Position numbers and translations under genes: made by a program. From positions 1 through 64,000 of the forward strand of contig PGXU01000014.1 in NCBI GenBank assembly GCA_002839335.1: a stretch of DNA of 64,000 nucleotides, written 5' to 3'. This document shows, piece by piece, positions 1 to 64,000 of the stretch; position 1 is the first letter of the stretch; every line of letters begins with the position of its first letter. The notes beneath the pieces are model-generated. The model made no database searches and was not told the origin of the DNA. It worked only from the letters and a program-made list of their open reading frames with translations. Source of the stretch: Spirochaetae bacterium HGW-Spirochaetae-4. Lineage in GTDB: Bacteria; Spirochaetota; Spirochaetia; Sphaerochaetales; Sphaerochaetaceae.

Positions 1-85
1 TTCTTGCCATGGTTCACCTCCATTCTCATCCTACCCGAGGCAATTGGCAAGTGTCAATATTGTCTAAATATCATTGGGACAGAAT

Positions 86-358
86 ACTAGTGATCTGTAA
101 CATCCTAATCTTTACTTTTCTTGGGCCTATCGAACAGATGGGCTTCGTTCGTGTCAGCTCAGATATCTCGATTGCCAAACGAAGCGAGGGGAAAGGGGCC
201 ATGCAATGGCCACTCTCCCGAGCGAGTGCAGGCAACGTAAGGTTCCATCCCTCGTCCTGGGATGTTGATACCTTTCATATCTTCGCTTCCTTGTCCTTGC
301 CCTCCGTCCGATCCGCTCCAAGCTCAGCCACAAGTTTATGCTGTTACAGATCACTAGT
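86..358. repeat. 273-bp non-coding element bounded by a perfect 17-bp inverted repeat
   Basis: The 17-mer ACTAGTGATCTGTAACA at 86-102 recurs as its exact reverse complement at 342-358. The right arm covers the stop codon of the neighbouring minus-strand binding-protein gene. Inside are an 8-bp inverted repeat (GCTTCGTT 142-149 / AACGAAGC 178-185), a GGCCAT/ATGGCC palindrome near 197-211, and one copy of the dispersed repeat (220-278). No credible coding frame and no target-site duplication were found. A MITE-like insertion or an invertible segment both fit. No gene is seen in bases 1-353. Confidence 0.7.
220..278. repeat. Dispersed repeat, copy A
   Basis: The right half ends CCTGGGATGTTGATACCTTTCAT, matching copy B (3741-3815) at most positions. 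The left half (GAGCGAGTGCAGGCAACG) also matches copy B (GTGAGCGCAGACAACG). It lies inside the 86-358 inverted-repeat element. Confidence 0.7.
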
Positions 359-1958
359 CCCGGGTGGTTCCAAGATATTTTACCGGATGGATATTCAACG
401 TATTGTCGTGCCATCCGGTCACATATTCGGAGTCGATGATATTGGTGGTTATACCATGGTAGATGGGGAACACAATCGACGCGGAGAGCAGGTGTTCCTC
501 CGCTAGAACCACTGCCTCTTTTCTCAAGGCATTGTCTGAAATCGACATTGCGGTCGTCAACAACCTGTCGTACTCCCGATCGCTGTATTTGCCGAGGTTG
601 TAGCCGCTACCGCTGCTGTACAAGTGGAGGAATGTGAAGGGATCGTTGAAATCACCTATCCAGGTTATGAAAGCGAAGTCATACGGGGAAAGGGCTGGGA
701 ACCGGGAATACATGCTCAACGGGACGGTGTCGAGTACCACAGTCATGCCAAGTGTCTTGCTCCAGATGTCTGCGATCCGTTCGGCCGACTCGACCACTTG
801 CGAGCCCCTGTGTACGGCCATATGCAATGTCGGCAGCCCAGCTCCATAGGGGAATCCGGCCTCAGCCAAAAGATTCAACGCTTCGGCGGTCGCCTGGCCG
901 CTGTCATGCTTGGTGGCGACAAAAGGCTTGTCATGATTGGGAATCAGGTGTGAAGTCGGAAATACCTGTCCGCTTGCAGTCCGAATCTCATCCCATGGGA
1001 TAAGTATATCCAAGGCACGTCGGACCCGCTCATCCATGTACGTGTCGGTATCGGAGCTGAAATAGTAGAACCCGGTGGAATATTCGGGCGTTATCCGCAG
1101 GTCCTGTGGGGCTCGCAATAGCTCGCGGGGAATATATGCGAGCGACCAATCGATCTCCCTGTTCAGGTATGACTCGAAAATCGAAACCTGGTCCATGAAT
1201 CTGAATTGTATGTAATCGCTTGGAACCGACTCGTAATCGCGATACCAGGCATGTTTGGACAGCAGTATCTCCTTTTCGGTGATTGTTTCGATCCGATAGG
1301 GACCCGAGCACACCATTTCTGTTGGTTCGGGTGGAACACCTCCATTGCGCAGCGATTCGTGGATGGCGGCAAATGAAGTTGTTCCCAGCATTGCCGGAAG
1401 ATATGGGGCAGCGGTCTGCAAGGAAATCTGTATATGCGAGGGATTCCTTGAGGTTATGCCTATGGAGGATCTCGATCCGGTGCCGTTCATGTAGGCCTCG
1501 ACACCTTCGATGCACCCCATCATGGAAACAAGATAGGTATTGCCTTCACCGTGTTTCGACCGGTCGAGCAACCATAGCCATGATTCGATCAGGGCTTCGG
1601 CATCGATAGGGTCACCGTTGGAAAATCTGGCTTCCTTGTCCAAAAGGAACGTCCACACCAGACCGTCGTCCGATACGGAAGCTTCCTTTGCCAATGCCAA
1701 TATGGGCTCGGCTGTGGTTGGATCGAGTGAGAACAGCCCTTCGAACAACCCGTCAAGCACCAGCAAAGATGTCGTATCGGTAGCACCGACCGGATCGAGG
1801 TAGATCGGATCCTGGCTTTGCTGCACTGCGATTACGAAGCGGTTGCCTACATCCAGGGGCTCGCGGGAAGGCAAGGGTTCGATTTCACGTGTTCCCTTCC
1901 CCAAGAGGGGCAATGTGAACAGAAGGAAAAGGATGGGTATGAGATACCATCGTTTCAT
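354..1958 (-). CDS. ABC transporter substrate-binding protein, family 5 (peptide/nickel type)
   Basis: This 534-aa exported solute-binding protein probably delivers oligopeptides to an ABC importer. It has a signal peptide (MKRWYLIPILFLLFTLPLLG) without a clear lipobox Cys. The mature part has the SBP_bac_5 layout: an early VQQSQDPIYLDP-type segment, LDGLFEGLFSLD, the FSNGDPIDAEALIESW block, and a C-terminal YDFAFITWIGDFNDP region. The ATG overlaps the lplA stop as ATGA and has an AAGGA site, so the two genes are translationally coupled. No permease or ATPase is adjacent, so it may be an orphan binding protein. The stop codon lies inside the right arm of the 17-bp inverted repeat. The ligand is not evident. 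Confidence 0.85.
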   Translation of the reverse strand: MKRWYLIPILFLLFTLPLLGKGTREIEPLPSREPLDVGNRFVIAVQQSQDPIYLDPVGATDTTSLLVLDGLFEGLFSLDPTTAEPILALAKEASVSDDGLVWTFLLDKEARFSNGDPIDAEALIESWLWLLDRSKHGEGNTYLVSMMGCIEGVEAYMNGTGSRSSIGITSRNPSHIQISLQTAAPYLPAMLGTTSFAAIHESLRNGGVPPEPTEMVCSGPYRIETITEKEILLSKHAWYRDYESVPSDYIQFRFMDQVSIFESYLNREIDWSLAYIPRELLRAPQDLRITPEYSTGFYYFSSDTDTYMDERVRRALDILIPWDEIRTASGQVFPTSHLIPNHDKPFVATKHDSGQATAEALNLLAEAGFPYGAGLPTLHMAVHRGSQVVESAERIADIWSKTLGMTVVLDTVPLSMYSRFPALSPYDFAFITWIGDFNDPFTFLHLYSSGSGYNLGKYSDREYDRLLTTAMSISDNALRKEAVVLAEEHLLSASIVFPIYHGITTNIIDSEYVTGWHDNTLNIHPVKYLGTTRD

Positions 1959-2962
1959 GCGAATTCCTTTTCAATCAGGGCGGCAACATCGGCCGCCATT
2001 GCTTGCTTCTCCGTGGAAAATTCCTTTGCCCCTTCGTGCAGGACCTTTTTGATCTCCTCAATGCAATATTTTGTTCCAGGTAAGGCTGAATGCAGGAATT
2101 CTATGAAATCCACGGATAATGCATCACTAAACACAGTGACTTTCCGGATTATCGCCTCGTGTACATCAAAATCGAGGGTGATTCCACCCCAGCCGAAACG
2201 ACTGGAAATCGGGTGGGCGAACTGGGGAGTCGAACCGAAGCGCCACTGCCAATCGGCGTAGGTCTCGTAGGTGGCATACAAGGAGGGCTCCTTGGCAAGC
2301 CGTGCGATCGTCAAGTCCTCGACTTCACACCGTTGGCCGTAGGTTTCGAAAAATGCTTCCATGATGGAATCACACAAGGATTCGTGGGTAATGTTCGGGT
2401 TGAATTCGGACAAATTCGCGACGCGGGATGCTACCGACCGTATGCCCTTGGACTTCAACTTGTCCTTGTCGGGTGTGAGATAGCCGGGAAGTTTTTCCAT
2501 GTCGGTATCGATCAGCAATGTTCCATGGTGGAATGCCCGGGTCGCAGCCATGCGGAATGCACTTCCCGACACTTTTCTCCCTTCGACCAGCACATCGTTG
2601 CGCCCCGATTGTTCGGCCGTTACGCCGAATTTCGCGAGCGCCTTGGTGATTATGGAGAAGTTGCGGTCCTTGTCATAGGTTTCGCGGGGAGACATGAAGG
2701 TGAAGTTGGTGTTTCCCAAATCATGGTATACGGCTCCGCCGCCACTTTGGCGCCGTGCCAGAACGACTCCGTCCCTATCCATCGCGGTAAGGTCGCATTC
2801 ATTCCATGGATTCTGGAATCGGCCGATGACGATACAGGGTTTGTTCCTCCAGAGGAAAAGCACATGGTGGTCGTCCGGAAAATTCTTGAACAGCCAATCT
2901 TCAGTCGCAAGATTGAACCAGGGATCGTGATGTTCTGCCGTGAACACCTTGATTTTCGGCAT
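1955..2962 (-). CDS. lplA: Lipoate-protein ligase A
   Basis: This 335-aa enzyme activates lipoate with ATP and transfers it to lipoyl domains in the cytoplasm. The hallmark RRQSGGGAVYHDLGN is at about residues 70-84. NDVLVEGRKVSGSAFR follows at about 122-137, where K130 is the expected catalytic Lys. An accessory C-terminal domain completes a normal LplA length. The start is supported by TAGGAG seven bases before the ATG. It is first in an operon with the downstream binding protein. No lipoyl-dependent dehydrogenase genes are in the window. Confidence 0.95.
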   Translation of the reverse strand: MPKIKVFTAEHHDPWFNLATEDWLFKNFPDDHHVLFLWRNKPCIVIGRFQNPWNECDLTAMDRDGVVLARRQSGGGAVYHDLGNTNFTFMSPRETYDKDRNFSIITKALAKFGVTAEQSGRNDVLVEGRKVSGSAFRMAATRAFHHGTLLIDTDMEKLPGYLTPDKDKLKSKGIRSVASRVANLSEFNPNITHESLCDSIMEAFFETYGQRCEVEDLTIARLAKEPSLYATYETYADWQWRFGSTPQFAHPISSRFGWGGITLDFDVHEAIIRKVTVFSDALSVDFIEFLHSALPGTKYCIEEIKKVLHEGAKEFSTEKQAMAADVAALIEKEFA

Positions 2963-2992
2963 TTCGTCTCTCCTACCACTTTCTTGAGCTCC

Positions 2993-3032
2993 ATAGTACT
3001 GTGTTTACAGAGTGCATGCAACATCCTATACT
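2993..3032. promoter_or_regulatory. Divergent overlapping promoters for lplA (-) and rsmE (+)
   Basis: Plus strand: TTTACA (3004-3009), 17-nt spacer, TATACT (3027-3032); the predicted +1 falls at or just before the rsmE ATG (3040). Minus strand: TTGCAT (3016-3021), 17-nt spacer, TACTAT (2993-2998) for lplA. Both have sigma-70 geometry, and the two elements interleave. Confidence 0.6.
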
Positions 3033-3039
3033 CCGTTCC

Positions 3040-3756
3040 ATGAATATCATTCTCTTTGACGAATTGCCGGCAGGTATGGTTCTGGCAAACGATGATTTTC
3101 GAGCGGAACATATCCGTAAGGTACTCCGTTTGCAGGTAGGAGATTCATTCTCCATGGGTATTGTGAACGGCCCGAGTGGAATTGCGACCATCGAAGCAAT
3201 GGATTCAACGGGAATCACACTCGGTTGGGAACCGCAGGAAAGCCGCTCCGAGTTGCACGGGGTGACGCTGCTGGTAGCGCAAGTGCGACCGATATGCATG
3301 AAGCGAATCCTGCGTGAGGCGGTCAGTCTTGGTGTCGCCGAACTTCTCGTAGTCGGTGCGGATACCGCGGAGCGTTCCTATGCGGATGCCAAACTCTGGT
3401 CGACCGGAGAGTATCGTAAATATCTGCTCGACGGAGCCATGCAGTCGGGACAGACGGGAATGCCGTCCTTCAGACTGGTTGAAAGTGTCGGCTCGGCCTT
3501 GGTGGATTCGGACAAGTGGAAAACCAGGATACTCATGGACAACGTCCTGGCCGGCGAGCCGTTGCCACTGATGGAATATCCCGAATCTCCTTTGGTGGTG
3601 GCAGTGGGTCCGGAGCGTGGATGGACGGAACGGGAACGGATACTCTTCCTCGAGCATGGATTTGTACCGAAATCGATGGGAAGCAGGATACTTCGGACCG
3701 AAACCGCCTGTAGTGCTGCTCTGGCGATCGTATTGGGACGGATGGGGCTGTTGTGA
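3040..3756 (+). CDS. rsmE: 16S rRNA (uracil1498-N3)-methyltransferase RsmE
   Basis: This 238-aa SPOUT-family enzyme uses SAM to methylate U1498 of 16S rRNA. The N-terminal PUA-like part contains HIRKVLRLQVGD. The C-terminal trefoil-knot signature is VAVGPERGWTERE followed by SMGSRILRTETACSAAL. A GTG start at 3001 is possible but lies upstream of the likely promoter. The ATG at 3040 sits eight bases after the end of the -10 box and has no Shine-Dalgarno, so the mRNA is probably leaderless. The stop codon lies inside dispersed-repeat copy B. Confidence 0.93.
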   Translation: MNIILFDELPAGMVLANDDFRAEHIRKVLRLQVGDSFSMGIVNGPSGIATIEAMDSTGITLGWEPQESRSELHGVTLLVAQVRPICMKRILREAVSLGVAELLVVGADTAERSYADAKLWSTGEYRKYLLDGAMQSGQTGMPSFRLVESVGSALVDSDKWKTRILMDNVLAGEPLPLMEYPESPLVVAVGPERGWTERERILFLEHGFVPKSMGSRILRTETACSAALAIVLGRMGLL

Positions 3757-3815
3757 GCGCAGACAACGCAAAGATCCATACCTCGCCCTGGGGGGTATTG
3801 ATACCTTTCATTTTT
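3741..3815. repeat. Dispersed repeat, copy B
   Basis: It contains GTGAGCGCAGACAACG and ends CCTGGGGGGTATTGATACCTTTCATTTTT. It is closest to copy A. It overlaps the rsmE stop and fills most of the gap before thyX. Confidence 0.7.
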
Positions 3816-3883
3816 GAATCTACCGGCGATTGTCCCAACAGATGATTTATGGCAGAATGGCAGAGTGTGTGTAGGAGGTCTGT

Positions 3884-4705
3884 ATGGCACATTGCGTGGT
3901 AAGCGAAGCCGAGGCGTTGCTCGACAAGGAATTCCCTGTATTGGACAAGGGTTTTGTCAGATTGGTCGATTATCTTGGGTCCGATTCCAGGATTGTCCAA
4001 GCCGCTCGGGTATCGTATGGTGAAGGGACCAAGAGCTTCCGGCAGGACAAGGGACTTATCGCTTACCTCATGCGCAACGACCACACCTCTCCTTTCGAAC
4101 AAGTGAACTTCACATTTCATATAAAAATGCCCATTTTTGTTGCCCGTCAGTGGATACGGCATAGGACTGCGCGTGTCAACGAGATCTCGGGACGCTATAG
4201 CGTCATGGCCGATGAAGCCTATATTCCTGCGATGGAACACATCAATTTGCAAAGCGAGGACAATAAGCAGGGCCGTTCCGAAGAACCGATGGACCCGGTG
4301 GTCCAGGCAAAGATAGCCAGGTTGCTTGCCGAGGATCAGAAACGGGCATTCGAAACCTACCACGAGTTGCTCGACCTGGGCCTTGCCCGCGAGATCGCAC
4401 GCATCGACCTTCCCTTGAGCCTGTATACCCAGTGGTATTGGCAAATGGATCTCCACAACCTGTTCCATTTCCTGAAACTTCGGCTCGACAGCCATGCCCA
4501 ATATGAAATCCGTGCCTATGCTGAAGTTATCCTGTCCATGGTTCGTGCGGTTTGCCCCATGGCATGCGAGGCGTTCGAGACCTTGGTGTTGCATGGGCAG
4601 CGGTTCTCTTCGGCGGAAATGGATGCAATCAAGGTGATGATCGATGGTAAGGAGTGTCCTTTGACCGGTCGGGAACGTTCATTGTTCGAGGACAAGCTTC
4701 GCTGA
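3884..4705 (+). CDS. thyX: Flavin-dependent thymidylate synthase ThyX
   Basis: This 273-aa enzyme makes dTMP from dUMP with FAD, NADPH and methylenetetrahydrofolate. The ThyX motif RHR-x7-S is present as RHRTARVNEIS (R92-H93-R94, S102). NDHTSPFEQVNFTF upstream is also characteristic. A strong AGGAGG lies eight bases before the ATG. It replaces the classical ThyA, as in many anaerobes. It is convergent with the next gene, with only nine bases between the stops and no visible terminator. Confidence 0.96.
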   Translation: MAHCVVSEAEALLDKEFPVLDKGFVRLVDYLGSDSRIVQAARVSYGEGTKSFRQDKGLIAYLMRNDHTSPFEQVNFTFHIKMPIFVARQWIRHRTARVNEISGRYSVMADEAYIPAMEHINLQSEDNKQGRSEEPMDPVVQAKIARLLAEDQKRAFETYHELLDLGLAREIARIDLPLSLYTQWYWQMDLHNLFHFLKLRLDSHAQYEIRAYAEVILSMVRAVCPMACEAFETLVLHGQRFSSAEMDAIKVMIDGKECPLTGRERSLFEDKLR

Positions 4706-4714
4706 ACCTTGGCC

Positions 4715-5659
4715 TCAAGCCGACTTGCGATCTTCCCGCTTATGGCGGCGACGGGCCTTCTTCGCCGCCTTCCTATGCCGTTTGACTTCCTTGAGCGTCG
4801 GTGTGGGTGACGGAATGGTCGGACGCTCCATCAGCTTTTCCGGATTGTTCAGATAGTCCTGCAACAGGTGCATGGATTTGATGAAATAGAAACCTTCTGA
4901 AATGCGTTCGTCGACAGTGACCCCGATTTCCATGGAATCGATGAATGACCGTTCCCCCGACTCGTCCAGAACCCGTTTACGCCGCAACATGCCCATGGTG
5001 ATGAATAGTGACGTGGTGCCCCATTCGTACAAGTGGTGGTGGGGGCTACCCTTGAGGTTGATGCTTCCCAAATTCGCGACAAAAGCGGACGCATGCAACC
5101 CATCGGCATCACGCAAGGCCTTGGGGGCGATTCCATACCAGTCGAGCAGTCGGATGATTCCTATGACGAACCGCAACAGCCATTTCGGCATATGAAGGAA
5201 CAACTCGATGGCGGAATCGGTGTCGTTGTCGGTCCCGCCATTGCGAGAGTCCTCGATGGTCCTGTTTATGATCGAAGCCATTTCAGGGAAGGTCATTTCG
5301 GGTTCGAAATAGAGGGTTGAGATATGCTCCGGGGCATCGTCGGTATAATCTTCCTTCACGACAAAATTCAGCGAGAGTTCGTTGCGTTGCCAACATTCGT
5401 AGTTCATGAGGAACCTGTTGAGATGTGGTCGCATGACGATCGTACGCAGGAAAGCCGCGAGGAACAACTCGAACACCCTATATTGGTGGTCGCCGGGATC
5501 GGTTCTGTTCAATTCCTTGATAAAGCTGACACCATTGGTCAAATCGAGCGAAAATTGGTGGTACACCAAGGCATCGGTTCGCTTGGGCATGACATACGGC
5601 AACATGCGTTTGAAAGGGATGAGGTTTGCAACATACGTCGCGTCGTTTCTTCGCTTCAT
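4715..5659 (-). CDS. 2-oxoacid dehydrogenase acyltransferase (E2 catalytic fold)-like protein, degenerate active site
   Basis: The 314-aa protein resembles the CAT/E2p trimeric acyltransferase fold without lipoyl or subunit-binding domains. The C-terminal block where E2 enzymes have DHRVxDG reads DERISEG, so both the catalytic His and the partner Asp are replaced by Glu. Before it, VANLGSINL and HHHLYEWGTTSLFITMG match the E2 core region. The C-terminus is a highly basic tail (KRHRKAAKKARRRHKRE). AAGGAAAG lies six bases before the ATG. It may be a non-catalytic or repurposed acyltransferase. The function is unknown. Confidence 0.6.
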   Translation of the reverse strand: MKRRNDATYVANLIPFKRMLPYVMPKRTDALVYHQFSLDLTNGVSFIKELNRTDPGDHQYRVFELFLAAFLRTIVMRPHLNRFLMNYECWQRNELSLNFVVKEDYTDDAPEHISTLYFEPEMTFPEMASIINRTIEDSRNGGTDNDTDSAIELFLHMPKWLLRFVIGIIRLLDWYGIAPKALRDADGLHASAFVANLGSINLKGSPHHHLYEWGTTSLFITMGMLRRKRVLDESGERSFIDSMEIGVTVDERISEGFYFIKSMHLLQDYLNNPEKLMERPTIPSPTPTLKEVKRHRKAAKKARRRHKREDRKSA

Positions 5660-5719
5660 GACAATCTTTCCTTACAAACAGTCCTTATTTGTCAATTATC
5701 ACGTCGAACCGTGCGGTTG

Positions 5720-6994
5720 TCAACTGCGGGGAAAAACCTTTTCCCTGTAATGCCGTCTCATGGCAGCCTCGAAGGAAGCATTGTCTGGAAACGAGTAACC
5801 GAAAACCGGTTCCCACAATTGCGGCAACTCCATACAGAGGTAGAAGAACGGTCCTTTCCCGGTTTTCCAGGACTTCGGGAAACAGTTGTACGCATGGGAA
5901 AACATCTGCTGTTTCGTTTCCACCGGATACGAGTACTTGCCTGCTGTTTCTGTCAATTCCATCTGCAGGATGCGGCTGGGTCGGCCCGATTCCCGCAACT
6001 GCTTGAGGACTTCCTTGGTGAAGGTGAGGGTCCCGAGTGAAACCATGACGACCTCCTCGGGAGAGAACCGGGTCGTAATCTCATCCACCACTGTCCGGTA
6101 TTCTTCTTCCCACCCGGTGAAATGGACCATGGGGTGCAGATGGAAACCGATCGGCATCCCGCAGTCGGCAGCCTTTCGGGCAGCTGCAAACCGTTTTTCC
6201 AGGGAAGCTGTCAGATGTTCTTCCTTGCGGATCACAGTCGGTGCGTTCAACGACCAGGAGGCGACCATATTGCGCGGGAACGACGTATTGTCGAGCCAAT
6301 CGGTCCTACCCGATTTCGTCTTCAATTCGAGAACGATCTGGGGGTGTTTGGTTGCGAAGCTGGACAGGGCATCGAGTATCCCGTGGTCATTTCCCCACAT
6401 GAGCGAATCGGAGGATTGTCCCGTTCCGATATGCCAGGCTCCTTCGGGCAGCTCGAGCGTCTCCAACCGCTGGGCAAGGTTGGCCGCGAAATGGATCTCC
6501 TCCTTGTGGTAAAAGGATTGGATCGAACAGTAGGAGCAGGCGAACGCGCATTGTTGGACCACATCGAGGGTCAGCAGGTTGCAGCAGCGGGTCTTCTCAC
6601 CCGAGACAGGGCAGGGGCATCGGCCGAGCAACCGCTCGTCTCCAAGGGTCTCGATGTGTGTCGCCTTGTTTGTTGTCTTGGGCTTCCTGGTGAAGTCCGA
6701 ATAATCCGTGGGGTCTTTACGAAGTATATCTATCTGTTGTGATACAGCATCAATGATAGCCTTTGTGCGAGGTTTGCCGGACAAATTTCCCCCGTCCTCA
6801 TCATTCCAGAGCATCGACAATGATCCTTGGTCCCAGAGGGAGAGGTCGATCGATTGTTCGACCAACATGCGCATCTGCTGGAACGAGAACCGGTACCGAC
6901 GGGAAAGTTCGAGGAGAAACCGACGGTCTTCTTCGCGCATCGAGGCGGCCAATGGATATGTTGCAAGGAACTGTTGCTCGGTTTCGGTGTCCAT
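5720..6994 (-). CDS. Radical SAM protein of the spore photoproduct lyase family
   Basis: The 424-aa protein has a CxxxCxxC cluster (C149, C153, C156 in CAFACSYC) that would bind a SAM-ligated 4Fe-4S centre. The preceding LGDERLLGRCPCPVSGEKTRCCNL and following SIQSFYH match the SPL-like family. It is longer than SplB (about 340 aa) because of a roughly 120-residue N-terminal helical region. True SPL repairs the thymine dimer of bacterial spores, and spirochaetes do not sporulate, so the substrate here is uncertain. Divergence from uvrC suggests a DNA-repair theme. A TACAAT box lies seven bases before the ATG and no Shine-Dalgarno is visible. Confidence 0.75.
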   Translation of the reverse strand: MDTETEQQFLATYPLAASMREEDRRFLLELSRRYRFSFQQMRMLVEQSIDLSLWDQGSLSMLWNDEDGGNLSGKPRTKAIIDAVSQQIDILRKDPTDYSDFTRKPKTTNKATHIETLGDERLLGRCPCPVSGEKTRCCNLLTLDVVQQCAFACSYCSIQSFYHKEEIHFAANLAQRLETLELPEGAWHIGTGQSSDSLMWGNDHGILDALSSFATKHPQIVLELKTKSGRTDWLDNTSFPRNMVASWSLNAPTVIRKEEHLTASLEKRFAAARKAADCGMPIGFHLHPMVHFTGWEEEYRTVVDEITTRFSPEEVVMVSLGTLTFTKEVLKQLRESGRPSRILQMELTETAGKYSYPVETKQQMFSHAYNCFPKSWKTGKGPFFYLCMELPQLWEPVFGYSFPDNASFEAAMRRHYREKVFPRS

Positions 6995-7001
6995 GGATCG
7001 T

Positions 7002-7031
7002 ATTGTACTGGTATTCTTGCAATTTCATCAA
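7002..7031 (-). promoter_or_regulatory. Promoter of the SPL-like gene (leaderless geometry)
   Basis: On the minus strand: TTGATG (7026-7031), 18-nt spacer, TACAAT (7002-7007), then seven bases to the ATG at 6994. The +1 would coincide with the start codon. Confidence 0.5.
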
Positions 7032-7040
7032 TCGGAGGCT

Positions 7041-8831
7041 ATGCTGTCGCCTATGGAGCATACCCCGAAGGAGCAAGCCAAATCCCTTCCCCACCTGCCA
7101 GGTGTCTACCTCATGAAGGATGTATCGGGAAAGATCATATATGTGGGGAAGGCGAAGGATCTGCGCAACAGGGTCACCTCCTATTTCCTCAGCGGGAAGG
7201 ATATCAAGACCTCCTTTCTGGTCAGCAAGATAGCAACGATCGAATATATCATTACCGGCAATGAATACGAGGCGCTGGTCCTCGAGAACAACCTGATCAA
7301 GAAGCATAATCCCCATTACAACATCTCGTTGAAGGACGGGAAGAGTTATCCGTTGATCCGCATCACCAACGAACCCTTTCCCAAGGTTTTCAAGACACGG
7401 AGGATCATCAACGACGGCTCCGAATATTTCGGCCCGTACCCCGATGGAAAGAGCCTTTCCCTGTACCTGGAGTTGATCGACAAGATGTTCCCGCTGCGCA
7501 AGTGCGGCATACCACTACGCAAGCGGTACTCCCCCTGTCTCTATTATCATATCGGCAGGTGTTGCGGTCCTTGCGCCGGTCTGGTGACCAGGGAAGAGTA
7601 TGCGAGGCACATAGCGAAGGTGCGCGCCTTTTTGCAGGGGAAGGACGAAGAATTGATCCGCCAAGTCCGGGAGGAAATGCTGGAAGCCGCGAAAGGACAG
7701 AGATTCGAGGTTGCGGCTGAGAAGCGTGATCTGTTGATCGCATTGGAGTCGGTGACAAAGGCTCAACAGGTACAGGATTTTTCGGTCGAGAGCCGGGATT
7801 ACGCCGCCTGTGAGATGCGGATGCACTTGGCTACCGTCTCGATCATGCAGATTCGGGATGGCAAGCTCATGGGCAAGGCCCTCTATCGTGCCGAGACGTT
7901 CGGTGACGAGACAGAGACGTTGCTCCACTTCCTCATCCAATACTACGAGGATGGTGGCAACCGTCCCCAACAGCTCTATGTCTCGCATGATGTGGATAGT
8001 GCGTTGATAGGAACCTACTTCGCCGAACACCTCGAATTGGCCATCGACGTCTCCGTGCCCAAAGAGGGCAAGCACTACCGGGTTCTGCGCATGGCCGCCG
8101 AGAATGCGGCCAGGGATGTCGAGAAACGGCTGAAGAGTCGGGAGAATCCGGAGGCTTTGGACGAACTCATGGAAGTACTGGCACTGGAGAATCCACCCAA
8201 GAGGATAGAGGGTTTCGACATCGCACACTTGGCGGGAAAATTTACCGTGGCCTCATTGATTACCTTTGTGGATGGCAATCCCGATCGGAAGAACTATCGT
8301 CGCTTCAACATAAAGAGCCTCGAGGGGAAAATCGACGACTTCGCCTCGATTCGCGAGGCGGTGACCAGACGCTACACACGACAAGTCAAGGAAAAGCAGC
8401 CGTTGCCCGACTTGATCATGATCGATGGGGGAAAAGGGCAGGTCAATGTTGCCAAGGAAGCTCTGGTGGCCTTGGGGTTGGATGATTTGCCTGTGGTTGC
8501 CTTGGCTGGAGAATATGAGGATATCCACTTTCCTGACGACCGTCCCGCATTGCGACTGCCGGAATCCTCGGTTGGCTTGAAAGTCTTGCAGGCGGTACGG
8601 GACGAAACCCACCGCTTTGCCACATCACTGAACCAGCAGCAACGGTCACGCGAAGCTACCTTCACTTTGTTGGAGTCGATTGCAGGTGTGGGGCCTTCCC
8701 GGAGCAAACGGTTGATGCAGACCTTCGGCACGCTGGAGGCACTACTTTCAGCCTCGGCCGAGGAAATCGCACGTCAAGCCGAGGTTCCCCTTCCTGTTGC
8801 CACCCGGATCCTCAAATCCTTGCATCTGTAG
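7041..8831 (+). CDS. uvrC: Excinuclease ABC subunit C
   Basis: UvrC (596 aa) makes both incisions in nucleotide excision repair. In order it has a GIY-YIG domain (LPGVYLMKDVSGKIIYVGKA), a Cys cluster (CLYYHIGRCCGPCAG), a UVR region near the middle, the RNase H-like endonuclease domain (EGFDIAHLAGKFTVAS, DLIMIDGGKGQ), and a C-terminal helix-hairpin-helix (GVGPSRSKRLMQTFG). GGAGG at 7034-7038 is only two bases before ATG 7041 and 14 before ATG 7053, so the start may be either. The frame is open upstream but lacks UvrC homology there. Its last 20 bases overlap convergent holA. Confidence 0.96.
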   Translation: MLSPMEHTPKEQAKSLPHLPGVYLMKDVSGKIIYVGKAKDLRNRVTSYFLSGKDIKTSFLVSKIATIEYIITGNEYEALVLENNLIKKHNPHYNISLKDGKSYPLIRITNEPFPKVFKTRRIINDGSEYFGPYPDGKSLSLYLELIDKMFPLRKCGIPLRKRYSPCLYYHIGRCCGPCAGLVTREEYARHIAKVRAFLQGKDEELIRQVREEMLEAAKGQRFEVAAEKRDLLIALESVTKAQQVQDFSVESRDYAACEMRMHLATVSIMQIRDGKLMGKALYRAETFGDETETLLHFLIQYYEDGGNRPQQLYVSHDVDSALIGTYFAEHLELAIDVSVPKEGKHYRVLRMAAENAARDVEKRLKSRENPEALDELMEVLALENPPKRIEGFDIAHLAGKFTVASLITFVDGNPDRKNYRRFNIKSLEGKIDDFASIREAVTRRYTRQVKEKQPLPDLIMIDGGKGQVNVAKEALVALGLDDLPVVALAGEYEDIHFPDDRPALRLPESSVGLKVLQAVRDETHRFATSLNQQQRSREATFTLLESIAGVGPSRSKRLMQTFGTLEALLSASAEEIARQAEVPLPVATRILKSLHL

Positions 8832-9870
8832 TGAACGAGGCACCGCCAAGGAGTCTTGGACACTGTCCTTGCTTCACCATGATGATTCCCATGAGTTGTT
8901 CGAGCACCATCGGTTGCAGTTCGGTTCCCATTTCCCTGGTCTTGATATCGTATTCGCCTATGCGGGCGATTATGGAGCGGGTTACGTCCAGCGGATACCG
9001 TTGGACCGCCGAGCGGTAGGTTCCCTCGTCCTTCTTGCGTCTGATTGCGGCGGACTTGCCCATTACCTTGACCTGCTTGACAGCATCATCCCAAGGATAC
9101 CCCTGTTCGAGGAGCTCCTCCAGAGAGACCAGTCGTCGGAATTGCCACAACAAGCCCCCAAGCATGGGGACGGCATCGCCTTCTCCCGAGCGGATCAAGG
9201 TATGGAGGATATCGAGCACACGCTCATACGATCCCGTCGCGATGTGTTCGAACAGCGAGAACACACTCTCCTGCCGGGTATGTTGGATATAACGCAGCAC
9301 AGCTTCCTCGGTTACGGTATCGCCACCATCGGATGCGATGAACTGCATGAGTTGTTGTGAAGTCGCACGCAACTCCTGGGTATTGTTCTCAACCAATTCC
9401 AACAACACTTCGACGGCATCCGCGGTGATTCCGAAGTTGGCGGTGGAGAAGAGATTACGCACCCACTCGTGTTTCCTGTTGTCGAACATCTCCCAGAATA
9501 CCTGGACTTGCTGTTTGGGTACCTGGCCGGTGAGTTTGCCCGACAGGTAGTTTTCCGCGCTGATAATGACCAGTGTGGCTGTATCGGAAGGTTCCTTGAT
9601 ATACTCCGCCAACTCCTTGATCTGGCCTGCCTGCAGGTTTTCTGCTTGGCTAAGAATTACCAAACGATGTTCTGAAAACAATGAGTTGTTGGATAAAGCA
9701 GTGAATATCTCCCCATTGAGGGTTTCAAATGGGTAGAAACGATGAATCTCGGGATCCGCTCCGAATTCCTTTCGCAAGTTGGCGCGGATCTCTTTCAAGC
9801 GTACACCCTTCTCACCTGCCTCAGGTCCGAGAAGTACATGGATTCGTTTGTTCTCAGTGCTCATAATCAC
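8812..9870 (-). CDS. holA: DNA polymerase III delta subunit
   Basis: HolA (about 350 aa) is the clamp-loader wrench that opens the beta clamp. The N-terminal HVLLGPEAGEK and the LFSEHRLVILSQAENL block are typical of bacterial delta. The domain III region (WQFRRLVSLEELLEQG) fits too. The start is a GTG at 9870, or the in-frame ATG at 9864; both lie inside the lexA 3' end, so translation is probably coupled to lexA. It ends inside the uvrC 3' end. Confidence 0.88.
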   Translation of the reverse strand: MIMSTENKRIHVLLGPEAGEKGVRLKEIRANLRKEFGADPEIHRFYPFETLNGEIFTALSNNSLFSEHRLVILSQAENLQAGQIKELAEYIKEPSDTATLVIISAENYLSGKLTGQVPKQQVQVFWEMFDNRKHEWVRNLFSTANFGITADAVEVLLELVENNTQELRATSQQLMQFIASDGGDTVTEEAVLRYIQHTRQESVFSLFEHIATGSYERVLDILHTLIRSGEGDAVPMLGGLLWQFRRLVSLEELLEQGYPWDDAVKQVKVMGKSAAIRRKKDEGTYRSAVQRYPLDVTRSIIARIGEYDIKTREMGTELQPMVLEQLMGIIMVKQGQCPRLLGGASFTTDARI

Positions 9871-10471
9871 GGATTATCATATGCAGCTTGCCAAGGACGG
9901 TCACATCCTTCGAGTAGAGCGAACCATATTTGGGGTTCTCCGGTCTCAGTTCTATGGCGTTGCTGGTAAGGTAGAACCGTTTGAGTGTAACCCGGTTCTC
10001 TTCGCCGACCCTTGCGACGACTATCTCGCCATTGTTGGCATTGCCTGTCTGTTTGATGATTGCGAGGTCTCCGTCGAGAATACCGGCATCGACCATGCTG
10101 TCGCCCTCGACATGCAAGGCGAAGTACGGCCCTTTGCCGGGAATGAGTGTGGTCGGTATATGCAACTCGAATTCCTTGTTCTCTTCGGCCAGGATCGGCA
10201 AACCTGCCGCAGTGGATCCAAGGACGGGAATCGCAATGGTTTCAATCGTGGGAGCAGGAGAAAACCCGACAACTCCGGTGGAACGGGAAATACCTTCGGA
10301 GGAATGGATAGCTCCTTTCCGTTCGAGCGCCTTCAGGTGGTCATGCGCCGCCTTCACCGTTATGCCGAACTGTTTGGCGATATCCCTTACTGCAGGGGCA
10401 TACGAGTTGCTTTCGATATACCGTTTTATGAATTCAAGTACTTCACGTTGTCTATCCGTCAGGCCTTTCAT
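9854..10471 (-). CDS. lexA: SOS repressor LexA
   Basis: The 205-aa repressor has an N-terminal winged helix-turn-helix (LTDRQREVLEFI ... ITVKAAHDHLKALERKGAI). The self-cleavage bond is A89-G90 in GSTAAGLPI. The catalytic dyad is S125 (GDSMVDAG) and K164 (VTLKRFY). All residues needed for RecA-stimulated autocleavage are intact. It lies nine bases after ptsH and overlaps holA by 17 bases, so it appears embedded in the hpf-hprK-ptsH-lexA-holA run. No LexA operator could be identified by eye. Confidence 0.96.
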   Translation of the reverse strand: MKGLTDRQREVLEFIKRYIESNSYAPAVRDIAKQFGITVKAAHDHLKALERKGAIHSSEGISRSTGVVGFSPAPTIETIAIPVLGSTAAGLPILAEENKEFELHIPTTLIPGKGPYFALHVEGDSMVDAGILDGDLAIIKQTGNANNGEIVVARVGEENRVTLKRFYLTSNAIELRPENPKYGSLYSKDVTVLGKLHMIIRDYEH

Positions 10472-10480
10472 TGCTTGCTC

Positions 10481-10744
10481 CTATTCCTCGAATCTGTTGA
10501 GAAAGAGCTGTGCGATAGCCTCGGCAGCCTCCTGCTCATCAGATCCTTCTGTTGAAATCGTCAATCGGGATTTGTAGGCCGCACCAAGGGTGATTATTCC
10601 CATGATCGACTTCCCGTTGATTTTCATACTGTCCTTCTCTATATAGAGGTTGGACGAATATCGGTTCGCAATCTTGACAATCAATGCTGCTGGCCTGGCG
10701 TGGATGCCGGCACGGTTCAGAACCTCGACTTCTCGTTCGACCAT
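10481..10744 (-). CDS. ptsH: Phosphocarrier protein HPr
   Basis: With the ATG at 10744 the protein has 87 residues and both key sites fall at canonical positions: His15 in AGIHARPA (phosphorylated by EI) and Ser46 in NGKSIMG (HPr kinase target). A TTG six bases upstream has better spacing to GAGGAG, but would shift the numbering. The hprK stop lies three bases upstream of this ATG. With hprK adjacent and no EI or EII genes nearby, HPr may serve mainly in regulation here. Confidence 0.95.
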   Translation of the reverse strand: MVEREVEVLNRAGIHARPAALIVKIANRYSSNLYIEKDSMKINGKSIMGIITLGAAYKSRLTISTEGSDEQEAAEAIAQLFLNRFEE

Positions 10745-10746
10745 AA

Positions 10747-11727
10747 TCAAAATGTCTCCTCGTTGCTATAATATAGGTTCCGTGCCGATTCGCTCTCGAG
10801 CCATTTCAATACGCTCTGGTCGAATTCCTTGGCAGAATAATACCCGAGTTTCTTCAAGCGCTCGTTACGTGCTGCGGTTTCGATTATGATGGGAACATTT
10901 CTTCCCGGTTTGACCGGAATCTCCAGTTTGGGAACCGATATGCCCAACAGGGTCTCGGTCATTTCCTCCCCGACCCGGTCGTAGTTCTTGTTGGAATCCC
11001 ATTCCTCAAGGTTGACGAGCAGCTGCACTTGCTTCTTGTCCCGGATGGAACCGACACCGAACAGGTTCGCGAGGTTCAAGATTCCCAGTCCCCGTATCTC
11101 CATATGGTGGGCCAACAGTGGATTCTCTCCGCTTCCTATGAGGTATGTGTCGCTAATATTGCGCAACTTGACCGTATCGTCGCTGATGAGACGGTGTCCC
11201 CGTTCGATAAGCTCCAACGCTGTCTCACTCTTTCCGACGCCACTTTCACCGGTGATGAGGACTCCGATACCGTACACTTCCACCAATACCCCATGGATGG
11301 TGATCGTCTGGGCAAAGATCTCATCAAGCATCTGTATGAGACCACGGGTGAAATCGGCGGAACCCAAGGCTGTCTGCAATACGGAACAACCGGAGCGCTC
11401 GGCGATCTCGATGAAGCGTAGGCTCGGCCTTCCTCCGTCACAGAAGATGCACGTGGGAATGGGGTAGGAGAATAGGCGCTCCAATGCATCGAGATTGTTC
11501 TCAGTCTCCAATTTCTTCAGATACTGTTGTTCGCCCCTTCCGAAGACCTGGATACTTTCATGGCTGAACTCGTCGAAGAACCCGCTGAGTGGAAGTCCGG
11601 GTCGGCTGATTTTCGAGTTGGTGAGTTTTCGGGACAATCCGCTTCGCCCGGCGATGCAGGTGAGTTGCAGGTGATTGTGTTCCTTGAGATCCAGATCCAA
11701 TAGATCGAGAATGGAAAATTCAACCAT
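10747..11727 (-). CDS. hprK: HPr kinase/phosphorylase
   Basis: The 326-aa bifunctional enzyme phosphorylates or dephosphorylates HPr-Ser46. The Walker A motif GESGVGKS is at residues 160-167, followed by the HprK region RGHRLISDDTV. The start at 11727 is fixed by GGAGG four bases before the ATG; the longer open frame upstream lacks homology. It is followed directly by ptsH. A factor-independent terminator (11809-11832) separates it from hpf, so it may have its own promoter or be expressed by read-through. Confidence 0.95.
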   Translation of the reverse strand: MVEFSILDLLDLDLKEHNHLQLTCIAGRSGLSRKLTNSKISRPGLPLSGFFDEFSHESIQVFGRGEQQYLKKLETENNLDALERLFSYPIPTCIFCDGGRPSLRFIEIAERSGCSVLQTALGSADFTRGLIQMLDEIFAQTITIHGVLVEVYGIGVLITGESGVGKSETALELIERGHRLISDDTVKLRNISDTYLIGSGENPLLAHHMEIRGLGILNLANLFGVGSIRDKKQVQLLVNLEEWDSNKNYDRVGEEMTETLLGISVPKLEIPVKPGRNVPIIIETAARNERLKKLGYYSAKEFDQSVLKWLESESARNLYYSNEETF

Positions 11728-11808
11728 AATTCCTCCAGCCAAACTATACCACATCTTACCCAACTATGTGAGCGTTTGTTAAGTAGTTTTGCCTGGGTAA
11801 ACCAAATG

Positions 11809-11832
11809 AAAAGCCCCGGATCGCTCCGGGGC
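11809..11832 (-). terminator. Intrinsic terminator after hpf
   Basis: The perfect 8-bp stem GCCCCGGA / TCCGGGGC has a GCGA tetraloop, followed on the minus strand by TTTT. It lies between hpf and hprK. Confidence 0.8.
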
Positions 11833-11866
11833 ACTACATATACATGCTGTTTTTCAACGGATTCTA

Positions 11867-12163
11867 TCAATGTTCCTGTATCTTTCCCTTCTCCTTGCGG
11901 GATACTGCTTCCAGCTTGTCAACCAATAGTTCGATCCCTTCGTACAGTTCGTAACAGTCGGTGCTGACCAATTTTACCGGTCCCCACGAAAAATGGACTT
12001 TTCCATCAAGGTGGAAACCCTGACCCAACGTCTCCCGGGTAACAGTAATGGAGAGATCGTGGATGAAACTCTCTGCGAATGAGAGTTTTTGGAGTTTCTT
12101 GTCGAAAAACTCACGGGTCGCATCGCTCACATTGTAGTGGATTCCTCTGATTTCTAGATTCAT
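11867..12163 (-). CDS. hpf: Ribosome hibernation promoting factor (short HPF/RaiA)
   Basis: The 98-aa protein starts MNLEIRGIHYNVSDATREFF and has the basic/acidic pattern of ribosome-associated sigma-54 modulation proteins (LSITVTRETLGQGFHLDG; LYEGIELLVDKLEAV). It would inactivate ribosomes in stationary phase. Only the N-terminal domain is present, so it is the short form. GGAGG four bases before the ATG at 12163 fixes the start. Its usual neighbour rpoN is separated here by a plus-strand GGDEF gene. Confidence 0.9.
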   Translation of the reverse strand: MNLEIRGIHYNVSDATREFFDKKLQKLSFAESFIHDLSITVTRETLGQGFHLDGKVHFSWGPVKLVSTDCYELYEGIELLVDKLEAVSRKEKGKIQEH

Positions 12164-12298
12164 AAGTCCTCCTTCAAAAGGTCGTGTAAAAAGGATACGG
12201 CTCCACAGGTGAAAAGTCAAATGGAAAGCCGAAGGTCGGTATCTTCACCCAATCGACCGATTTCATGCAATTTTCTCGGCATGGGTAAATTCTTGTGG

Positions 12299-12304
12299 TA
12301 GACT
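12299..12304 (+). promoter_or_regulatory. Extended -10 box of the GGDEF gene
   Basis: TGGTAGACT gives an extended TGn plus TAGACT hexamer, eight bases before the ATG at 12313. No Shine-Dalgarno lies in between. No good -35 is seen. Confidence 0.4.
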
Positions 12305-12312
12305 GAAAAATC

Positions 12313-13989
12313 ATGAATCTACAGCGAAAAATCTTTCAGATCATCGGGACACTGCTATTTATCCTTGTTGTACTTGCGACCCTGTTGGATGTTTCGAACA
12401 TGAAACTCGAACCCATCTGGGAAACCAATGCCTACCGTCTCGATGACGGGTGGACACTCACGATCGACGGGGAACGACGACAGATCGATTTCCAATTGCC
12501 CACAGTCCTGAAATCGGATCGGTTGACCGGGAAGACAGTTGTCCTTTCCCGTACGATACCGGACGATGTCCGCCATTTGAACAGCCTCATGATACGTACT
12601 TCACAAAAGAGTGTCGAAGTCCGGGTGGATGGAGAACGGGTGTACCTGTACGATGGGAACCTGGATGCCCGACGCTTGAAGATTCTCGGTTATCTCAACC
12701 ATTTCGTGTGGTTGGGAGACCATGCTCCAGGAAAAGAACTTGAAATAGTCACAGTTGCGAATGATCCGCGTACGAGCGAAACTTTTTACGATGTATATAT
12801 CGGCTCCCGCGTATCGCAGATCGTGGCTTTGTTGCAATACGATGGCTTTTCGTTCCTGTTCGGACTGCTTATTCTCCTCACCGCCGCAATGGTATCCCTT
12901 CTAACGTTCACGTTGTTCAGAAAATTGGAGATACGCAAGAGCGCCCTATCCTTCGCAGGTATCGAATTCTGTGCAGGTTTGTGGATTATAAGCGGCAGCA
13001 TGTCGACCCAGTTGATAATCCATAACCAACTGGTCCTGTTGGTGTTCGGGCTGGTCGCCATGTTCCTCCTGCCGTATTTCCTGACCAGCTTTGTAATCAA
13101 CATGTATCGCATACCGCAATCGAAATTGCTCGGACGTATCGTCTTGGTGTTCCCGTATGGATTTATCGTCATTTCATCTCTCCAGTTGATGGGGATCCTC
13201 ACCTATTACGACATTTTAACTCCCTCTGCCATCATACTGCTATCGTATCTTGTTCTCCTGATCTTCTTCTCGTTACGTGCCTACCTGCGGGGGAATTCTG
13301 CTGTAAAGCAATTTCTCATCGCAATCTCCTGCCTCATGGCTTCCGTTGTCGGTGAACTGGTCCTGTTGCTGTTGCCGTTCATGACATTGCTCAATGCACT
13401 GATACTCAACTTGGGTATCGTGGCATTCGGGACAGTCCTGTTACGTCAAGTGCTTGTCCTGGTTATGAAATTCGTAGAAAGGAAAGGAAAAGAAGAATAC
13501 CTGCTCTCGTTGGCGCATACCGATGGTCTGACCGGATTGTCGAACCGACGGGCTTTCGAAGAGCGGATGGACGGGATACGCAAGTGCAGCCGGTTGATCC
13601 ATCCGATTGGTCTGATGGTGTTCGATGTGAATGATCTGAAGATGCTCAATGACAAGGAAGGCCATGCGGCGGGTGATGCCTTGCTGCGGGAAGTTGCACG
13701 GCAATTGTCCCGCTGGTTCGCCCAGACTGGGGATGTGTATCGTATCGGTGGAGATGAATTCGCCATGATCTGCGATCCTTGCAACACAGCTTCCTATGAA
13801 TCGATACGCAAGGAGATTGCCTCGGATATGCTTGTGCGAGCGAAAGATCCCGCCCGTTTCAGCCTGGCATTCGGTGAGGCCCTGTTCACGCCAAACGGTG
13901 AATTCGTTTCCATCGACGAGGTCTTTGCCGAAGCCGATGCGCGCATGTACCGGCATAAGATGGAGATGAAAAACGGATTTGTCAGGTAG
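12313..13989 (+). CDS. Membrane diguanylate cyclase (extracytoplasmic sensor + multi-TM + GGDEF)
   Basis: The 558-aa protein has one N-terminal TM helix (about 8-24) and a periplasmic beta-rich domain (about 30-165, resembling a 7TMR-DISM/galactose-binding sensor). About seven TM helices follow (175-385), then a cytoplasmic GGDEF domain. The catalytic motif RIGGDEF is intact (GGDEF at 479-483), so it should make c-di-GMP. The RxxD inhibitory site upstream of the motif is absent (QTGD), so product inhibition is probably lost. It has no Shine-Dalgarno. It interrupts the usual rpoN-hpf neighbourhood and overlaps rpoN convergently by eight bases. The ligand is unknown. Confidence 0.88.
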   Translation: MNLQRKIFQIIGTLLFILVVLATLLDVSNMKLEPIWETNAYRLDDGWTLTIDGERRQIDFQLPTVLKSDRLTGKTVVLSRTIPDDVRHLNSLMIRTSQKSVEVRVDGERVYLYDGNLDARRLKILGYLNHFVWLGDHAPGKELEIVTVANDPRTSETFYDVYIGSRVSQIVALLQYDGFSFLFGLLILLTAAMVSLLTFTLFRKLEIRKSALSFAGIEFCAGLWIISGSMSTQLIIHNQLVLLVFGLVAMFLLPYFLTSFVINMYRIPQSKLLGRIVLVFPYGFIVISSLQLMGILTYYDILTPSAIILLSYLVLLIFFSLRAYLRGNSAVKQFLIAISCLMASVVGELVLLLLPFMTLLNALILNLGIVAFGTVLLRQVLVLVMKFVERKGKEEYLLSLAHTDGLTGLSNRRAFEERMDGIRKCSRLIHPIGLMVFDVNDLKMLNDKEGHAAGDALLREVARQLSRWFAQTGDVYRIGGDEFAMICDPCNTASYESIRKEIASDMLVRAKDPARFSLAFGEALFTPNGEFVSIDEVFAEADARMYRHKMEMKNGFVR

Positions 13990-15403
13990 TGCGTTCGTAC
14001 GAGGAGTCGATATGCAAGGCCTTGCGGTATTTCGAGACGGTCCGGCGGGCAATCTTGATACCCTTGTTCTCCAACATATCGGCGATCTTCTGGTCCGATA
14101 GCGGCTTGTCTCCGGAATGTTCGTCGATAATCTCGCGCACCATATCCATGACCGCACGTTTGGAGACATCCTCTTCTCCGGGAGTGGTGGCTTGCAACGC
14201 CGAACTGAACAGTTCCTTGATGGGGATGATTCCCCAATCGGTATCGATATATTTCCCCTGTACTGCCCGGCTGATGGTCGTTTCATGTAGCGACAAGTCC
14301 TCGGCGATCTGCCGATACGTCAAGGGACGGAGATATCGTGGACCTTGTAGGAAAAACTCATGCTGAAACTTGAGTAACTCCAAGCCTATCTTCTTCATGG
14401 TCTCGCTGCGCATATTGATTTGGGTCATGAGCTGTGTCGCCGATTTGACGGCATTGTTGATATAAGCTGCGGTTTCCTTGTAGGCTTTATCCCTTGGGTC
14501 GGTAGCGAGGGCGGAGAACTCCGGGTCGATCGAAATGGTCGGAATATTCTCCGAATTCAACCGGAGCTGCAACCGTCCGTCGATCTTGCGGACAATCAGG
14601 TCGGGAATGACATATTGGGTTTCGATACTGTCGTATTGGAGCCCGGGGAAGGGGTTGAGTGTCTTGAGATACCGGTACAGGGTCTGTACATCCTCCTCCG
14701 CTATTCCCATGGATTTGGCGACCTCTTTGGTTTTGTTCAGCCGCAACAGTTCCAGGTGGTCGTAGACTATCGCGCTGAGGTGTTCGAGGTCTTCCGGAGC
14801 CAAATTGTCGGCTTTTGCCTGCAACACCAGCGACTCCCTGAAGTCAGTGGCACCCACACCAGGTGGATCGAGGCTCTGCACTATCGGAAGCATTGCCAAC
14901 AGCGTTTTCCGTGCATCGGCCTTGACCAGGGTCTCCGGTGGATTCTTGTGGAACCCGTTGTGGTCTAGATTGCTGATGATCAACATACCCAATTCCCGTT
15001 GCTGCTCGGAGAGTCGCAGGCACCCGAGTTGTCGCATGAGCGATTCCTGCAAGGTCTCCGATTTTGCCAATGCCCCTTCGAGGAACTGTTGGTTCCTGTC
15101 GGCCGACTCCTGGTCGTAATGGGAGGAGAGCCGGACATCGGACCGATACCTGTCCGGGTCGTAGGTTGTGGTATCGCTCAATTCGTCGTCGGGGCTTTTC
15201 CGACTTTCCTGTTCGGATATCCGTTCGATAGAAACCGATCGCTCGGTAGGAATCTCGATCGCGGGATTCTGCTCGATTTCCGCTTTGATCTTCTGCTGCA
15301 GCTCCAAGCTCGACATTGCGAGGATCTCGAACGTCTGGATGAGCTGGGGAGAGAGGGTCAGCTGTTGTTTCAGGGTTTGTTGTAGACCTAATGAAGGACT
15401 CAT
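13982..15403 (-). CDS. rpoN: RNA polymerase sigma-54 factor
   Basis: This 473-aa sigma factor has the Gln/Leu-rich region I (LGLQQTLKQQLTLSPQLIQ), the core-binding middle, and the C-terminal DNA-binding part with the RpoN box ARRTVSKYRKAL at about 452-463. It overlaps lptB by four bases, a classical lptB-rpoN pairing. No sigma-54 activator (AAA+ enhancer-binding protein) is encoded in the window. Confidence 0.96.
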   Translation of the reverse strand: MSPSLGLQQTLKQQLTLSPQLIQTFEILAMSSLELQQKIKAEIEQNPAIEIPTERSVSIERISEQESRKSPDDELSDTTTYDPDRYRSDVRLSSHYDQESADRNQQFLEGALAKSETLQESLMRQLGCLRLSEQQRELGMLIISNLDHNGFHKNPPETLVKADARKTLLAMLPIVQSLDPPGVGATDFRESLVLQAKADNLAPEDLEHLSAIVYDHLELLRLNKTKEVAKSMGIAEEDVQTLYRYLKTLNPFPGLQYDSIETQYVIPDLIVRKIDGRLQLRLNSENIPTISIDPEFSALATDPRDKAYKETAAYINNAVKSATQLMTQINMRSETMKKIGLELLKFQHEFFLQGPRYLRPLTYRQIAEDLSLHETTISRAVQGKYIDTDWGIIPIKELFSSALQATTPGEEDVSKRAVMDMVREIIDEHSGDKPLSDQKIADMLENKGIKIARRTVSKYRKALHIDSSYERTT

Positions 15404-16155
15404 GTGTTGTCACCTTCAGAAAAATCTTCACCAAAGTATATTCTGCGGGCATCGGGGTTCTGCAACAGCTCTTCCCGTTTACCGCTAGCGAGTATTTCGC
15501 CTTCATTGATTATGTGGGATTGGTGTGTGATCGCCAGCGTATCGCGAACGTTGTGGTCCGTGAGGAGTATGCCGATTCCCTTGCCCGCCAGTTTCTGGAC
15601 CAATTTCTTGATTTCATAGACAGCCTTCGGATCGATTCCCGCAAACGGTTCATCAAGCAAGAGGAACTTGGGATTGCTGCCGAGGCTTCTTGCTATCTCC
15701 GTCCTGCGCCGTTCACCCCCACTGAGGGTATAGCCGTACTGCTTCCTGATACCGGCTATGCCGAATTCCTCAAGGAGGTCCTCGACGACCGCCTGCTTTT
15801 CCTTCTTGTCCAAGTCGTCCCGGGTTTCCACAACAAGACGGATGTTGTCCTCGACCGACAGTTTTCGAAATATCGAGGGGTCTTGGGGGAGATAGGAGAG
15901 TCCCAGTCGGGAGCGCCGGTACATGGGCAGATCCGTTACGTCATGGCTGTTCAGGAGGATTGTTCCGGCATCGGCTTTGATGAACCCGACGATCATATAG
16001 AACATGGTTGTCTTTCCAGCGCCGTTGGGGCCGAGCAACCCGATGATTTGACCAGATTCCATGCTGAACGAGACATCCTTGACCACGAGTTTCCGCCCAT
16101 ATTGTTTGGCCAAGTTCCGGATATGGAGCGTCGCCTTGGAACGTGCATCAACCAT
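15400..16155 (-). CDS. lptB: LPS export ABC transporter ATP-binding protein LptB
   Basis: The 251-aa ATPase has Walker A GPNGAGKT, signature LSGGERRR and Walker B FLLLDEPFAGID. The sequence style (ITDHNVRDTL, RIYFGEDF) is LptB rather than a generic ABC protein. It powers extraction of lipid or LPS-like glycolipid from the inner membrane by LptFG, not found here. The ATG at 16155 is preferred over a TTG six bases upstream. It overlaps lptA and rpoN by a few bases each. Confidence 0.93.
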   Translation of the reverse strand: MVDARSKATLHIRNLAKQYGRKLVVKDVSFSMESGQIIGLLGPNGAGKTTMFYMIVGFIKADAGTILLNSHDVTDLPMYRRSRLGLSYLPQDPSIFRKLSVEDNIRLVVETRDDLDKKEKQAVVEDLLEEFGIAGIRKQYGYTLSGGERRRTEIARSLGSNPKFLLLDEPFAGIDPKAVYEIKKLVQKLAGKGIGILLTDHNVRDTLAITHQSHIINEGEILASGKREELLQNPDARRIYFGEDFSEGDNT

Positions 16156-16801
16156 GGACAATCCCTTCTATAGAACCTTCCATGACGATTTCATCTGTTT
16201 CGAGGTCCACGGTAGTGGCACTGGCTTGGTAGGTATCGCCTTTCCAGGCAATCGAGGTGTTTCCGACAAGTGCCAACCGCATGGTGGTCCTGTTGTATTC
16301 GATACTGTCGGCACGGCATACCATGGGTCCCGATTCGGTATGTCGCAACAGCTTCGCGGCAATTTGCAGCTTCATGGTGCCTTCGCTGCGGTTGTACGAC
16401 AGGTATGCGCCGCTGGCGATCACCTCATTCTCAAGATCCTGAATCTCCACCCAGCCATCGACCAGCAACTGTTCGGTCTCCCGATCGAAAGAGATGCTGG
16501 TACAGGTGATGACGATGTTGTTCTCCGTATCGGTTATGGTGACCGACCCGGTTCCGACCATGTACCGTGCATTCGGCCCGATAAGTTCGATGCTCTGGGC
16601 TTGGAAATCGATGCTGCCGGTCGAGACCATGGCACCTTGCGTCAGCATGATGGTTTCGCGTCCCTCGCGCATGACGGCACGGGTGTACCCGCCTTTGAAG
16701 GAGATCGGTTCAGCCGCCGCCAACATACCCGACGACCCGAGCAGGCAGACCAGGACAAGGAGGTTCCGTACGGTCCGATAGAATGTCATGCCTCTAGTCA
16801 T
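16148..16801 (-). CDS. lptA: LptA/OstA-like periplasmic protein
   Basis: The 217-aa secreted protein has a signal peptide (cleavage near LAAAEPI) and repeated beta strands of the OstA jellyroll type (TGSIDFQAQSIELIG, VTITDTENNIVIT, ADSIEYNRTTMRLALVG). It would bridge the periplasm in lipid export together with LptC and LptB. The ATG at 16801 has GGAAG eight bases upstream and overlaps lptC by eight bases. A second ATG at 16789 is possible. Confidence 0.8.
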   Translation of the reverse strand: MTRGMTFYRTVRNLLVLVCLLGSSGMLAAAEPISFKGGYTRAVMREGRETIMLTQGAMVSTGSIDFQAQSIELIGPNARYMVGTGSVTITDTENNIVITCTSISFDRETEQLLVDGWVEIQDLENEVIASGAYLSYNRSEGTMKLQIAAKLLRHTESGPMVCRADSIEYNRTTMRLALVGNTSIAWKGDTYQASATTVDLETDEIVMEGSIEGIVHG

Positions 16802-17342
16802 ACGTTAGTCTTCCTTCCTCCATGTACATGAATTCAAATGTCGCGGTAGAGAAGTCTCCCCGGAATCCGGTTCCTTTGAGTATATCATGTTCTTTGCTGA
16901 CGATGGTCACCAAAGTATCCGAATCTCCCTCCACGATCTTGTCCCCATGGTGCCATGTCAGCGAGACTGCGGACAACATGAAATCATCGCGATGGTTGTG
17001 GATTTCGACACCACCGGACATCACGACATCGTTTGTCTCGGTATCGACTATGGCCTTGCCGAACGAGCCGGAGAAAAGAAGCTCTCCTGCCGTATCGTCT
17101 TGGGTAAAGGTCGCGTTGTCGATGTACGCTTCACCGGCTTCACGGTACAACTCGATGGTCTGCGCATCGATACGAAGGGGGGAGGCCCCTTCCATGCCCA
17201 GCACATAGCGGGTTTGCTCCAGCCGCATATCGGGGAATGCCGCCGGTCGTTGGTCCCCTACCGCATCTTCAGGTGCGAACGAGCAGGAGGAGAAGACGAT
17301 CGTAGAGATGAGGAGCAAAAGCGGCACCCCGATTCTTTTCAC
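16794..17342 (-). CDS. lptC: LptC-like lipoprotein
   Basis: The 182-aa protein begins MKRIGVPLLLLISTIVFSSC with a lipobox Cys at 20, so it is anchored as a lipoprotein rather than by the single TM helix of E. coli LptC. The remainder is a beta-jellyroll typical of LptC (YVLGMEGASPLRIDAQTIELY, GGVEIHN, GTGFRGDFSTATFEF). The start is a GTG with AGGAG seven bases upstream. Position before lptA-lptB supports the assignment. Confidence 0.78.
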   Translation of the reverse strand: MKRIGVPLLLLISTIVFSSCSFAPEDAVGDQRPAAFPDMRLEQTRYVLGMEGASPLRIDAQTIELYREAGEAYIDNATFTQDDTAGELLFSGSFGKAIVDTETNDVVMSGGVEIHNHRDDFMLSAVSLTWHHGDKIVEGDSDTLVTIVSKEHDILKGTGFRGDFSTATFEFMYMEEGRLTYD

Positions 17343-17352
17343 TAGTGCACTC

Positions 17353-17772
17353 CTAGTTGGTTTGTCTGTCGATTACACGGGTAATCTTGGGGATATATTC
17401 CTTGGCTTTGGCCTTGGAGAATATCCGGCTTATCATGAACCCTACGGCGATACCACCGATTCCACTTATGATGCGTACTCCTTCACCTACGTCCGCAACG
17501 AGGGCGGAGGGGAGGTAATACCCCACGGGAAAGAGCAGGACTGGTACCAATAGGGCGACAAACCCCGCCAATACGGTCTTGCCGGGTGGTAGGTACAATT
17601 CCACCATATCTCCCACGGAGATGGTCTGTTCGGTATCGTTCTGGGCGACAAATGTCTTGCCCTTGGTTGCACAGAAGGAGCCGGCCTTGCAATTCTCGCA
17701 TCCGGCCGTTTGACAGGTGACGGTAACCACACCGTTGTCCTGCAGCGAAAGTACTGAAGCATGTTCGTACAT
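17353..17772 (-). CDS. RseC/MucC-family (SoxR-reducing system) membrane protein
   Basis: The 139-aa protein has four N-terminal cysteines (C20, C25, C28, C34) in a C-x4-C-x2-C-x5-C pattern, then a beta barrel-like segment (VGDMVELYLPP) and two TM helices (about 65-85 and 95-112). RseC proteins associate with Rnf complexes and reduce SoxR or tune sigma-E. No Rnf genes are in the window. GGAGG eight bases before the ATG supports the start. It lies between ymdB and lptC in one direction. Confidence 0.8.
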   Translation of the reverse strand: MYEHASVLSLQDNGVVTVTCQTAGCENCKAGSFCATKGKTFVAQNDTEQTISVGDMVELYLPPGKTVLAGFVALLVPVLLFPVGYYLPSALVADVGEGVRIISGIGGIAVGFMISRIFSKAKAKEYIPKITRVIDRQTN

Positions 17773-17789
17773 GTCTTAATCCTCCATTA

Positions 17790-18599
17790 TCAAGCGGGCT
17801 TCTGCTCAGGTGTCGCGACCGACTGCCGGATTGTTTCGATTCCGGTGGCTTTTCCCGCTTCATCTATCTCGACGAGAACGCCCTGCAGCTCAAGCTTCTC
17901 CCATGATTCTATCGATCGTGAGGGAATTTGGGTGAGGAAGCGTTCGATTTCAATCTTGGGATCGAATCCCCCGACTCCGGCAATGCTGCCGCAATGTCCA
18001 TTGTCGGTTACCATGGCTGTTCCACCTGAAAGTACCCGGGCATCCGAAGTGAGTACTTTCGTATGTGTCCCGACCATTGCGGAAATCTTGCCGTTGACAT
18101 GGTAGGCCATCGTCTGTTTTTCCGCAGTGGTGGAAGCGTGGAACTGCAGGCAGATTGCCTGAGCCTCGGGTTTCAACTTCTCGACCAATGCCTGAATCGC
18201 AAGGTAGGGGTTCGCCACATGCGTGCGGGGAAAGTCGGAATTGCCCAACAAGGTAATGAAGGCGACTTTTGTTCCCTTGATATCGAAGATCCGATATCCC
18301 CTCCCCGGATTTCCGGCAGGATAATTGGCCGGTCTGATAATATGTCCGTTCTTGCCGATGTGTTCGACCATATCCTTCTTGTAATAGGTCTTTTCACCAG
18401 TCGTAATCAGATCCACACCAAGTTTCATTATCTGGAGCGCATGGTTCTTGCCGATGCCGAAGCCATTGGTCGTACCTTCGCCGTTGGCAACCACAAAGTC
18501 GATGCGCTGCGATTCCTTCAATGTCTTCAGGCCATCCTTCAACGCATGGATACCGGGACGACCTACTATTTCTCCCAAAAACAGGATTCTAATGTTCAT
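17790..18599 (-). CDS. ymdB: YmdB-family metallophosphoesterase (2',3'-cyclic nucleotide phosphodiesterase)
   Basis: The 269-aa protein starts MNIRILFLGEIVGRPG, with the metal-binding GE(I/V)GR and the VANGEGTTNGFGI block of the TIGR00282 family. FHASTTAEK and VGTHTKV complete the binuclear site. Family members hydrolyse cyclic nucleotides and affect RNA turnover. TACAGT lies six bases before the ATG without a Shine-Dalgarno, suggesting a leaderless mRNA. It leads the run ymdB-rseC-lptCAB-rpoN. Confidence 0.9.
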   Translation of the reverse strand: MNIRILFLGEIVGRPGIHALKDGLKTLKESQRIDFVVANGEGTTNGFGIGKNHALQIMKLGVDLITTGEKTYYKKDMVEHIGKNGHIIRPANYPAGNPGRGYRIFDIKGTKVAFITLLGNSDFPRTHVANPYLAIQALVEKLKPEAQAICLQFHASTTAEKQTMAYHVNGKISAMVGTHTKVLTSDARVLSGGTAMVTDNGHCGSIAGVGGFDPKIEIERFLTQIPSRSIESWEKLELQGVLVEIDEAGKATGIETIRQSVATPEQKPA

Positions 18600-18605
18600 G
18601 CATAT

Positions 18606-18634
18606 ACTGTAGATGTCTTTGCAACCTTTTTCAA
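18606..18634 (-). promoter_or_regulatory. Promoter of the ymdB-rseC-lptCAB-rpoN run
   Basis: On the minus strand: TTGAAA (18629-18634), 17-nt spacer, TACAGT (18606-18611), six bases before the ATG at 18599. Confidence 0.5.
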
Positions 18635-18687
18635 GTTTCCTTGCCGCCATTGGAGAACGCGCTTACACTGGTTCTCGGGAGGCTACT

Positions 18688-20838
18688 ATGTTCGATCATA
18701 CCAAAAGGTGTGTGTTGCAACACATCATGAACCGGTACTTTCTCACACTACGACGTCCACCCGGCTATGAAACGGGGATATTGCCATGGGTGGAGGGTAA
18801 AAGGGGAAGCCGCGTCCAGGCTCTTGTCGACGCCATGACGTTGGATGAAAAGATTTCCTATATTTCGGGCGTCGACGGGTTTTGTATCCGTCCGATCGAA
18901 CGATTGGGCATTCCTCCTGTATGGATGGGTGATGCGACCAGTGGCGTCCGCGGTGTGGCAGCTCCGGTCACGATCTTTCCCAGTGCCATCGCCATGGCCG
19001 CGAGTTGGAACAGGCGATGTGTTCGGGAAAGTGCCGCAATGCTGGCCGAGGAGTGCAGGGCCGTCGGGATATCCATTCTTCTGGCTCCAGGTGTGAACAT
19101 TGCCCGCATTCCCGTGTGTGGGCGGAACTTCGAATATCTGGGCGAGGACCCGTTCCTTGCTGGACGGATGGCATGCGCGTATGTGCAGGGAGTACAGTCC
19201 AAGGGAGTGGGAGTCACAGTCAAGCATTTCGCGTGCAACAACAGTGAATTCGATCGCCACAAGACAAACTCGATTGTCGATGAACGGACCTTGCGCGAGC
19301 TGTATCTCCCAGCCTTCGAGGCGACCGTAATGGAGGGGGCAACGGGCGTGATGACCGCGTACAATCAGATCGATGGAACATACGCGAGTGCGCATGCGCA
19401 TTTGGTACAGGATATCCTACGCGGCGAATGGAGCTTCCAGGGGATAGTAGTCAGCGATTGGAACTCGCTGTATGAAACCGAGGGTCCGTTGCGCCATGGG
19501 GTGGATATCGAGATGCCCAAAGCCCGGTGGTTCACCAAAAAAGCTCTCGAAGACTTGGTTGCATCCGATCCATCCTATGAAGCACTGTTGGATGCCAAGA
19601 TACTGCGTATACTTTCCGTGTGCGAAACCCTTGGTGTGTTTGATCGACCGGTAGTGGATCCGCAGGCCCGGATTGGAACGATGGAGCATCACCATGGTGC
19701 CTATGCGATGTCCTCGGAATCCATAGTACTCTTGAAAAATGAGAATATATTACCTTTTGAGGGTGTCAAACTTAAGAATCTTGTCGTCCTGGGACGGTTG
19801 GCCAGCGGGGAGCCCATTGGAGGCGGGGGTTCGAGCTTCATCAAACAGGGACATCCAGGGAAATCGATCCGCGACGAGTTGGGCGGACAGTTGCCTGGAT
19901 GCAAACTGTGGACCTTCTCGGGGGTGTGGTGGAGATCGGCTAAACGGCGGGCTGTCGTGGCACAAGTCGATGCCGTGGTCGTATGCACTGGATTCGACCA
20001 TGTCTACGAAAGCGAGGCATATGACAGGCAGTGGGAATTGCCCAAAGGTGAGCTGGAAACGATACGGCAAGCCGGTTTGTTGAACAACCGTACCGTTGTG
20101 GTTCTCCATGCCGGAGGTGCTGTGGGGATGGATTCGTGGATTCACCTGCCCCAAGCGGTGTTGCATGCCTGGTACTTGGGAGAAACCTCTGCCCAGGCGA
20201 TTGTGGATGTACTGCTTGGAAAGATAAACCCATCGGGAAAATTGCCCATTTCTATTGCCAGGTCTTTGGCCGACTACGAGTCGATGCAGGGGTATCCCCC
20301 CGATTATGCTTCGGTTTCGCTTGCCCGTGTACAAGGCGGACAGGGAGATCCTTCAAGACGAAAGGTACAGGATCTGGTGTACCGTGAAGGGCTCATGGTA
20401 GGGTACCGGCAATTCGACACGGTTGGTCCCGATCCACTGTTCCCCTTTGGGTTCGGGTTATCCTATTCGCGATTCGCCTACAAGGATCTCGAGGTGGTCC
20501 GGAAGAACGGAAAGTGGGTTGTCTCGTGTTCCATCGAAAATTGCGGAGACCGTGGTGGAGCAGAGGTCGTCCAATTGTATGTCAGGCCCAGCTTGTATGG
20601 TCGTGAATATCCGTTCCAGCAATTGCGTGGGTTTGAAAAAGCGTATCTCGAGGTTGGTGGCTCTACCCGCATTGTGTTCACTCTTGGAGAACGCGATTTC
20701 TCGGAGTATTCTGTTACGCTTGGCACATGGAAGGTACGGGAGGGTGATTATTGTGTGGCAGTCGGTTCTTCCTCCCGGGATATCAGGTTGGAGGGACAGG
20801 TGGAGATAAAAAAATCCCCGGACCACGGGAAGATGTGA
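18688..20838 (+). CDS. Glycoside hydrolase family 3 beta-glycosidase
   Basis: The 716-aa enzyme lacks a signal peptide, so it probably cleaves imported oligosaccharides in the cytoplasm. In order it has a TIM barrel (GIPPVWMGDATSGVRG, KHFACNNSE) with the nucleophile D257 in GIVVSDWNS. An alpha/beta sandwich follows (GGGGSSFIKQGHPGKSI), then a fibronectin-III-like tail (FPFGFGLSYSRFAY ... GGAEVVQLYVRP). GGGAGG five bases before ATG 18688 decides the start over an upstream frame extension. Substrate specificity cannot be read from sequence. Confidence 0.93.
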   Translation: MFDHTKRCVLQHIMNRYFLTLRRPPGYETGILPWVEGKRGSRVQALVDAMTLDEKISYISGVDGFCIRPIERLGIPPVWMGDATSGVRGVAAPVTIFPSAIAMAASWNRRCVRESAAMLAEECRAVGISILLAPGVNIARIPVCGRNFEYLGEDPFLAGRMACAYVQGVQSKGVGVTVKHFACNNSEFDRHKTNSIVDERTLRELYLPAFEATVMEGATGVMTAYNQIDGTYASAHAHLVQDILRGEWSFQGIVVSDWNSLYETEGPLRHGVDIEMPKARWFTKKALEDLVASDPSYEALLDAKILRILSVCETLGVFDRPVVDPQARIGTMEHHHGAYAMSSESIVLLKNENILPFEGVKLKNLVVLGRLASGEPIGGGGSSFIKQGHPGKSIRDELGGQLPGCKLWTFSGVWWRSAKRRAVVAQVDAVVVCTGFDHVYESEAYDRQWELPKGELETIRQAGLLNNRTVVVLHAGGAVGMDSWIHLPQAVLHAWYLGETSAQAIVDVLLGKINPSGKLPISIARSLADYESMQGYPPDYASVSLARVQGGQGDPSRRKVQDLVYREGLMVGYRQFDTVGPDPLFPFGFGLSYSRFAYKDLEVVRKNGKWVVSCSIENCGDRGGAEVVQLYVRPSLYGREYPFQQLRGFEKAYLEVGGSTRIVFTLGERDFSEYSVTLGTWKVREGDYCVAVGSSSRDIRLEGQVEIKKSPDHGKM

Positions 20839-20845
20839 TCCGGGG
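20808..20845 (-). terminator. Terminator of tpx (minus strand)
   Basis: The CCCCGGA / TCCGGGG stem spans 20816-20845, with a seven-A run at 20808-20814 that is read as U on the minus strand. It overlaps the GH3 stop codon. Confidence 0.65.
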
Positions 20846-20868
20846 TGTATAACGAGATTTGGAGATTG

Positions 20869-21357
20869 TTATGTTCGCACTGCGGTCAGTGCTGCTTCAT
20901 AGTTCGGGTGATCGGTTACTTCCGGAACGTACTGTACATACTTGACGGTGTTGTTTTCATCCAACAGGAAGATCGAGCGTGCGATCAATCCTACGTTCGG
21001 CAGATATGCCCCGAATGTGTGGGCAAAATCCCGATCCTTATAATCGCTCACGGTGATAACGTTCTCCACACCTGCGGCACCACACCATCGCGCTTGGGCG
21101 AATGGAAGGTCCATTGATACGGTGATTACCGTCACGTCTTTCAGTTTGGTCGCTTCTGTGTTGAAGCGGCGGACTTCGGCGTCGCATACCGAGGTGTCGA
21201 GCGAAGGTACGGCTACAATAAGTTTCCGTCCTTTGATTTCACTGAGCTTGAATGGGCTCAAATCGTTTTTAACTGCAGAAAAATCGGCGATTGTGTCGCC
21301 TACATGTATTTCGGTTCCGGCCAGTTGTACTGGTGTTCCTCCAAAAGTTACTTTCAT
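20869..21357 (-). CDS. tpx: Thiol peroxidase Tpx
   Basis: The 162-aa atypical 2-Cys peroxiredoxin reduces H2O2 and alkyl peroxides with thioredoxin. The peroxidatic C58 is in PSLDTSVCD and the resolving C92 in QARWCGA. The start at 21357 (MKVTFGGTPVQL) has AAGGA upstream; the longer frame has no homology. It is monocistronic with its own terminator. Tpx is a likely main peroxide defence in an anaerobe. Confidence 0.95.
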   Translation of the reverse strand: MKVTFGGTPVQLAGTEIHVGDTIADFSAVKNDLSPFKLSEIKGRKLIVAVPSLDTSVCDAEVRRFNTEATKLKDVTVITVSMDLPFAQARWCGAAGVENVITVSDYKDRDFAHTFGAYLPNVGLIARSIFLLDENNTVKYVQYVPEVTDHPNYEAALTAVRT

Positions 21358-21424
21358 AACGGTCCATCCTTTCATCAGGTGATATGGGGATAAGATACAT
21401 AGGGTTTTCCCAATCGGCAACAAG

Positions 21425-21454
21425 TTGACAAATTACGCTTCTCTAGGCTATAGT
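21425..21454 (+). promoter_or_regulatory. Promoter of tRNA-Leu
   Basis: TTGACA (21425-21430), 18-nt spacer, TATAGT (21449-21454), ten bases before the mature tRNA 5' end at 21465. Confidence 0.8.
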
Positions 21455-21464
21455 CTCGAAGTGC

Positions 21465-21548
21465 GCCCAGATGGCGGAATTGGTAGACGCGCTAGGTTCA
21501 GGTCCTAGTGGCCGCAAGGTCGTGAAAGTTCGAGTCTTTTTCTGGGCA
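21465..21548 (+). tRNA. tRNA-Leu (CAG)
   Basis: The acceptor stem GCCCAGA (21465-21471) pairs with TCTGGGC (21541-21547), followed by discriminator A. The anticodon arm CTAGG-TTCAGGT-CCTAG gives anticodon CAG. A long variable arm (class II) precedes the T arm GAAAG-TTCGAGT-CTTTT. The 84-nt length is typical for Leu. The 3' CCA is not encoded. A dedicated promoter and a terminator flank it. Confidence 0.95.
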
Positions 21549-21581
21549 ACGATGTTGGATGTATATGATGATACAGAGAGA

Positions 21582-21622
21582 AAAGCCGGTTATCCCTTGA
21601 GTTGGGTAAGCCGGCTTTCTTC
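21582..21622 (+). terminator. Terminator after tRNA-Leu
   Basis: The stem AAAGCCGG (21582-21589) / CCGGCTTT (21611-21618) is extended by TTAtCCC/GGGTAA and followed by TTTCTT. Confidence 0.8.
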
Positions 21623-21647
21623 GTAGTATGACGAGCATGTCATCGTT

Positions 21648-21717
21648 CTTGGGGCGGCAAAGGAGGCGAATCATCCTGGGTCCACCCCTTATTCTGGGGT
21701 AGGGATCCCTTTCATTA
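21648..21717. repeat. Dispersed repeat, copy C
   Basis: It starts CTTGGGGCGGCAAAGG, contains CATCCTGGGTCCACC, and ends CTGGGGTAGGGATCCCTTTCATT. It is closest to copy E and fills most of the gap between the tRNA terminator and the phosphoesterase gene. Confidence 0.7.
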
Positions 21718-21770
21718 TTGATGTTGTGTTGTAGTACGAGTACGCTTATAGTTGATCCAGGGAGATGCCC

Positions 21771-22505
21771 ATGCGCATTGCACTGCTGTCCGACATCCAC
21801 GGAAATATCGCAGCACTGGAATCCGTTCTGGCCGACTGTGCATACAATGGTGTCGACTCCTATGTGTTCTTGGGTGACCTCGTCTTCTTCGGGTTGCATC
21901 CGCAGGAGTGTTTCGAGGCAGTGGTGTCTTTGGCTCCGATCGCTTGTATCAAGGGGAATACCGACGCGAACCTCGAGGAGGTCGATACGTTCAGACCCTC
22001 CAGCGATTTTGAACGGGAATTGTTCGATTGTATAGTCGATTGCGACCGACGCCTATCGAATGAAGCGAAACGGACAATTGCGGGATGGCCGATCGTCCAT
22101 CCGATTATTAGTGGTGTTTCAGAAATCATCTATTGCCACGGCAGCCCCTATTCCTTCACCGACAAGTTGCTTCCAGAAGGGAATACCGAAGAAAGGCTAG
22201 CCAAGCTGATAGCCGGTGAACGTGCCACCCTGGTGTGTTGCGGGCATACCCACATTCCAGGGGAATTCCATATCGGACACAAACGGGTGGTGAATGCGGG
22301 ATCGATCGGGTATTCGTTCGACGGTGACAGGCGACCCTCGTACGCAATCCTTGACATCGAAGAAGATCAAATCTCCTGTATCATGCGACGGGTCGATTAC
22401 GATTGGAACGGCTATAGGAAAGAATTGTCGGGTGTCGCAACGGATTTACCCCTGTTCTCCAGCATAGAGTATGCAGTGGGAGAAGGACGCCCCAAGCCAC
22501 GTTGA
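21771..22505 (+). CDS. Calcineurin-like metallophosphoesterase (YfcE/MJ0936-type)
   Basis: The 244-aa protein begins MRIALLSDIHGNIAALESVL, the SDIHGN metal motif, followed by FLGDLVFFG, KGNTDANL, YCHGSP and CCGHTHIPGEF, completing a binuclear phosphoesterase site. The ATG at 21765 is directly abutted by GGGAG; the ATG at 21771 has that sequence at proper spacing and is preferred. The substrate is probably a phosphodiester or nucleotide. It converges with the ClC gene with three bases between. Confidence 0.88.
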   Translation: MRIALLSDIHGNIAALESVLADCAYNGVDSYVFLGDLVFFGLHPQECFEAVVSLAPIACIKGNTDANLEEVDTFRPSSDFERELFDCIVDCDRRLSNEAKRTIAGWPIVHPIISGVSEIIYCHGSPYSFTDKLLPEGNTEERLAKLIAGERATLVCCGHTHIPGEFHIGHKRVVNAGSIGYSFDGDRRPSYAILDIEEDQISCIMRRVDYDWNGYRKELSGVATDLPLFSSIEYAVGEGRPKPR

Positions 22506-22508
22506 AAT

Positions 22509-24278
22509 TCACGACTGTTGTTTCTTCTCCAGATAATTCCTGATGATCCGGTTGGCGGTCACGAAGCCTTCAATATCATCGCCTGAAGTGACGATAAGTA
22601 TATTAGTTTCCAGCGACTTCATGACTTTTAGGGCATCGTAGAGGTTCGATGAGCTCGGAATCGTTATCGGTTGCCGATGCACCATGGAAGCGATCTTCTC
22701 ATCCTGTCCCGGTTGGTTCGCATACAATTCGGCGTAGCTGATGGTGCCCAACACGTGGTTGCCATCTATAACCGGTAGCAGACCCAAGGCATGACTATGC
22801 ATGGTTTCCAATACCGATGCCACCGTATCGTCTGGAGAGCAACTCACCATTTCCCGTTTCATGATCTCACCGACGGCCAGTGTCTTGAATGTCGGAATAC
22901 GTTTGTCGAACTGGATCTGGATACCCCTTCTGGTGAGTTTTTTCGTATACATGGTCTCCTTGTAGAGGGATTTCGAGACAAAATAGGAGAGGACCGCACT
23001 CAACATGAGCGGCAACATGATCGCATAGTCCCGTGTCATTTCGAACACCATGATGATTGCTGTCAGGACACCTCCGGTGACGCCGGAGACAATCGCGGCC
23101 ATCCCGACAATCGCATATGCCGAGACTGGACCGGTCGTTTCAGGAAACAACGTGTTCACCAGAATTCCAACCGCACCACCTAGAGCTCCCCCGAGAAAGA
23201 GCGACGGAGCGAATATTCCTCCCGAACCTCCGGCAGCCAGCGTGAGGGTGTTGGCCAAAAGTTTCATCAGAACCAGCGCCAGTGCGACACCAAGAGCCGT
23301 AATCTTATTGTCCAACATGAGGTCGAGGAAGTCGTAGCCGACGCCATAGACATGGTAATTGCCGAACCATAGCAAGGAAACATACCCGATTCCACCGACA
23401 ACCAAGCCCCCTGCGAGCGCCTTTACCGTCGCAGGAATCCGAATCGAATCAAAGAAGTCCTCCATTCCGTAGACGGACTTGATGAAGATGACAGACAAGA
23501 CCCCTGCAGCGAGACCGAGCAGAACATAGAAAATGAGTTCATAGGGAGAGACCATGGTGTATTCAGGTACCATGAACGCTGGGTGCGCTCCCATGAACAA
23601 TGTTCCGACGGTTGTCGCGATAATTGCCGAGATCACCAACGGCATGATGGTCATGATGCTGTATTCCGGCAAGATGAGTTCCAAGGCGAACATGATCCCG
23701 CCGATAGGGGCATTGAATGTCGCGCTGATTCCTCCAGCCACACCTGCTCCCACGAGGATAATAGTCTCACGAGAGGACAATTTCAGTGTCTGCCCCAATG
23801 TTGAGCCGAAGCTCGCGCCGATTTGGACTATCGGGCCTTCCTTCCCAACCGAACCGCCAGCACCTATGGTAATGGCAGACGCAAGTGATTTCACCAATGC
23901 CACAATCGGCCGGATCCTTCCCCGATTTTCAGCTACAGCAACCATGACCTCGGGAACGCCATGCCCTTTGGCCTCGGGTGCCCAAACTTGTGTTATCTTC
24001 TGGGCTATGGCAATACCAATCGCCGGAACGAAGATTATGAAGGGTCCCCACTTCGATATGGTTCCGCCACGGTTGATTTCAAAAGACAGTTCACCTTGGA
24101 AAAAGAGATTGTGGAAGAATTCGATCAAATACTTGAATCCGACTGCTCCGAGTCCGGCGATGGCGCCTACCAGGATGCAAAGCAAACTGATATGTATCGT
24201 ACGACGAATTTGGTCATTTTCCGCATACAATACCTGGTCATACACTTGGGTCGCAGCTTCTGGTTTTGTCTTCCGCAT
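22509..24278 (-). CDS. ClC-family H+/Cl- antiporter with C-terminal CBS pair
   Basis: The 589-aa protein has a ClC membrane core (about residues 30-440) and two CBS domains at the C-terminus (MKREMVSCSPDDTVASVLETM; MVHRQPITIPSSSNLYDALKVM). The gating motif GKEGP is at 145-149, with the gating Glu present, which favours an H+/Cl- exchanger. GSGGIFAPSLFLGGALGG forms another selectivity segment. GGAG seven bases before the ATG at 24278 supports the start. CBS domains suggest control by adenine nucleotides. Confidence 0.92.
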   Translation of the reverse strand: MRKTKPEAATQVYDQVLYAENDQIRRTIHISLLCILVGAIAGLGAVGFKYLIEFFHNLFFQGELSFEINRGGTISKWGPFIIFVPAIGIAIAQKITQVWAPEAKGHGVPEVMVAVAENRGRIRPIVALVKSLASAITIGAGGSVGKEGPIVQIGASFGSTLGQTLKLSSRETIILVGAGVAGGISATFNAPIGGIMFALELILPEYSIMTIMPLVISAIIATTVGTLFMGAHPAFMVPEYTMVSPYELIFYVLLGLAAGVLSVIFIKSVYGMEDFFDSIRIPATVKALAGGLVVGGIGYVSLLWFGNYHVYGVGYDFLDLMLDNKITALGVALALVLMKLLANTLTLAAGGSGGIFAPSLFLGGALGGAVGILVNTLFPETTGPVSAYAIVGMAAIVSGVTGGVLTAIIMVFEMTRDYAIMLPLMLSAVLSYFVSKSLYKETMYTKKLTRRGIQIQFDKRIPTFKTLAVGEIMKREMVSCSPDDTVASVLETMHSHALGLLPVIDGNHVLGTISYAELYANQPGQDEKIASMVHRQPITIPSSSNLYDALKVMKSLETNILIVTSGDDIEGFVTANRIIRNYLEKKQQS

Positions 24279-24396
24279 CCTCTGTCTCCAATATAAATTA
24301 TGGTATGTTTGGTATTGTAAAATAAAGTGGTTGGACATGTCCACATCCCCCGACAATCGGACAGGAGGAAAAGAGTTTCCAATACAATAATTTTTC

Positions 24397-24425
24397 TTGT
24401 GTCTTTCGTTTTCTGGGATGATAAT
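24397..24425 (+). promoter_or_regulatory. Promoter of the liv operon
   Basis: TTGTGT (24397-24402), 17-nt spacer, GATAAT (24420-24425), about 36 bases upstream of the livJ ATG. Confidence 0.45.
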
Positions 24426-24460
24426 CGAAGTATCTCAAACACATTCTTGGAGGATGACGT

Positions 24461-25624
24461 ATGAAAAGGATCGCTGTGTTCTTGGTGATAGCGCTTCTTG
24501 CGTGCCAATTCGTGTTCGCCGGCGGAAGCACGGAAAGTAAAAGCGGCGAAAAAGAGATCATCATAGGGGTTTTCGAGCCACAGACGGGAGAAAATGGTGG
24601 TGGTGGATATCAGGAAGTCTTGGGTATGCGCTATGCCAACAAGGTCTATCCCACAGTGCAGATCAATGGGGAGACCTATAAGGTGCGGCTCATCGAGGCT
24701 GACAACAAGTCCGACAAGACCGAAGCGGTTACTGCCGCACAAAGCCTTATCAGTAGTGGGGCCTCGGTTATTCTCGGGTCGTACGGTTCCGGTGTCTCGA
24801 TTGCGGCCGGCGATATTTTCCTCGACAATGAAGTTCCTGCAATCGGCGCCTCGTGCACCAATCCGCAGGTAACGTTCGGTAACGACTATTACTTCCGGGT
24901 ATGTTTCCTCGATCCGTTCCAAGGGACAGTCATGGCCAACTTCGCATGGCAAGACGGAGCCAAGAAGGCAGCCGTCATTACCCAACTTGGTGACGACTAT
25001 TCCTCAGGTCTCGGAAACTTCTTCAAGCGGGCCTTCGTCGATTTGGGTGGAAACGTGGTCAGTGAACAACAGTTCCAGACCAACACCACAGATTTCAAAT
25101 CGATCCTGACGAACATCAAGGCAACCAATCCCGATGTCATCTTTGCCCCATCTTCGATCGCAACCGCTCCACTGATCATAAAGCAGGCCCGTGAACTTGG
25201 GATCACTGCCAAGATCATGGCCGGGGACACCTGGGAGAATTCATCCATCATCGAGAACGCTGGATCAAGTGCCGAGGGCGTTGTCCTCTCCACCTTCTTT
25301 GACGATGCCGATCCGGCGACCGATGAAGCTGCCAAATTCATCAAGGGATTCAAGCCATACCTCGTCGAGAACAATCAACCGGATATCATTCCAGCGGTTT
25401 CTGCCCTTGGTTACGATTCCTATCTCGTGGCACTCAAGGCTATCGAAGCAGCCAATTCCACGAAGGGCCCGGCGATTCGCGACGCTTTGGTCGATGTTGC
25501 TGTCGAGGGAGTCACCGGCAAGATCGTTTTCGATCAGAATGGCGATGCCGACAAGGACCTTGCCTTTATCAAGGTTATCGAGAACGGACAGTTCAAATTC
25601 CTGAAGACGGTCAGTGTTCTCTGA
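24461..25624 (+). CDS. livJ: Branched-chain amino acid ABC transporter substrate-binding protein
   Basis: The 387-aa secreted protein has signal peptide MKRIAVFLVIALLACQFVFA and the spirochaetal mature start GGSTES. The Leu-binding fold is shown by EIIIGVFEPQTGENGGGG, SLISSGASVILGSYGSGVS, and GVTGKIVFDQNGDADKD at the C-terminus. It captures amino acids in the periplasm for LivHMGF. TTGGAGG lies eight bases before the ATG. It is first in the operon. The exact ligand (Leu/Ile/Val or another amino acid/amide) is not determined. Confidence 0.92.
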   Translation: MKRIAVFLVIALLACQFVFAGGSTESKSGEKEIIIGVFEPQTGENGGGGYQEVLGMRYANKVYPTVQINGETYKVRLIEADNKSDKTEAVTAAQSLISSGASVILGSYGSGVSIAAGDIFLDNEVPAIGASCTNPQVTFGNDYYFRVCFLDPFQGTVMANFAWQDGAKKAAVITQLGDDYSSGLGNFFKRAFVDLGGNVVSEQQFQTNTTDFKSILTNIKATNPDVIFAPSSIATAPLIIKQARELGITAKIMAGDTWENSSIIENAGSSAEGVVLSTFFDDADPATDEAAKFIKGFKPYLVENNQPDIIPAVSALGYDSYLVALKAIEAANSTKGPAIRDALVDVAVEGVTGKIVFDQNGDADKDLAFIKVIENGQFKFLKTVSVL

Positions 25625-25639
25625 TTTGCATGCACAAAT

Positions 25640-25670
25640 TTCACCGGGACGGTCAATCTGCCCCGGTGAA
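25640..25670 (+). promoter_or_regulatory. Intercistronic hairpin between livJ and livH
   Basis: The 9-bp perfect stem TTCACCGGG / CCCGGTGAA has a 13-nt loop and no U-tract. This kind of hairpin often protects the upstream message and gives more binding protein than permease. Confidence 0.6.
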
Positions 25671-25702
25671 CCAATTCTTGTACTTTTCACGAAGGAGACT
25701 GC

Positions 25703-26584
25703 ATGAGCATCACGACCATCTTGCAGCATAGTCTGACAGGCATATCGCTTGGTGGTGCCTATGGTTTGATCGCCATTGGCTATACACTGGTTTACGGTAT
25801 CCTCAGACTGATCAATTTCGCACACGGGGATATTTTCATGATGGCCGGATACTTCATGATATTTTCCCTTGCCAGTTTTCCGTGGCCTATAGCCATTGTC
25901 GTCACCTTGTTGATTACGGTGTTGATGGGAATAGCCATAGAGCGGGTTGCCTACAAGCCGTTGCGTTCTTCTCCACGGATGTCGATCATGATCAGTGCGA
26001 TCGGTGTCTCGTATCTGTTGCAGAATCTCGCCACCTATCTGTTCACAGCGATTCCGCGGGGGTATCCCGAGATTCCGTTGCTCAAACGGATTTTCCGGGT
26101 GGGGGAATTGAGTGCATCGCTCGTGACCTTGCTGACACCAGTGCTCACAATCGTTCTGGTGGTACTGCTCATGATATTGGTCAACAAAACCAAGACCGGT
26201 ATGGCCATGCGGGCGGCAAGCAAGGACTTCGAGACTGCCAAACTCATGGGTATCAATATCAACCGGGTCATAACCGTAACCTTTGCGATCGGTTCACTGC
26301 TTGCGGGTATCGGATCGATCCTCTACTTCACCGACCGGATGTCGGTGACTCCATTCTCGGGAACCTTGCCGGGCTTGAAATGTTTCGTTGCCGCGGTATT
26401 CGGTGGAATCGGAAATATCCCCGGAGCTGTCATAGGTGGATTCTTTATCGGGATCGTCGAGACGCTTCTGGTGGCGTTGGGATACTCGACCTTTTCGGAC
26501 GCGTTCACATTTGTCCTCCTCATCGTGATGCTCCTGGTCAAACCTACCGGCCTGTTTGGCGAAAAAACCATGGAGAAGGTATAG
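25703..26584 (+). CDS. livH: Branched-chain amino acid ABC transporter permease LivH
   Basis: The 293-aa inner-membrane protein has about eight TM helices. The LivH start GISLGGAYGLIAIGYTLVYGI and the cytoplasmic coupling region AMRAASKDFETAKLMGIN are typical. It pairs with LivM. AAGGAG lies before the ATG. Three bases separate it from livM. Confidence 0.94.
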   Translation: MSITTILQHSLTGISLGGAYGLIAIGYTLVYGILRLINFAHGDIFMMAGYFMIFSLASFPWPIAIVVTLLITVLMGIAIERVAYKPLRSSPRMSIMISAIGVSYLLQNLATYLFTAIPRGYPEIPLLKRIFRVGELSASLVTLLTPVLTIVLVVLLMILVNKTKTGMAMRAASKDFETAKLMGININRVITVTFAIGSLLAGIGSILYFTDRMSVTPFSGTLPGLKCFVAAVFGGIGNIPGAVIGGFFIGIVETLLVALGYSTFSDAFTFVLLIVMLLVKPTGLFGEKTMEKV

Positions 26585-26587
26585 CGT

Positions 26588-27724
26588 ATGCGTAGAAGCC
26601 GAAACACTGTATTGAGTGTCATCTCCGCCGGGGTGTTCCTGGCGATCCTGTACATGCTTAATTTGAATCGGGCAGGAAACGGCATGCTGATATCGATTAT
26701 GCAGAAAAGCGCGATATTCGCACTGGTGGCCGTTTCCATGAACCTCTTGAATGGGTTTACCGGTTTGTTCAGCCTTGGACAGGCTGGATTCATGTCCATC
26801 GGAGCCTATACGACGGCTATCCTGTTGATTCCCGTGCAAAGTCTCGATGGTGTGTATTATATGAACGGTATCAATCCGGGCATCCGGGCGCTGAAGGTCT
26901 TCCTCAGCGCGTTGCCACCGTGGTTCCAAAGTGTGTATCCCTTCGTCGCATTGATTATCGGAGCCCTGTTCGCAGCTGTAATCGCCTCTATTGTCGGCGT
27001 TGCGGTACTTCGGTTGAAAAGCGACTACCTGGCGATCGCGACGCTGGGACTCTCCGAGATTATCCGGGCATTGTTCTCGTCTCCACAACTCGATGGTATC
27101 ACCAATGGGTCCTATGGACTGAACAAGATTCCGGCGTTCCCCAAGATGTTCGGTGGTTTGGTCCCTCCGATAATCACCCCGTTCATCGTTTCGGCTGTAT
27201 GCATCACCTTGATAGTCCTGCTCATACGGTCTTCATACGGACGGGCTTTCATGGCAATCCGCGAGGATGAGATCGCCGCCGAGGCAATGGGAATAAGCTT
27301 GTTCAAACACAAGTCGATGAGTTTTATCATCAGTTCGTTTTTCTCCGCCCTGGCCGGAGGCATGTTGGCCATGTACATGCGCTCGATCGAGGCGAAGACC
27401 TTTTCCATCACCTTGACCTACGATATCCTGCTCATTGTAGTGATCGGGGGTATCGGAAGTGTCACAGGCAGCGTGTTGGGGGCTTTTCTGGTGACAGCTT
27501 CCAAGGAGTGGTGGCTCCGGTTCTTCGACCAACCCTTGGAACTCTTCGGATGGGATGTCCCGTTGTTCAGGACCGGATTCCGGATGGTGATCTTCTCGAT
27601 CCTGCTCATGATGGTGGTGTTGATCTATCGTCGTGGACTCATGGGGACCAATGAATTCAGTTGGGACCGGATATTCGGACGATTCAAGTGGAAACGCAAG
27701 AAGGTGCAGGGGGGTGGATCATGA
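26588..27724 (+). CDS. livM: Branched-chain amino acid ABC transporter permease LivM
   Basis: The 378-aa permease has about ten TM helices. Family features are NLLNGFTGLFSLGQAGFMSI, YLAIATLGLSEIIR and AIREDEIAAEAMGI (coupling helix). An inserted loop near residues 85-110 is common in longer LivM proteins. It overlaps livG as ATGA. Confidence 0.94.
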   Translation: MRRSRNTVLSVISAGVFLAILYMLNLNRAGNGMLISIMQKSAIFALVAVSMNLLNGFTGLFSLGQAGFMSIGAYTTAILLIPVQSLDGVYYMNGINPGIRALKVFLSALPPWFQSVYPFVALIIGALFAAVIASIVGVAVLRLKSDYLAIATLGLSEIIRALFSSPQLDGITNGSYGLNKIPAFPKMFGGLVPPIITPFIVSAVCITLIVLLIRSSYGRAFMAIREDEIAAEAMGISLFKHKSMSFIISSFFSALAGGMLAMYMRSIEAKTFSITLTYDILLIVVIGGIGSVTGSVLGAFLVTASKEWWLRFFDQPLELFGWDVPLFRTGFRMVIFSILLMMVVLIYRRGLMGTNEFSWDRIFGRFKWKRKKVQGGGS

Positions 27725-28560
27725 ACGGGATTGTATTGAAGACCGAACACCTCACCATGCAATTCGGAGGCGTCGTCGCTGTCGATGACTTGAATATTGA
27801 GATTCCACAAGGCCATATCACCGCACTGATCGGACCGAACGGTGCAGGAAAAACAACTGCGTTCAATGTCATTACTGGAGGCTATATGCCGACCAACGGT
27901 AGGGTGGTATTCCATGACAAGGTGATTGGAGAGAACCATCCCCGCTCGAAGATGAAAAAAATCTACAACGGTAGCGACCGGACGACTTTCCATCACCAGG
28001 TGGTCAACACTCCGGATAAGATAACCCGGTTGGGTATGGCGCGAACCTTCCAGAATATCAGATTGTTCAAGGAACTGTCGGTATTCGAGAATGTCTTGAT
28101 TGCAAAACACTGTAGAATCAAAGCTGGTATGCTCAGTGCTACCTTCAGGTTGAACCATGTCGAGGAGCGGACCATGCGGGAGCAAACGCAGGAATTGCTC
28201 AAGACGGTCGGATTGGCTGATTTGGCTCGGGAAAAGGCATCATCCTTGCCCTACGGCAAACAACGGAGGTTGGAAATCGCGCGGGCGTTGGCAACCTCGC
28301 CTTCCTTGCTGTTGTTGGACGAGCCGGCGGCTGGCATGAACCCGAAGGAGACCGAGGAGCTCGCCCAATTCATCAAGGATATAAAGGATTCGTTCAACTT
28401 GACCGTGTTCCTCATCGAGCACCATATGAATCTGGTCATGGATATTTCGGATAAGATCTATGTGTTGGACTATGGCAAGACCATTGCCATGGGAACACCG
28501 AAAGAAGTGCAGAACGACCCGGCTGTGATCCGTGCCTACCTGGGGGTTGAAGACGAATGA
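27721..28560 (+). CDS. livG: Branched-chain amino acid ABC transporter ATPase LivG
   Basis: The 279-aa ATPase has Walker A GPNGAGKT, signature LPYGKQRRLEIARAL and Walker B LLLLDEPAAGMNP. A roughly 25-residue insertion (EKVIGENHPRSKMKKIYNGS) before TRLGMARTFQNIRLF is a little longer than usual. The ATG overlaps the livM stop and the stop overlaps livF, both as ATGA. Confidence 0.94.
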   Translation: MNGIVLKTEHLTMQFGGVVAVDDLNIEIPQGHITALIGPNGAGKTTAFNVITGGYMPTNGRVVFHDKVIGENHPRSKMKKIYNGSDRTTFHHQVVNTPDKITRLGMARTFQNIRLFKELSVFENVLIAKHCRIKAGMLSATFRLNHVEERTMREQTQELLKTVGLADLAREKASSLPYGKQRRLEIARALATSPSLLLLDEPAAGMNPKETEELAQFIKDIKDSFNLTVFLIEHHMNLVMDISDKIYVLDYGKTIAMGTPKEVQNDPAVIRAYLGVEDE

Positions 28561-29273
28561 GTTTACTGGAAATACGGGACCTGAAAGTTTGTTACGGCGG
28601 TATCGTCGCACTCAACGGAATTTCCTTCGATGTGGAGGAGCATGAGATCGTGACCTTGATCGGTGCCAATGGTGCCGGGAAGTCCACCACATTGCGCGCA
28701 ATCATGGGATTGATTCCAATTGCGGGAGGTACGATCATGTATCGGGGTGAGAAGCTCAACGGCCTCGATACACAGAAGATTGTCGGAAAGGGTGTGGTGC
28801 TTGTGCCAGAGGGCCGCAGGGTGTTTCCCAACCTGACGACCTTGGAAAACCTGCGTTTGGGAGCCTACCTGCAAAAGGACAAGGCGGTAATCGAAGCCAA
28901 CCTGGAACGTGTGTACAGTCTCTTCCCAAGGCTCAAGGAACGGCACTGGCAACATGCCGGTACCTTGTCGGGCGGTGAACAGCAGATGCTTGCTGTCGGG
29001 CGGGCACTTATGGCCGACCCCAAGCTGATCATGATGGACGAACCATCCCTCGGGTTGGCTCCCCTGGTGGTGAAGGAAATCTTCTCCATCATCAGGAAAG
29101 TGAACGAAGCCGGAGTCACAGTCTTGTTGATAGAACAGAACGCGAATGTAGCGCTGAAGACGGCGAACCGGGGCTATGTGCTCGAAACAGGAACCGTCAG
29201 TATGACGGGACCGGGAAGGGAGCTGCTGGAGGACGAACAGATCAGGGTCGCATACCTGGGCAAGACCCGTTAG
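28557..29273 (+). CDS. livF: Branched-chain amino acid ABC transporter ATPase LivF
   Basis: The 238-aa second ATPase of the transporter has Walker A GANGAGKS, the LivF hallmark GVVLVPEGRRVFPNLTTLENL, signature LSGGEQQM and Walker B LIMMDEPSLGLAP. It is last in the operon. No clear terminator follows before the next promoter near 29312. Confidence 0.94.
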   Translation: MSLLEIRDLKVCYGGIVALNGISFDVEEHEIVTLIGANGAGKSTTLRAIMGLIPIAGGTIMYRGEKLNGLDTQKIVGKGVVLVPEGRRVFPNLTTLENLRLGAYLQKDKAVIEANLERVYSLFPRLKERHWQHAGTLSGGEQQMLAVGRALMADPKLIMMDEPSLGLAPLVVKEIFSIIRKVNEAGVTVLLIEQNANVALKTANRGYVLETGTVSMTGPGRELLEDEQIRVAYLGKTR

Positions 29274-29311
29274 GTTCCTTTTCATTTCGTGACCGTGTCC
29301 CGCACCGAATG

Positions 29312-29340
29312 TTGACAAAATTGGCGATAGTATATATCGT
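29312..29340 (+). promoter_or_regulatory. Candidate promoter of the DUF2294 gene
   Basis: TTGACA (29312-29317) is followed by TATATATC (29331-29338). Spacing to a TATATC hexamer is 15 nt, shorter than ideal. Confidence 0.35.
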
Positions 29341-29365
29341 GCTTGAACTAAGCGGGGTTGATCAA

Positions 29366-29728
29366 ATGACAAAGGGACAGGCAGAGGCAAGTATAAGCGA
29401 AGCGGTCAGTGCCTTTGAAATGAACTATATGGGGCGTGGCCCCAAACAGATCAAGACCACGATTTGTCAGGATTTGATTATTATTCGGCTCAAGGGCTTC
29501 CTAAGTCAGGTGGAAAAAAAGCTGGCAGAGAGTAGCCAAGGTGTTGAATTATTAAAGCGGTTACGGACCAATCTGTTTGAAACTGCATGCGAATATTTTG
29601 AGAAGCAGATCAAAGACGTGGTCGATGTCACTATCGTGAGTTTGCATTCCGATGTAAGCACACGGACAGGTGAAAAGATTATAGTTGTTACGTTGGCAGA
29701 AAATTTGGAGAATACTTTTTCCAAATAG
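29366..29728 (+). CDS. DUF2294 family protein
   Basis: The 120-aa protein matches, from memory, the DUF2294 pattern: MTKGQAEASISEAVSAFEMNYMGRGPKQIKT near the start and VVDVTIVSLHSDVSTRTGEKIIVVTL near the end. The family is small, soluble and of unknown function, and is commonest in Firmicutes. ATG 29366 is chosen over an upstream frame extension without homology. It precedes a structured leader and the DUF4914 gene, but the terminator at 29815-29861 probably separates their transcripts. Confidence 0.75.
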   Translation: MTKGQAEASISEAVSAFEMNYMGRGPKQIKTTICQDLIIIRLKGFLSQVEKKLAESSQGVELLKRLRTNLFETACEYFEKQIKDVVDVTIVSLHSDVSTRTGEKIIVVTLAENLENTFSK

Positions 29729-29942
29729 TCAGTAGTGAAATTTGAATGAATAGTTGAGGGTCCTTGGATCCTCTTGGAAGATGACGGGAAAGGTTGCGAA
29801 ACCAGTCGCGAAGTAATCCAGTGTTTTTCGGTGAATACCGAGAGATGCTGGATTTTTTTTTGACCTAAGAAGATTCTTGGACACTGTGAGTCAAATCTTG
29901 GAAGAGACCGACTGTTGAAAGTTTGGTGCGAGGGGGAAACGA
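29729..29942 (+). promoter_or_regulatory. Structured intergenic leader upstream of the DUF4914 gene
   Basis: This 214-nt gap holds several potential hairpins: GAGGGTCC..GGATCCTC (about 29756-29773), TGCGA..TCGCG (about 29794-29810), and a strong terminator (29815-29861). After the terminator come about 80 nt with AGATT..AATCT pairing before the start codon. No known riboswitch consensus was recognised. It could be an attenuator for the downstream gene or simply the terminator of DUF2294. Confidence 0.4.
29815..29861 (+). terminator. Intrinsic terminator / possible attenuator
   Basis: The outer stem AATCCAG (29815-29821) / CTGGATT (29848-29854) encloses an inner CGGT-GAAT-ACCG hairpin and is followed by nine T residues (29853-29861). 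Confidence 0.8.
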
Positions 29943-31820
29943 ATGGACAATGTGATAGGAAGAATGGTTCTGCCCGAAGAATTGCGGGCTGTATTGGCAA
30001 AGGGTAAGGACGTGATCATCCCAGAAACGAGAGGTGAGTTGCTGGAAATCGCCATGGGTGGAAGCAACTGCGATTATTTCGAGGTGTCGTACGATATTCC
30101 AGGGAAAGGTCGCGTGGTCGAGGCGACTGTCGCCAGGTGCAAGAATGGTGCTGTCGTCAACTACGATGATATCTACATGAGACGTCGTGACCCTGAATGC
30201 ATGTTGATAGCCGATAAAGGCGATACCGACAAATCCCGTTATTCTGAAAAGTATGGAACCGATTTCTCACCACTCAGGGAACTGACTTTCGATTGGTTGG
30301 CTACAACGGACTTGATCCTGATGCCTTTCACTGCGGGAATCAAGGAGATGGGAAGTCCCGCCCTTTTGGTTGCTCCTGCGAATGCTGGTTTCTTCGCTGG
30401 TGGACTCGCCGACCTCCAGGGATTCATACCGGCCAGTGAAATTCCCGAGGGATTTTCGCCAACTGCGATCATCTACCTCGCTCCAACCTTCCGACATACC
30501 CATTTCAATGGAAAGCAGATGGTTGTGCACAATCGGCTGGATAGTGTGTATGAGATGTTCGCCTATAATCTGTATCCTGGTCCTAGCGCGAAGAAAGGTG
30601 TGTACGGCGTACTTTTGGATATTGGTGAAAAGGAGGGATGGGTTACCGCCCACGGATCGACTGTGATGGTAACAACACCTTATGACAACGTAATTACCAT
30701 TATGCATGAGGGTGCCAGTGGTGGTGGAAAGAGCGAGATGATCGAAAAGATTCACAGGGAAATGGACGGAAGGATTCTTCTCAGTCAGAACACCCTGACG
30801 AATGAAAAGATGTATCTCGACTTGATCGAGCCCTGTGAACTCAAACCAGTGACCGACGATATGGCTTTATGCCATCCTGCAATGCAGAACTCGAGTGGAA
30901 AGCTTGTTGTGGGTGATGCAGAGGACGGTTGGTTCCTCCGAACGAACCACATAACCAAGTATGGTACAGATCCATATTTGGAGGAATTGTGTGTACATCC
31001 CCAGGAACCGCTCATTTTCATCAATTACGAGACGGTGCCTGGTTCTACCTGTCTGATATGGGAACACACCATGGATGCCCCAGGCAAACCATGTCCAAAT
31101 CCTCGGGTTATCATGCCCCGAAGATTGGTGCCGAATATCGTGGACCAACCGGTCGAAGTCGATATCCGGAGTTTCGGAGTGCGGACACCACCCTGCTCGA
31201 TGGAGCATCCGACCTACGGTATCATAGGCCTGTTCCATATACTCCCTCCGGCCTTGGCATGGCTCTGGAGGTTGGTAGCACCGCGAGGACATGACAATCC
31301 CAGTATCACGGATACGGAAGGTATGAGCAGCGAGGGTGTCGGTTCTTATTGGCCGTTCGCCACCGGAAGGATGGTTGATCAGGCGAACCTGTTGCTGAAG
31401 CAGATTGTGGATTATCCGAATACCCGATACATCCTGGTTCCCAACCAGTACATTGGAATATACAAAGTCGGATTCATGCCCCAATGGATTGCACGGGAAT
31501 ATCTTGCGAGAAGGGGTAGCGCGAAATTCCAACCACATCAGCTCGAGGTCTCCCGAAATCCACTCCTCGGATATTCCCTTACCAGCGTAAAAGTAGATGG
31601 CGTCTATATTCCCAAAGAATTGCTCGAAGTCAACCGGCAGGTTGAGGTTGGTGATCAGGGGTATGATGCGGGATCAATCATTCTTTCGAACTTTTTCAAG
31701 AAGGAGTTGGATAAATTCCTGACTCCCGAATTGGATCGGTTGGGCCGAATAATCATCGAGACATGCCTGAACGACGGAGCTCTTGAAGAGTATTTGGAAC
31801 TAATCCCAATGAAGATATGA
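29943..31820 (+). CDS. PEPCK-like P-loop protein (DUF4914 family)
   Basis: The 625-aa protein is not a standard PEP carboxykinase but carries a PEPCK/HprK-style P-loop, GASGGGKS at 257-264. It also has blocks such as GFFAGGLADLQGFIP, APTFRHTHFNGKQMVVHN and GTDPYLEELCVHPQEP that I associate from memory with DUF4914. It is soluble, with no signal peptide. GAGGGGG lies before the ATG. It is followed by adenylate kinase and an OFA-type carrier, suggesting a nucleotide-dependent reaction on an organic acid, but that is inference. The substrate is unknown. Confidence 0.7.
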   Translation: MDNVIGRMVLPEELRAVLAKGKDVIIPETRGELLEIAMGGSNCDYFEVSYDIPGKGRVVEATVARCKNGAVVNYDDIYMRRRDPECMLIADKGDTDKSRYSEKYGTDFSPLRELTFDWLATTDLILMPFTAGIKEMGSPALLVAPANAGFFAGGLADLQGFIPASEIPEGFSPTAIIYLAPTFRHTHFNGKQMVVHNRLDSVYEMFAYNLYPGPSAKKGVYGVLLDIGEKEGWVTAHGSTVMVTTPYDNVITIMHEGASGGGKSEMIEKIHREMDGRILLSQNTLTNEKMYLDLIEPCELKPVTDDMALCHPAMQNSSGKLVVGDAEDGWFLRTNHITKYGTDPYLEELCVHPQEPLIFINYETVPGSTCLIWEHTMDAPGKPCPNPRVIMPRRLVPNIVDQPVEVDIRSFGVRTPPCSMEHPTYGIIGLFHILPPALAWLWRLVAPRGHDNPSITDTEGMSSEGVGSYWPFATGRMVDQANLLLKQIVDYPNTRYILVPNQYIGIYKVGFMPQWIAREYLARRGSAKFQPHQLEVSRNPLLGYSLTSVKVDGVYIPKELLEVNRQVEVGDQGYDAGSIILSNFFKKELDKFLTPELDRLGRIIIETCLNDGALEEYLELIPMKI

Positions 31821-31872
31821 GGATGTTCACAATCAGATTAACTTGTAGTAATTATGAAGGAGATTTTGTCGA

Positions 31873-32577
31873 ATGATACTTATCATGTTTGGAGCGCCTG
31901 GGGTTGGAAAAGGGAGCCAGGCGAAAATCCTTTCGGAAGCATTGCGGATTCCCCATATCTCGACCGGGGATATATTTCGTGAAAATGTTGCGAACCGTAC
32001 TGAACTGGGAAGACTGGTAAAAGTCCATATGGATAACGGGTTGTTGGTGCCGGATGAGATGACAATCGGTCTCATAATGGATCGGATATACAACGCCGAC
32101 TGCAAGTCAGGATTCATTCTTGACGGATTCCCACGAACGCTTTCCCAAGTTGAACATCTGGGAAGGAGCTTGAAAGCAGAAAAGCGGTCTATCGATACGG
32201 TAGTCAACATCACTTTGGATGATGCGAAAATCATTGGCCGCCTGACGGGAAGACGTGTCTGTCCATCGTGTAATCTTGTCTATCACCTGGCATATAACAA
32301 ACCGCACAATGTGGGCCGTTGTAACAAATGCAGTTCCAACCTTGTGCAACGGGTCGATGATACGGAATCAACTATTGTGAGGAGATTGCAAGTGTACCAT
32401 GCCCAAACGAAACCAGTGTTGTCATATTGCAGAGACAGATATGTAGTGGTGGATGTAGTGAGTGAAGACGATATCGATGATACGACACGAAATATTTTCA
32501 GAAGTCTGGGTCTGGCAGCCATCGGGACGTCCGATGAAGGTTCTCAATACATGCGATTGTCCAACGGTTGCGCTTAG
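31873..32577 (+). CDS. adk: Adenylate kinase (zinc-LID type)
   Basis: The 234-aa enzyme interconverts ATP+AMP and 2 ADP. The P-loop GAPGVGKG is at 7-14. The lid contains a four-Cys zinc site (CPSC ... CNKC). GFILDGFPRTLSQ is the AMP-binding region. The C-terminus is about 20 residues longer than usual. It follows the DUF4914 gene by 52 bases rather than sitting in the usual secY/adk ribosomal context, so it may be a second, pathway-specific copy. Confidence 0.93.
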   Translation: MILIMFGAPGVGKGSQAKILSEALRIPHISTGDIFRENVANRTELGRLVKVHMDNGLLVPDEMTIGLIMDRIYNADCKSGFILDGFPRTLSQVEHLGRSLKAEKRSIDTVVNITLDDAKIIGRLTGRRVCPSCNLVYHLAYNKPHNVGRCNKCSSNLVQRVDDTESTIVRRLQVYHAQTKPVLSYCRDRYVVVDVVSEDDIDDTTRNIFRSLGLAAIGTSDEGSQYMRLSNGCA

Positions 32578-32602
32578 TTGTCAAAGAGAACTTGGAGATC
32601 GG

Positions 32603-33778
32603 ATGAATAATCGATGGATATCATTGCTGGCAGGTGTATTGATCCAGGTCATACTTGGAGGCTTGTATGCTTGGAGTACGCTCATTTCCCAATTGGGAAC
32701 ATCCTATGGACTCACCAACAGTCAAGGCGGTTTCATATTCGGTCTGTGTATTACCATCTTCACATTGACAATGATTTTTGCAGGACGGGTTTTGGTAATT
32801 TTTGGACCACAGGTAACGGCTGGGATTGGAGCGATTCTCTTTGCGGCCGGATACCTGCTCGCCTCGTTTTCAAATGGAAGCTATGGATTATTGTTGCTCG
32901 GACTCGGAATCATCACTGGCGCGGGAATTGGATTCGGATATGTTTGCCCTTTGACGGTGGGTATGAAGTGGTTTCCGAACAACAAGGGCTTGGTCACAGG
33001 AATATCCGTTGCCGGATTCGGAAGCGGAGCGATCATACTTTCCGCAACGGCAGATCATTTTCTGGGCAGAGGCATGGATGTTCTTGTCTTTATGCGCTGG
33101 TGGGGGATTGTCACCGGTTCGATACTCTTGATCGCCGCGTATTTTCTGAAAGCACCCGACATCCGGGATGGATCGAGAAGCAGTACGGTTGGTATCGGAA
33201 AAGTCACCAGCATACAATTTTCGATTTGCGCGATCGGTATTTTCGCAGGAACTTTTACAGGTCTTCTTGTCAATGGAAACCTCATACCCCTTGTTGTCGA
33301 ATTTGGCGTTGAAATTTCACAATCATCGAAGGCAATCGCTCTATTTGCAGTCGGGAATGCTGTCGGTAGGATTGCTTGGGGTCACTATTTTGATAGGCTT
33401 GGGTATAAAAGCATTCCCATCTCCTTGATAGGTCTATCGATTGCTTGCACTGTTCTCCTCTTTGCATTGCCGGAATGGATGCTGCTTCTTGTCATATTCT
33501 GTATTGGATTTTTCTTCGGAGCGAACTTCGTTGTGTATGCATCTACGATTGCACGATACTTTGGGCAAACGCTGTTTTCGATACTGTATCCGATTTGTTT
33601 CGTCGCCTACGGAATTGCCGGCTTTATCGCTCCCGGTATCGGAGGATATTTCGCCGACCTGACCGGTTCTTTTCGGACATCACTGGTTGGAGCTATCGCG
33701 ATAGTGGCTCTTGCGGGAATTCTGGCAACAATGAAGTTGGCGGTTTTCAACAAGTGTGCTTCTGATGAAAAACGGTAA
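32603..33778 (+). CDS. MFS transporter, OFA (oxalate/formate antiporter-like) family
   Basis: The 391-aa protein has 12 predicted TM helices. The N-terminal GGLYAWSTLISQLGTSYGL, GAGIGFGYVCPLTVGMKWFPNNKGL, and a helix 11 region with FGQTLFSILYP fit the OxlT-like branch. TTGGAG seven bases before ATG 32603 fixes the start, beyond a spurious upstream extension. It is 25 bases after adk, apparently co-transcribed. Substrates of this family are small mono- or dicarboxylates; the specific one is not evident. Confidence 0.82.
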   Translation: MNNRWISLLAGVLIQVILGGLYAWSTLISQLGTSYGLTNSQGGFIFGLCITIFTLTMIFAGRVLVIFGPQVTAGIGAILFAAGYLLASFSNGSYGLLLLGLGIITGAGIGFGYVCPLTVGMKWFPNNKGLVTGISVAGFGSGAIILSATADHFLGRGMDVLVFMRWWGIVTGSILLIAAYFLKAPDIRDGSRSSTVGIGKVTSIQFSICAIGIFAGTFTGLLVNGNLIPLVVEFGVEISQSSKAIALFAVGNAVGRIAWGHYFDRLGYKSIPISLIGLSIACTVLLFALPEWMLLLVIFCIGFFFGANFVVYASTIARYFGQTLFSILYPICFVAYGIAGFIAPGIGGYFADLTGSFRTSLVGAIAIVALAGILATMKLAVFNKCASDEKR

Positions 33779-33845
33779 GCACCGGCAAGCGGCCGGGGAG
33801 AAGGATTCCTTTGCAGGCGGTTGGTGTTGCCCAGTATCTATGAAC

Positions 33846-35339
33846 CTATTTCTCGGCTGTATCAGAAAAGTTGTTCGCAGCTTTCCGAAGTCTGTTGTTT
33901 ACTGCGATTCCAATCCCGGTTTCCGGAAGCAACTTCACCACAATCAGTGAGAGTGACAGGCTGTCGAGATTTCTCATGGCCTGATACAAGTGTTTCGCAG
34001 CCTCCGCCGGGTCCGATGATGAGCTCAAATATTCCACCGGTCCAAGAAAATCTTCGTCACTTCTTCCGAAGAGGAGCACTCCTACATCATTTCTTGATGC
34101 ATAATCGCTCGGATTCTCGACAATTCGAAGGGGAGTGGATGTTGCGTAGTGGCTTGGCAACATACCGGGACTGGTAGTGGAGTCTTCGGGATTGTCTTGT
34201 TGGTCCGCCAACACCTTGCCGATACATGCTTCTATTGCTTTCTGGTCTATGCCTCCCGGCCTAAGAATCCTGGGTATCTCTTCAAGGAATGAAATCACTG
34301 TCGATTCGATTCCCACTATGCAAGCACCACCATCGATAATCGCATCATATGTTCCCCCCAACTGTTGCTGTACATGTCGTGCGGTTGTCGGACTCGTGCA
34401 ACCGAAAAGATTCGCACTCGGGGCGGCGATCGGTCTTCCCGAGAGGCGGATCAGTTCAAGGGCCAATGGGTTGCTGGGCATTCTAATTGCTACCGAAGGA
34501 CTTCCAGCAGTCACTATCGCTGGTACCAATGGGGATTTGGGAAGCACGATTGTCAACGGTCCAGGCCAAAAACGGGTTGTCAACGCTTTGGCCTTCTCTG
34601 GGAATTCGGTGACCAATGGGAGCATCTGCTTCGTATCCGATACATGCACGATCAGTGGATCATAGAATGGACGCTTCTTGGCTGTAAAGATTTTTTCCAC
34701 AGCTGCCGGATTTGTGGCGTCGGCACCGAGCCCATAGACTGTTTCAGTTGGGAGCACAACCAGGGCGCCTTCCCTGAGGATCTCTGCTCCGGCACGGATG
34801 CCTTCGATCAGGTTTTGGTAGGGTGACGGATGAGACAATATCCAAGACGCCAGATCACTATAGGTGTGGAAGCACATAGCTAGCGTTTCTGGAAGAAAGG
34901 TTCCTGTCCCAAGACTCTTCTGGTCGGAAAAGATTGACACCTTGGTACCAGCTTGTACGAGAAGCCTGCGCTCGACAGGAATACCATATTGCAGTGAAAA
35001 CTCCTCGATTTGTGTGAGCGTTGATTTTTCACCCTGGGAGGACTTGTCTTTTCCGGTAAGGTCTTCCGAGGTGGTGGAGAGGTCTAACCCGGATTCCAAG
35101 AATAGGGAATTCAGGCGATTGTCCGTTGAATGATCCGAAATTTCCGGATCTTCTAGAATCACCAGATAGTGTTGGTTTGACAATTCGTGCAATGCAGAAA
35201 CAAGGTCCTTGGTAAGTCTCCGATGATTAGCCTGTATGTTGGAAGAAAATATTTCTTCTGTAAGGGTTTTCTTTTCGAGAAAGATGACTGGTCTATCGGA
35301 ATAATCCTTGTCGTTTCGGTTTCCGTTCTGCAATGCCAT
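33846..35339 (-). CDS. Threonylcarbamoyl-AMP synthase (Sua5/YwlC type) with N-terminal pseudo-HAD domain
   Basis: The 497-aa protein contains a full YrdC/Sua5 unit from about residue 185: ALVVLPTETVYGLGADAT, KKRPFYDPLIVHV, PGPLTIVLP, SGRPIAAPSAN, and ILRPGGI, plus a C-terminal Sua5 domain (PGMLPSHYATSTPL ... VGVLLFG). It makes L-threonylcarbamoyladenylate for tRNA t6A37. The first ~170 residues resemble a GmhB/HisB-type HAD domain in layout (PVIFLEKKTLTEEIF where FLDRDGTLxEE is expected; VSALHELSNQHYLVIL; ETLAMCFHTYSDLASWIL), but the catalytic Asp pair is missing. GAGGAG lies before the ATG. Confidence 0.85.
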   Translation of the reverse strand: MALQNGNRNDKDYSDRPVIFLEKKTLTEEIFSSNIQANHRRLTKDLVSALHELSNQHYLVILEDPEISDHSTDNRLNSLFLESGLDLSTTSEDLTGKDKSSQGEKSTLTQIEEFSLQYGIPVERRLLVQAGTKVSIFSDQKSLGTGTFLPETLAMCFHTYSDLASWILSHPSPYQNLIEGIRAGAEILREGALVVLPTETVYGLGADATNPAAVEKIFTAKKRPFYDPLIVHVSDTKQMLPLVTEFPEKAKALTTRFWPGPLTIVLPKSPLVPAIVTAGSPSVAIRMPSNPLALELIRLSGRPIAAPSANLFGCTSPTTARHVQQQLGGTYDAIIDGGACIVGIESTVISFLEEIPRILRPGGIDQKAIEACIGKVLADQQDNPEDSTTSPGMLPSHYATSTPLRIVENPSDYASRNDVGVLLFGRSDEDFLGPVEYLSSSSDPAEAAKHLYQAMRNLDSLSLSLIVVKLLPETGIGIAVNNRLRKAANNFSDTAEK

Positions 35340-35392
35340 CGATAAACTCCTCTATGTGCATGTTATGAAACAGGTTGCGGTCAACCCAGCGC

Positions 35393-35422
35393 ATTATATA
35401 CGTAATAGGGAAGCCCTATCAA
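35393..35422 (-). promoter_or_regulatory. Promoter of the Sua5 fusion gene
   Basis: On the minus strand: TTGATA (35417-35422), 18-nt spacer, TATAAT (35393-35398). A GGAGCCCT/AGGGCTTCC hairpin without a U-tract overlaps the -35 side (about 35408-35434). Confidence 0.6.
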
Positions 35423-35467
35423 TATAAGGGCTCCATTCAGGTGGGCGACAGAAGATGTCTGCCGCTC

Positions 35468-36328
35468 TTACGGAAGAGGCTGCGATAGGGACAAGACGGT
35501 GGTATCGGTGTTACGTCCGACATTCCATCCATACGGGCGAATGCCTAGATTGGAGGTGAATTCAAATGCCCCGGTATTTTGAAGATCCAAATCCTGCGGC
35601 CTGTGCGCATCACTATTCAGAATAACCTTCACCGGATATTCGGATGCAAGTTTCCAGAAGTTCTCCAACGGATACTGAAGCCTTTTCCCACTCTGCGTAT
35701 CAATCTGTGGCTTTCGGAATCCATATCCGTTGATTTCAAGTGGCATGTCGAATTCAGCCGCACACGAGAGTATCCGACGGGCGCTATACTCGGCATCCTT
35801 GTCCCATTCTTTGTAGAACATGCCGAACAGGTCGGGATGCACTCCGAACAGGAACAACCCGCTTTTCAATCCTGCCACATACGTATCGGTATACAAATCC
35901 AACCATTGCTTTTGTGACGGCAGATTCTTGATGTAGGTCTCCTTACCGTCAGGCCCAACCAGGTAGTGGACACCGAAACAGAGGTAATCGACCTTTTTCG
36001 TATCGACCAGATGTTCAGCGTACCATTGGATGTACCGCGCGTCGTAATCGCACTCGAATCCGCAAAGGATGTGCATATCGTTGTTCGAGGCTCCCAATGT
36101 CCGGCATTCCTGCAGATAGGTGTCCATCTGGGTATACGCCATACGGGAATTCTTCCAACGTCCGTCGGGTACGGGACAATGTTCACTGAAACCAAGGACA
36201 GGTATTCCTGCACTGCGAGCCGATGAAACATATTCGGACAGTTGACCGGTCCCATGTCCACAATACCATGAATGTGTATGAAGATTCACTTGCATGGATG
36301 AAAAATGTGAAGTTGCTGTGTCTGCCAT
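35468..36328 (-). CDS. PHP-family histidinol-phosphatase (HisJ/HisK-like)
   Basis: The 286-aa protein has the PHP metal motif VNLHTHSWYCGHG followed by VLGFSEHCPVPDGRW, CGFECDYD, YLCFGVHYL, and VILNSDAHRPQDL. These supply the three-metal centre of the PHP superfamily, closest to HisJ-type phosphatases. No his biosynthesis genes are adjacent, so the substrate could be another phosphate monoester. The start is uncertain: ATG 36328 has only a weak GATGG upstream, and ATG 36295 (MQVNLHTH) gives the compact family start. Confidence 0.82.
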   Translation of the reverse strand: MADTATSHFSSMQVNLHTHSWYCGHGTGQLSEYVSSARSAGIPVLGFSEHCPVPDGRWKNSRMAYTQMDTYLQECRTLGASNNDMHILCGFECDYDARYIQWYAEHLVDTKKVDYLCFGVHYLVGPDGKETYIKNLPSQKQWLDLYTDTYVAGLKSGLFLFGVHPDLFGMFYKEWDKDAEYSARRILSCAAEFDMPLEINGYGFRKPQIDTQSGKRLQYPLENFWKLASEYPVKVILNSDAHRPQDLDLQNTGAFEFTSNLGIRPYGWNVGRNTDTTVLSLSQPLP

Positions 36329-36393
36329 GTAGCCATCATCTCAAATTCCAAAGAAAAGGTAAACAATCGGAACTATATTTCCACACGGAGTTT

Positions 36394-36464
36394 CTTGGGG
36401 TGGTACATGAGACAACGCTTCCCGAGTCCCCACTTCTTGTCCTGGAATGTCGATACCTTTATTT
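36394..36464. repeat. Dispersed repeat, copy D
   Basis: It starts CTTGGGGTGGTACATGAGACAACG and ends CCTGGAATGTCGATACCTTTATTT. It is a divergent copy in the 281-nt gap between the PHP gene and the lipoprotein gene. That gap otherwise contains a TACCcTATCGATAtGGTA palindrome (36541-36558) and no gene. Confidence 0.6.
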
Positions 36465-36609
36465 GTCTGTACGGTGCAAAAGCCAAATACCCTTTCCTGA
36501 TGGGTAACCGAGAAAAGCAGACAAATCGGCAGATGAATTATACCCTATCGATATGGTAGAGTATTGATTTTTCACGAGATTTGCACTAGCCTGATTACGG
36601 AGGCTCAAC

Positions 36610-37170
36610 ATGGGTAGAAGAAATTTTCTATTGCTTATTGCAATTTTCTCTTTGGTATTGATTGTTGCTGGTTGTGCAAAAAAAGAAGCACCCGTCGCAC
36701 CGGCGGCACCGGCTGTAGTAGCACCTGCTCCGGCAGCGGTAGCAGAACCGGATGCTATCACAACGGCTTCGATAGTCGATAAGGCTTCGGATTTTCTTTC
36801 CGCGGTCGGTCCGGATGGAACATGGATAATCGCTGTGGTACAGGATCTGTCACTTGATAGTGAAATTGTCGTTGATGGACAGTTCACCCAGAATGACAAG
36901 CCGTACAGGAAACTGGCGTTCTATGCTCAGGATGCGAACAGAAAAATTACCGAGCGCTATACTGTCATTGCTCCCCGTATGACGGTGAGAAGCCAGAATA
37001 CACGAATCCAGGGTGGAACATTCCGTGGTGATGTGTACGTCGAGGCGAATGGATTTCATCTTGTGGATGGAACAGTCGATGGGAACGTCTACTTCCTGAA
37101 ACAGGAGTATTTGGATAGTTTTACGATGGATGAACCATCTTCTGTTACTGGAGTAACCGAGTTGCGGTAG
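36610..37170 (+). CDS. Ala/Pro-linker lipoprotein, unknown family
   Basis: The 186-aa lipoprotein has lipobox VAGC (C22), then CAKKEAPVAPAAPAVV and more Ala/Pro linker to about residue 47. The C-terminal half has short regular beta repeats (TRIQGGTFRGDVYVEANGFHLV, DGTVDGNVYFL), suggesting a small beta-solenoid. No catalytic motif was recognised. The linker is strikingly like those of the two lipoproteins at 44475 and 45442, so it may belong to the same surface system. ACGGAGG precedes the ATG. A strong terminator follows. Confidence 0.7.
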   Translation: MGRRNFLLLIAIFSLVLIVAGCAKKEAPVAPAAPAVVAPAPAAVAEPDAITTASIVDKASDFLSAVGPDGTWIIAVVQDLSLDSEIVVDGQFTQNDKPYRKLAFYAQDANRKITERYTVIAPRMTVRSQNTRIQGGTFRGDVYVEANGFHLVDGTVDGNVYFLKQEYLDSFTMDEPSSVTGVTELR

Positions 37171-37177
37171 CAGCTGG

Positions 37178-37194
37178 TTGCCAAACGAAGCGAG
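37178..37194 (+). repeat. 17-nt sequence shared with the 86-358 element
   Basis: TTGCCAAACGAAGCGAG here is identical to 172-188. It lies between the lipoprotein stop codon and its terminator. Confidence 0.6.
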
Positions 37195-37198
37195 AAAA

Positions 37199-37227
37199 GG
37201 TCGGACACAACAAGTCCGGCCTTTTTT
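37199..37227 (+). terminator. Terminator of the 36610-37170 lipoprotein gene
   Basis: The stem GGTCGGAC / GTCCGGCC has a seven-base loop, followed by TTTTTT. Confidence 0.85.
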
Positions 37228-37290
37228 CACAATTGGCCGTTCCTCAGTTTTTCAACTATATTGTAGTTATATCCAGAAGAGGAGGAATCG

Positions 37291-38118
37291 ATGATCCAGA
37301 ATTTGCAAGATACAGTTATGCTCAACAATGGTGTAGCCATGCCCGGGCTTGGCCTGGGAGTTTTCAAGGTAGGTGACGGTTCGCCTGTGGTGAGTGCGGT
37401 GAAATCGGCGTTGCGTGCCGGATACCGGAGCATAGACACCGCAGCGGTGTACGGAAATGAGGAAGGTGTTGGCCAAGCGATAAAGGAGAGTGGTATTGAA
37501 CGGGAGAAACTGTTCATAACCTCCAAGGTGTGGAATGCCGATCAAGGCTACGAAGCCACGTTGCAGGCATACGGGACGAGTCTGAAGAAATTGGGCCTCG
37601 AGTATCTCGACCTGTACCTGATCCATTGGCCGGTGAAAGGAAAATACCTGGATACTTGGCGGGCTATGACCGAGCTCTACAAACAGGGAAAGGTACGTGC
37701 GATTGGAGTGAGCAATTTCCAGATCCATCATTTGAAGGATATTCTCGATGCGAGCGATGTTGTTCCTGCGGTAAACCAAATCGAATTGCATCCCTTGATG
37801 AACCAGAAGGATATCCGCGACTTCTGCCAGTTGAACAATATTGTCGTCGAGGCTTGGAGTCCGTTGATGAAGGGGAATCTCGATATTCCCGTTCTGTTGG
37901 ACTTGGCCAAGAAATACCAGAAGAGTCCTGCCCAGATCGTCCTTCGCTGGCATATCCAGCATGGGGTGGTGGTCATACCCAAATCGGTCCATGACCATCG
38001 GATCCGGGAAAATGCACTTGTCTTCGATTTCTCATTGAGTGCCGATGAGATAAACCTGATCGATACCTTGCATACAGGAAAGCGATTCGGACCGGATCCG
38101 GACAATTTCGATTTCTAG
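37291..38118 (+). CDS. Aldo/keto reductase
   Basis: The 275-aa NADPH-dependent oxidoreductase has the AKR catalytic tetrad D49, Y54, K79 and H112 (SIDTAAVYGNEEG, ITSKVWN, LIHWPVKG). IGVSNFQIHHL and the C-terminal IPKSVHDHRIRENALVFDF cofactor segment match the AKR5-type 2,5-diketo-D-gluconate reductase-like group. GAGGAGG lies before the ATG. It is monocistronic with its own terminator. The physiological carbonyl substrate is unknown. Confidence 0.93.
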   Translation: MIQNLQDTVMLNNGVAMPGLGLGVFKVGDGSPVVSAVKSALRAGYRSIDTAAVYGNEEGVGQAIKESGIEREKLFITSKVWNADQGYEATLQAYGTSLKKLGLEYLDLYLIHWPVKGKYLDTWRAMTELYKQGKVRAIGVSNFQIHHLKDILDASDVVPAVNQIELHPLMNQKDIRDFCQLNNIVVEAWSPLMKGNLDIPVLLDLAKKYQKSPAQIVLRWHIQHGVVVIPKSVHDHRIRENALVFDFSLSADEINLIDTLHTGKRFGPDPDNFDF

Positions 38119-38135
38119 AAGATTCGTGTACGGAG

Positions 38136-38160
38136 AAGGGCTGCCAATGCGCAGCCCTTT
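38136..38160 (+). terminator. Terminator of the aldo/keto reductase gene
   Basis: The stem AAGGGCTGC / GCAGCCCTT has a six-base loop and ends in TTTG. It could also serve the convergent small gene at 38171. Confidence 0.75.
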
Positions 38161-38170
38161 GTTACGATGT

Positions 38171-38413
38171 TCAATTTTCAGGATGCTTGTCTTTCCACCG
38201 TTTCAGGAATACCTGGTAGGCATAGACATGGCCTTGGATCTCGGCGTTCTTGATTTCACCCCTACCGACCCAATCCTGGCCTTGATAGACCAACAGGTGG
38301 TGCAGTTCCTGTTCAATATCCGTGATATCGAACTTGGGACTCTTGGAGCGCAAGGCGAGATGGTCGAGCATAAGCTCGAATTCCGAATCAAGTATGTGCT
38401 GTTCTATAGACAT
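38171..38413 (-). CDS. Small hypothetical protein (80 aa)
   Basis: The 80-aa soluble, acidic, helix-rich protein starts MSIEQHILDSEFELMLDH and contains ITDIEQELHHLLVYQG and YAYQVFLKRWKDKH. No family was recognised. A GGGGAA a few bases upstream could serve as a ribosome site; it is the edge of dispersed-repeat copy E. Codon use resembles its neighbours, and the open frame fills the gap between two terminator/repeat elements, so it is probably a real gene. Confidence 0.55.
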   Translation of the reverse strand: MSIEQHILDSEFELMLDHLALRSKSPKFDITDIEQELHHLLVYQGQDWVGRGEIKNAEIQGHVYAYQVFLKRWKDKHPEN

Positions 38414-38423
38414 TCAGATTCCC

Positions 38424-38496
38424 CTTGGGGCGGCGAAGGATGCGAAGTATCCTGGGTCCAGGGCTTGCCCTGGGGTATGGATACCTTTCATTTTTT
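38424..38496. repeat. Dispersed repeat, copy E
   Basis: This is the best-preserved copy: CTTGGGGCGGCGAAGG, ATCCTGGGTCCAGGGC, then GCCCTGGGGTATGGATACCTTTCATTTTT. It contains a CCAGGGC-TT-GCCCTGG palindrome. Its end supplies the last codons and stop of the polyprenyl synthase gene (minus strand). Confidence 0.75.
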
Positions 38497-39474
38497 TCGA
38501 TCGGACAGTTTGTCGAACATGCCCAGAAGGATAGAGGAAACCTGTTCGTTTCCCAAAGCATGAATATCCTTCAGCGCCCGTTCGGAGTATGTTGTAGCAA
38601 GAATCTTGGATTTTTCCAATCCTCCCAGCTCGGTCACCCGACGGACAGCACGCACCACATCCCGTTTGGACAGTTTTGCTTTTCCGGTGATCCGGTGCAG
38701 AAGCTGGTCTTCCAGGGGCAGGGCCTTTTCAATCTCCATGGCTTCCAATAGGGGTAGGGTTGGAATACCGCAGAGCAAATCCTTTCCAGGTTCCTTGCCC
38801 AGCTTTTCCTTGTCGCCATCGTAATCGAGAATATCGTCCTGGATCTGGAAGGCCATGCCCATATTGTAACCGATGCGGTGCATGCGTCTTTGGACACACT
38901 TGTCCGATTCCGCAACCGCCGCTCCTGCATACGAACTCAAGGCGAACAACGATGCGGTCTTTCCTGCGATTCTCCGAAGATAGGTGGCGGTCGAAATGGA
39001 AAAATCCCCCTGTCCGGCATCCTGTTCCAATTCGCTTTCACATAACCTGCTGAACGCATTCGACACTGCCGAGGCCTCGAGGTCTCCCTCGCTGCCTCCG
39101 ACCAATGCCATTGCCCTGGATAAGAGGTAATCTCCTGCCAATACCGCTTGTTTCGCTCCGGTCTGGGCATACAAGGTGGGGATCCCCCTACGTGTCCGGG
39201 CATCGTCGATGATATCGTCATGGACCAGCGAGGCCATATGGATCATCTCCAACACACTGGCTATACGCTTGACTTCGGCCCTTCGCTCGGGCTTCCCCAA
39301 GCGTGAGCCGATCAATACCAAGGCGGGGCGTAGCAACTTGCCGCTGGTTCGTACCTGGGCGGCAAGCATCTGACGGACAAAAGAGTGGGAACGATCTATC
39401 GCGTCCTGTATCAACGAACCGACCTCTTCAAGCTCCGCGGCAATTTCCGGTTCGTCTTTCCAAAATTCATTCAT
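38488..39474 (-). CDS. Polyprenyl diphosphate synthase (trans-isoprenyl, DmkB-like)
   Basis: The 328-aa enzyme has the first Asp-rich motif DDIIDD at 86-91 and the second QDDILDYDG, with GKLLRPALVLIGS upstream, so it condenses IPP into long-chain polyprenyl diphosphate. It lies three bases after ndh2 on the same strand. In the Listeria EET locus the equivalent (DmkB) makes the side chain of a demethylmenaquinone used by Ndh2, which is the likely role here. The quinone-head prenyltransferase (DmkA/MenA) is not in the window. Its stop falls inside repeat copy E. Confidence 0.88.
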   Translation of the reverse strand: MNEFWKDEPEIAAELEEVGSLIQDAIDRSHSFVRQMLAAQVRTSGKLLRPALVLIGSRLGKPERRAEVKRIASVLEMIHMASLVHDDIIDDARTRRGIPTLYAQTGAKQAVLAGDYLLSRAMALVGGSEGDLEASAVSNAFSRLCESELEQDAGQGDFSISTATYLRRIAGKTASLFALSSYAGAAVAESDKCVQRRMHRIGYNMGMAFQIQDDILDYDGDKEKLGKEPGKDLLCGIPTLPLLEAMEIEKALPLEDQLLHRITGKAKLSKRDVVRAVRRVTELGGLEKSKILATTYSERALKDIHALGNEQVSSILLGMFDKLSDRKK

Positions 39475-39476
39475 GA

Positions 39477-41486
39477 TTAAAGGGCTGCATCCTTCTGCTT
39501 GGCGATCCGTCTCTCCATCTGCTTGCGGGTGAACTCCGGTTCATCCATGAAGAAGTAGAGCTTCTTGGCGATAGGAGTCTTGTTCCACAATTTCTTGAGG
39601 TACGGCATTACCCAATAGTCAAGACCGAAGGCCCGCCCGGCTCCACCCAGCATGACAATCGAGACTGCCATGTACCAGAGGATTTCCTTTCCAGCGAGAG
39701 CTCCAATGAGGAACATGATTGACAATCCGATTGAAACGATCGCTGCGGGGAAGGTGAACAGTCCACCGAGGAAGCACAACCCGATACCCACTTCTGCCAG
39801 AACAATCATGATCTGGAACAGATATGGCGCGGATGCGACGAAGGTTTCGTTTATCCAAGTATATATGGCAAGCGGCTGGTCCAACAACGGTGGGGCGAAT
39901 TGCTTGACCTTGGTGACCACTTCTCCAGCAGCATCGGCAACAGCAGTCCCTGCATCCCAAGAGCCGGCCGTACTCGCGGAACTTACAGCTTCCACCACAG
40001 GTTCGGCCCAAGTACTGGCGGAACCGACTGCCTCTGTGACAGCTTCCGCACCGGCGGCTACAGCATCCCCTTCTGCTCCCGGTAATGGACCCCAATAGAC
40101 TTTCCGTCCGGTCGTGTCCGTGAGCCAACCCTCGAGAATCTTGTTCCCACCTTCGATCAACCACATGACACCGAGGTACATGCGCAAGAAAACAATCCAG
40201 TAAGAGGGGACCTTGTAGGCAGCCATGCCACCGATAAGGGACCTGCGGTGCTTGATGTTGAGGATCTCATGTTTGAAATAGGTCCATGCACCATTCACAC
40301 CACATACACCGAACTGGTAGTACATGTTCACCAGGTGTTTCACCGCTTGGGCGAAGAATCCGGAAAGGGCCATGCCCATGTTGTAGGAGACGGCATAACG
40401 ACCACCGATAGAGACCATGTAGCCATGGAAGGCCGACTTGAATGGAGCAACCGGCTTCGTGGGCAATCCCAATTCACCCCTGATGGTATGGATAATGCCA
40501 TCAGCGGCGGTAGCTGCTGTCTGTTCGGCCGCTTCGACGATCTGGGGTACGGGTTTCCCGTCCTCCATGAACCAGATACCATCGCCGGCGAGGTACACAT
40601 TCTCATGGTCCGGGGACTGCATGAATTCGTTGACCTTCTTGCGTTGGACTTTTCCGTCGGTCAAGGGTAGCGAGTGGCAGAAGGTGGTTCCGCGAACCCC
40701 GCATGTCCAGACCAATGTCTTGGTCTTGATGACGGTGCCGTCTTTTATGGTGAAACCGTTCTCATCGGCATTGACGATCAGGCTTTGGGTCCGAATCTCG
40801 ACGCCTTTCTTCTTCATATAGGCGATTGCCTTGTCGCGCGGCTTGTCGGGCAGCATGTTCAGGATATTGCCGAGGGCCTCGACGTTCATGAGCTTCACTT
40901 CGTTGAAGTCGACTCCGTATTCCTTGCAGAGGATCGGCAACCATTCGATGAGTTCGCCAACGAGTTCCACTCCAGTGAATCCGCCACCCGCGACGACGAA
41001 GGTCAACATTTCCTTGCGGATCGTCTCATCCTTCTCGTATGCTGCGGCCTTGACCGTGTCGATCAGGTGACGCTTGATGCGGCAGGCATCCTCCAGGCTC
41101 CATAGGTAAAAGGAGTGTTCCTTGACCCCGGGGATATTGAAATCGGTCGATTCGGCACCGGTTGCTATGATGAGCTGGTCGTAGCCATAGCTGGCCCCGG
41201 CACCCTCGAGCACCTGCTTCTCAAAATCGATGTTCTTGATCTCGTCGCGTACGACATTCACCATTTTTCCGGCAAATATCCTATCGAAGGAAATTTTTAC
41301 CGATGCTTCGTCGACACGATTCCCGGCAACCTCATGCAATTCGGTCATGAGAATGTGGTGTCTGTGGCGATCGATCAGTGTCACCTCGACTTGGTCCTTC
41401 ATCTTCTTGAAAGCTTTGTGCAGCCTCTTAGCCGCATGGACTCCGGCATATCCTCCGCCAAGAATCACAATCCGTTTCTTATCCAT
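39477..41486 (-). CDS. ndh2: Type II NADH dehydrogenase with C-terminal membrane (DoxX-like) domain, EET-type Ndh2
   Basis: The 669-aa protein has an N-terminal two-dinucleotide-fold flavoprotein: FAD site VILGGGYAGVHAAKRL, NAD site VVAGGGFTGVELVGEL, and VYLAGDGIWFM. From about residue 435 come four or more TM helices of DoxX type. They are split by a long Ala/Glu/Ser/Thr-rich stretch (about 475-530) between the first and later helices. Soluble Ndh enzymes are about 400 aa; the extra membrane domain is typical of Ndh2 from flavin-based EET loci. It would pass electrons from NADH to a quinone. AAGGAGAGGG lies before the ATG. Confidence 0.88.
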   Translation of the reverse strand: MDKKRIVILGGGYAGVHAAKRLHKAFKKMKDQVEVTLIDRHRHHILMTELHEVAGNRVDEASVKISFDRIFAGKMVNVVRDEIKNIDFEKQVLEGAGASYGYDQLIIATGAESTDFNIPGVKEHSFYLWSLEDACRIKRHLIDTVKAAAYEKDETIRKEMLTFVVAGGGFTGVELVGELIEWLPILCKEYGVDFNEVKLMNVEALGNILNMLPDKPRDKAIAYMKKKGVEIRTQSLIVNADENGFTIKDGTVIKTKTLVWTCGVRGTTFCHSLPLTDGKVQRKKVNEFMQSPDHENVYLAGDGIWFMEDGKPVPQIVEAAEQTAATAADGIIHTIRGELGLPTKPVAPFKSAFHGYMVSIGGRYAVSYNMGMALSGFFAQAVKHLVNMYYQFGVCGVNGAWTYFKHEILNIKHRRSLIGGMAAYKVPSYWIVFLRMYLGVMWLIEGGNKILEGWLTDTTGRKVYWGPLPGAEGDAVAAGAEAVTEAVGSASTWAEPVVEAVSSASTAGSWDAGTAVADAAGEVVTKVKQFAPPLLDQPLAIYTWINETFVASAPYLFQIMIVLAEVGIGLCFLGGLFTFPAAIVSIGLSIMFLIGALAGKEILWYMAVSIVMLGGAGRAFGLDYWVMPYLKKLWNKTPIAKKLYFFMDEPEFTRKQMERRIAKQKDAAL

Positions 41487-41548
41487 GTGCCCTCTCCTTA
41501 TCCCTTGGTCCTAAAACCGTTTAATTTTCTGCGAAATTGATCTCCGAA

Positions 41549-41566
41549 CACGACGGTTCGGTCGTG
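41549..41566. promoter_or_regulatory. Inverted repeat in the ndh2/apbE divergent region
   Basis: CACGAC-GGTTCG-GTCGTG is a perfect 6-bp palindrome located between the divergent ndh2 and apbE genes, just before the possible apbE promoter (TTGCCG, 17 nt, TATATC). It could be an operator or a hairpin. Confidence 0.35.
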
Positions 41567-41617
41567 ACAGGTTGCCGTTTCTCGCATAATGCGATATATC
41601 ACTTACATAGTAGTACC

Positions 41618-42679
41618 ATGAAACATACAAACATTGCAATTCAGTTCTTTTTTATCGGAATGATTTTTCTCACAATCTCAACGATTTCTTGCTCGAAGCC
41701 GAGCGAAGGTGTTGTTGTCGATCCGCAATCCCGTTCCGAACTCATGCTGGGGACCGCTTGCCGTATCACCATATATGACAAGCCGTCCGAGGAAGCATTC
41801 GATGCGGCGTTTGCCCGTATCGCTGATATCGAGGCCAGGATGAGCTTGCATCTCGATACCAGCGAGATCGCCGAGGTCAACCGTGCCGCCGGAAATGGTC
41901 CGGTCGTAGTCTCGGACGATACGTTCAGGGTCGTGGAGAAAGCTCTCGAGGCAGCCCGCTTGAGCCACGGGGCTTTCGACCCGACTGTCGGACCGTTGGT
42001 AAAGGCGTGGGATATCGGGGGGGACAATCCCCGTCGTCCTCCCCAAGCGGAAATCGACCGGTTGTTGCCGCTTGTCGGGTACGACCGCGTGGTACTCAAC
42101 GAACAGGATCATTCGATAGAGTTGCTCGATACCGGAATGATGCTCGATCTCGGAGGTATCGCAAAAGGGTATGCCGCGGACGAAGTCGCCGAGATACTGG
42201 TTGCCCACGGAATTCATAAGGCGATCGTCAATCTTGGTGGAAATGTGTTGACCGTAGGTTCCCGGGTCGACGGAAGCGCATGGCGCATCGGTATCCAAAA
42301 TCCAGAGGCTGAACGGGGAGGCCATGTCATGGTTGTCGGACTGGACAACCAAGCGCTGGTTACCAGTGGCCCCTACGAGCGATATCTGGAAGTTGAAGGC
42401 GTGGTCTACCACCATATTCTCGATACTGTGACGGGCTATCCGGTCAAGACGGATATTACCAGTGTGAGCATCATCACAGCCGAATCCTTTATAGCCGATG
42501 CGTTGTCGACTGCAGTGTATTCGCTTGGACTACAGGAAGGAATGGCCCTGATCGATTCCTTGGATGGAGTGGAGGCGGTATTCCTTGATTCCATGAACAA
42601 GATCCACCTTTCCCAGGCATTGCGGGACGGATCCGTTTCCTACACCATTTCCGACGAAGGGTTCAGCGTAATCGATTGA
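41618..42679 (+). CDS. apbE: FAD:protein FMN transferase ApbE (FmnB-like lipoprotein)
   Basis: The 353-aa enzyme covalently attaches FMN from FAD to Ser/Thr of FMN-binding domains outside the membrane. Lipobox STISC gives C25. ApbE features are [14 protein letters not shown], the [12 protein letters not shown] block, [13 protein letters not shown], and a C-terminal [11 protein letters not shown] with metal ligands. The ATG at 41618 is preferred; the upstream frame is noise. No Shine-Dalgarno is visible, so the leader is very short. It is the probable modifier of the FMN-lipoproteins encoded at 45442 and perhaps 44475. Confidence 0.93.
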
Positions 42680-42685
42680 CTTGAT

Positions 42686-43303
42686 TCAGAGTGTGGGGAG
42701 AATGCCACTTTTTGCCAAGACGAACACTGTCCATAGTATGGTGAGATGCACGGCATTTGCCAATAAAGCCGATCCCGTAGCCTTGGTTCCGGAAGTATTC
42801 GGGAGTTTGTTCGAACTAGGGATTTCGCTTTCGTTCCCCGGAGCGGAGAGGACCCCTAGCAATCGGTCGATAGCCGGGATGAACGGTCTCTTCGGGCTGA
42901 TCGATCTCCAACTTGTCGTTATCTTCTCGAAATAATAGAACTGCAATGATACAAGCTTTCCCAATCGTCCGGGAAACTGCGGTCTGCCGGTGACCATATA
43001 GTGGGACAGGTAGAGCAGCGCGATCAGCGTGAATGCCTTGCGGGCACCCAACAGCAAGGCTCCTACGGTTATGGGGAAGTCTCCTATGGAGAACAAGTGC
43101 AATCCATGAGGTTGTAGCAGATGCGCACTGGAGACACTCGCCAACAGGATGATGTTGGGAAGCAACCGGAATCGTCTTCCGTGTGTCAGGGCCAACATGA
43201 TCACATAGCCAGCCTGGAACGTGATGCCGACAATCGAGTCTTGCAACAATATCGAGGGAAGTGCGAGCAATCCCATGTAGAGGCGGACATTCGAAGACTT
43301 CAT
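42686..43303 (-). CDS. ECF transporter T-component-like membrane protein (FmnA-like)
   Basis: The 205-aa protein has about four or five TM helices, with AGYVIMLALTHGRRFRLLPN, GALLLGARKAFTLIALLYLS and a C-terminal RLGKLVSLQFYYFEKIT resembling the coupling region of EcfT proteins. EET loci contain such a protein (FmnA), which moves flavin across the membrane together with ECF ATPases. The ATG at 43303 overlaps the upstream stop as ATGA; the longer frame is noise. The extreme C-terminus ends in one more TM helix. No EcfA ATPases are in the window. Confidence 0.65.
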   Translation of the reverse strand: MKSSNVRLYMGLLALPSILLQDSIVGITFQAGYVIMLALTHGRRFRLLPNIILLASVSSAHLLQPHGLHLFSIGDFPITVGALLLGARKAFTLIALLYLSHYMVTGRPQFPGRLGKLVSLQFYYFEKITTSWRSISPKRPFIPAIDRLLGVLSAPGNESEIPSSNKLPNTSGTKATGSALLANAVHLTILWTVFVLAKSGILPTL

Positions 43304-43839
43304 GAGCACTTCTCCAACTCCATCCGGTACCACGTGGAGGTCTGTACGAATTGCTGCGCGAATATTCCCAGGATTATCGAGGTGATCAGTCCTACGATCA
43401 GGAAGGGTGGTGCGATCAGTCGGGCCGCATCGCCGAACAATATAAGTTGGCTGAGCAGCAACTGGACACCATTGCTGGCCATTGCCCCACCGATACTGAC
43501 ACCGACCAGACTTATCCAACGTTTCCCGAACCGATACAACACATACATGACCAGGGCACTCGCGATGGTTCCTCCGAGGGAAAAGACGATGATATAGGAG
43601 AATATGGTACCGGTGACCAAACCTTGTCCCAGAACTTTCAGGAGTGCCAGCATGATATACTCGCGATCCTTGAGGATTCCCAGACCGATAATGAGTGGAA
43701 GATTCGCCAAACCGATACGCATGAAGGGGACCGGTTTTGGAATGAGGTATTCCACGGTGGAGAGGAAGAGGGCGAAGGCGGCCAGTAGGGCGACGAATTC
43801 GATGCGAGCATACCGGTCGGACTTAGAATGCCGTATCAT
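43300..43839 (-). CDS. Gx transporter family / heptaprenyl diphosphate synthase component I-like (EetB-like)
   Basis: The 179-aa integral membrane protein has five or six TM helices and the family hallmark VEYLIPKPVPFMRIGLANLPL near its N-terminus, then LGGTIASALVMYVLYRF and ASNGVQLLLSQLILFG. It resembles ECF S-components. In Listeria-type EET loci a protein of this family sits beside the NusG-II protein; its exact role is unresolved. GGGAGG four bases before ATG 43839 fixes the start, which lies inside the eetA-like gene. Confidence 0.75.
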   Translation of the reverse strand: MIRHSKSDRYARIEFVALLAAFALFLSTVEYLIPKPVPFMRIGLANLPLIIGLGILKDREYIMLALLKVLGQGLVTGTIFSYIIVFSLGGTIASALVMYVLYRFGKRWISLVGVSIGGAMASNGVQLLLSQLILFGDAARLIAPPFLIVGLITSIILGIFAQQFVQTSTWYRMELEKCS

Positions 43840-44197
43840 CGACACCTCCCTCTTGTGAAGCCATGGTGCCTTCCACCAATATGAACACATCGTTGGGGAG
43901 ACAGATTATCCAATCCCCTGGTTTCGAGACCCATCCGGCGGCGATACAGACTTTGTTCCGGCAATCGGAATCATGTACATGTACCTTGCCATCTTGGATT
44001 TCTATGGTTGTTTCACCGACCGGGCCGTAAAATGTGGCAAAGGTATCGACGGATAAGTCGTAGACCCATTCCTGGTTTCCCGCACGGACTCTGACCTCGG
44101 GTTTCCCCGTGAAGTCCCCGTAGGAGTTGAAGCTGGAAATGACAATCGCCAACGAGATGACCAATAGTGCGATATCGCCCAACTTGAACTGCTTCAT
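43823..44197 (-). CDS. NusG domain II-containing membrane-anchored protein (EetA-like)
   Basis: The 124-aa protein has one N-terminal TM helix (about 7-24) followed by a small extracytoplasmic beta domain of NusG-II type (VRVRAGNQEWVYDLSVD, KVHVHDSDCRNKVC, GDWIICLPNDVFI). Two Cys in DCRNKVC and one in WIIC are conserved in the family. It leads the minus-strand set eetA-eetB-fmnA-like, overlapping the next gene by 17 bases. This family accompanies ApbE and FMN proteins in EET loci, where its function is unknown. Confidence 0.78.
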   Translation of the reverse strand: MKQFKLGDIALLVISLAIVISSFNSYGDFTGKPEVRVRAGNQEWVYDLSVDTFATFYGPVGETTIEIQDGKVHVHDSDCRNKVCIAAGWVSKPGDWIICLPNDVFILVEGTMASQEGGVDDTAF

Positions 44198-44380
44198 GGG
44201 CGCATGGTAGCAGGTTGTCTTTCCCTTGTCAAAGTAATGCAACGTGTATCCTCACGGGTACTTTCCACAGATACCCTGCTTGAAAATTGGCACCGGTTCT
44301 TGTTTTGCCTACCCGACACCGAGAGTGGCAGCAATACAAAAGGTAGCTGGAAATGTGGTCAAAAGAGAAAAAAACAAAAA

Positions 44381-44397
44381 TTTACGTAATTCGTAAA
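44381..44397. promoter_or_regulatory. Palindrome in the divergent EET control region
   Basis: TTTACG-TAATT-CGTAAA is a perfect 6-bp inverted repeat in the 277-nt divergent region (44198-44474) between the eetA-like gene and the lipoprotein gene. It is a candidate operator. The rest of that region contains the promoter described separately and no gene. Confidence 0.4.
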
Positions 44398-44404
44398 AAA
44401 TATC

Positions 44405-44454
44405 TTGATTAGAATCGATAAAGTAATATATTATCGATTTAACCTAATATACTA
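44405..44454 (+). promoter_or_regulatory. Promoter/operator of the 44475 lipoprotein gene
   Basis: TTGATT (44405-44410), 16-nt spacer, TATATT (44427-44432). A 9-bp perfect inverted repeat AATCGATAA (44413-44421) / TTATCGATT (44431-44439) straddles the -10. Downstream, CCTAATATACTA (44443-44454) is identical to the sequence at 45397-45408 in the next promoter. TTGATTAGAATCGA (44405-44418) is one mismatch from an FNR-like half-site pair. Confidence 0.55.
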
Positions 44455-44474
44455 CCAATGGGGAGAGATTGATT

Positions 44475-45290
44475 ATGAAAAAAATGACTTGGCTTTCTAT
44501 GGTTGCGATCGTTCTTTTGGTCGCATTCGTTGCAATCGGCTGTTCCAAGCCCGCTCCTGTCGCCCAGGCTCCAGCAGCAGCACCCGCTGCAGCAGCTCCT
44601 GCCGCACCCGCAGCACCCGTCTCCGATGGTTCCCAGGATCTCAAGATCAGCTACCGCTTGAACACAGCTGCTCCAGATGCCGAGAACTATTTCTCCTTCG
44701 CCGGCAATATCCGCTACATGGTCGCTGAAAAAGACCATGCCGATGCGACCACCGGTGCTTCTGCTCTCGGTTCCACACACCTGTTCAATGCGTACCTCTA
44801 CGACGTTGAAGGTAAGGCGACCTTGTCCAGCGGACTTCGCGGCTTGTTCCTCTTCGGTGTCACACCCTATGAGCAGATCGTGACCGACAACCTCCAGGCT
44901 TCCAAGGCTGCCGATGGTACAATCACCATCCAGTACACACACCGTGGCACAGCTTATCGGATCACCACCGACAAGTCGGGCAAATTGCTCTTCCCCAACG
45001 GTTCCTTCGAGATGCGCAATGTCGGCTATATCGTTGGTGGCGGACCCCAGGTCATCAGCAAGGATTTCTCTGCTGATGGAACCGCAGCAACTGTCGATTA
45101 TGCAAAGGTTTGGGACAGCAGCGTAGCTGGTGGGAAATTGGTCGATGACAAATCCGACAAGAAGACCGGCAACATCGTGAAGAATATTGCGGCAGCCGAT
45201 GCCCAGTACTTCTTCGACGGTGCCTTGCAGGCCGCTCTCGACAATGGCGTACTGACAATCAATGGTGCATTGACAGCAGTCCACCGCTAA
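44475..45290 (+). CDS. Ala/Pro-linker lipoprotein with isolated DATTGAS motif
   Basis: The 271-aa lipoprotein has lipobox AIGC (C23), then a long Ala/Pro linker to about residue 52 and a beta-rich body of unrecognised family. Residues 90-96 read DATTGAS, which fits the ApbE acceptor pattern DxxTGA(S/T); S96 would be the flavinylated residue. A full FMN-binding domain is not visible around it, so this is only suggestive. The ATG at 44475 with GGGGAGAG upstream is preferred over a TTG six bases earlier. A terminator at 45312-45340 separates it from the next lipoprotein gene. Confidence 0.7.
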   Translation: MKKMTWLSMVAIVLLVAFVAIGCSKPAPVAQAPAAAPAAAAPAAPAAPVSDGSQDLKISYRLNTAAPDAENYFSFAGNIRYMVAEKDHADATTGASALGSTHLFNAYLYDVEGKATLSSGLRGLFLFGVTPYEQIVTDNLQASKAADGTITIQYTHRGTAYRITTDKSGKLLFPNGSFEMRNVGYIVGGGPQVISKDFSADGTAATVDYAKVWDSSVAGGKLVDDKSDKKTGNIVKNIAAADAQYFFDGALQAALDNGVLTINGALTAVHR

Positions 45291-45311
45291 ACCGGATACA
45301 AGATTCCATAC

Positions 45312-45340
45312 AACCGGCCTCCAGTTTGGGGGTCGGTTTT
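45312..45340 (+). terminator. Terminator of the 44475 lipoprotein gene
   Basis: The stem AACCGGCCTCC / GGGGGTCGGTT allows G-U/mismatch pairs, with an AGTTT loop and a TTTT tail. Confidence 0.75.
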
Positions 45341-45378
45341 CGTATCCCCGCAGGTGATATATTTCTTGTTGTGAACCC

Positions 45379-45433
45379 TTGCAAAAGTGGCTTTCTCCTA
45401 ATATACTATACGCCGATATCGATATATTAGGAG
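45379..45433 (+). promoter_or_regulatory. Promoter/operator of the FMN-lipoprotein gene
   Basis: TTGCAA (45379-45384), 17-nt spacer, TATACT (45402-45407). An 11-bp perfect inverted repeat CTCCTAATATA (45395-45405) / TATATTAGGAG (45423-45433) has its left arm on the -10 box and its right arm covering the Shine-Dalgarno. The 17-nt spacer contains TATCGATA (45417-45424). Confidence 0.7.
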
Positions 45434-45441
45434 TGATTCAC

Positions 45442-46755
45442 ATGAGAAGTTTTCGTATTGTATTGTTGATTCTGGCACTTGCAATGACTCTGTTCGCAGT
45501 GGTCGGTTGTGCGAAAGAAACCGAACCTGTCGCACAGACACCTGCAGCGAGCCCTGCTGTCGCACCGGCTCCGGCTGCCGCTCCGGCAACTCCTTCGGCT
45601 CCAGCCGAACCCGCGGGGAAATATGAAGATGGTATCTATTATGCCATGGATGAAGCATTCGGTTCCTCCGGTTGGAAATATGCGGTTACCATTACCGTTG
45701 AAGGTGGAAATATTGTTGATGTCGACTGGAACGGCATGAATGTCAATGCCGGTATCGACAAGAAAACCTACGACCAGGCCGGCAGATACAATATGGTCAA
45801 ATTCGGTGGAGCCCAGGCCGAGTGGTACCAGCAGGCTGAGAAGGCTGAAGCCTATCTGATCAAGACCCAGGATCCGACTGCGATTACATATACCGATGAA
45901 TCGGGACATACCGATGATATCGCAGGTGTTTCGATCCATGTGGTGGAGATGTTCGAATTGGCGGAGAAGGCGCTTGCCGCAGGTCCGGTAGGTGTCGGAA
46001 TGTATGAGGATGGGGCCTACTTCGCGATCGCCGATGAGTATCCTTCCTCCGGTTGGAAAGAATATGTCTCGCTTACCGTCATCAACGGGCGCATCGCTGC
46101 TGTGAACTGGAGTGCGGTCAACAAGAATGGGGACGACAAGAAGCAATATGACAAGGCCGGCAAGTACAACATGGTCAAATTTGGTGGAGCACAGGCCGAG
46201 TGGTACCAGCAGGCTGAGAAAGCCGAAGCCCATTTGATCGAGATCCAGAATCCGACTTTGGTGAATTATATCGACGACGATGGACATACCGATGACTTCG
46301 CGGGTGCATCGATCCATGTGGATGCATTGTTCGAATTGGCCTTGGAGGCTCTTGCCGCGGGACCAGTGGAACTCGGTCCGTACGCGGACGGCGGTTATTA
46401 CGCTTCCGATGATGCCTTTGGTTCATCCGGTTGGAAAAGCAATGTCTCCCTCTTCGTGAAAGATGGCAATATCGTGAATGTATACTGGAGTGCCGTGAAC
46501 GAAGCTGGCGATGACAAGAAGGTCTTCGATATGGAAGGCAACTACAACATGGTCAAGTTTGGTGGTGCGATCGACGAATGGTATGTCCAGGCACAACGCG
46601 TCGAGAATTATCTGCTCGAGACCCAGGATCCCAAGAAGATCACCTATACGGATGACGAAGGTCATACCGACGACATTTCCGGTGCTACAATCCACGTGAA
46701 CGATTTCTATGCTTTGGTCGAGAAAGCGTTCGCTGCTGGTCCTAAAAAGTATTGA
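45442..46755 (+). CDS. Lipoprotein with three tandem FMN-binding domains (PplA-like)
   Basis: The 437-aa surface lipoprotein has lipobox VVGC (C23), an Ala/Pro linker to about residue 53, then three near-identical domains of 126 residues. Each contains DGxYxA, SSGWK, DDKK or DKK, YNMVKFGGA, EWY-QA and a C-terminal G-H-T-D-D motif. The flavin-acceptor positions are S164 (DDIAGVS), S290 (DDFAGAS) and T416 (DDISGAT), exactly 126 apart; only the third is canonical. PplA of Listeria has two such domains and carries electrons outside the cell. The ATG at 45442 has TTAGGAG upstream. A U-rich terminator follows. Confidence 0.88.
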   Translation: MRSFRIVLLILALAMTLFAVVGCAKETEPVAQTPAASPAVAPAPAAAPATPSAPAEPAGKYEDGIYYAMDEAFGSSGWKYAVTITVEGGNIVDVDWNGMNVNAGIDKKTYDQAGRYNMVKFGGAQAEWYQQAEKAEAYLIKTQDPTAITYTDESGHTDDIAGVSIHVVEMFELAEKALAAGPVGVGMYEDGAYFAIADEYPSSGWKEYVSLTVINGRIAAVNWSAVNKNGDDKKQYDKAGKYNMVKFGGAQAEWYQQAEKAEAHLIEIQNPTLVNYIDDDGHTDDFAGASIHVDALFELALEALAAGPVELGPYADGGYYASDDAFGSSGWKSNVSLFVKDGNIVNVYWSAVNEAGDDKKVFDMEGNYNMVKFGGAIDEWYVQAQRVENYLLETQDPKKITYTDDEGHTDDISGATIHVNDFYALVEKAFAAGPKKY

Positions 46756-46798
46756 TCGTCTCTACTGTCGGCTCTGGCCGGCTTCCGTGACTACTATG

Positions 46799-46833
46799 GT
46801 CTTGGATGGGTCTTCCCCTCCAAGACTATTTTT
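46799..46833 (+). terminator. Terminator of the FMN-lipoprotein gene
   Basis: The 8-bp stem GTCTTGGA (46799-46806) / TCCAAGAC (46819-46826) is followed by TATTTTTTT. Confidence 0.85.
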
Positions 46834-47535
46834 TTAGGTATGTGGCTTCAGCTTGGTCCGTAACATCGCTGCCCATTCCTTCCCTTCAGCCGATACGCGA
46901 CGGGAATCCCTGATCTTCTGAATGGCCATGCGCATGGTTTCTGTCGAAAAGGGCAGTTGGGCCAACCATGGTTGCACAGCCTGGGGATCGACAGTGTAGG
47001 CGGTTGCCGCCGCCCATGCCACAGCCATCTTCACATAGTAATGGTCATTCTCGGCTAACGACAACAGGGGAAGCACCCTCGGGTCCAGGGGAAAGTCCAT
47101 GAACTGGAACAGCAGCAGGACCACCGAGAAACGGATGGCATAGGGATGCGGATCATGGATATGTCTTCCAACGAGCATCATATACGGTTCTTTCGCCTTC
47201 TCGGCTTTTCGTAAGGTCGCACAGAAGCTGTCGCAAACAGCCCAGTTGTCGATGTGGGGGAGGAATTCTTCTACCAAACCGACCCGTTGCACTTCAGGCA
47301 TGTCCGCATAGGCAAGAACAAAGGCACGTAGAAGCGTCTGCTCATGGTAGGTGTCGGTTTCCGGATTTTCCAAAAAGGACTTCCAATCGCCATGTGCAAT
47401 CTCCTTGCCAAGCGACCGGATATGGGGCATGCGTATCCCAAGCAGAGGTTTGCCATCTGGAATCAGACGTTGGGAGAACTCCCTGTAGTCGTTCTCTGCC
47501 AGTAGTTCCAATCTTTGGAGCGCCGATGGTTCCAT
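46834..47535 (-). CDS. AlkD-like DNA alkylation repair protein
   Basis: The 233-aa all-helical HEAT-repeat protein resembles AlkD glycosylases: GIRMPHIRSLGKEIA near the N-terminus, IDNWAVCDSFCATL in the centre and NDHYYVKMAVAWAAA. AlkD removes N3- and N7-alkylpurines without base flipping; many relatives are uncharacterised, so activity is inferred. It starts three bases after the cysK stop in the same direction and is probably co-transcribed. Confidence 0.82.
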   Translation of the reverse strand: MEPSALQRLELLAENDYREFSQRLIPDGKPLLGIRMPHIRSLGKEIAHGDWKSFLENPETDTYHEQTLLRAFVLAYADMPEVQRVGLVEEFLPHIDNWAVCDSFCATLRKAEKAKEPYMMLVGRHIHDPHPYAIRFSVVLLLFQFMDFPLDPRVLPLLSLAENDHYYVKMAVAWAAATAYTVDPQAVQPWLAQLPFSTETMRMAIQKIRDSRRVSAEGKEWAAMLRTKLKPHT

Positions 47536-47538
47536 AGG

Positions 47539-48471
47539 CTACTCGTTGAACAGGGCGGTGGAAAGGTATCGGTCGCCATTGTCCGGCAATACGACCACAA
47601 TGGTCTTCCCAGCGTTTTCAGGCCGTTGGGCGACTTTCAAGGCAGCTGCAAGGGCTGCTCCTGAAGAAATGCCGGCGAGGATTCCCTCTATCCTGGCCAA
47701 TTCCCTACCGATCCCGAACGCCTCTTCATTTTCAATAGTGACGATCTCATCATAGATCGAAACATCCAGTGTGTCGGGAATAAAACCCGCCCCTATGCCT
47801 TGGATCTTATGAGGCCCTGGAGTTCCGGTACTCAGGACAGGAGATCCGCTCGGTTCCACGGCAATCACTTGCAGTGCTGGGTTTTGGGCCTTCAGATAGG
47901 ATCCGGCACCACTTATGGTTCCGCCTGTACCTACTCCCGCAACAAGGAAATCAACTTTTCCGTCCGTGTCACGCCAGATCTCGGGGCCGGTCGTCGATTC
48001 ATGAATCGCAGGGTTGGCACTATTGGTGAATTGACTGGGGATGAAGGAATTCGGAATCTCCTTGGCCAGTTCCTCGGCTTTTGCGATTGCACCCTTCATA
48101 CCTTTTGTACCTTCTGTCAGCACCAATTCAGCTCCATAGGCCTTCAATAGGGTCCTGCGTTCCACACTCATGGTGTCGGGCATGGTCAGGACCACCCGAT
48201 ACCCATGGGCAGACCCCATGAGCGCGAGTCCTATACCGGTATTGCCACTGGTCGGTTCTATGATCGTCGAACCTTCAACGAGCAAGCCCCGTTTCTCGGC
48301 ATCCTCCACCATCGCCTTTGCAATCCTGTCTTTCACACTTCCTGCGGGATTGAACGATTCGAGTTTTGCAAGAATCCGAGCCTGCAAACCATACTTCTGG
48401 GTGAAGTGGGGCAGCTCGACCAATGGGGTGTTGCCAACGAGTTCGGTTATGTTTCCAAATATGCGGGACAT
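47539..48471 (-). CDS. cysK: Cysteine synthase A
   Basis: The 310-aa PLP enzyme makes cysteine from O-acetylserine and sulfide. The cofactor Lys is K47 in [11 protein letters not shown]. The PLP phosphate loop is TGGTISG and the substrate loop [19 protein letters not shown] lies seven bases before the ATG. A strong promoter with a palindrome over the start site precedes it. alkD-like follows. No serine acetyltransferase is in the window. Confidence 0.96.
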
Positions 48472-48483
48472 GGTGTTCTCCTA

Positions 48484-48540
48484 TATCATACTAATCATAT
48501 ATGATAAAAGTATTATAACGCCAGTGAAGAGGGAAGTCAA
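48484..48540 (-). promoter_or_regulatory. cysK promoter with palindromic operator
   Basis: On the minus strand: TTGACT (48535-48540), 17-nt spacer, TATAAT (48512-48517), which is close to consensus. A perfect 12-bp palindrome ATCATATATGAT (48494-48505) sits at the expected +1, with a further TATCATA half (48484-48490), suggesting repression. Confidence 0.7.
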
Positions 48541-48552
48541 GAACCCGCAGAT

Positions 48553-48583
48553 AAAAAAACCGTCGTGGAAGCATCCACGACGG
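48553..48583 (-). terminator. Terminator of the FKBP lipoprotein gene
   Basis: The perfect 10-bp stem CCGTCGTGGA / TCCACGACGG has an AGCA loop. Seven A residues at 48553-48559 read as U on the minus strand. Confidence 0.9.
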
Positions 48584-48606
48584 CACGAAACATTCATCGC
48601 TTGTAT

Positions 48607-49716
48607 CTACTCGACAATATCATGCAGTTCCACATCGAATATCAGCAGTGTGTTGGGGGGAATCATTTCATTGCCCATTTCTCCATATGCCAAGGAGGGG
48701 TGCACATAGAAGCGGTAATGGCTACCGACAGGCATGAGCCTCACTCCCTCGGAGAATCCGGGAATCAGGTTTGCGAGACTGAATACCGAGGGTTCGCCAC
48801 GGCTGTACGAATTGTCGCCGGTGGACCCGTCGAGGAAGGTGATCATGTAGTCGAGCTCAACGGTATCCTCGGCCGTTGGAAGGGCTCCGTCGCCCGCTGT
48901 CATGATCTTGTACTGCAGGCCGCTCTCTGTTGTAACCACACCTTCAAGCTGTCCGTTTTCGGCGAGGAAGGTCTCTGCCTCGGCGAGATTCTCGCTGGCA
49001 TACTCTTTGACCATGGTCTCGTATTCGGCCATCAGTTTGTCCTGATAGGCGGTGAACAATGCATCGATCTCTTCATCCGTGTAGGGAAGGGGAATCTCGG
49101 CATAGGCGTCGGAGATACCGGAGTTGAAATCCTCAAGCACTACAATGATACCTTGGCTTTGCAGATTGTATTGGACCACATAGCCGTAGCCATAGCTGAA
49201 ACGGTCGCGGAATGTCGCCAGTTCCCCGGCATCCTCCCCAATCCCAGCTTCAAGATCCGCCTCGGTGAGGACTCCGTCCAAGAAGCTCTGGTATTGCATG
49301 AACAAGTTGTTGATCTCTTCCTCGGTCAACTTCGGATCGGCATAATTGAAGAAATCGGAAGACCCGGAGATAAAGGGGCCGGCTGCCAGATCGATGTCTT
49401 GTCCGATAATATTGTTGGCCAACAGGTGGCCATACACGTAACTGAATTTCTGGTCGAGTTCGGGATCGTCGGCTGTAATCGCCGGAGCGGTATCAATAAC
49501 GATCGTATCGGCTGCCGGTTCGCTTTCAACCACGGGGGCTTCTTCGGCTTGTACGACCGGTTCGGAAACAACGGTCGTTTGTGTATCGGTGGCAGGAACT
49601 GTCGTTTGCGTACTTTCTGTCGTAGCGGTCGGGGCTGTGTCGGCTTTTGTGCCTGTACAGGAAACAATCAGGGCTGTGGCAAGCAATAGGATTGCCAGTA
49701 TAGAGATTTTTTTCAT
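48607..49716 (-). CDS. FKBP-type peptidyl-prolyl isomerase lipoprotein with duplicated N-terminal domain
   Basis: The 369-aa lipoprotein has lipobox IVSC (C20), then a Thr/Glu/Val-rich linker to about residue 75. Two copies of an FKBP_N-like helical domain follow (KFSYVYGHLLANNIIGQDID ... LTEEEINNLFMQYQ; RFSYGYGYVVQYNLQSQGI ... YTDEEIDALFTAYQ). The C-terminal FKBP catalytic domain has TVELDYMITFLDGS, IPGFSEGVRLMPVGS and YHPSLAYG-type residues (FYVHPSLAYGEMG). Mip/FkpA proteins usually have one such helical dimerisation domain. It probably assists folding in the periplasm. AAGGAG precedes ATG 49716. Confidence 0.88.
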   Translation of the reverse strand: MKKISILAILLLATALIVSCTGTKADTAPTATTESTQTTVPATDTQTTVVSEPVVQAEEAPVVESEPAADTIVIDTAPAITADDPELDQKFSYVYGHLLANNIIGQDIDLAAGPFISGSSDFFNYADPKLTEEEINNLFMQYQSFLDGVLTEADLEAGIGEDAGELATFRDRFSYGYGYVVQYNLQSQGIIVVLEDFNSGISDAYAEIPLPYTDEEIDALFTAYQDKLMAEYETMVKEYASENLAEAETFLAENGQLEGVVTTESGLQYKIMTAGDGALPTAEDTVELDYMITFLDGSTGDNSYSRGEPSVFSLANLIPGFSEGVRLMPVGSHYRFYVHPSLAYGEMGNEMIPPNTLLIFDVELHDIVE

Positions 49717-49837
49717 GAAACGATACTCCTTGGGAAAATTGTTTTTATGTCCAAACATTCTTTAAATATCTCCTGATACCGCATGATAGTCAACACACAA
49801 TCCACTACTGCATGTGAAGATTGTGTGAAGACATGTG

Positions 49838-50749
49838 TTATCGGGCGACTGGGAGGGTTCTATCGAGAATGTCGGGAAAGTCGGAGGTGATGAAGTCGAC
49901 ACCCATCGCGGCCATGCGTTCCATGGCACTGGGCTCGTTCACGGTCCACACCCCGATCCCCAGGTTCTTGTTCCGGAATTCGGTATACAAGGTCTGTGAT
50001 AGGTACGAATAGTTTATGCCTACATAATCGACTCCAAGGGAGGCGATATCCGCAGCTACAGCCTTAGGGCCGCCAGCACCGATACCTGTCATGTATTTCT
50101 TGCTTATCAAGGCCGCACGCTTGAGTTTTGGTTTCAATTGTCCAATTGTTTCCAGAGTGGGAAAATCGAAGGATATGACCACACTCCTGTCGGCAAGTCC
50201 GCGTTCGACCAGCAATGAGACCAGTTTCTCCTCAATTCCCGCATACCGGGAGCCATCGCTTCTCAGCTTGATCTCGATCTGGTACCTGATCGGATACCCG
50301 GCTTTGGTCTCGACCAGATCGAACACTTGCGGGAGTGTGGGAATGGCTTGGAATCCAAAGGAATGTCCGGGGGAGTATGTGGCCGCAGCATCGAAGGTAG
50401 CCAAGGTCGCCCGATCATAGTCGGAGATTTGTCCAAGTTTTCCGGTTGTCCGTTCGAGCAAGGGGTCGTGCATGACTATCAATTCACCATCTTTGCTGAG
50501 GTGGATATCCAATTCAACCATATCGGGGTGGTAGTGCAGCCCATTTTCGAATGCCGCCAATGTGTTCTCGGGAGCCAGACCAGCTCCACCCCTGTGCGCC
50601 ACACGCAGTGGCCGTTCCTGTTCTTTCATAGAGCTACATCCTGTTGTTGCCAATACGATCGATACCCACACAAGAAGACCGATGGCCGCCCAGGCGGCCA
50701 TCGTCTCGCGTACCAAAGCACCAGCTGCTTTCCTACTTGAACGAATCAT
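49838..50749 (-). CDS. Glycerophosphodiester phosphodiesterase (UgpQ/GlpQ-like), membrane-anchored
   Basis: The 303-aa GDPD-family enzyme hydrolyses glycerophosphodiesters to glycerol-3-phosphate and an alcohol. An N-terminal TM/lipobox segment (VLATTGC, C38) places it outside the cytoplasm. Active-site blocks are RVAHRGGAGLAPENT, MVELDIHLSKDGELIVMHDP and YQIEIKLRSD. The start overlaps the ugpB 3' end by 17 bases, so it is the last gene of ugpA-ugpE-ugpB-gdpD and would generate the transported substrate. Confidence 0.92.
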   Translation of the reverse strand: MIRSSRKAAGALVRETMAAWAAIGLLVWVSIVLATTGCSSMKEQERPLRVAHRGGAGLAPENTLAAFENGLHYHPDMVELDIHLSKDGELIVMHDPLLERTTGKLGQISDYDRATLATFDAAATYSPGHSFGFQAIPTLPQVFDLVETKAGYPIRYQIEIKLRSDGSRYAGIEEKLVSLLVERGLADRSVVISFDFPTLETIGQLKPKLKRAALISKKYMTGIGAGGPKAVAADIASLGVDYVGINYSYLSQTLYTEFRNKNLGIGVWTVNEPSAMERMAAMGVDFITSDFPDILDRTLPVAR

Positions 50750-52016
50750 TGTATTCCTTCAACAGATCGGCAGAGGTCTCTTCCATCACTTTCTTCGGAT
50801 CCATGTTTCCAATCAATAGTTTCTCGATCATCTGGCGAAGGATTTCGGTTCCTTTACCCAGTGAGATCACACTTGCCTGCGGTCGGGTGAATTGAAGCTG
50901 GTCTACCGCTACTTTCCGTACCGGATTCGTTTCATAGTAGGCGACCGTGGCAGGATAATTCATCGAAGATTTGCTTACCGGCATGTACCCGGTCTTGATC
51001 ACGATCTCCGAATTGGCTTCCGCACTGGTCATGTACTTCATGAATTCCCAAGCGGCATCCTGGCGGAACTTGTCGGTGCTGGTCATGGCAAGGACCGATC
51101 CGCCTACCGGAACGAGATTCTGTACCTGGCCGGGCATGAAGGCGGGAATCACATCGAAATCGGCACGGCTGAGCAGATTGCCCATGCTTCCGGTCGAACC
51201 GAATACCATGGCGACTTTCCTGTTGAGGAAATCATCGTGGCTGTTCGACGGCATGGCGGTCTTGTCCTTGAACACCATGTCCTGCCAGAGGGTTGCCAAC
51301 TTGACAGCCGGTTCCTCGGTAAGATGGATATTGAACTGCTCGTCGGATACCAATCCACCGAACGAGTAGACGGCACCTTGGAAATACCAGTGTGCACTGG
51401 TTTGCCCCATGGTGAAACCTGCTCCGAGCTGGATCGGTTCGCCAGCGGCGTTGTACTTGCTGACCTTCTTGCTGAATTCCCTGAACTCGTCCCAGGTCTT
51501 TGGAGCTCTTCTGGGCAATCCGGCTTCGACCAGCATGTCTCCGTTCACATAGAGCAGTGGTGTACTGCGCATGACCGGCATGGCATACAAGGATCCGTCA
51601 TAGTATCCGTCCTGGATGAGTCCCGGAATATAATCGTCCAAGTCGAACCCCGTCTTGTCCTTCTTCACGAACTGGTCGAGGCTCACCAGCGCCCCGTCTT
51701 TCGCGAACAGAGCCACGAACGGGGAGTCGAGGAGCACAACGTCCGGCAATTCTCCGGCTGCAAGAGCCGCAAGCAGCTTCTGCAGAATTTCCGCATAAGC
51801 TCCCTGGAACTGCGATTCCACGATCACCTTCTCCTGCGAAGCGTTGAATCGGGCTACCAGTTCTTCCTGGACTTCTCCCGCTACACCGGTGAGACTGCGC
51901 CAATAGACGATCTTGACCGGTCCCTCGGGAGCCTGTTCAGCCGCGGCGCCTGCCCAGACGGCTGTGGTGCCGAGCGCGAGCAGCGCAATCAGCAATACGA
52001 GCACATACCTTTTCAT
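50733..52016 (-). CDS. ugpB: ABC transporter substrate-binding protein, UgpB-like (glycerol-3-phosphate / glycerophosphodiester)
   Basis: The 427-aa family-1 binding protein has signal peptide MKRYVLVLLIALLALGTTAV and mature start near AGAAAEQ. VKIVYWRSLTGVAGEVQEELV, NASQEKVIVESQFQGAYAEIL, AAGELPDVVLLDSPFVAL and GLPRRAPKTWDEF resemble UgpB. Sugar specificity is possible, but the adjacent phosphodiesterase favours glycerol-3-phosphate compounds. AGGAGG lies before ATG 52016. A hairpin lies between it and ugpE. Confidence 0.82.
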   Translation of the reverse strand: MKRYVLVLLIALLALGTTAVWAGAAAEQAPEGPVKIVYWRSLTGVAGEVQEELVARFNASQEKVIVESQFQGAYAEILQKLLAALAAGELPDVVLLDSPFVALFAKDGALVSLDQFVKKDKTGFDLDDYIPGLIQDGYYDGSLYAMPVMRSTPLLYVNGDMLVEAGLPRRAPKTWDEFREFSKKVSKYNAAGEPIQLGAGFTMGQTSAHWYFQGAVYSFGGLVSDEQFNIHLTEEPAVKLATLWQDMVFKDKTAMPSNSHDDFLNRKVAMVFGSTGSMGNLLSRADFDVIPAFMPGQVQNLVPVGGSVLAMTSTDKFRQDAAWEFMKYMTSAEANSEIVIKTGYMPVSKSSMNYPATVAYYETNPVRKVAVDQLQFTRPQASVISLGKGTEILRQMIEKLLIGNMDPKKVMEETSADLLKEYNDSFK

Positions 52017-52038
52017 GAAAACCTCCTTAGTTTTCTTC

Positions 52039-52058
52039 GGCAACCTCGACGGGTTGCC
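52039..52058 (-). promoter_or_regulatory. Hairpin between ugpE and ugpB
   Basis: GGCAACC (52039-52045) pairs with GGTTGCC (52052-52058), with no U-tract. It may stabilise the ugpB message. Confidence 0.45.
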
Positions 52059-52080
52059 TCTCCAATCTCAAGTCAAGGCA

Positions 52081-52932
52081 TCAACCTTTGACGGCTCCGG
52101 CAGCGATTCCCTCGATCAGCTGCTTTTGAGCCAAGAAATAGACAATCAACGGAGGAACAAGGACGAACAATGATGCGGCCATGAGATGTTCGGGGCCAAT
52201 CGCATACTCGGCCGTACGTACCATGGCCAATCCGACAGGGAGCGTCCGCATGTTCTGCGTGTTGGTCACGATCAACGGCCAGAGGTAACTGTTCCATTTC
52301 GCAAGGAACAGGTAGAGGACCAGCGTACCCAATACGGGCCGTGCCAGCGGCAATGCGATATAGACCATCGTCTTGAAATGGCCCAATCCATCCAACTCGG
52401 CCGCATCGTAGAGTGCCGCGGGAACGGATAGGAAGTACTGGCGCAATAGGAATGCCCCGAATACACTGGAAACGTGCGGAATGACGATACCCTGGTACGT
52501 ATTGATCCACTTGAGGTGTTTCAACACGACATAATTGGGAATCAAGGCAACCTGGCTTGGAATCATCATGGCTGCGAGCATGACCAGGAACATGATATCG
52601 CGATACTTGAAGCGGATCCGGGCGAACGCATACGCCGAGAGTGCCGCGATAGAGACCTCGAGGAAAACCCCGGTGGTCGCTGTTATGATGCTGTTGATAT
52701 AGAAGCGTCCGAACGGAGCCAGGCTCCAGGCTTTGGCGAAGTTGTCCCAACGTATGGTTTCGGGCCACCAGATCGGAGGAAAAATCGCTACTTCGGCAGG
52801 ACTCTTGATGGATGTGGTGACCATCCAGAGAAACGGTATGCCGATGAACAGCGATGCGAGGAGCAATATCAGGTGGGACCCGGCTCTTCCAAGGTACCAG
52901 CGGGGGGAACGTTTCCTGTGGATCTCAACCAT
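52081..52932 (-). CDS. ugpE: ABC transporter permease, UgpE-like
   Basis: The 283-aa MalG/UgpE-type permease has six TM helices. The EAA coupling motif reads YDAAELDGLGHFKTMVYIALP. The N-terminal IGIPFLWMVTTSIKSP is typical. It lies 12 bases after ugpA. Its natural ATPase partner (UgpC/MsmX-type) is not encoded nearby. Confidence 0.9.
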   Translation of the reverse strand: MVEIHRKRSPRWYLGRAGSHLILLLASLFIGIPFLWMVTTSIKSPAEVAIFPPIWWPETIRWDNFAKAWSLAPFGRFYINSIITATTGVFLEVSIAALSAYAFARIRFKYRDIMFLVMLAAMMIPSQVALIPNYVVLKHLKWINTYQGIVIPHVSSVFGAFLLRQYFLSVPAALYDAAELDGLGHFKTMVYIALPLARPVLGTLVLYLFLAKWNSYLWPLIVTNTQNMRTLPVGLAMVRTAEYAIGPEHLMAASLFVLVPPLIVYFLAQKQLIEGIAAGAVKG

Positions 52933-52944
52933 ACCGTACCTCCT

Positions 52945-53877
52945 CTAATAGTGTACCCAACGGCGGGAAAGCCGGTTCTGGACGAGTGTCACGACCATGA
53001 TCAGCAGAAACAGGATCAAGGCCAAGGCCGATGCATAGCCGGTCTTAAACCATTGGAATGCATTCTGATACAGGTAGAGCACATATACGTTGGAACTGTT
53101 GAGCGGTCCTCCATCGGTCATGATCGAGATGATGTCGAAAGCCTTGAGCGCTCCGATGAATGACGTGACGGTCAGGAAGAAGGTCGTGGGACTCAACAAT
53201 GGAAAGGTTATATGGATGAAGTTCTGCCATGGCGTGACACCGTCCACAAGTGCCGCATCGTAGATATCCTGGGGAATATTTTTCAAACCGGCAAGGAACA
53301 GCACCATGTCGTAGCCGATTCCGCTCCATACCAACACGATTATGACCGCCGGCAGAGCCCAGTGGACATTGTGTATCCAATCGGGACTGGTTACGCCGAC
53401 CGCGCGGAAAAGGAACCGGAACAGTCCGTAGGTAGGCTCGAATATCCATGTCCACACCATGGCGACCGCGACACTGGTGGTGAACGTTGGGCTGAAGATG
53501 ATTGCCCGGTACAGCGATCCGCCCTTGGGCTTCCTGTTCAGTTGGATCGACAGGGACAGGGCGATACCGAGTTTGAACAGGACGGTGAAAACAGCCAGGG
53601 ACAAGGTGTTGCGGGTTATTTGCCAAAAGACCGGATCGTTGAACAGCGACACATAGTTGTCTACGCCAATGAAGGTCTTTTTGGGTGCGATCATGTTCCA
53701 CTTGAAGAAACTCAAGAACAGACTGTATACGATTGGCCAGAATACGAAGACGCCAAGCAGGATAAAATTGGGAGCGGTGAACCCGATGAACGCCAACGTG
53801 TCCTTCCGTGCCCGCCTGGACATCTTTGGCTTACGGAACTTCCCTTCGCGAAATACTTTCTGTGAATCTCCCCTCAC
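52945..53877 (-). CDS. ugpA: ABC transporter permease, UgpA-like
   Basis: The 310-aa MalF/UgpA-type permease has six TM helices, with TAPNFILLGVFVFWPIVYSL at the start and the EAA loop YDAALVDGVTPWQNFIHITFP. The GTG at 53877 is chosen because AAAGGGG lies eight bases upstream. An ATG at 53919 is only four bases after the -10 box and lacks a ribosome site; an ATG at 53823 also lacks one. It is first in the ugp operon. Confidence 0.9.
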   Translation of the reverse strand: MRGDSQKVFREGKFRKPKMSRRARKDTLAFIGFTAPNFILLGVFVFWPIVYSLFLSFFKWNMIAPKKTFIGVDNYVSLFNDPVFWQITRNTLSLAVFTVLFKLGIALSLSIQLNRKPKGGSLYRAIIFSPTFTTSVAVAMVWTWIFEPTYGLFRFLFRAVGVTSPDWIHNVHWALPAVIIVLVWSGIGYDMVLFLAGLKNIPQDIYDAALVDGVTPWQNFIHITFPLLSPTTFFLTVTSFIGALKAFDIISIMTDGGPLNSSNVYVLYLYQNAFQWFKTGYASALALILFLLIMVVTLVQNRLSRRWVHY

Positions 53878-53923
53878 TGCACAAACCCCTTTAGGCTGTT
53901 GCCGACAAGTAAAATCCATGACT

Positions 53924-53951
53924 AGTATATCGCACTACCGGGTAAATACAA
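53924..53951 (-). promoter_or_regulatory. Promoter of the ugp operon
   Basis: On the minus strand: TTGTAT (53946-53951), 16-nt spacer, TATACT (53924-53929). The predicted +1 is near 53917. It lies in the gap between the nuclease stop and ugpA. Confidence 0.55.
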
Positions 53952-54998
53952 TTAAAAATTTGTGAGAAAAGGAATATTGAAAATTCCGAGAAGCGATTTG
54001 ATCTCCCGTTTTGTCCGAACCATGATCCGGTCCACCGCACTTCTGAGCATCCGAAGCGATGTCGGTTCCTTCCTCGCCGGAACGAAGGCGGTACTATCGG
54101 CCGAATAGGCCTCACGTTCAGCCATGGATGCCCGGAATTCATCCAAATCCCAAAGGGAGATATCGAAGCTGGATTCCAATAGGGTTTCCTCTTCATCGGG
54201 CAATTGGGGAAAGAAGTCCAGGGCCGCGATCCGTTCGACTTCATCGACACTGGTCGCGAACCGCTCGAGTCGAGCCCGGGACCCTTCGTTGGGTAGAAGG
54301 AACGCAATCATTTTCTTTTCGGGTTCGGTATAGTCCAACACTACCTTGTAATAGGAATTCGGAACCGAGACCTTGTTCTCACCGATTGTCTTGTACGGAC
54401 CGTCTGTCAGGATCGGACCGGTGACAACATGGACTGCACCCTCTGTCGATGCGAAGTTGCGGACAACCGCTTCGAGGCTAGCCCAGATACCCCGGTTGAA
54501 GGTAGGGTCCTGGGGGCTCATGTTGCTCATGTAGAACGAGTCCCCCATCGCCTCCTCGGCCCAAGGCAAATCGGCTGCGGGGATCAAGTGTCCCCTATCG
54601 TAACCGGAGTTGCGGTAGTCGTCCAATGTCGCCGAACCGGAGGAGATCGAGGGATCGGGTCTGAAATTGTCCGCCCGCTCGTGGACTCCGTAGATCTCGT
54701 CGCGGGTCAGCTCGTAGGCGACCCAACGCGGTTGCTCGTGTTCCTCATCGTAAAGCAGTGAAAAGCCTGTATGGATGGTGACGACATCGCCTTCACCGAG
54801 TAGGGGAATCTCGAGTCCCGCCACAATTCCGGTTTGTTCGCCATCACCATAATACTCGTCCACCGAAGGTGTGGCTATCCAAAGGACCACGTATGCGACA
54901 AGCAGCAACACCAGCAGGATCAGGATGCGTTTCGCCTTCTTCTTCAACCTGCGTTTCTTGCGACTCGACGTGCCTGCATCCGATTTTTCCTTGCCCAT
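53952..54998 (-). CDS. Membrane-anchored DNA/RNA non-specific endonuclease (NUC1 family)
   Basis: The 348-aa protein has a very basic cytoplasmic tail (SSRKKRRLKKKAKR), one TM helix (about 24-42), and an external beta-beta-alpha-metal nuclease domain. The catalytic motif is SGYDRGHLIPAAD (DRGH 134-137), with supporting MSNMSPQDPTFNRGIW. It would degrade extracellular nucleic acid at the cell surface. A GGGGGTGGG tract precedes ATG 54998. It sits just upstream of the ugp operon, which suggests phosphate or nucleotide scavenging. The C-terminal ~90 residues are unassigned. Confidence 0.88.
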   Translation of the reverse strand: MGKEKSDAGTSSRKKRRLKKKAKRILILLVLLLVAYVVLWIATPSVDEYYGDGEQTGIVAGLEIPLLGEGDVVTIHTGFSLLYDEEHEQPRWVAYELTRDEIYGVHERADNFRPDPSISSGSATLDDYRNSGYDRGHLIPAADLPWAEEAMGDSFYMSNMSPQDPTFNRGIWASLEAVVRNFASTEGAVHVVTGPILTDGPYKTIGENKVSVPNSYYKVVLDYTEPEKKMIAFLLPNEGSRARLERFATSVDEVERIAALDFFPQLPDEEETLLESSFDISLWDLDEFRASMAEREAYSADSTAFVPARKEPTSLRMLRSAVDRIMVRTKREIKSLLGIFNIPFLTNF

Positions 54999-55102
54999 GG
55001 CTACCCACCCCCGATGTATGTACTGATCGTTTATTGTAAAGAAACCTTGTGAAAGCCACAATGTTACATGTAAACTGGGATTTGTACATAAGGAGCAAGT
55101 GC

Positions 55103-55435
55103 ATGGAACAGTATGGAAGGAATCGGGACGAGAAGTATTGCCAATCCTGCGGAAGAACAATCTCCGCGCAAGCGGATGTGTGTCCGGCTTGTGGAGCCAG
55201 AGTCGGGTACCGGTCAGGTGAATCGTATATCTATGAACATCAAACCTGGTTGATCGTCCTGTTGCTGTGCATCTTCATAGGACCTCTCGGGTTGCACCGT
55301 TTTTATGTCAGGAAAATCGGTACCGGAGTACTCATGCTGCTGACCGCCGGAGGACTGGGCATCTGGGTGATCGTGGATTTGATCATGATAGTCATGGGAA
55401 AGTTCACCGATGCCGAGGGCAACCGGATCTATTGA
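55103..55435 (+). CDS. TM2 domain protein with zinc ribbon
   Basis: The 110-aa protein has an N-terminal zinc ribbon (YCQSCGRTI ... VCPACGARV, two CxxC pairs) and a C-terminal TM2 domain (LLLCIFIGPLGLHRFYVRK, two helices, ending with the IVDLIMIVMGKF segment). AAGGAG precedes ATG 55103. The function of bacterial TM2 proteins is unknown. Its end overlaps the convergent CPBP gene by seven bases. Confidence 0.88.
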   Translation: MEQYGRNRDEKYCQSCGRTISAQADVCPACGARVGYRSGESYIYEHQTWLIVLLLCIFIGPLGLHRFYVRKIGTGVLMLLTAGGLGIWVIVDLIMIVMGKFTDAEGNRIY

Positions 55436-56325
55436 AAGCGTGCGTTGCTGCCGTATCGGATGATGATATGGGAACAGACCACCAGCACCATCAGGTCAAG
55501 CCAGATCACAGGAGCCTGCTGAATCAACCACGGGTCGCTGGGTAGGGATGATCCCGAATAGTTGACGACCAGGACCAAGAACAGGTTGTTCGCGATATGC
55601 GCACCGAAAGCGGCTTCCGTTCCCCTATGGCTACGTGTCATTTCCATGAACAGGACACCGGATAGAAAGTAGTACAGCAGGATGGGAAGACTGAAGCTTG
55701 TCGACTGGACTTCGACATTCGACAGGTGGGCTACGGTGAAGACGATACCGGATATGGTTCCGACGATCCAGGTCCGTCGCAATCTGGGCTCCAGCATGCG
55801 CCACAGGGTGGTCCTGAACAACAACTCTTCCGCAATGCACTGTAGCGGAGTGAACACCAGGGCCAATGTCATGAGCAGGAGCCGGTCCCAAAGCCTGTTG
55901 GTCGTATTGACCATGACAGCCTGTGGTTCGATGACAATCGTGACAACGGTTGCGATCCCGATACCGACCAACCAGACCAGCGCCGCGAACCAAAACAGTT
56001 TCCATCGGAATTGCGGAGCGTCGGTCACATAGCGACGCAAGGGAATACGAACCACAGCATGCGTAAAGAATGCGACGGCGGCAAACAGCACAAGGAAATT
56101 GACGTGCTGGTTCAGATACATGGTCCACGAAGCCGAACTCCACGGGAAATCGCGTGTCCCCTCCATGCTGAGATACGTCACCGCACCGCCGACAAACGTC
56201 CAGACCAGTTCTATGAAGAAAAACCCGGCGATCCAATAACGGAGGGGTAGTTTCTTTCCGATTGGGTCACTGGACAGGTAGGAGGTCCGCGCAAACAATT
56301 CCATCCGGTTGTCCCGACCATTCAT
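55429..56325 (-). CDS. CPBP (CAAX/Abi-type) intramembrane metalloprotease
   Basis: The 298-aa protein has about eight TM helices. The glutamate motif EELLFR, in PLQCIAEELLFRTTLW, and later His-containing helices (VFTVAHLSNV; AAFGAHIANN) form the CPBP active site. Bacterial members process membrane peptides or act in protein sorting or immunity. TATACT lies six bases before the ATG with AAAGG abutting it, so the leader is minimal. It is divergent from addB. Confidence 0.88.
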   Translation of the reverse strand: MNGRDNRMELFARTSYLSSDPIGKKLPLRYWIAGFFFIELVWTFVGGAVTYLSMEGTRDFPWSSASWTMYLNQHVNFLVLFAAVAFFTHAVVRIPLRRYVTDAPQFRWKLFWFAALVWLVGIGIATVVTIVIEPQAVMVNTTNRLWDRLLLMTLALVFTPLQCIAEELLFRTTLWRMLEPRLRRTWIVGTISGIVFTVAHLSNVEVQSTSFSLPILLYYFLSGVLFMEMTRSHRGTEAAFGAHIANNLFLVLVVNYSGSSLPSDPWLIQQAPVIWLDLMVLVVCSHIIIRYGSNARFQ

Positions 56326-56328
56326 CCT

Positions 56329-56356
56329 TTGAGTATACCACCAAAGATGCTATACT
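56329..56356. promoter_or_regulatory. Divergent promoters of addB (+) and the CPBP gene (-)
   Basis: Plus: TTGAGT (56329-56334), 16-nt spacer, TATACT (56351-56356), seven bases before the addB ATG. Minus: TATACT (56332-56337), six bases before the CPBP ATG. Both give leaderless or near-leaderless transcripts. Confidence 0.55.
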
Positions 56357-56363
56357 TGCCACC

Positions 56364-59081
56364 ATGATTCTATATTCATACGGGGACATCCGGACAATGG
56401 TCCATCGGAGTTTGGATGATGCGTCCATAGTCAGTGTATTCCCCACCGAAACAGCTGTTCGGTTCTGGACAAACGAATATGTCAAGACCAGTGAAAAGGG
56501 AATTCTCCGCCATGACAGCACCATGGCTTGGGATACCTTCCGGTCCCATTTTCTGCCGACGGGCACGGCCACTCCGGTCAATGGTTTCATACGACACCTG
56601 TTCGCACTACATCTCCTTGGCGACCCGGATACCGCTGCATCACTCCAATGGTTCCGCCACCCCTCGTTTCCCGAGTCGGTGGGAAATCTGGCATCCGCCG
56701 TGGCCTCGTTGCTGCCGAAGCTTCAGGAGATCGAGCGCATGCGTCTGGTGAAGGGCGAATCCTACGACCGTTTGCCGCTCGCGTATCGCAACGACGCAGC
56801 ACGACTGCAGGTAGCCTACGAGAATTTTCTGGCGAAACGGAACCTGTTCGAGCCGCGGTACCTGTTGCCCTCTGTCGAAAACCTGCCTCCAGGGTTCGAG
56901 CGGAACTACCGTATCTTTTTTCCTGAAGTCTGTGACGGATGGGAAGAGTTCACCCTCATGCCCCACGTTCCCGCATGGATCGAGACCTGCTCGGCAGATG
57001 CCTCCAAGACGGAAAGCCGCCTACAGGTATATGAAAACGAACTCATGGAGTTGCGGGCATGTATGCACAGGATCGGTGAATTGCTCGACAATGGACAGGA
57101 CCTTGCGGATATCGTGGTTACCGTCGGCAACCTGGAACGGTGGCGTCCCTATCTGGAGCATGAGGCCCGCTTGTGCGATATTCCCCTTACTATCGTCGAA
57201 GGACTCTCACCCTTGCAATATCCTCCCGGGCGGTTCTTCCAATCGATACAGGAAGTGCACACCCAATCGTACAGTCTCGATGCGATGAAATCGTTTCTCC
57301 TCGACCCTCGTATGCCGTGGAAGCAGGCCAAGGTGCAACGGGACCTGATCCGGCGGGGACTCGAGCTCTCGGTTGTGCAAGGGGACCCGAATCCACGCAA
57401 GGACGATTGGCAGGAGAAGTTGGCAAGATCGCCGGTGAAAACCGATGCACAATTGTTGATCTGGTATAAAGCCTTCAAGGTCCGCATTTCCACTGTTGTC
57501 GCAGCCAAAGATGCCGAATCGATGATGCAATCCGTGTATGTGCTGCAGGAGTTTCTCCTTGAGACGGGGAGCTGGAGCGAAACGGAAGGGGGGGACCTCC
57601 ACTCGAGCGTATATGCATATTGTCTGAACCAGCTGTCTGAACTGGGCAAAGCCGTGCGGTCCTGTGGATTCACCACCACACAAGCATTGTTGTCCCTGTT
57701 CGTACAGTTCCTGGGAAAACAGCAGTATATCCCGAAGGATCGCCCGCTAGGAATCCCCGTATTCTCCTATACGGTATCCGCAGGATTATGTCCGGAGTAT
57801 CATTTCCTGTTGGGATGCACACAGGAGGACATCGAACAGCACACCGATCAGCTCCCTCTTGTTCCCGAGCCAATCTGGCGCGACGATGCTGCCAACGACC
57901 ACACCGGCTTGTTTCTCGACCAGTACCGGGTACTGGCACGACAAATCCACATATCGGCGGCACAAGCGACTTTCGGCAATTCGAGCGCATTGGCTCCGAG
58001 TTGGTTTGTCGACCATGACGCAATCGAAATGCAGCGGTATGTTCCCGCCGACGCACGGACACGGGAACAACTTGCCTGGGCAGGTGCCGACGCTACCCGA
58101 TTCAAGGCCAACGCGATGCAAGGGAGATGGTTCGACCAAGCTTGCCGTACGGCGTTTCTTCCCCCCAGATTCGATATGGCGGACGACAAGGCTGTGTTTT
58201 CGGTCTGGGAGAGGAGTTGCAAAGGAGCGGGATACCTGTCTCTATCGGCAACGGCATTGGACATGTTTTTCGATTGTCCCATGAAATGGGCTTCGTCCTA
58301 CCTCATGCGTCTGAGGAAGGGGACTTTCGATCCGGTATCGCTGGACCATGCGGCCGTTGGAATCCTCCTACACGAAATAATGGCCAGTTTCTTCCAGCGG
58401 GTACGTGATACAAGCGGTGTGTTCCGCAAGGAAATGGTCGACCGGTACGAGGCGCTTCTCAGAGCCAGTATCGACGAAGTCTTCACCCGGTATGCGCATA
58501 GTCCCCAGGCACCCGTGCACACGACTGTCCAGTATATCGCCGAACGTTACGGGACAGAACTCATGGCGATCCTCAACGCGGAGGGCGACATGTTCGATGG
58601 ATTCGCGAGTTGGGGCTTCGAGGTCTCCCTGGAACACCTGTATGCCCAAAGCGATTGCCAACTCAACGGCCGCATCGACCACATCCTGGTGCAGGATCAT
58701 GCTGACGGAACGCAGACGGTCGCTGTCGTCGATTACAAGAAGACCTACCGGGGAAGCAGGAAAGCCTACGATAATTATGCGCAGGGCCTTCCTTCGCACC
58801 AGCTTCCGCTCTATGCCAAGTTGATTCGCGACACGGATTCGACGGGATTGCCGCAAGTCGGAACCGCCGCCTTCTACTCGATCGAGAAAGGCAAGTATAT
58901 TCCTATCTGGGAAGAATCGCAGGAGGAACGTCGTGATGGGATGATCGCGATCCTGGAGGAGCACATATTCCATATGGCCGACGCCCTTCGGCAGGGCAGA
59001 TTGGGTGCGACCCCTTCCAAGGAAGCTTGCGCCAATTGTGATTATCGACAGATATGCAGAAGGAGATATGCACTGGTATGA
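56364..59081 (+). CDS. addB: AddB/RexB-like nuclease subunit of a double-strand break repair complex
   Basis: The 905-aa protein has an inactive helicase-like N-terminus (no Walker A can be found) and a C-terminal PD-(D/E)xK nuclease (NGRIDHILV ... VAVVDYKKTYRG). Cysteines C638, C889, C892 and C898 fit the AddB iron-sulfur staple around the nuclease. With AddA it resects DNA ends for RecA. ATG 56364 is chosen because the promoter lies directly upstream; the longer frame overlaps the CPBP gene. It overlaps addA as ATGA. Loss of Walker A is also seen in RexB. Confidence 0.87.
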   Translation: MILYSYGDIRTMVHRSLDDASIVSVFPTETAVRFWTNEYVKTSEKGILRHDSTMAWDTFRSHFLPTGTATPVNGFIRHLFALHLLGDPDTAASLQWFRHPSFPESVGNLASAVASLLPKLQEIERMRLVKGESYDRLPLAYRNDAARLQVAYENFLAKRNLFEPRYLLPSVENLPPGFERNYRIFFPEVCDGWEEFTLMPHVPAWIETCSADASKTESRLQVYENELMELRACMHRIGELLDNGQDLADIVVTVGNLERWRPYLEHEARLCDIPLTIVEGLSPLQYPPGRFFQSIQEVHTQSYSLDAMKSFLLDPRMPWKQAKVQRDLIRRGLELSVVQGDPNPRKDDWQEKLARSPVKTDAQLLIWYKAFKVRISTVVAAKDAESMMQSVYVLQEFLLETGSWSETEGGDLHSSVYAYCLNQLSELGKAVRSCGFTTTQALLSLFVQFLGKQQYIPKDRPLGIPVFSYTVSAGLCPEYHFLLGCTQEDIEQHTDQLPLVPEPIWRDDAANDHTGLFLDQYRVLARQIHISAAQATFGNSSALAPSWFVDHDAIEMQRYVPADARTREQLAWAGADATRFKANAMQGRWFDQACRTAFLPPRFDMADDKAVFSVWERSCKGAGYLSLSATALDMFFDCPMKWASSYLMRLRKGTFDPVSLDHAAVGILLHEIMASFFQRVRDTSGVFRKEMVDRYEALLRASIDEVFTRYAHSPQAPVHTTVQYIAERYGTELMAILNAEGDMFDGFASWGFEVSLEHLYAQSDCQLNGRIDHILVQDHADGTQTVAVVDYKKTYRGSRKAYDNYAQGLPSHQLPLYAKLIRDTDSTGLPQVGTAAFYSIEKGKYIPIWEESQEERRDGMIAILEEHIFHMADALRQGRLGATPSKEACANCDYRQICRRRYALV

Positions 59082-62000
59082 TCGATTCCCCTACCTTCGC
59101 GACATTGCTTGAACCGTTGAACGAACAGCAGCGGGCAGCAGTCTATTGCGACCGCAACTGTGTGGTGACCGCCGGTGCCGGTTCAGGCAAGACCACGGTC
59201 CTCTCCTACCGGTTCCTTCGCTTGATAGTCGAACAAAAAGCCCATGTCGATGAGATATTGACGTTGACATTCAGTCGGATGGCGGCTGCCGAAATGAACA
59301 CCCGCATCCACGGGAAATTGCACGAGTTCAGCCAGGACGAGGATATCCATGCCGAATTGGTGCGCTTCAGCGAGGCGACAATCACCACCATCGATGCCTT
59401 TTGCAACCGTATAGTCGCAGCCGACCCCACGCGCTATGGAATCGGACCCGATGTCACCATGGACGAGCAGAGCAACCGGGAAATGGCCGCACAGTGTGCC
59501 CACAATCTGTTGGTGGAACTTGATGGACATCCCGGGGTCGCCTTCCTGGCCACCATGTACCATCCCGACGAATTGGTCGACTCGCTGTTTGTCGGGTTGG
59601 CGAGTACCCATTTCCACCCGTCCACGACCTTCGATGCCGTTTCGAGTGCCCGGTCGGTGTTGCTCCGTATTGGGGAAGTGTACCGAAGCAGTGTCGCCCA
59701 GGTGTTGCAAGCCTACTCGGTGATCGCTGGAATCGATGGGGAAGGCAAACAGTTGGAGGACAACAAGCAGAGCGCCCGGATCCTGCTCTCCCAGGCCAGT
59801 GTATTGGAAGCAGCCGAGGATCAGACGGCGTGTCTGGAGATTCTGGAAGCCGCCATCACCAGGAAGTGCTCCAGCAAGAAGGACTTTGCCCAGAATTGCA
59901 ATGAACAGGTGGAGATACTGAGGGAAGTCCTGCCGTTGGCACGGAAAGCCTGTGCCGCATTGAAGGACCAGCACCTCTTGAAGCCGATCTACGAAGTCCT
60001 TTCCCTCTTCCATACGCGCTATCTGGCAACCAAGCGGGAGCGGGGAATTCTGACCTTTGGTGATATCGCCCATATGGCCTGCGATATCCTCATCAACAAC
60101 CCTGTCGTGCGACGTCATTTCCAACGGAAGTTCCGCTATATCATGGTGGATGAATTCCAGGACACCAACCGGCTTCAGAAGGATCTCGTCTACCTGTTGG
60201 CACAAGATCCCCTGAAGGAAGTGTCCGGCGTTCCCAAGGCAACGGATCTGCTTGGGGACAAGTTGTTCTTTGTCGGCGATGAGAAGCAGTCCATCTACCG
60301 GTTCCGGGGTGCCGATGTCAGCGTATTCAAGCAGCTGGACCTGGAAATTGCCCAATCGGGAGGATTGCAGCTCACGTTGCACCAGAATTATCGCAGCGAG
60401 CCGCAACTGATCGGTTTTTTCAATTCAGTGTTCGAACGGATCATGGGTGATGCCTCCACGCTGTATGAAGCACAATTCAAACCGTTGACAGCCCGCGAGG
60501 CGTCGCAAGGCGTGTCTCCCCGCATCACGTTCCTGTGGAAAGGCAAAGCGTCCGCCGATGAAGCGGAAACGGACGAGGAACCCTCGGAGGATTCGGTCGA
60601 TGCCGTCCAAGCCGAAGCGTATGCATTGGCCACGTTGATCGAACAGATGACCCAAACAGACGGATACCTCCTTCCAGATAGTGATGGTGGTACACGCAGG
60701 CCATCGTTTGAGGATATCGCGATCCTCTTCAGGACCAGCAGCAACCAGTTGCACTACGAGAAGGCGTTGCGGATCGCCGGCATTCCCTACACCCTGTCGG
60801 CTGTCCAGTCGTTGTTCCTCGAAGCTCCCGCGAACGACATCTACCTATTCTTACAACTGCTCATATACCCGGAGGACACCTTGGCGTTCGCCGGTTTGCT
60901 CAGGTCCCCGTTCTGCCGGTTGTCCGATGACGCGTTGTTGTCCGTACTCGATGCCATGGATACCGACAAGACGGTTTTTCCGCTCGTCGAATTGGACAGT
61001 GGGGAACAACTTCGGTACGAGAGCTGCCGCTCGGTGTATCTGCAGTTGCGGGAGTTGGCGAGCAGTGGTTCGGTGGCGGCACTGGTTTCCTTCCTCTGGC
61101 ACGACGGCGGTTACCGCTACTACCTCCTCAGCGACCGGTTGTACCAGGTGTATCTCGAGCATTTCGAGTTCCTGCTCGAGTTGGCGATCAGGTTCGACAC
61201 CCGGGACCAGGGTTTGCCGGCATTCCTCGACTATCTGCGCCCGCGCCTTGGACAGAAGGAGAAGTTGTCCGAAGTGGAACCGTTGCGGGACAGCATGGAA
61301 GGAGTGCGCCTGATGACCGTCCACAAGTCCAAGGGATTGGAGTTCCCTATTGTGATCCTGGCCAACATGGGAACGGCATCGCGCACCGCTACGACTCCAG
61401 CGTGGCATGTCCCCCACCAGGCTCCCGAGACACTCATTGTCCCCACCCATATGCACCGCTACGATAAGACGACCAACTTGCTATACGAAATGGACAAACC
61501 GACGCTACAGGCAATGGAGACCGCCGAGATGAAGCGGCTGTTCTATGTCGCTCTCACACGGGCAAAGACACACTTGGTGCTCTCCGGGTGCGAGAATTCC
61601 CAGAATATGGGAGAGAAGGCGGCCGATAGGAATTTCCTCGCACTCTTTTTGCATCATACACAAGCGTTGGAACGAGGTTCGGCTCTGGGAGATTCCTTCG
61701 AAGTCGTAGGAATTGGTGATGCCCCGGTCTCGGTGCTGCAAGCTTCGGTGTCCCCAAAGAAGGTGGCGGGTACGATCCTGCATATGAAACAGGCGTATGC
61801 CGACCCGATTCCCAAAAGGACCTTTGCCCCGACTTCATTCGCGGTCACCCAGTTGGCACACGTGGATGAGGCGGTTGCAGGTTGGATGGGTATCGACCAG
61901 GATCTGGTGTTACCGGCACTTCCGTCCGATACGGTTGTCCTTGAACACTCCCTCTCGGCGCAATTCGGTACCTGGTGCCATGCCCTGTTGCAACATTCCC

Positions 62001-62464
62001 TCCAAGTCTATGTACTGGGCAACCGGGTGGTGCTGCCCTCGACTGACGATGCGTTTGCATGTTTGCCTGTCGATTTTCCCCAAGGTGTATTGCATGCGAA
62101 TGAATTGCGTCTGGTTGCCGAGTCTGTCGTTTCGCTTGCACATGGATTTCTTTCCTCGACATTCTTTGCCGATCTAGTCGATGCGAACCCGGTTGCGATG
62201 GAGAGTGAGGTGGGATTCTCGTTTCGCATGCAGGTCGGAACAAACGAGCGGGCTGTGGTGAATGGGTCGATCGACTTGCTGGTCAGGTATGCCGATGCGG
62301 TGTGTGTCATCGATTTCAAGACCGATACACTTCGTATGCCGCACCTGCATGGTGAGCAGCTGGCCATGTACCGTAAAGCTGCAGCGCACCTGTACGGATT
62401 GCCGGTCCGCAGTGCCCTGTGCTATCTGCGCCAGATTGGATCGGAGGTCTGGATCACCGGATAG
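59078..62464 (+). CDS. addA: AddA-like UvrD-family helicase/nuclease
   Basis: The 1128-aa protein has superfamily 1A helicase motifs: Walker A TAGAGSGKTT, LTFSRMAAAEM, motif II MVDEFQDTNRLQ, motif III FVGDEKQSIYRFRGAD, LHQNYRS, MTVHKSKGLEFPIV and VALTRAK. The C-terminal RecB-type nuclease motif is VNGSIDLLV ... VCVIDFKTDTL. It unwinds and cuts DNA at double-strand ends with AddB. The start overlaps the addB stop (ATGA). It converges with the next gene with no terminator visible. Confidence 0.95.
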   Translation: MIDSPTFATLLEPLNEQQRAAVYCDRNCVVTAGAGSGKTTVLSYRFLRLIVEQKAHVDEILTLTFSRMAAAEMNTRIHGKLHEFSQDEDIHAELVRFSEATITTIDAFCNRIVAADPTRYGIGPDVTMDEQSNREMAAQCAHNLLVELDGHPGVAFLATMYHPDELVDSLFVGLASTHFHPSTTFDAVSSARSVLLRIGEVYRSSVAQVLQAYSVIAGIDGEGKQLEDNKQSARILLSQASVLEAAEDQTACLEILEAAITRKCSSKKDFAQNCNEQVEILREVLPLARKACAALKDQHLLKPIYEVLSLFHTRYLATKRERGILTFGDIAHMACDILINNPVVRRHFQRKFRYIMVDEFQDTNRLQKDLVYLLAQDPLKEVSGVPKATDLLGDKLFFVGDEKQSIYRFRGADVSVFKQLDLEIAQSGGLQLTLHQNYRSEPQLIGFFNSVFERIMGDASTLYEAQFKPLTAREASQGVSPRITFLWKGKASADEAETDEEPSEDSVDAVQAEAYALATLIEQMTQTDGYLLPDSDGGTRRPSFEDIAILFRTSSNQLHYEKALRIAGIPYTLSAVQSLFLEAPANDIYLFLQLLIYPEDTLAFAGLLRSPFCRLSDDALLSVLDAMDTDKTVFPLVELDSGEQLRYESCRSVYLQLRELASSGSVAALVSFLWHDGGYRYYLLSDRLYQVYLEHFEFLLELAIRFDTRDQGLPAFLDYLRPRLGQKEKLSEVEPLRDSMEGVRLMTVHKSKGLEFPIVILANMGTASRTATTPAWHVPHQAPETLIVPTHMHRYDKTTNLLYEMDKPTLQAMETAEMKRLFYVALTRAKTHLVLSGCENSQNMGEKAADRNFLALFLHHTQALERGSALGDSFEVVGIGDAPVSVLQASVSPKKVAGTILHMKQAYADPIPKRTFAPTSFAVTQLAHVDEAVAGWMGIDQDLVLPALPSDTVVLEHSLSAQFGTWCHALLQHSLQVYVLGNRVVLPSTDDAFACLPVDFPQGVLHANELRLVAESVVSLAHGFLSSTFFADLVDANPVAMESEVGFSFRMQVGTNERAVVNGSIDLLVRYADAVCVIDFKTDTLRMPHLHGEQLAMYRKAAAHLYGLPVRSALCYLRQIGSEVWITG

Positions 62465-62470
62465 TAGTCC

Positions 62471-63715
62471 TCAGGGCAAACGGTTCACTGCGGCGAGTAT
62501 TGCCTCGATCGCTTGTTCAACCGCTGCCTTGGTGGTGCCATAATTGAACCGGACAAAATTACCGTAATGTGCACCGAACCAACTGCCATCATTCATGGCA
62601 ATGCCGGCACGCTGACCGAAGAACCGGGATAGGATTCCACCTTCGGGACTTGTCGCAGACCGGTACAGTTGTGGATTCCGGGCGGCATCGGCTTCGACCT
62701 TTGCCAGAATTGCAGTACAGTCGATCAGTCCGATGAACGAGGCCTCGGGGGCAACAAACCGTAGTCCGGTACCACTGTGTTCCAAGCGTTCCCCGATGAT
62801 TCGGGCTTGGGAAACCAGATACCTGTTGAGGTGTACCAGCCATTCGTATCCGTGGCCATACGCGGCAAGGGCGGTGACGGTTGCAAGCAGGTCGGGAGCG
62901 ATATGCAATGCCCGAAGCCTATGCTGCAATCGGGAACGTACGCTCTGGTCCGAACAGACGACTATGGAAAAATGTTCTCCAGCGATATTGAAGGTCTTCG
63001 ATGGTGCCATGCAGGTGGCGCACGCGATACCGTATTGCCTCGCCACGGTGTCGAACGGGATGTGGTGGGATGTCGGAAAGCAAAGGTCCGCATGGATCTC
63101 GTCGCTGATCACCATGGCTGCACAACGGGCGGCTATTTCGGAAATTGTATGCAGTTCCTGTTCGCCAAAGACCCGTCCAGTCGGGTTATGGGGTGAGCAG
63201 AACAACAGGATCGGTGTGTTGGGACGGGACAGCAAGGTCTCCAACGAATCGGTTGCCAAGATGAATCGGGCACTATCCGGATCGTACTGCATCGGCCATT
63301 CGACAAGTGTTCTACCCAATCTCCTGACGATATCGACAAACGGCTTGTAGGCCGGCATGGGGACGACGATTCCGTCTCCCGGTTGGGAATACAGTTCGAC
63401 CAACGTGGCGATCGAGGCCAGCATGCCCGGGACCGGTACTACCATCGAAGGGTCGACATGCCAATTGTGGCGTTGTTCAGACCATGCGGCGAATGTCGAG
63501 GCGATGGTGCCGAAAGCCGGGTATCCAAGTACTCCATGCTCGGCTTGGGCATGGAGTGCTTCCAGTACTGCTGGTGGTGCGGGAAAATCCATGTCGGCCA
63601 CCCAATGCGGCGTGGCATCCGCATTGTTGCAGATACTGGCTATGGCCTCGTGGTTCCATTTCACCGAGAGGGATTGCGTTCTGGAAATAGGAGTGTCGAA
63701 ATCGAAAGAATCCAT
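62471..63715 (-). CDS. MalY/PatB-type PLP aminotransferase (cystathionine beta-lyase-like)
   Basis: The 414-aa fold-type I PLP enzyme has PHWVADMDFPAPPAVLEAL near the start, LLFCSPHNPTGRVFGEQEL, VISDEIHADL (PLP Asp), and the Schiff-base Lys in MAPSKTFNIAG. MalY/PatB proteins cleave cystathionine or cysteine C-S bonds. With cysK in the window this suggests sulfur amino acid metabolism. AGGAGAG precedes the ATG. It is 11 bases after the ferredoxin gene in the same direction. Confidence 0.92.
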   Translation of the reverse strand: MDSFDFDTPISRTQSLSVKWNHEAIASICNNADATPHWVADMDFPAPPAVLEALHAQAEHGVLGYPAFGTIASTFAAWSEQRHNWHVDPSMVVPVPGMLASIATLVELYSQPGDGIVVPMPAYKPFVDIVRRLGRTLVEWPMQYDPDSARFILATDSLETLLSRPNTPILLFCSPHNPTGRVFGEQELHTISEIAARCAAMVISDEIHADLCFPTSHHIPFDTVARQYGIACATCMAPSKTFNIAGEHFSIVVCSDQSVRSRLQHRLRALHIAPDLLATVTALAAYGHGYEWLVHLNRYLVSQARIIGERLEHSGTGLRFVAPEASFIGLIDCTAILAKVEADAARNPQLYRSATSPEGGILSRFFGQRAGIAMNDGSWFGAHYGNFVRFNYGTTKAAVEQAIEAILAAVNRLP

Positions 63716-63726
63716 GCAGAGCTCTC

Positions 63727-64000
63727 CTATGCTTTGAAACTTTTCGGCGGGGTGTACCAGCCATACCCTCTCAGCGGTTTGGGATCAAGGGCAATGGCAT
63801 GTTCCGGACAGCGGTGGTAACACCCGAAACATTGTTCGCATGCATGTAGGAAGGTCGGTTTCCCTCCTTCCATGGCAATATTCTTCACTGGGCAGGTACG
63901 GGCACACAGGGCGCAACCGGTACACGCATCGGTTATGACAAAATGACGGTCCTTCTCTCCCCTGAGTTCCAACGACCGGTCCCACATGGTGTGCATCAAC
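63727..64000 (-). CDS. 4Fe-4S ferredoxin-domain protein, C-terminal part (EFR1-like), truncated by the window end
   Basis: The 90 residues visible contain two 4Fe-4S motifs, CTGCALCARTCPVKNI and CEQCFGCYHRCPEHAI, followed by a short tail (YGWYTPPKSFKA). The frame is open to the window edge. In EFR1-family proteins this arrangement follows a flavodoxin-like domain, which would lie beyond position 64000. An ATG exists at 63996, but nothing shows it is the real start. Confidence 0.75.
   Translation of the reverse strand, partial: LMHTMWDRSLELRGEKDRHFVITDACTGCALCARTCPVKNIAMEGGKPTFLHACEQCFGCYHRCPEHAIALDPKPLRGYGWYTPPKSFKA

Follow-up and report, generated by a model that had tools for sequence, protein, structure and literature searches.

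A candidate flavin-based extracytosolic electron transfer locus of the Listeria type in a two-membraned spirochaete

Most accounts of flavin-based extracellular electron transfer (EET) concern Gram-positive bacteria, and a set of genes in the genome of Spirochaetae bacterium HGW-Spirochaetae-4 (Sphaerochaetaceae) raises the question of whether a spirochaete encodes a chain of this kind and how far outwards such a chain would carry electrons. An outer membrane is known for this family. The window analysed here, a stretch of 64,000 nucleotides from contig PGXU01000014.1, belongs to a draft genome of 3.6 Mb in 143 contigs that is 99.9% complete. Comparison with the EET loci of Listeria and Enterococcus, and with related loci across the class Spirochaetia, led us to the conclusion that the locus likely specifies a Listeria-type chain for flavin-based extracytosolic electron transfer as far as the lipoprotein PplA.

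Gene content and layout of the locus

Pfam, NCBIfam and fold searches recovered seven EET-type genes with intact frames at 38488-46755, each at the position and in the family that the first-pass annotation had assigned to it (Table 1). The same annotation had described four units in place of one operon, and the strand blocks agree: HepT-Ndh2 on the minus strand, ApbE on the plus strand, EetA-EetB-EcfT-like on the minus strand with overlapping genes, and a lipoprotein gene together with PplA on the plus strand. Better start positions were assigned to ApbE and PplA (41618 and 45442), and two genes missing from the earlier list were added, one for an 80-aa protein and one for a lipoprotein carrying an ApbE motif, so that the whole set spans 38171-46755. 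Scans of the locus for promoters and terminators yielded nothing informative. The 80-aa protein has no match in Pfam or NCBIfam, and most Sphaerochaetaceae loci encode an orthologue of it (E 1e-13 to 1e-51) directly 3' of HepT. Near the locus, a small lipoprotein encoded at 36610-37170 has a homologue (1.9e-47) that adjoins MenA-HepT-Ndh2 in another family (L138 6529-7089); lipoproteins of this type are missing from most loci.

Table 1. Genes of the locus with the evidence for each assignment
Feature	Coordinates	Strand	Evidence or remark
80-aa protein, no assigned function	38171..38413	-	last gene of the Ndh2-HepT unit, 3' of HepT
HepT/DmkB, polyprenyl diphosphate synthase for the quinone tail	38488..39474	-	PF00348 3.5e-60; both DDxxD motifs; Listeria DmkB 33%, 5e-55
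Ndh2, type II NADH:quinone oxidoreductase with fused DoxX-like membrane domain	39477..41486	-	Pyr_redox_2 1.7e-38; Listeria Ndh2 4e-141
ApbE/FmnB, lipoprotein FAD:protein FMN transferase	41618..42679	+	PF02424 8.7e-93; PDB 7ESA 2.7e-79
ECF-T-like membrane protein in the FmnA slot, short	42686..43303	-	Foldseek ECF-T matches; EetB fusions in relatives
EetB, ECF-S-like FAD export subunit	43300..43839	-	PF07456 8.4e-36; Listeria EetB 6.7e-16
EetA, NusG domain II protein	43823..44197	-	NusG_II 2.1e-22; Listeria EetA 9e-8; Enterococcus EetA 5e-11
Lipoprotein with ApbE motif DATTGAS, genus-restricted; candidate second flavinylated protein	44475..45290	+	conserved motif
PplA, lipoprotein with Pro/Ala linker and three FMN-binding domains	45442..46755	+	NCBIfam PplA 2.1e-26; PDB 2KZX 9.7e-38

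Genuine EET loci of Listeria and Enterococcus were located by tblastn with Ndh2 in very large records of a plasmid collection. Searches in both directions matched their Ndh2, FmnB, DmkB, EetB, EetA and PplA with the counterparts in the window, and each of these proteins, used as a query, found its counterpart as the only match in the window. A placement of Ndh2, the Gx-family protein and the NusG-domain-II protein in unrelated subfamilies, named beforehand as an outcome that would speak against an EET locus, was thus not obtained; of the locus proteins, only FmnA found no counterpart. A search for PplA by tblastn against the plasmid records gave no match, and PplA was compared with its Listeria and Enterococcus counterparts through the Ndh2-linked loci. 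One of the Listeria records, NZ_LR134400.1, is labelled plasmid 3 and looks like a chromosomal fragment, since it carries ribosomal-protein genes as well as the EET locus.

Alignment of Ndh2 with the EET-associated Ndh2 of Listeria revealed 40% identity over residues 1-632, which includes the fused membrane domain; among the matches listed, Bacillus-type NDH-2 proteins cover about 58% of the query, and the best PDB match, B. subtilis YjlD, extends over residues 4-394 (1e-63). The C-terminus is multi-helical with a weak DoxX-like match in Pfam/NCBIfam, and an Ala/Glu-rich loop is also present. In other lineages, a small number of Ndh2 proteins carry motifs that resemble the ApbE target (DTVSGAT, DDGTGAT and DAVSGAS). 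HepT begins 2 bp downstream of Ndh2, which places a DmkB-type polyprenyl synthase within the locus itself. The closest structural match of ApbE is Listeria FmnB; comparison with the Listeria and Enterococcus loci gave 3e-89 for FmnB, and the catalytic residues Ser257, Arg262, His273 and Asp301 of FmnB, numbered as in a review (PMC12052999) and mapped onto the alignment, are all conserved.

The 205-aa product of the FmnA slot, whose gene overlaps EetB by 4 nt, was annotated in the first pass as EcfT/FmnA-like. The protein has no match in Pfam or NCBIfam and no blast match to FmnA, but an AlphaFold model built from 22 relatives (pLDDT 82.8) returned ECF-T proteins as all nine of its best PDB matches in Foldseek (best E 4.6e-3, TMq up to 0.63), and in six loci of relatives it is fused with EetB into one polypeptide. 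Profile comparison with Listeria FmnA and canonical ECF-T proteins gave a weak match over the N-terminal half to two thirds, and the ARG coupling motifs are absent. We therefore describe it, on the strength of its predicted fold and of the fusions, as an ECF-T-like partner of EetB that is related to FmnA only by fold, and the missing ARG motifs place its coupling to an ATPase in doubt. Two ECF-T genes accompanied by ATPases are present elsewhere in the genome, and in two loci from Ndh2-negative relatives EetA and EetB are found with a canonical ECF-T and two ATPases.

The first-pass annotation had also named a multi-FMN lipoprotein, and PplA indeed comprises three FMN-binding domains that resemble the solved domain 2KZX and gives reciprocal matches with PplA of Listeria (9e-11) and Enterococcus (2.5e-12), while its NCBIfam PplA score lies below the curated cut-off. 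Measured against the ApbE flavinylation rule D-x-x-[S/T]-G-A-[S/T] (PMC12052999), only domain 3 is canonical (DDISGAT), with one deviation in domain 2 (DDFAGAS) and two in domain 1 (DDIAGVS); both domains of the Listeria and Enterococcus proteins carry [S/T]GAT. As relaxed forms recur throughout the class, they are probably functional. The lipoprotein encoded between EetA and PplA is found in this genus only, and a perfect motif, D[AE]TTGAS, is conserved in all three genus members. Strict ApbE motifs are scarce, with 13 in 304,000 residues of the surveyed genes, mostly in PplA proteins, and the motif marks this protein as a candidate for a second flavinylated lipoprotein. AlphaFold prediction from the three sequences reached a pLDDT of 32. 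An apparent kinship with rhodanese-like lipoproteins was rejected, as the match consisted of signal peptide and linker. One relative that lacks Ndh2 encodes, beside ApbE and an Rnf-EetAB-ECF operon, a PplA-like lipoprotein of two domains with no ApbE motif (L181 1782-2924).

Conservation of the locus and the source of the quinone

The closest named relatives are Sphaerochaetaceae/Spirochaetales MAGs, with Ndh2 identities of up to 92%. Eight long Sphaerochaetaceae loci, whose Ndh2 proteins are 72-92% identical, and three loci of further families keep the whole arrangement, a recurrence that argues against a chance assembly. Other Sphaerochaetaceae loci (L045, L046, L050 and L112-L117) retain PplA divergent to Ndh2-HepT with ApbE/EetAB moved away. 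Across the class, 91 of 297 genomes, representing 45 of 112 genera, gave strong Ndh2 matches; in 40 class loci, HepT adjoins Ndh2 in essentially every case, and ApbE, EetA/B, PplA or MenA lies near Ndh2-HepT in about a dozen families. Scattering of these genes without linkage in related genomes, which had been put forward as an outcome that would speak against an EET locus, is thus not what was found.

DmkA/MenA had been reported as missing from the window, and its gene, the single UbiA gene of the genome, was located outside it on contig C75; together with the ECF-T/ATPase genes mentioned above, a genome search proposed in the first pass thus recovered both DmkA and ECF ATPases. The protein groups with the other MenA proteins of the family, in a sister position (94/94) to MenA genes of other families that adjoin HepT/Ndh2, and two of the three MenA genes beside HepT/Ndh2 in that sister clade also lie beside PplA. 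The gene itself is located 3' of genes for a TetR regulator, an MMPL/RND transporter, a LolA-like protein and a DUF1302-like outer-membrane protein on the same strand (L098 9109-15211), and the two other members of the genus share this neighbourhood within the stretch that their contigs cover. A second, MqnP-like UbiA prenyltransferase occurs near PplA/Ndh2 in four loci of other genomes, and at least G007 and G056 have another UbiA gene at a different site as well.

Of the 61 family genomes, 20 carry UbiA/MenA, and exactly these 20 carry Ndh2 (Fisher 1.6e-16 by genome and 3e-6 by genus, neither being a phylogenetic test). At class level, UbiA was present in 85 of 91 Ndh2-positive genomes vs 61 of 206 others, counts that ignore phylogeny. 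No route to the head group 1,4-dihydroxy-2-naphthoate (DHNA) was detected: MenD was found in none of the 61 family genomes by a search that recovered it in controls, and MqnE gave no match above the cut-off in 21 relatives. A match to PF02621 (MqnA/D-type) on contig C91, which would have pointed to the futalosine pathway, was rejected as an ABC substrate-binding protein encoded beside a permease and an ATPase. These negative results, along with MenA scores below the curated NCBIfam cut-offs, would fit a prenyltransferase and HepT that make a prenylated redox carrier other than demethylmenaquinone. We regard this as very unlikely, as the top-scoring NCBIfam families of the protein are all DHNA polyprenyltransferases and Lactiplantibacillus plantarum, whose DHNA pathway is incomplete, performs EET with exogenous DHNA (PMC8837199). 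By analogy with that organism, and because no DHNA route was detected, the head group of a demethylmenaquinone-like quinone may here be scavenged or taken up.

Flavin supply shared with Na+-NQR and Rnf

The genome also encodes Na+-NQR and Rnf operons (G000:C134:63500-75500 and G000:C37), on contigs other than that of the locus and without physical linkage to ApbE/EetAB; ApbE may nevertheless serve them and so have other clients. EetB was detected in 60 of 61 family genomes, including those without Ndh2, so that EetA, EetB and ApbE on their own are a general flavin-supply module and not diagnostic of EET; in one relative, the three adjoin Rnf. The diagnostic set is instead Ndh2 with its fused domain, HepT, MenA and PplA. 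Supply systems associated with Rnf/NQR share ApbE, EetA and EetB with the present locus but differ from it in lacking Ndh2, HepT and MenA and in serving RnfG/NqrC. NqrF was found in 16 of the 20 family genomes with Ndh2/UbiA (one being a fragment below the cut-off) and above background in none of the 41 others. The quinone is probably shared between NQR and Ndh2, and the strict idea of a quinone made for Ndh2 only is weakened by the presence of NQR. UbiA nevertheless tracks Ndh2 more closely than it tracks NQR, because only those 16 genomes carry NqrF and it is absent from a complete genome (G056) in which Ndh2, UbiA and PplA are present.

These observations bear on a reading without extracellular respiration, in which EetAB/ApbE would serve NQR and Rnf, whereas Ndh2, NQR, HepT and MenA would maintain a quinone pool for another terminal reductase and PplA would be a side client. 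The near-universal EetB, the NQR and Rnf operons of the genome itself, the frequent NqrF among UbiA-positive genomes and the EetAB genes of Ndh2-negative relatives, which are linked to Rnf and to ECF ATPases, are all in keeping with such a module. We consider it unlikely, since no other gene in the family accompanies Ndh2-HepT as constantly as PplA, which stays divergent to Ndh2 at loci that ApbE/EetAB have left, and since genome G056 keeps the set without NqrF.

Proposed chain and its meaning for Spirochaetia

Orthology of the parts, their linkage and the co-occurrence of Ndh2 and UbiA together support the proposed route from NADH via a quinone to PplA, and we conclude that this is probably a real flavin-EET-type chain, here as a variant in a diderm. 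In the proposed chain, Ndh2 would oxidize NADH and reduce a demethylmenaquinone-like quinone, made by HepT together with a MenA-type prenyltransferase whose gene lies outside the locus, possibly from imported DHNA. EetB and the ECF-T-like protein, along with EetA, would supply FAD outside the cytoplasmic membrane, and ApbE would place FMN on PplA and probably also on the neighbouring lipoprotein and on subunits of NQR and Rnf. Electrons would then pass from quinol to the PplA flavins, possibly via the membrane domain of Ndh2, and PplA would hand them on to an acceptor that is either periplasmic or at the outer face of the cell. Judged by homology, the path to PplA appears well supported, while we infer the electron flow, the acceptor and the attachment of FMN at the individual sites.

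With regard to the organization of the parts, the locus resembles the system of Listeria monocytogenes in its Ndh2 with fused membrane domain, DmkB, FmnB, EetA, EetB and PplA, and pplA is divergent from ndh2 in Listeria as in several spirochaete loci. It differs in the diderm host, the four gene units, the unlinked MenA, the additional NQR, a PplA of three FMN domains with partly relaxed motifs in place of two, and a short ECF-T-like protein without ARG motifs in place of FmnA. The EET locus of Enterococcus raffinosus (NZ_CP081847) likewise contains pplA, ndh2, eetA, eetB, dmkB and FmnB; in contrast to the spirochaete locus, its PplA has two domains, it has no linked ECF-T, and menA is linked, in two copies, one of which matches our MenA with 1e-37. 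Flavin EET in Ca. Effluviviacota, a predicted Gram-negative phylum with DmkAB, EetAB, FmnAB and PplA, was reported in 2024 as the first case outside Gram-positives, and the proposed NADH oxidizer there is Nuo and not Ndh2 (PMC11323493). An earlier survey mentions eetB in other phyla (PMC9973259). Our literature search returned no paper linking spirochaetes with flavin-based EET, with the qualification that the supplementary gene-cluster tables of PMC8238504 and PMC9973259 may hold spirochaete entries.

Whether electrons would leave the cell is a separate matter, and we place true extracellular delivery at about an even chance. PplA may instead lie inside the outer membrane and reduce diffusible acceptors there, for example chelated ferric iron, free flavins, fumarate or iron bound to siderophores, for redox balance or iron uptake. 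This narrower form of the main reading, which would agree with the outer membrane, with the absence of an identified conduit through it and with Listeria, which reduces both iron and fumarate through a chain of this kind (PMC9094743), is possible, yet we lean somewhat against it: the several flavin domains of PplA and its long Pro/Ala linker would favour reach. In several spirochaetes, moreover, lipoproteins are exposed on the cell surface. A still wider reading, which we put forward tentatively and hold to be rather doubtful, is that a large part of the class Spirochaetia performs a diderm form of flavin-based extracellular respiration on the DHNA of its neighbours, fed by Ndh2 and the Na+-pumping NQR, in which flavinylated lipoproteins (the three-flavin PplA and the second lipoprotein with an ApbE motif) in place of cytochromes would cross the envelope and the FAD exporter may have lost or changed its ATPase coupling.

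The finding raises two questions to which culturable Sphaerochaeta are suited: by what route a flavin chain would pass an outer membrane, and whether cross-fed DHNA is required for it. The conservation of the locus in many families, together with a prenyltransferase that occurs strictly with Ndh2 while no DHNA pathway was detected, makes supposedly fermentative spirochaetes candidates for extracytosolic respiration, and the gene content suggests that a two-membraned lineage, too, could respire on acceptors outside the cytoplasm.
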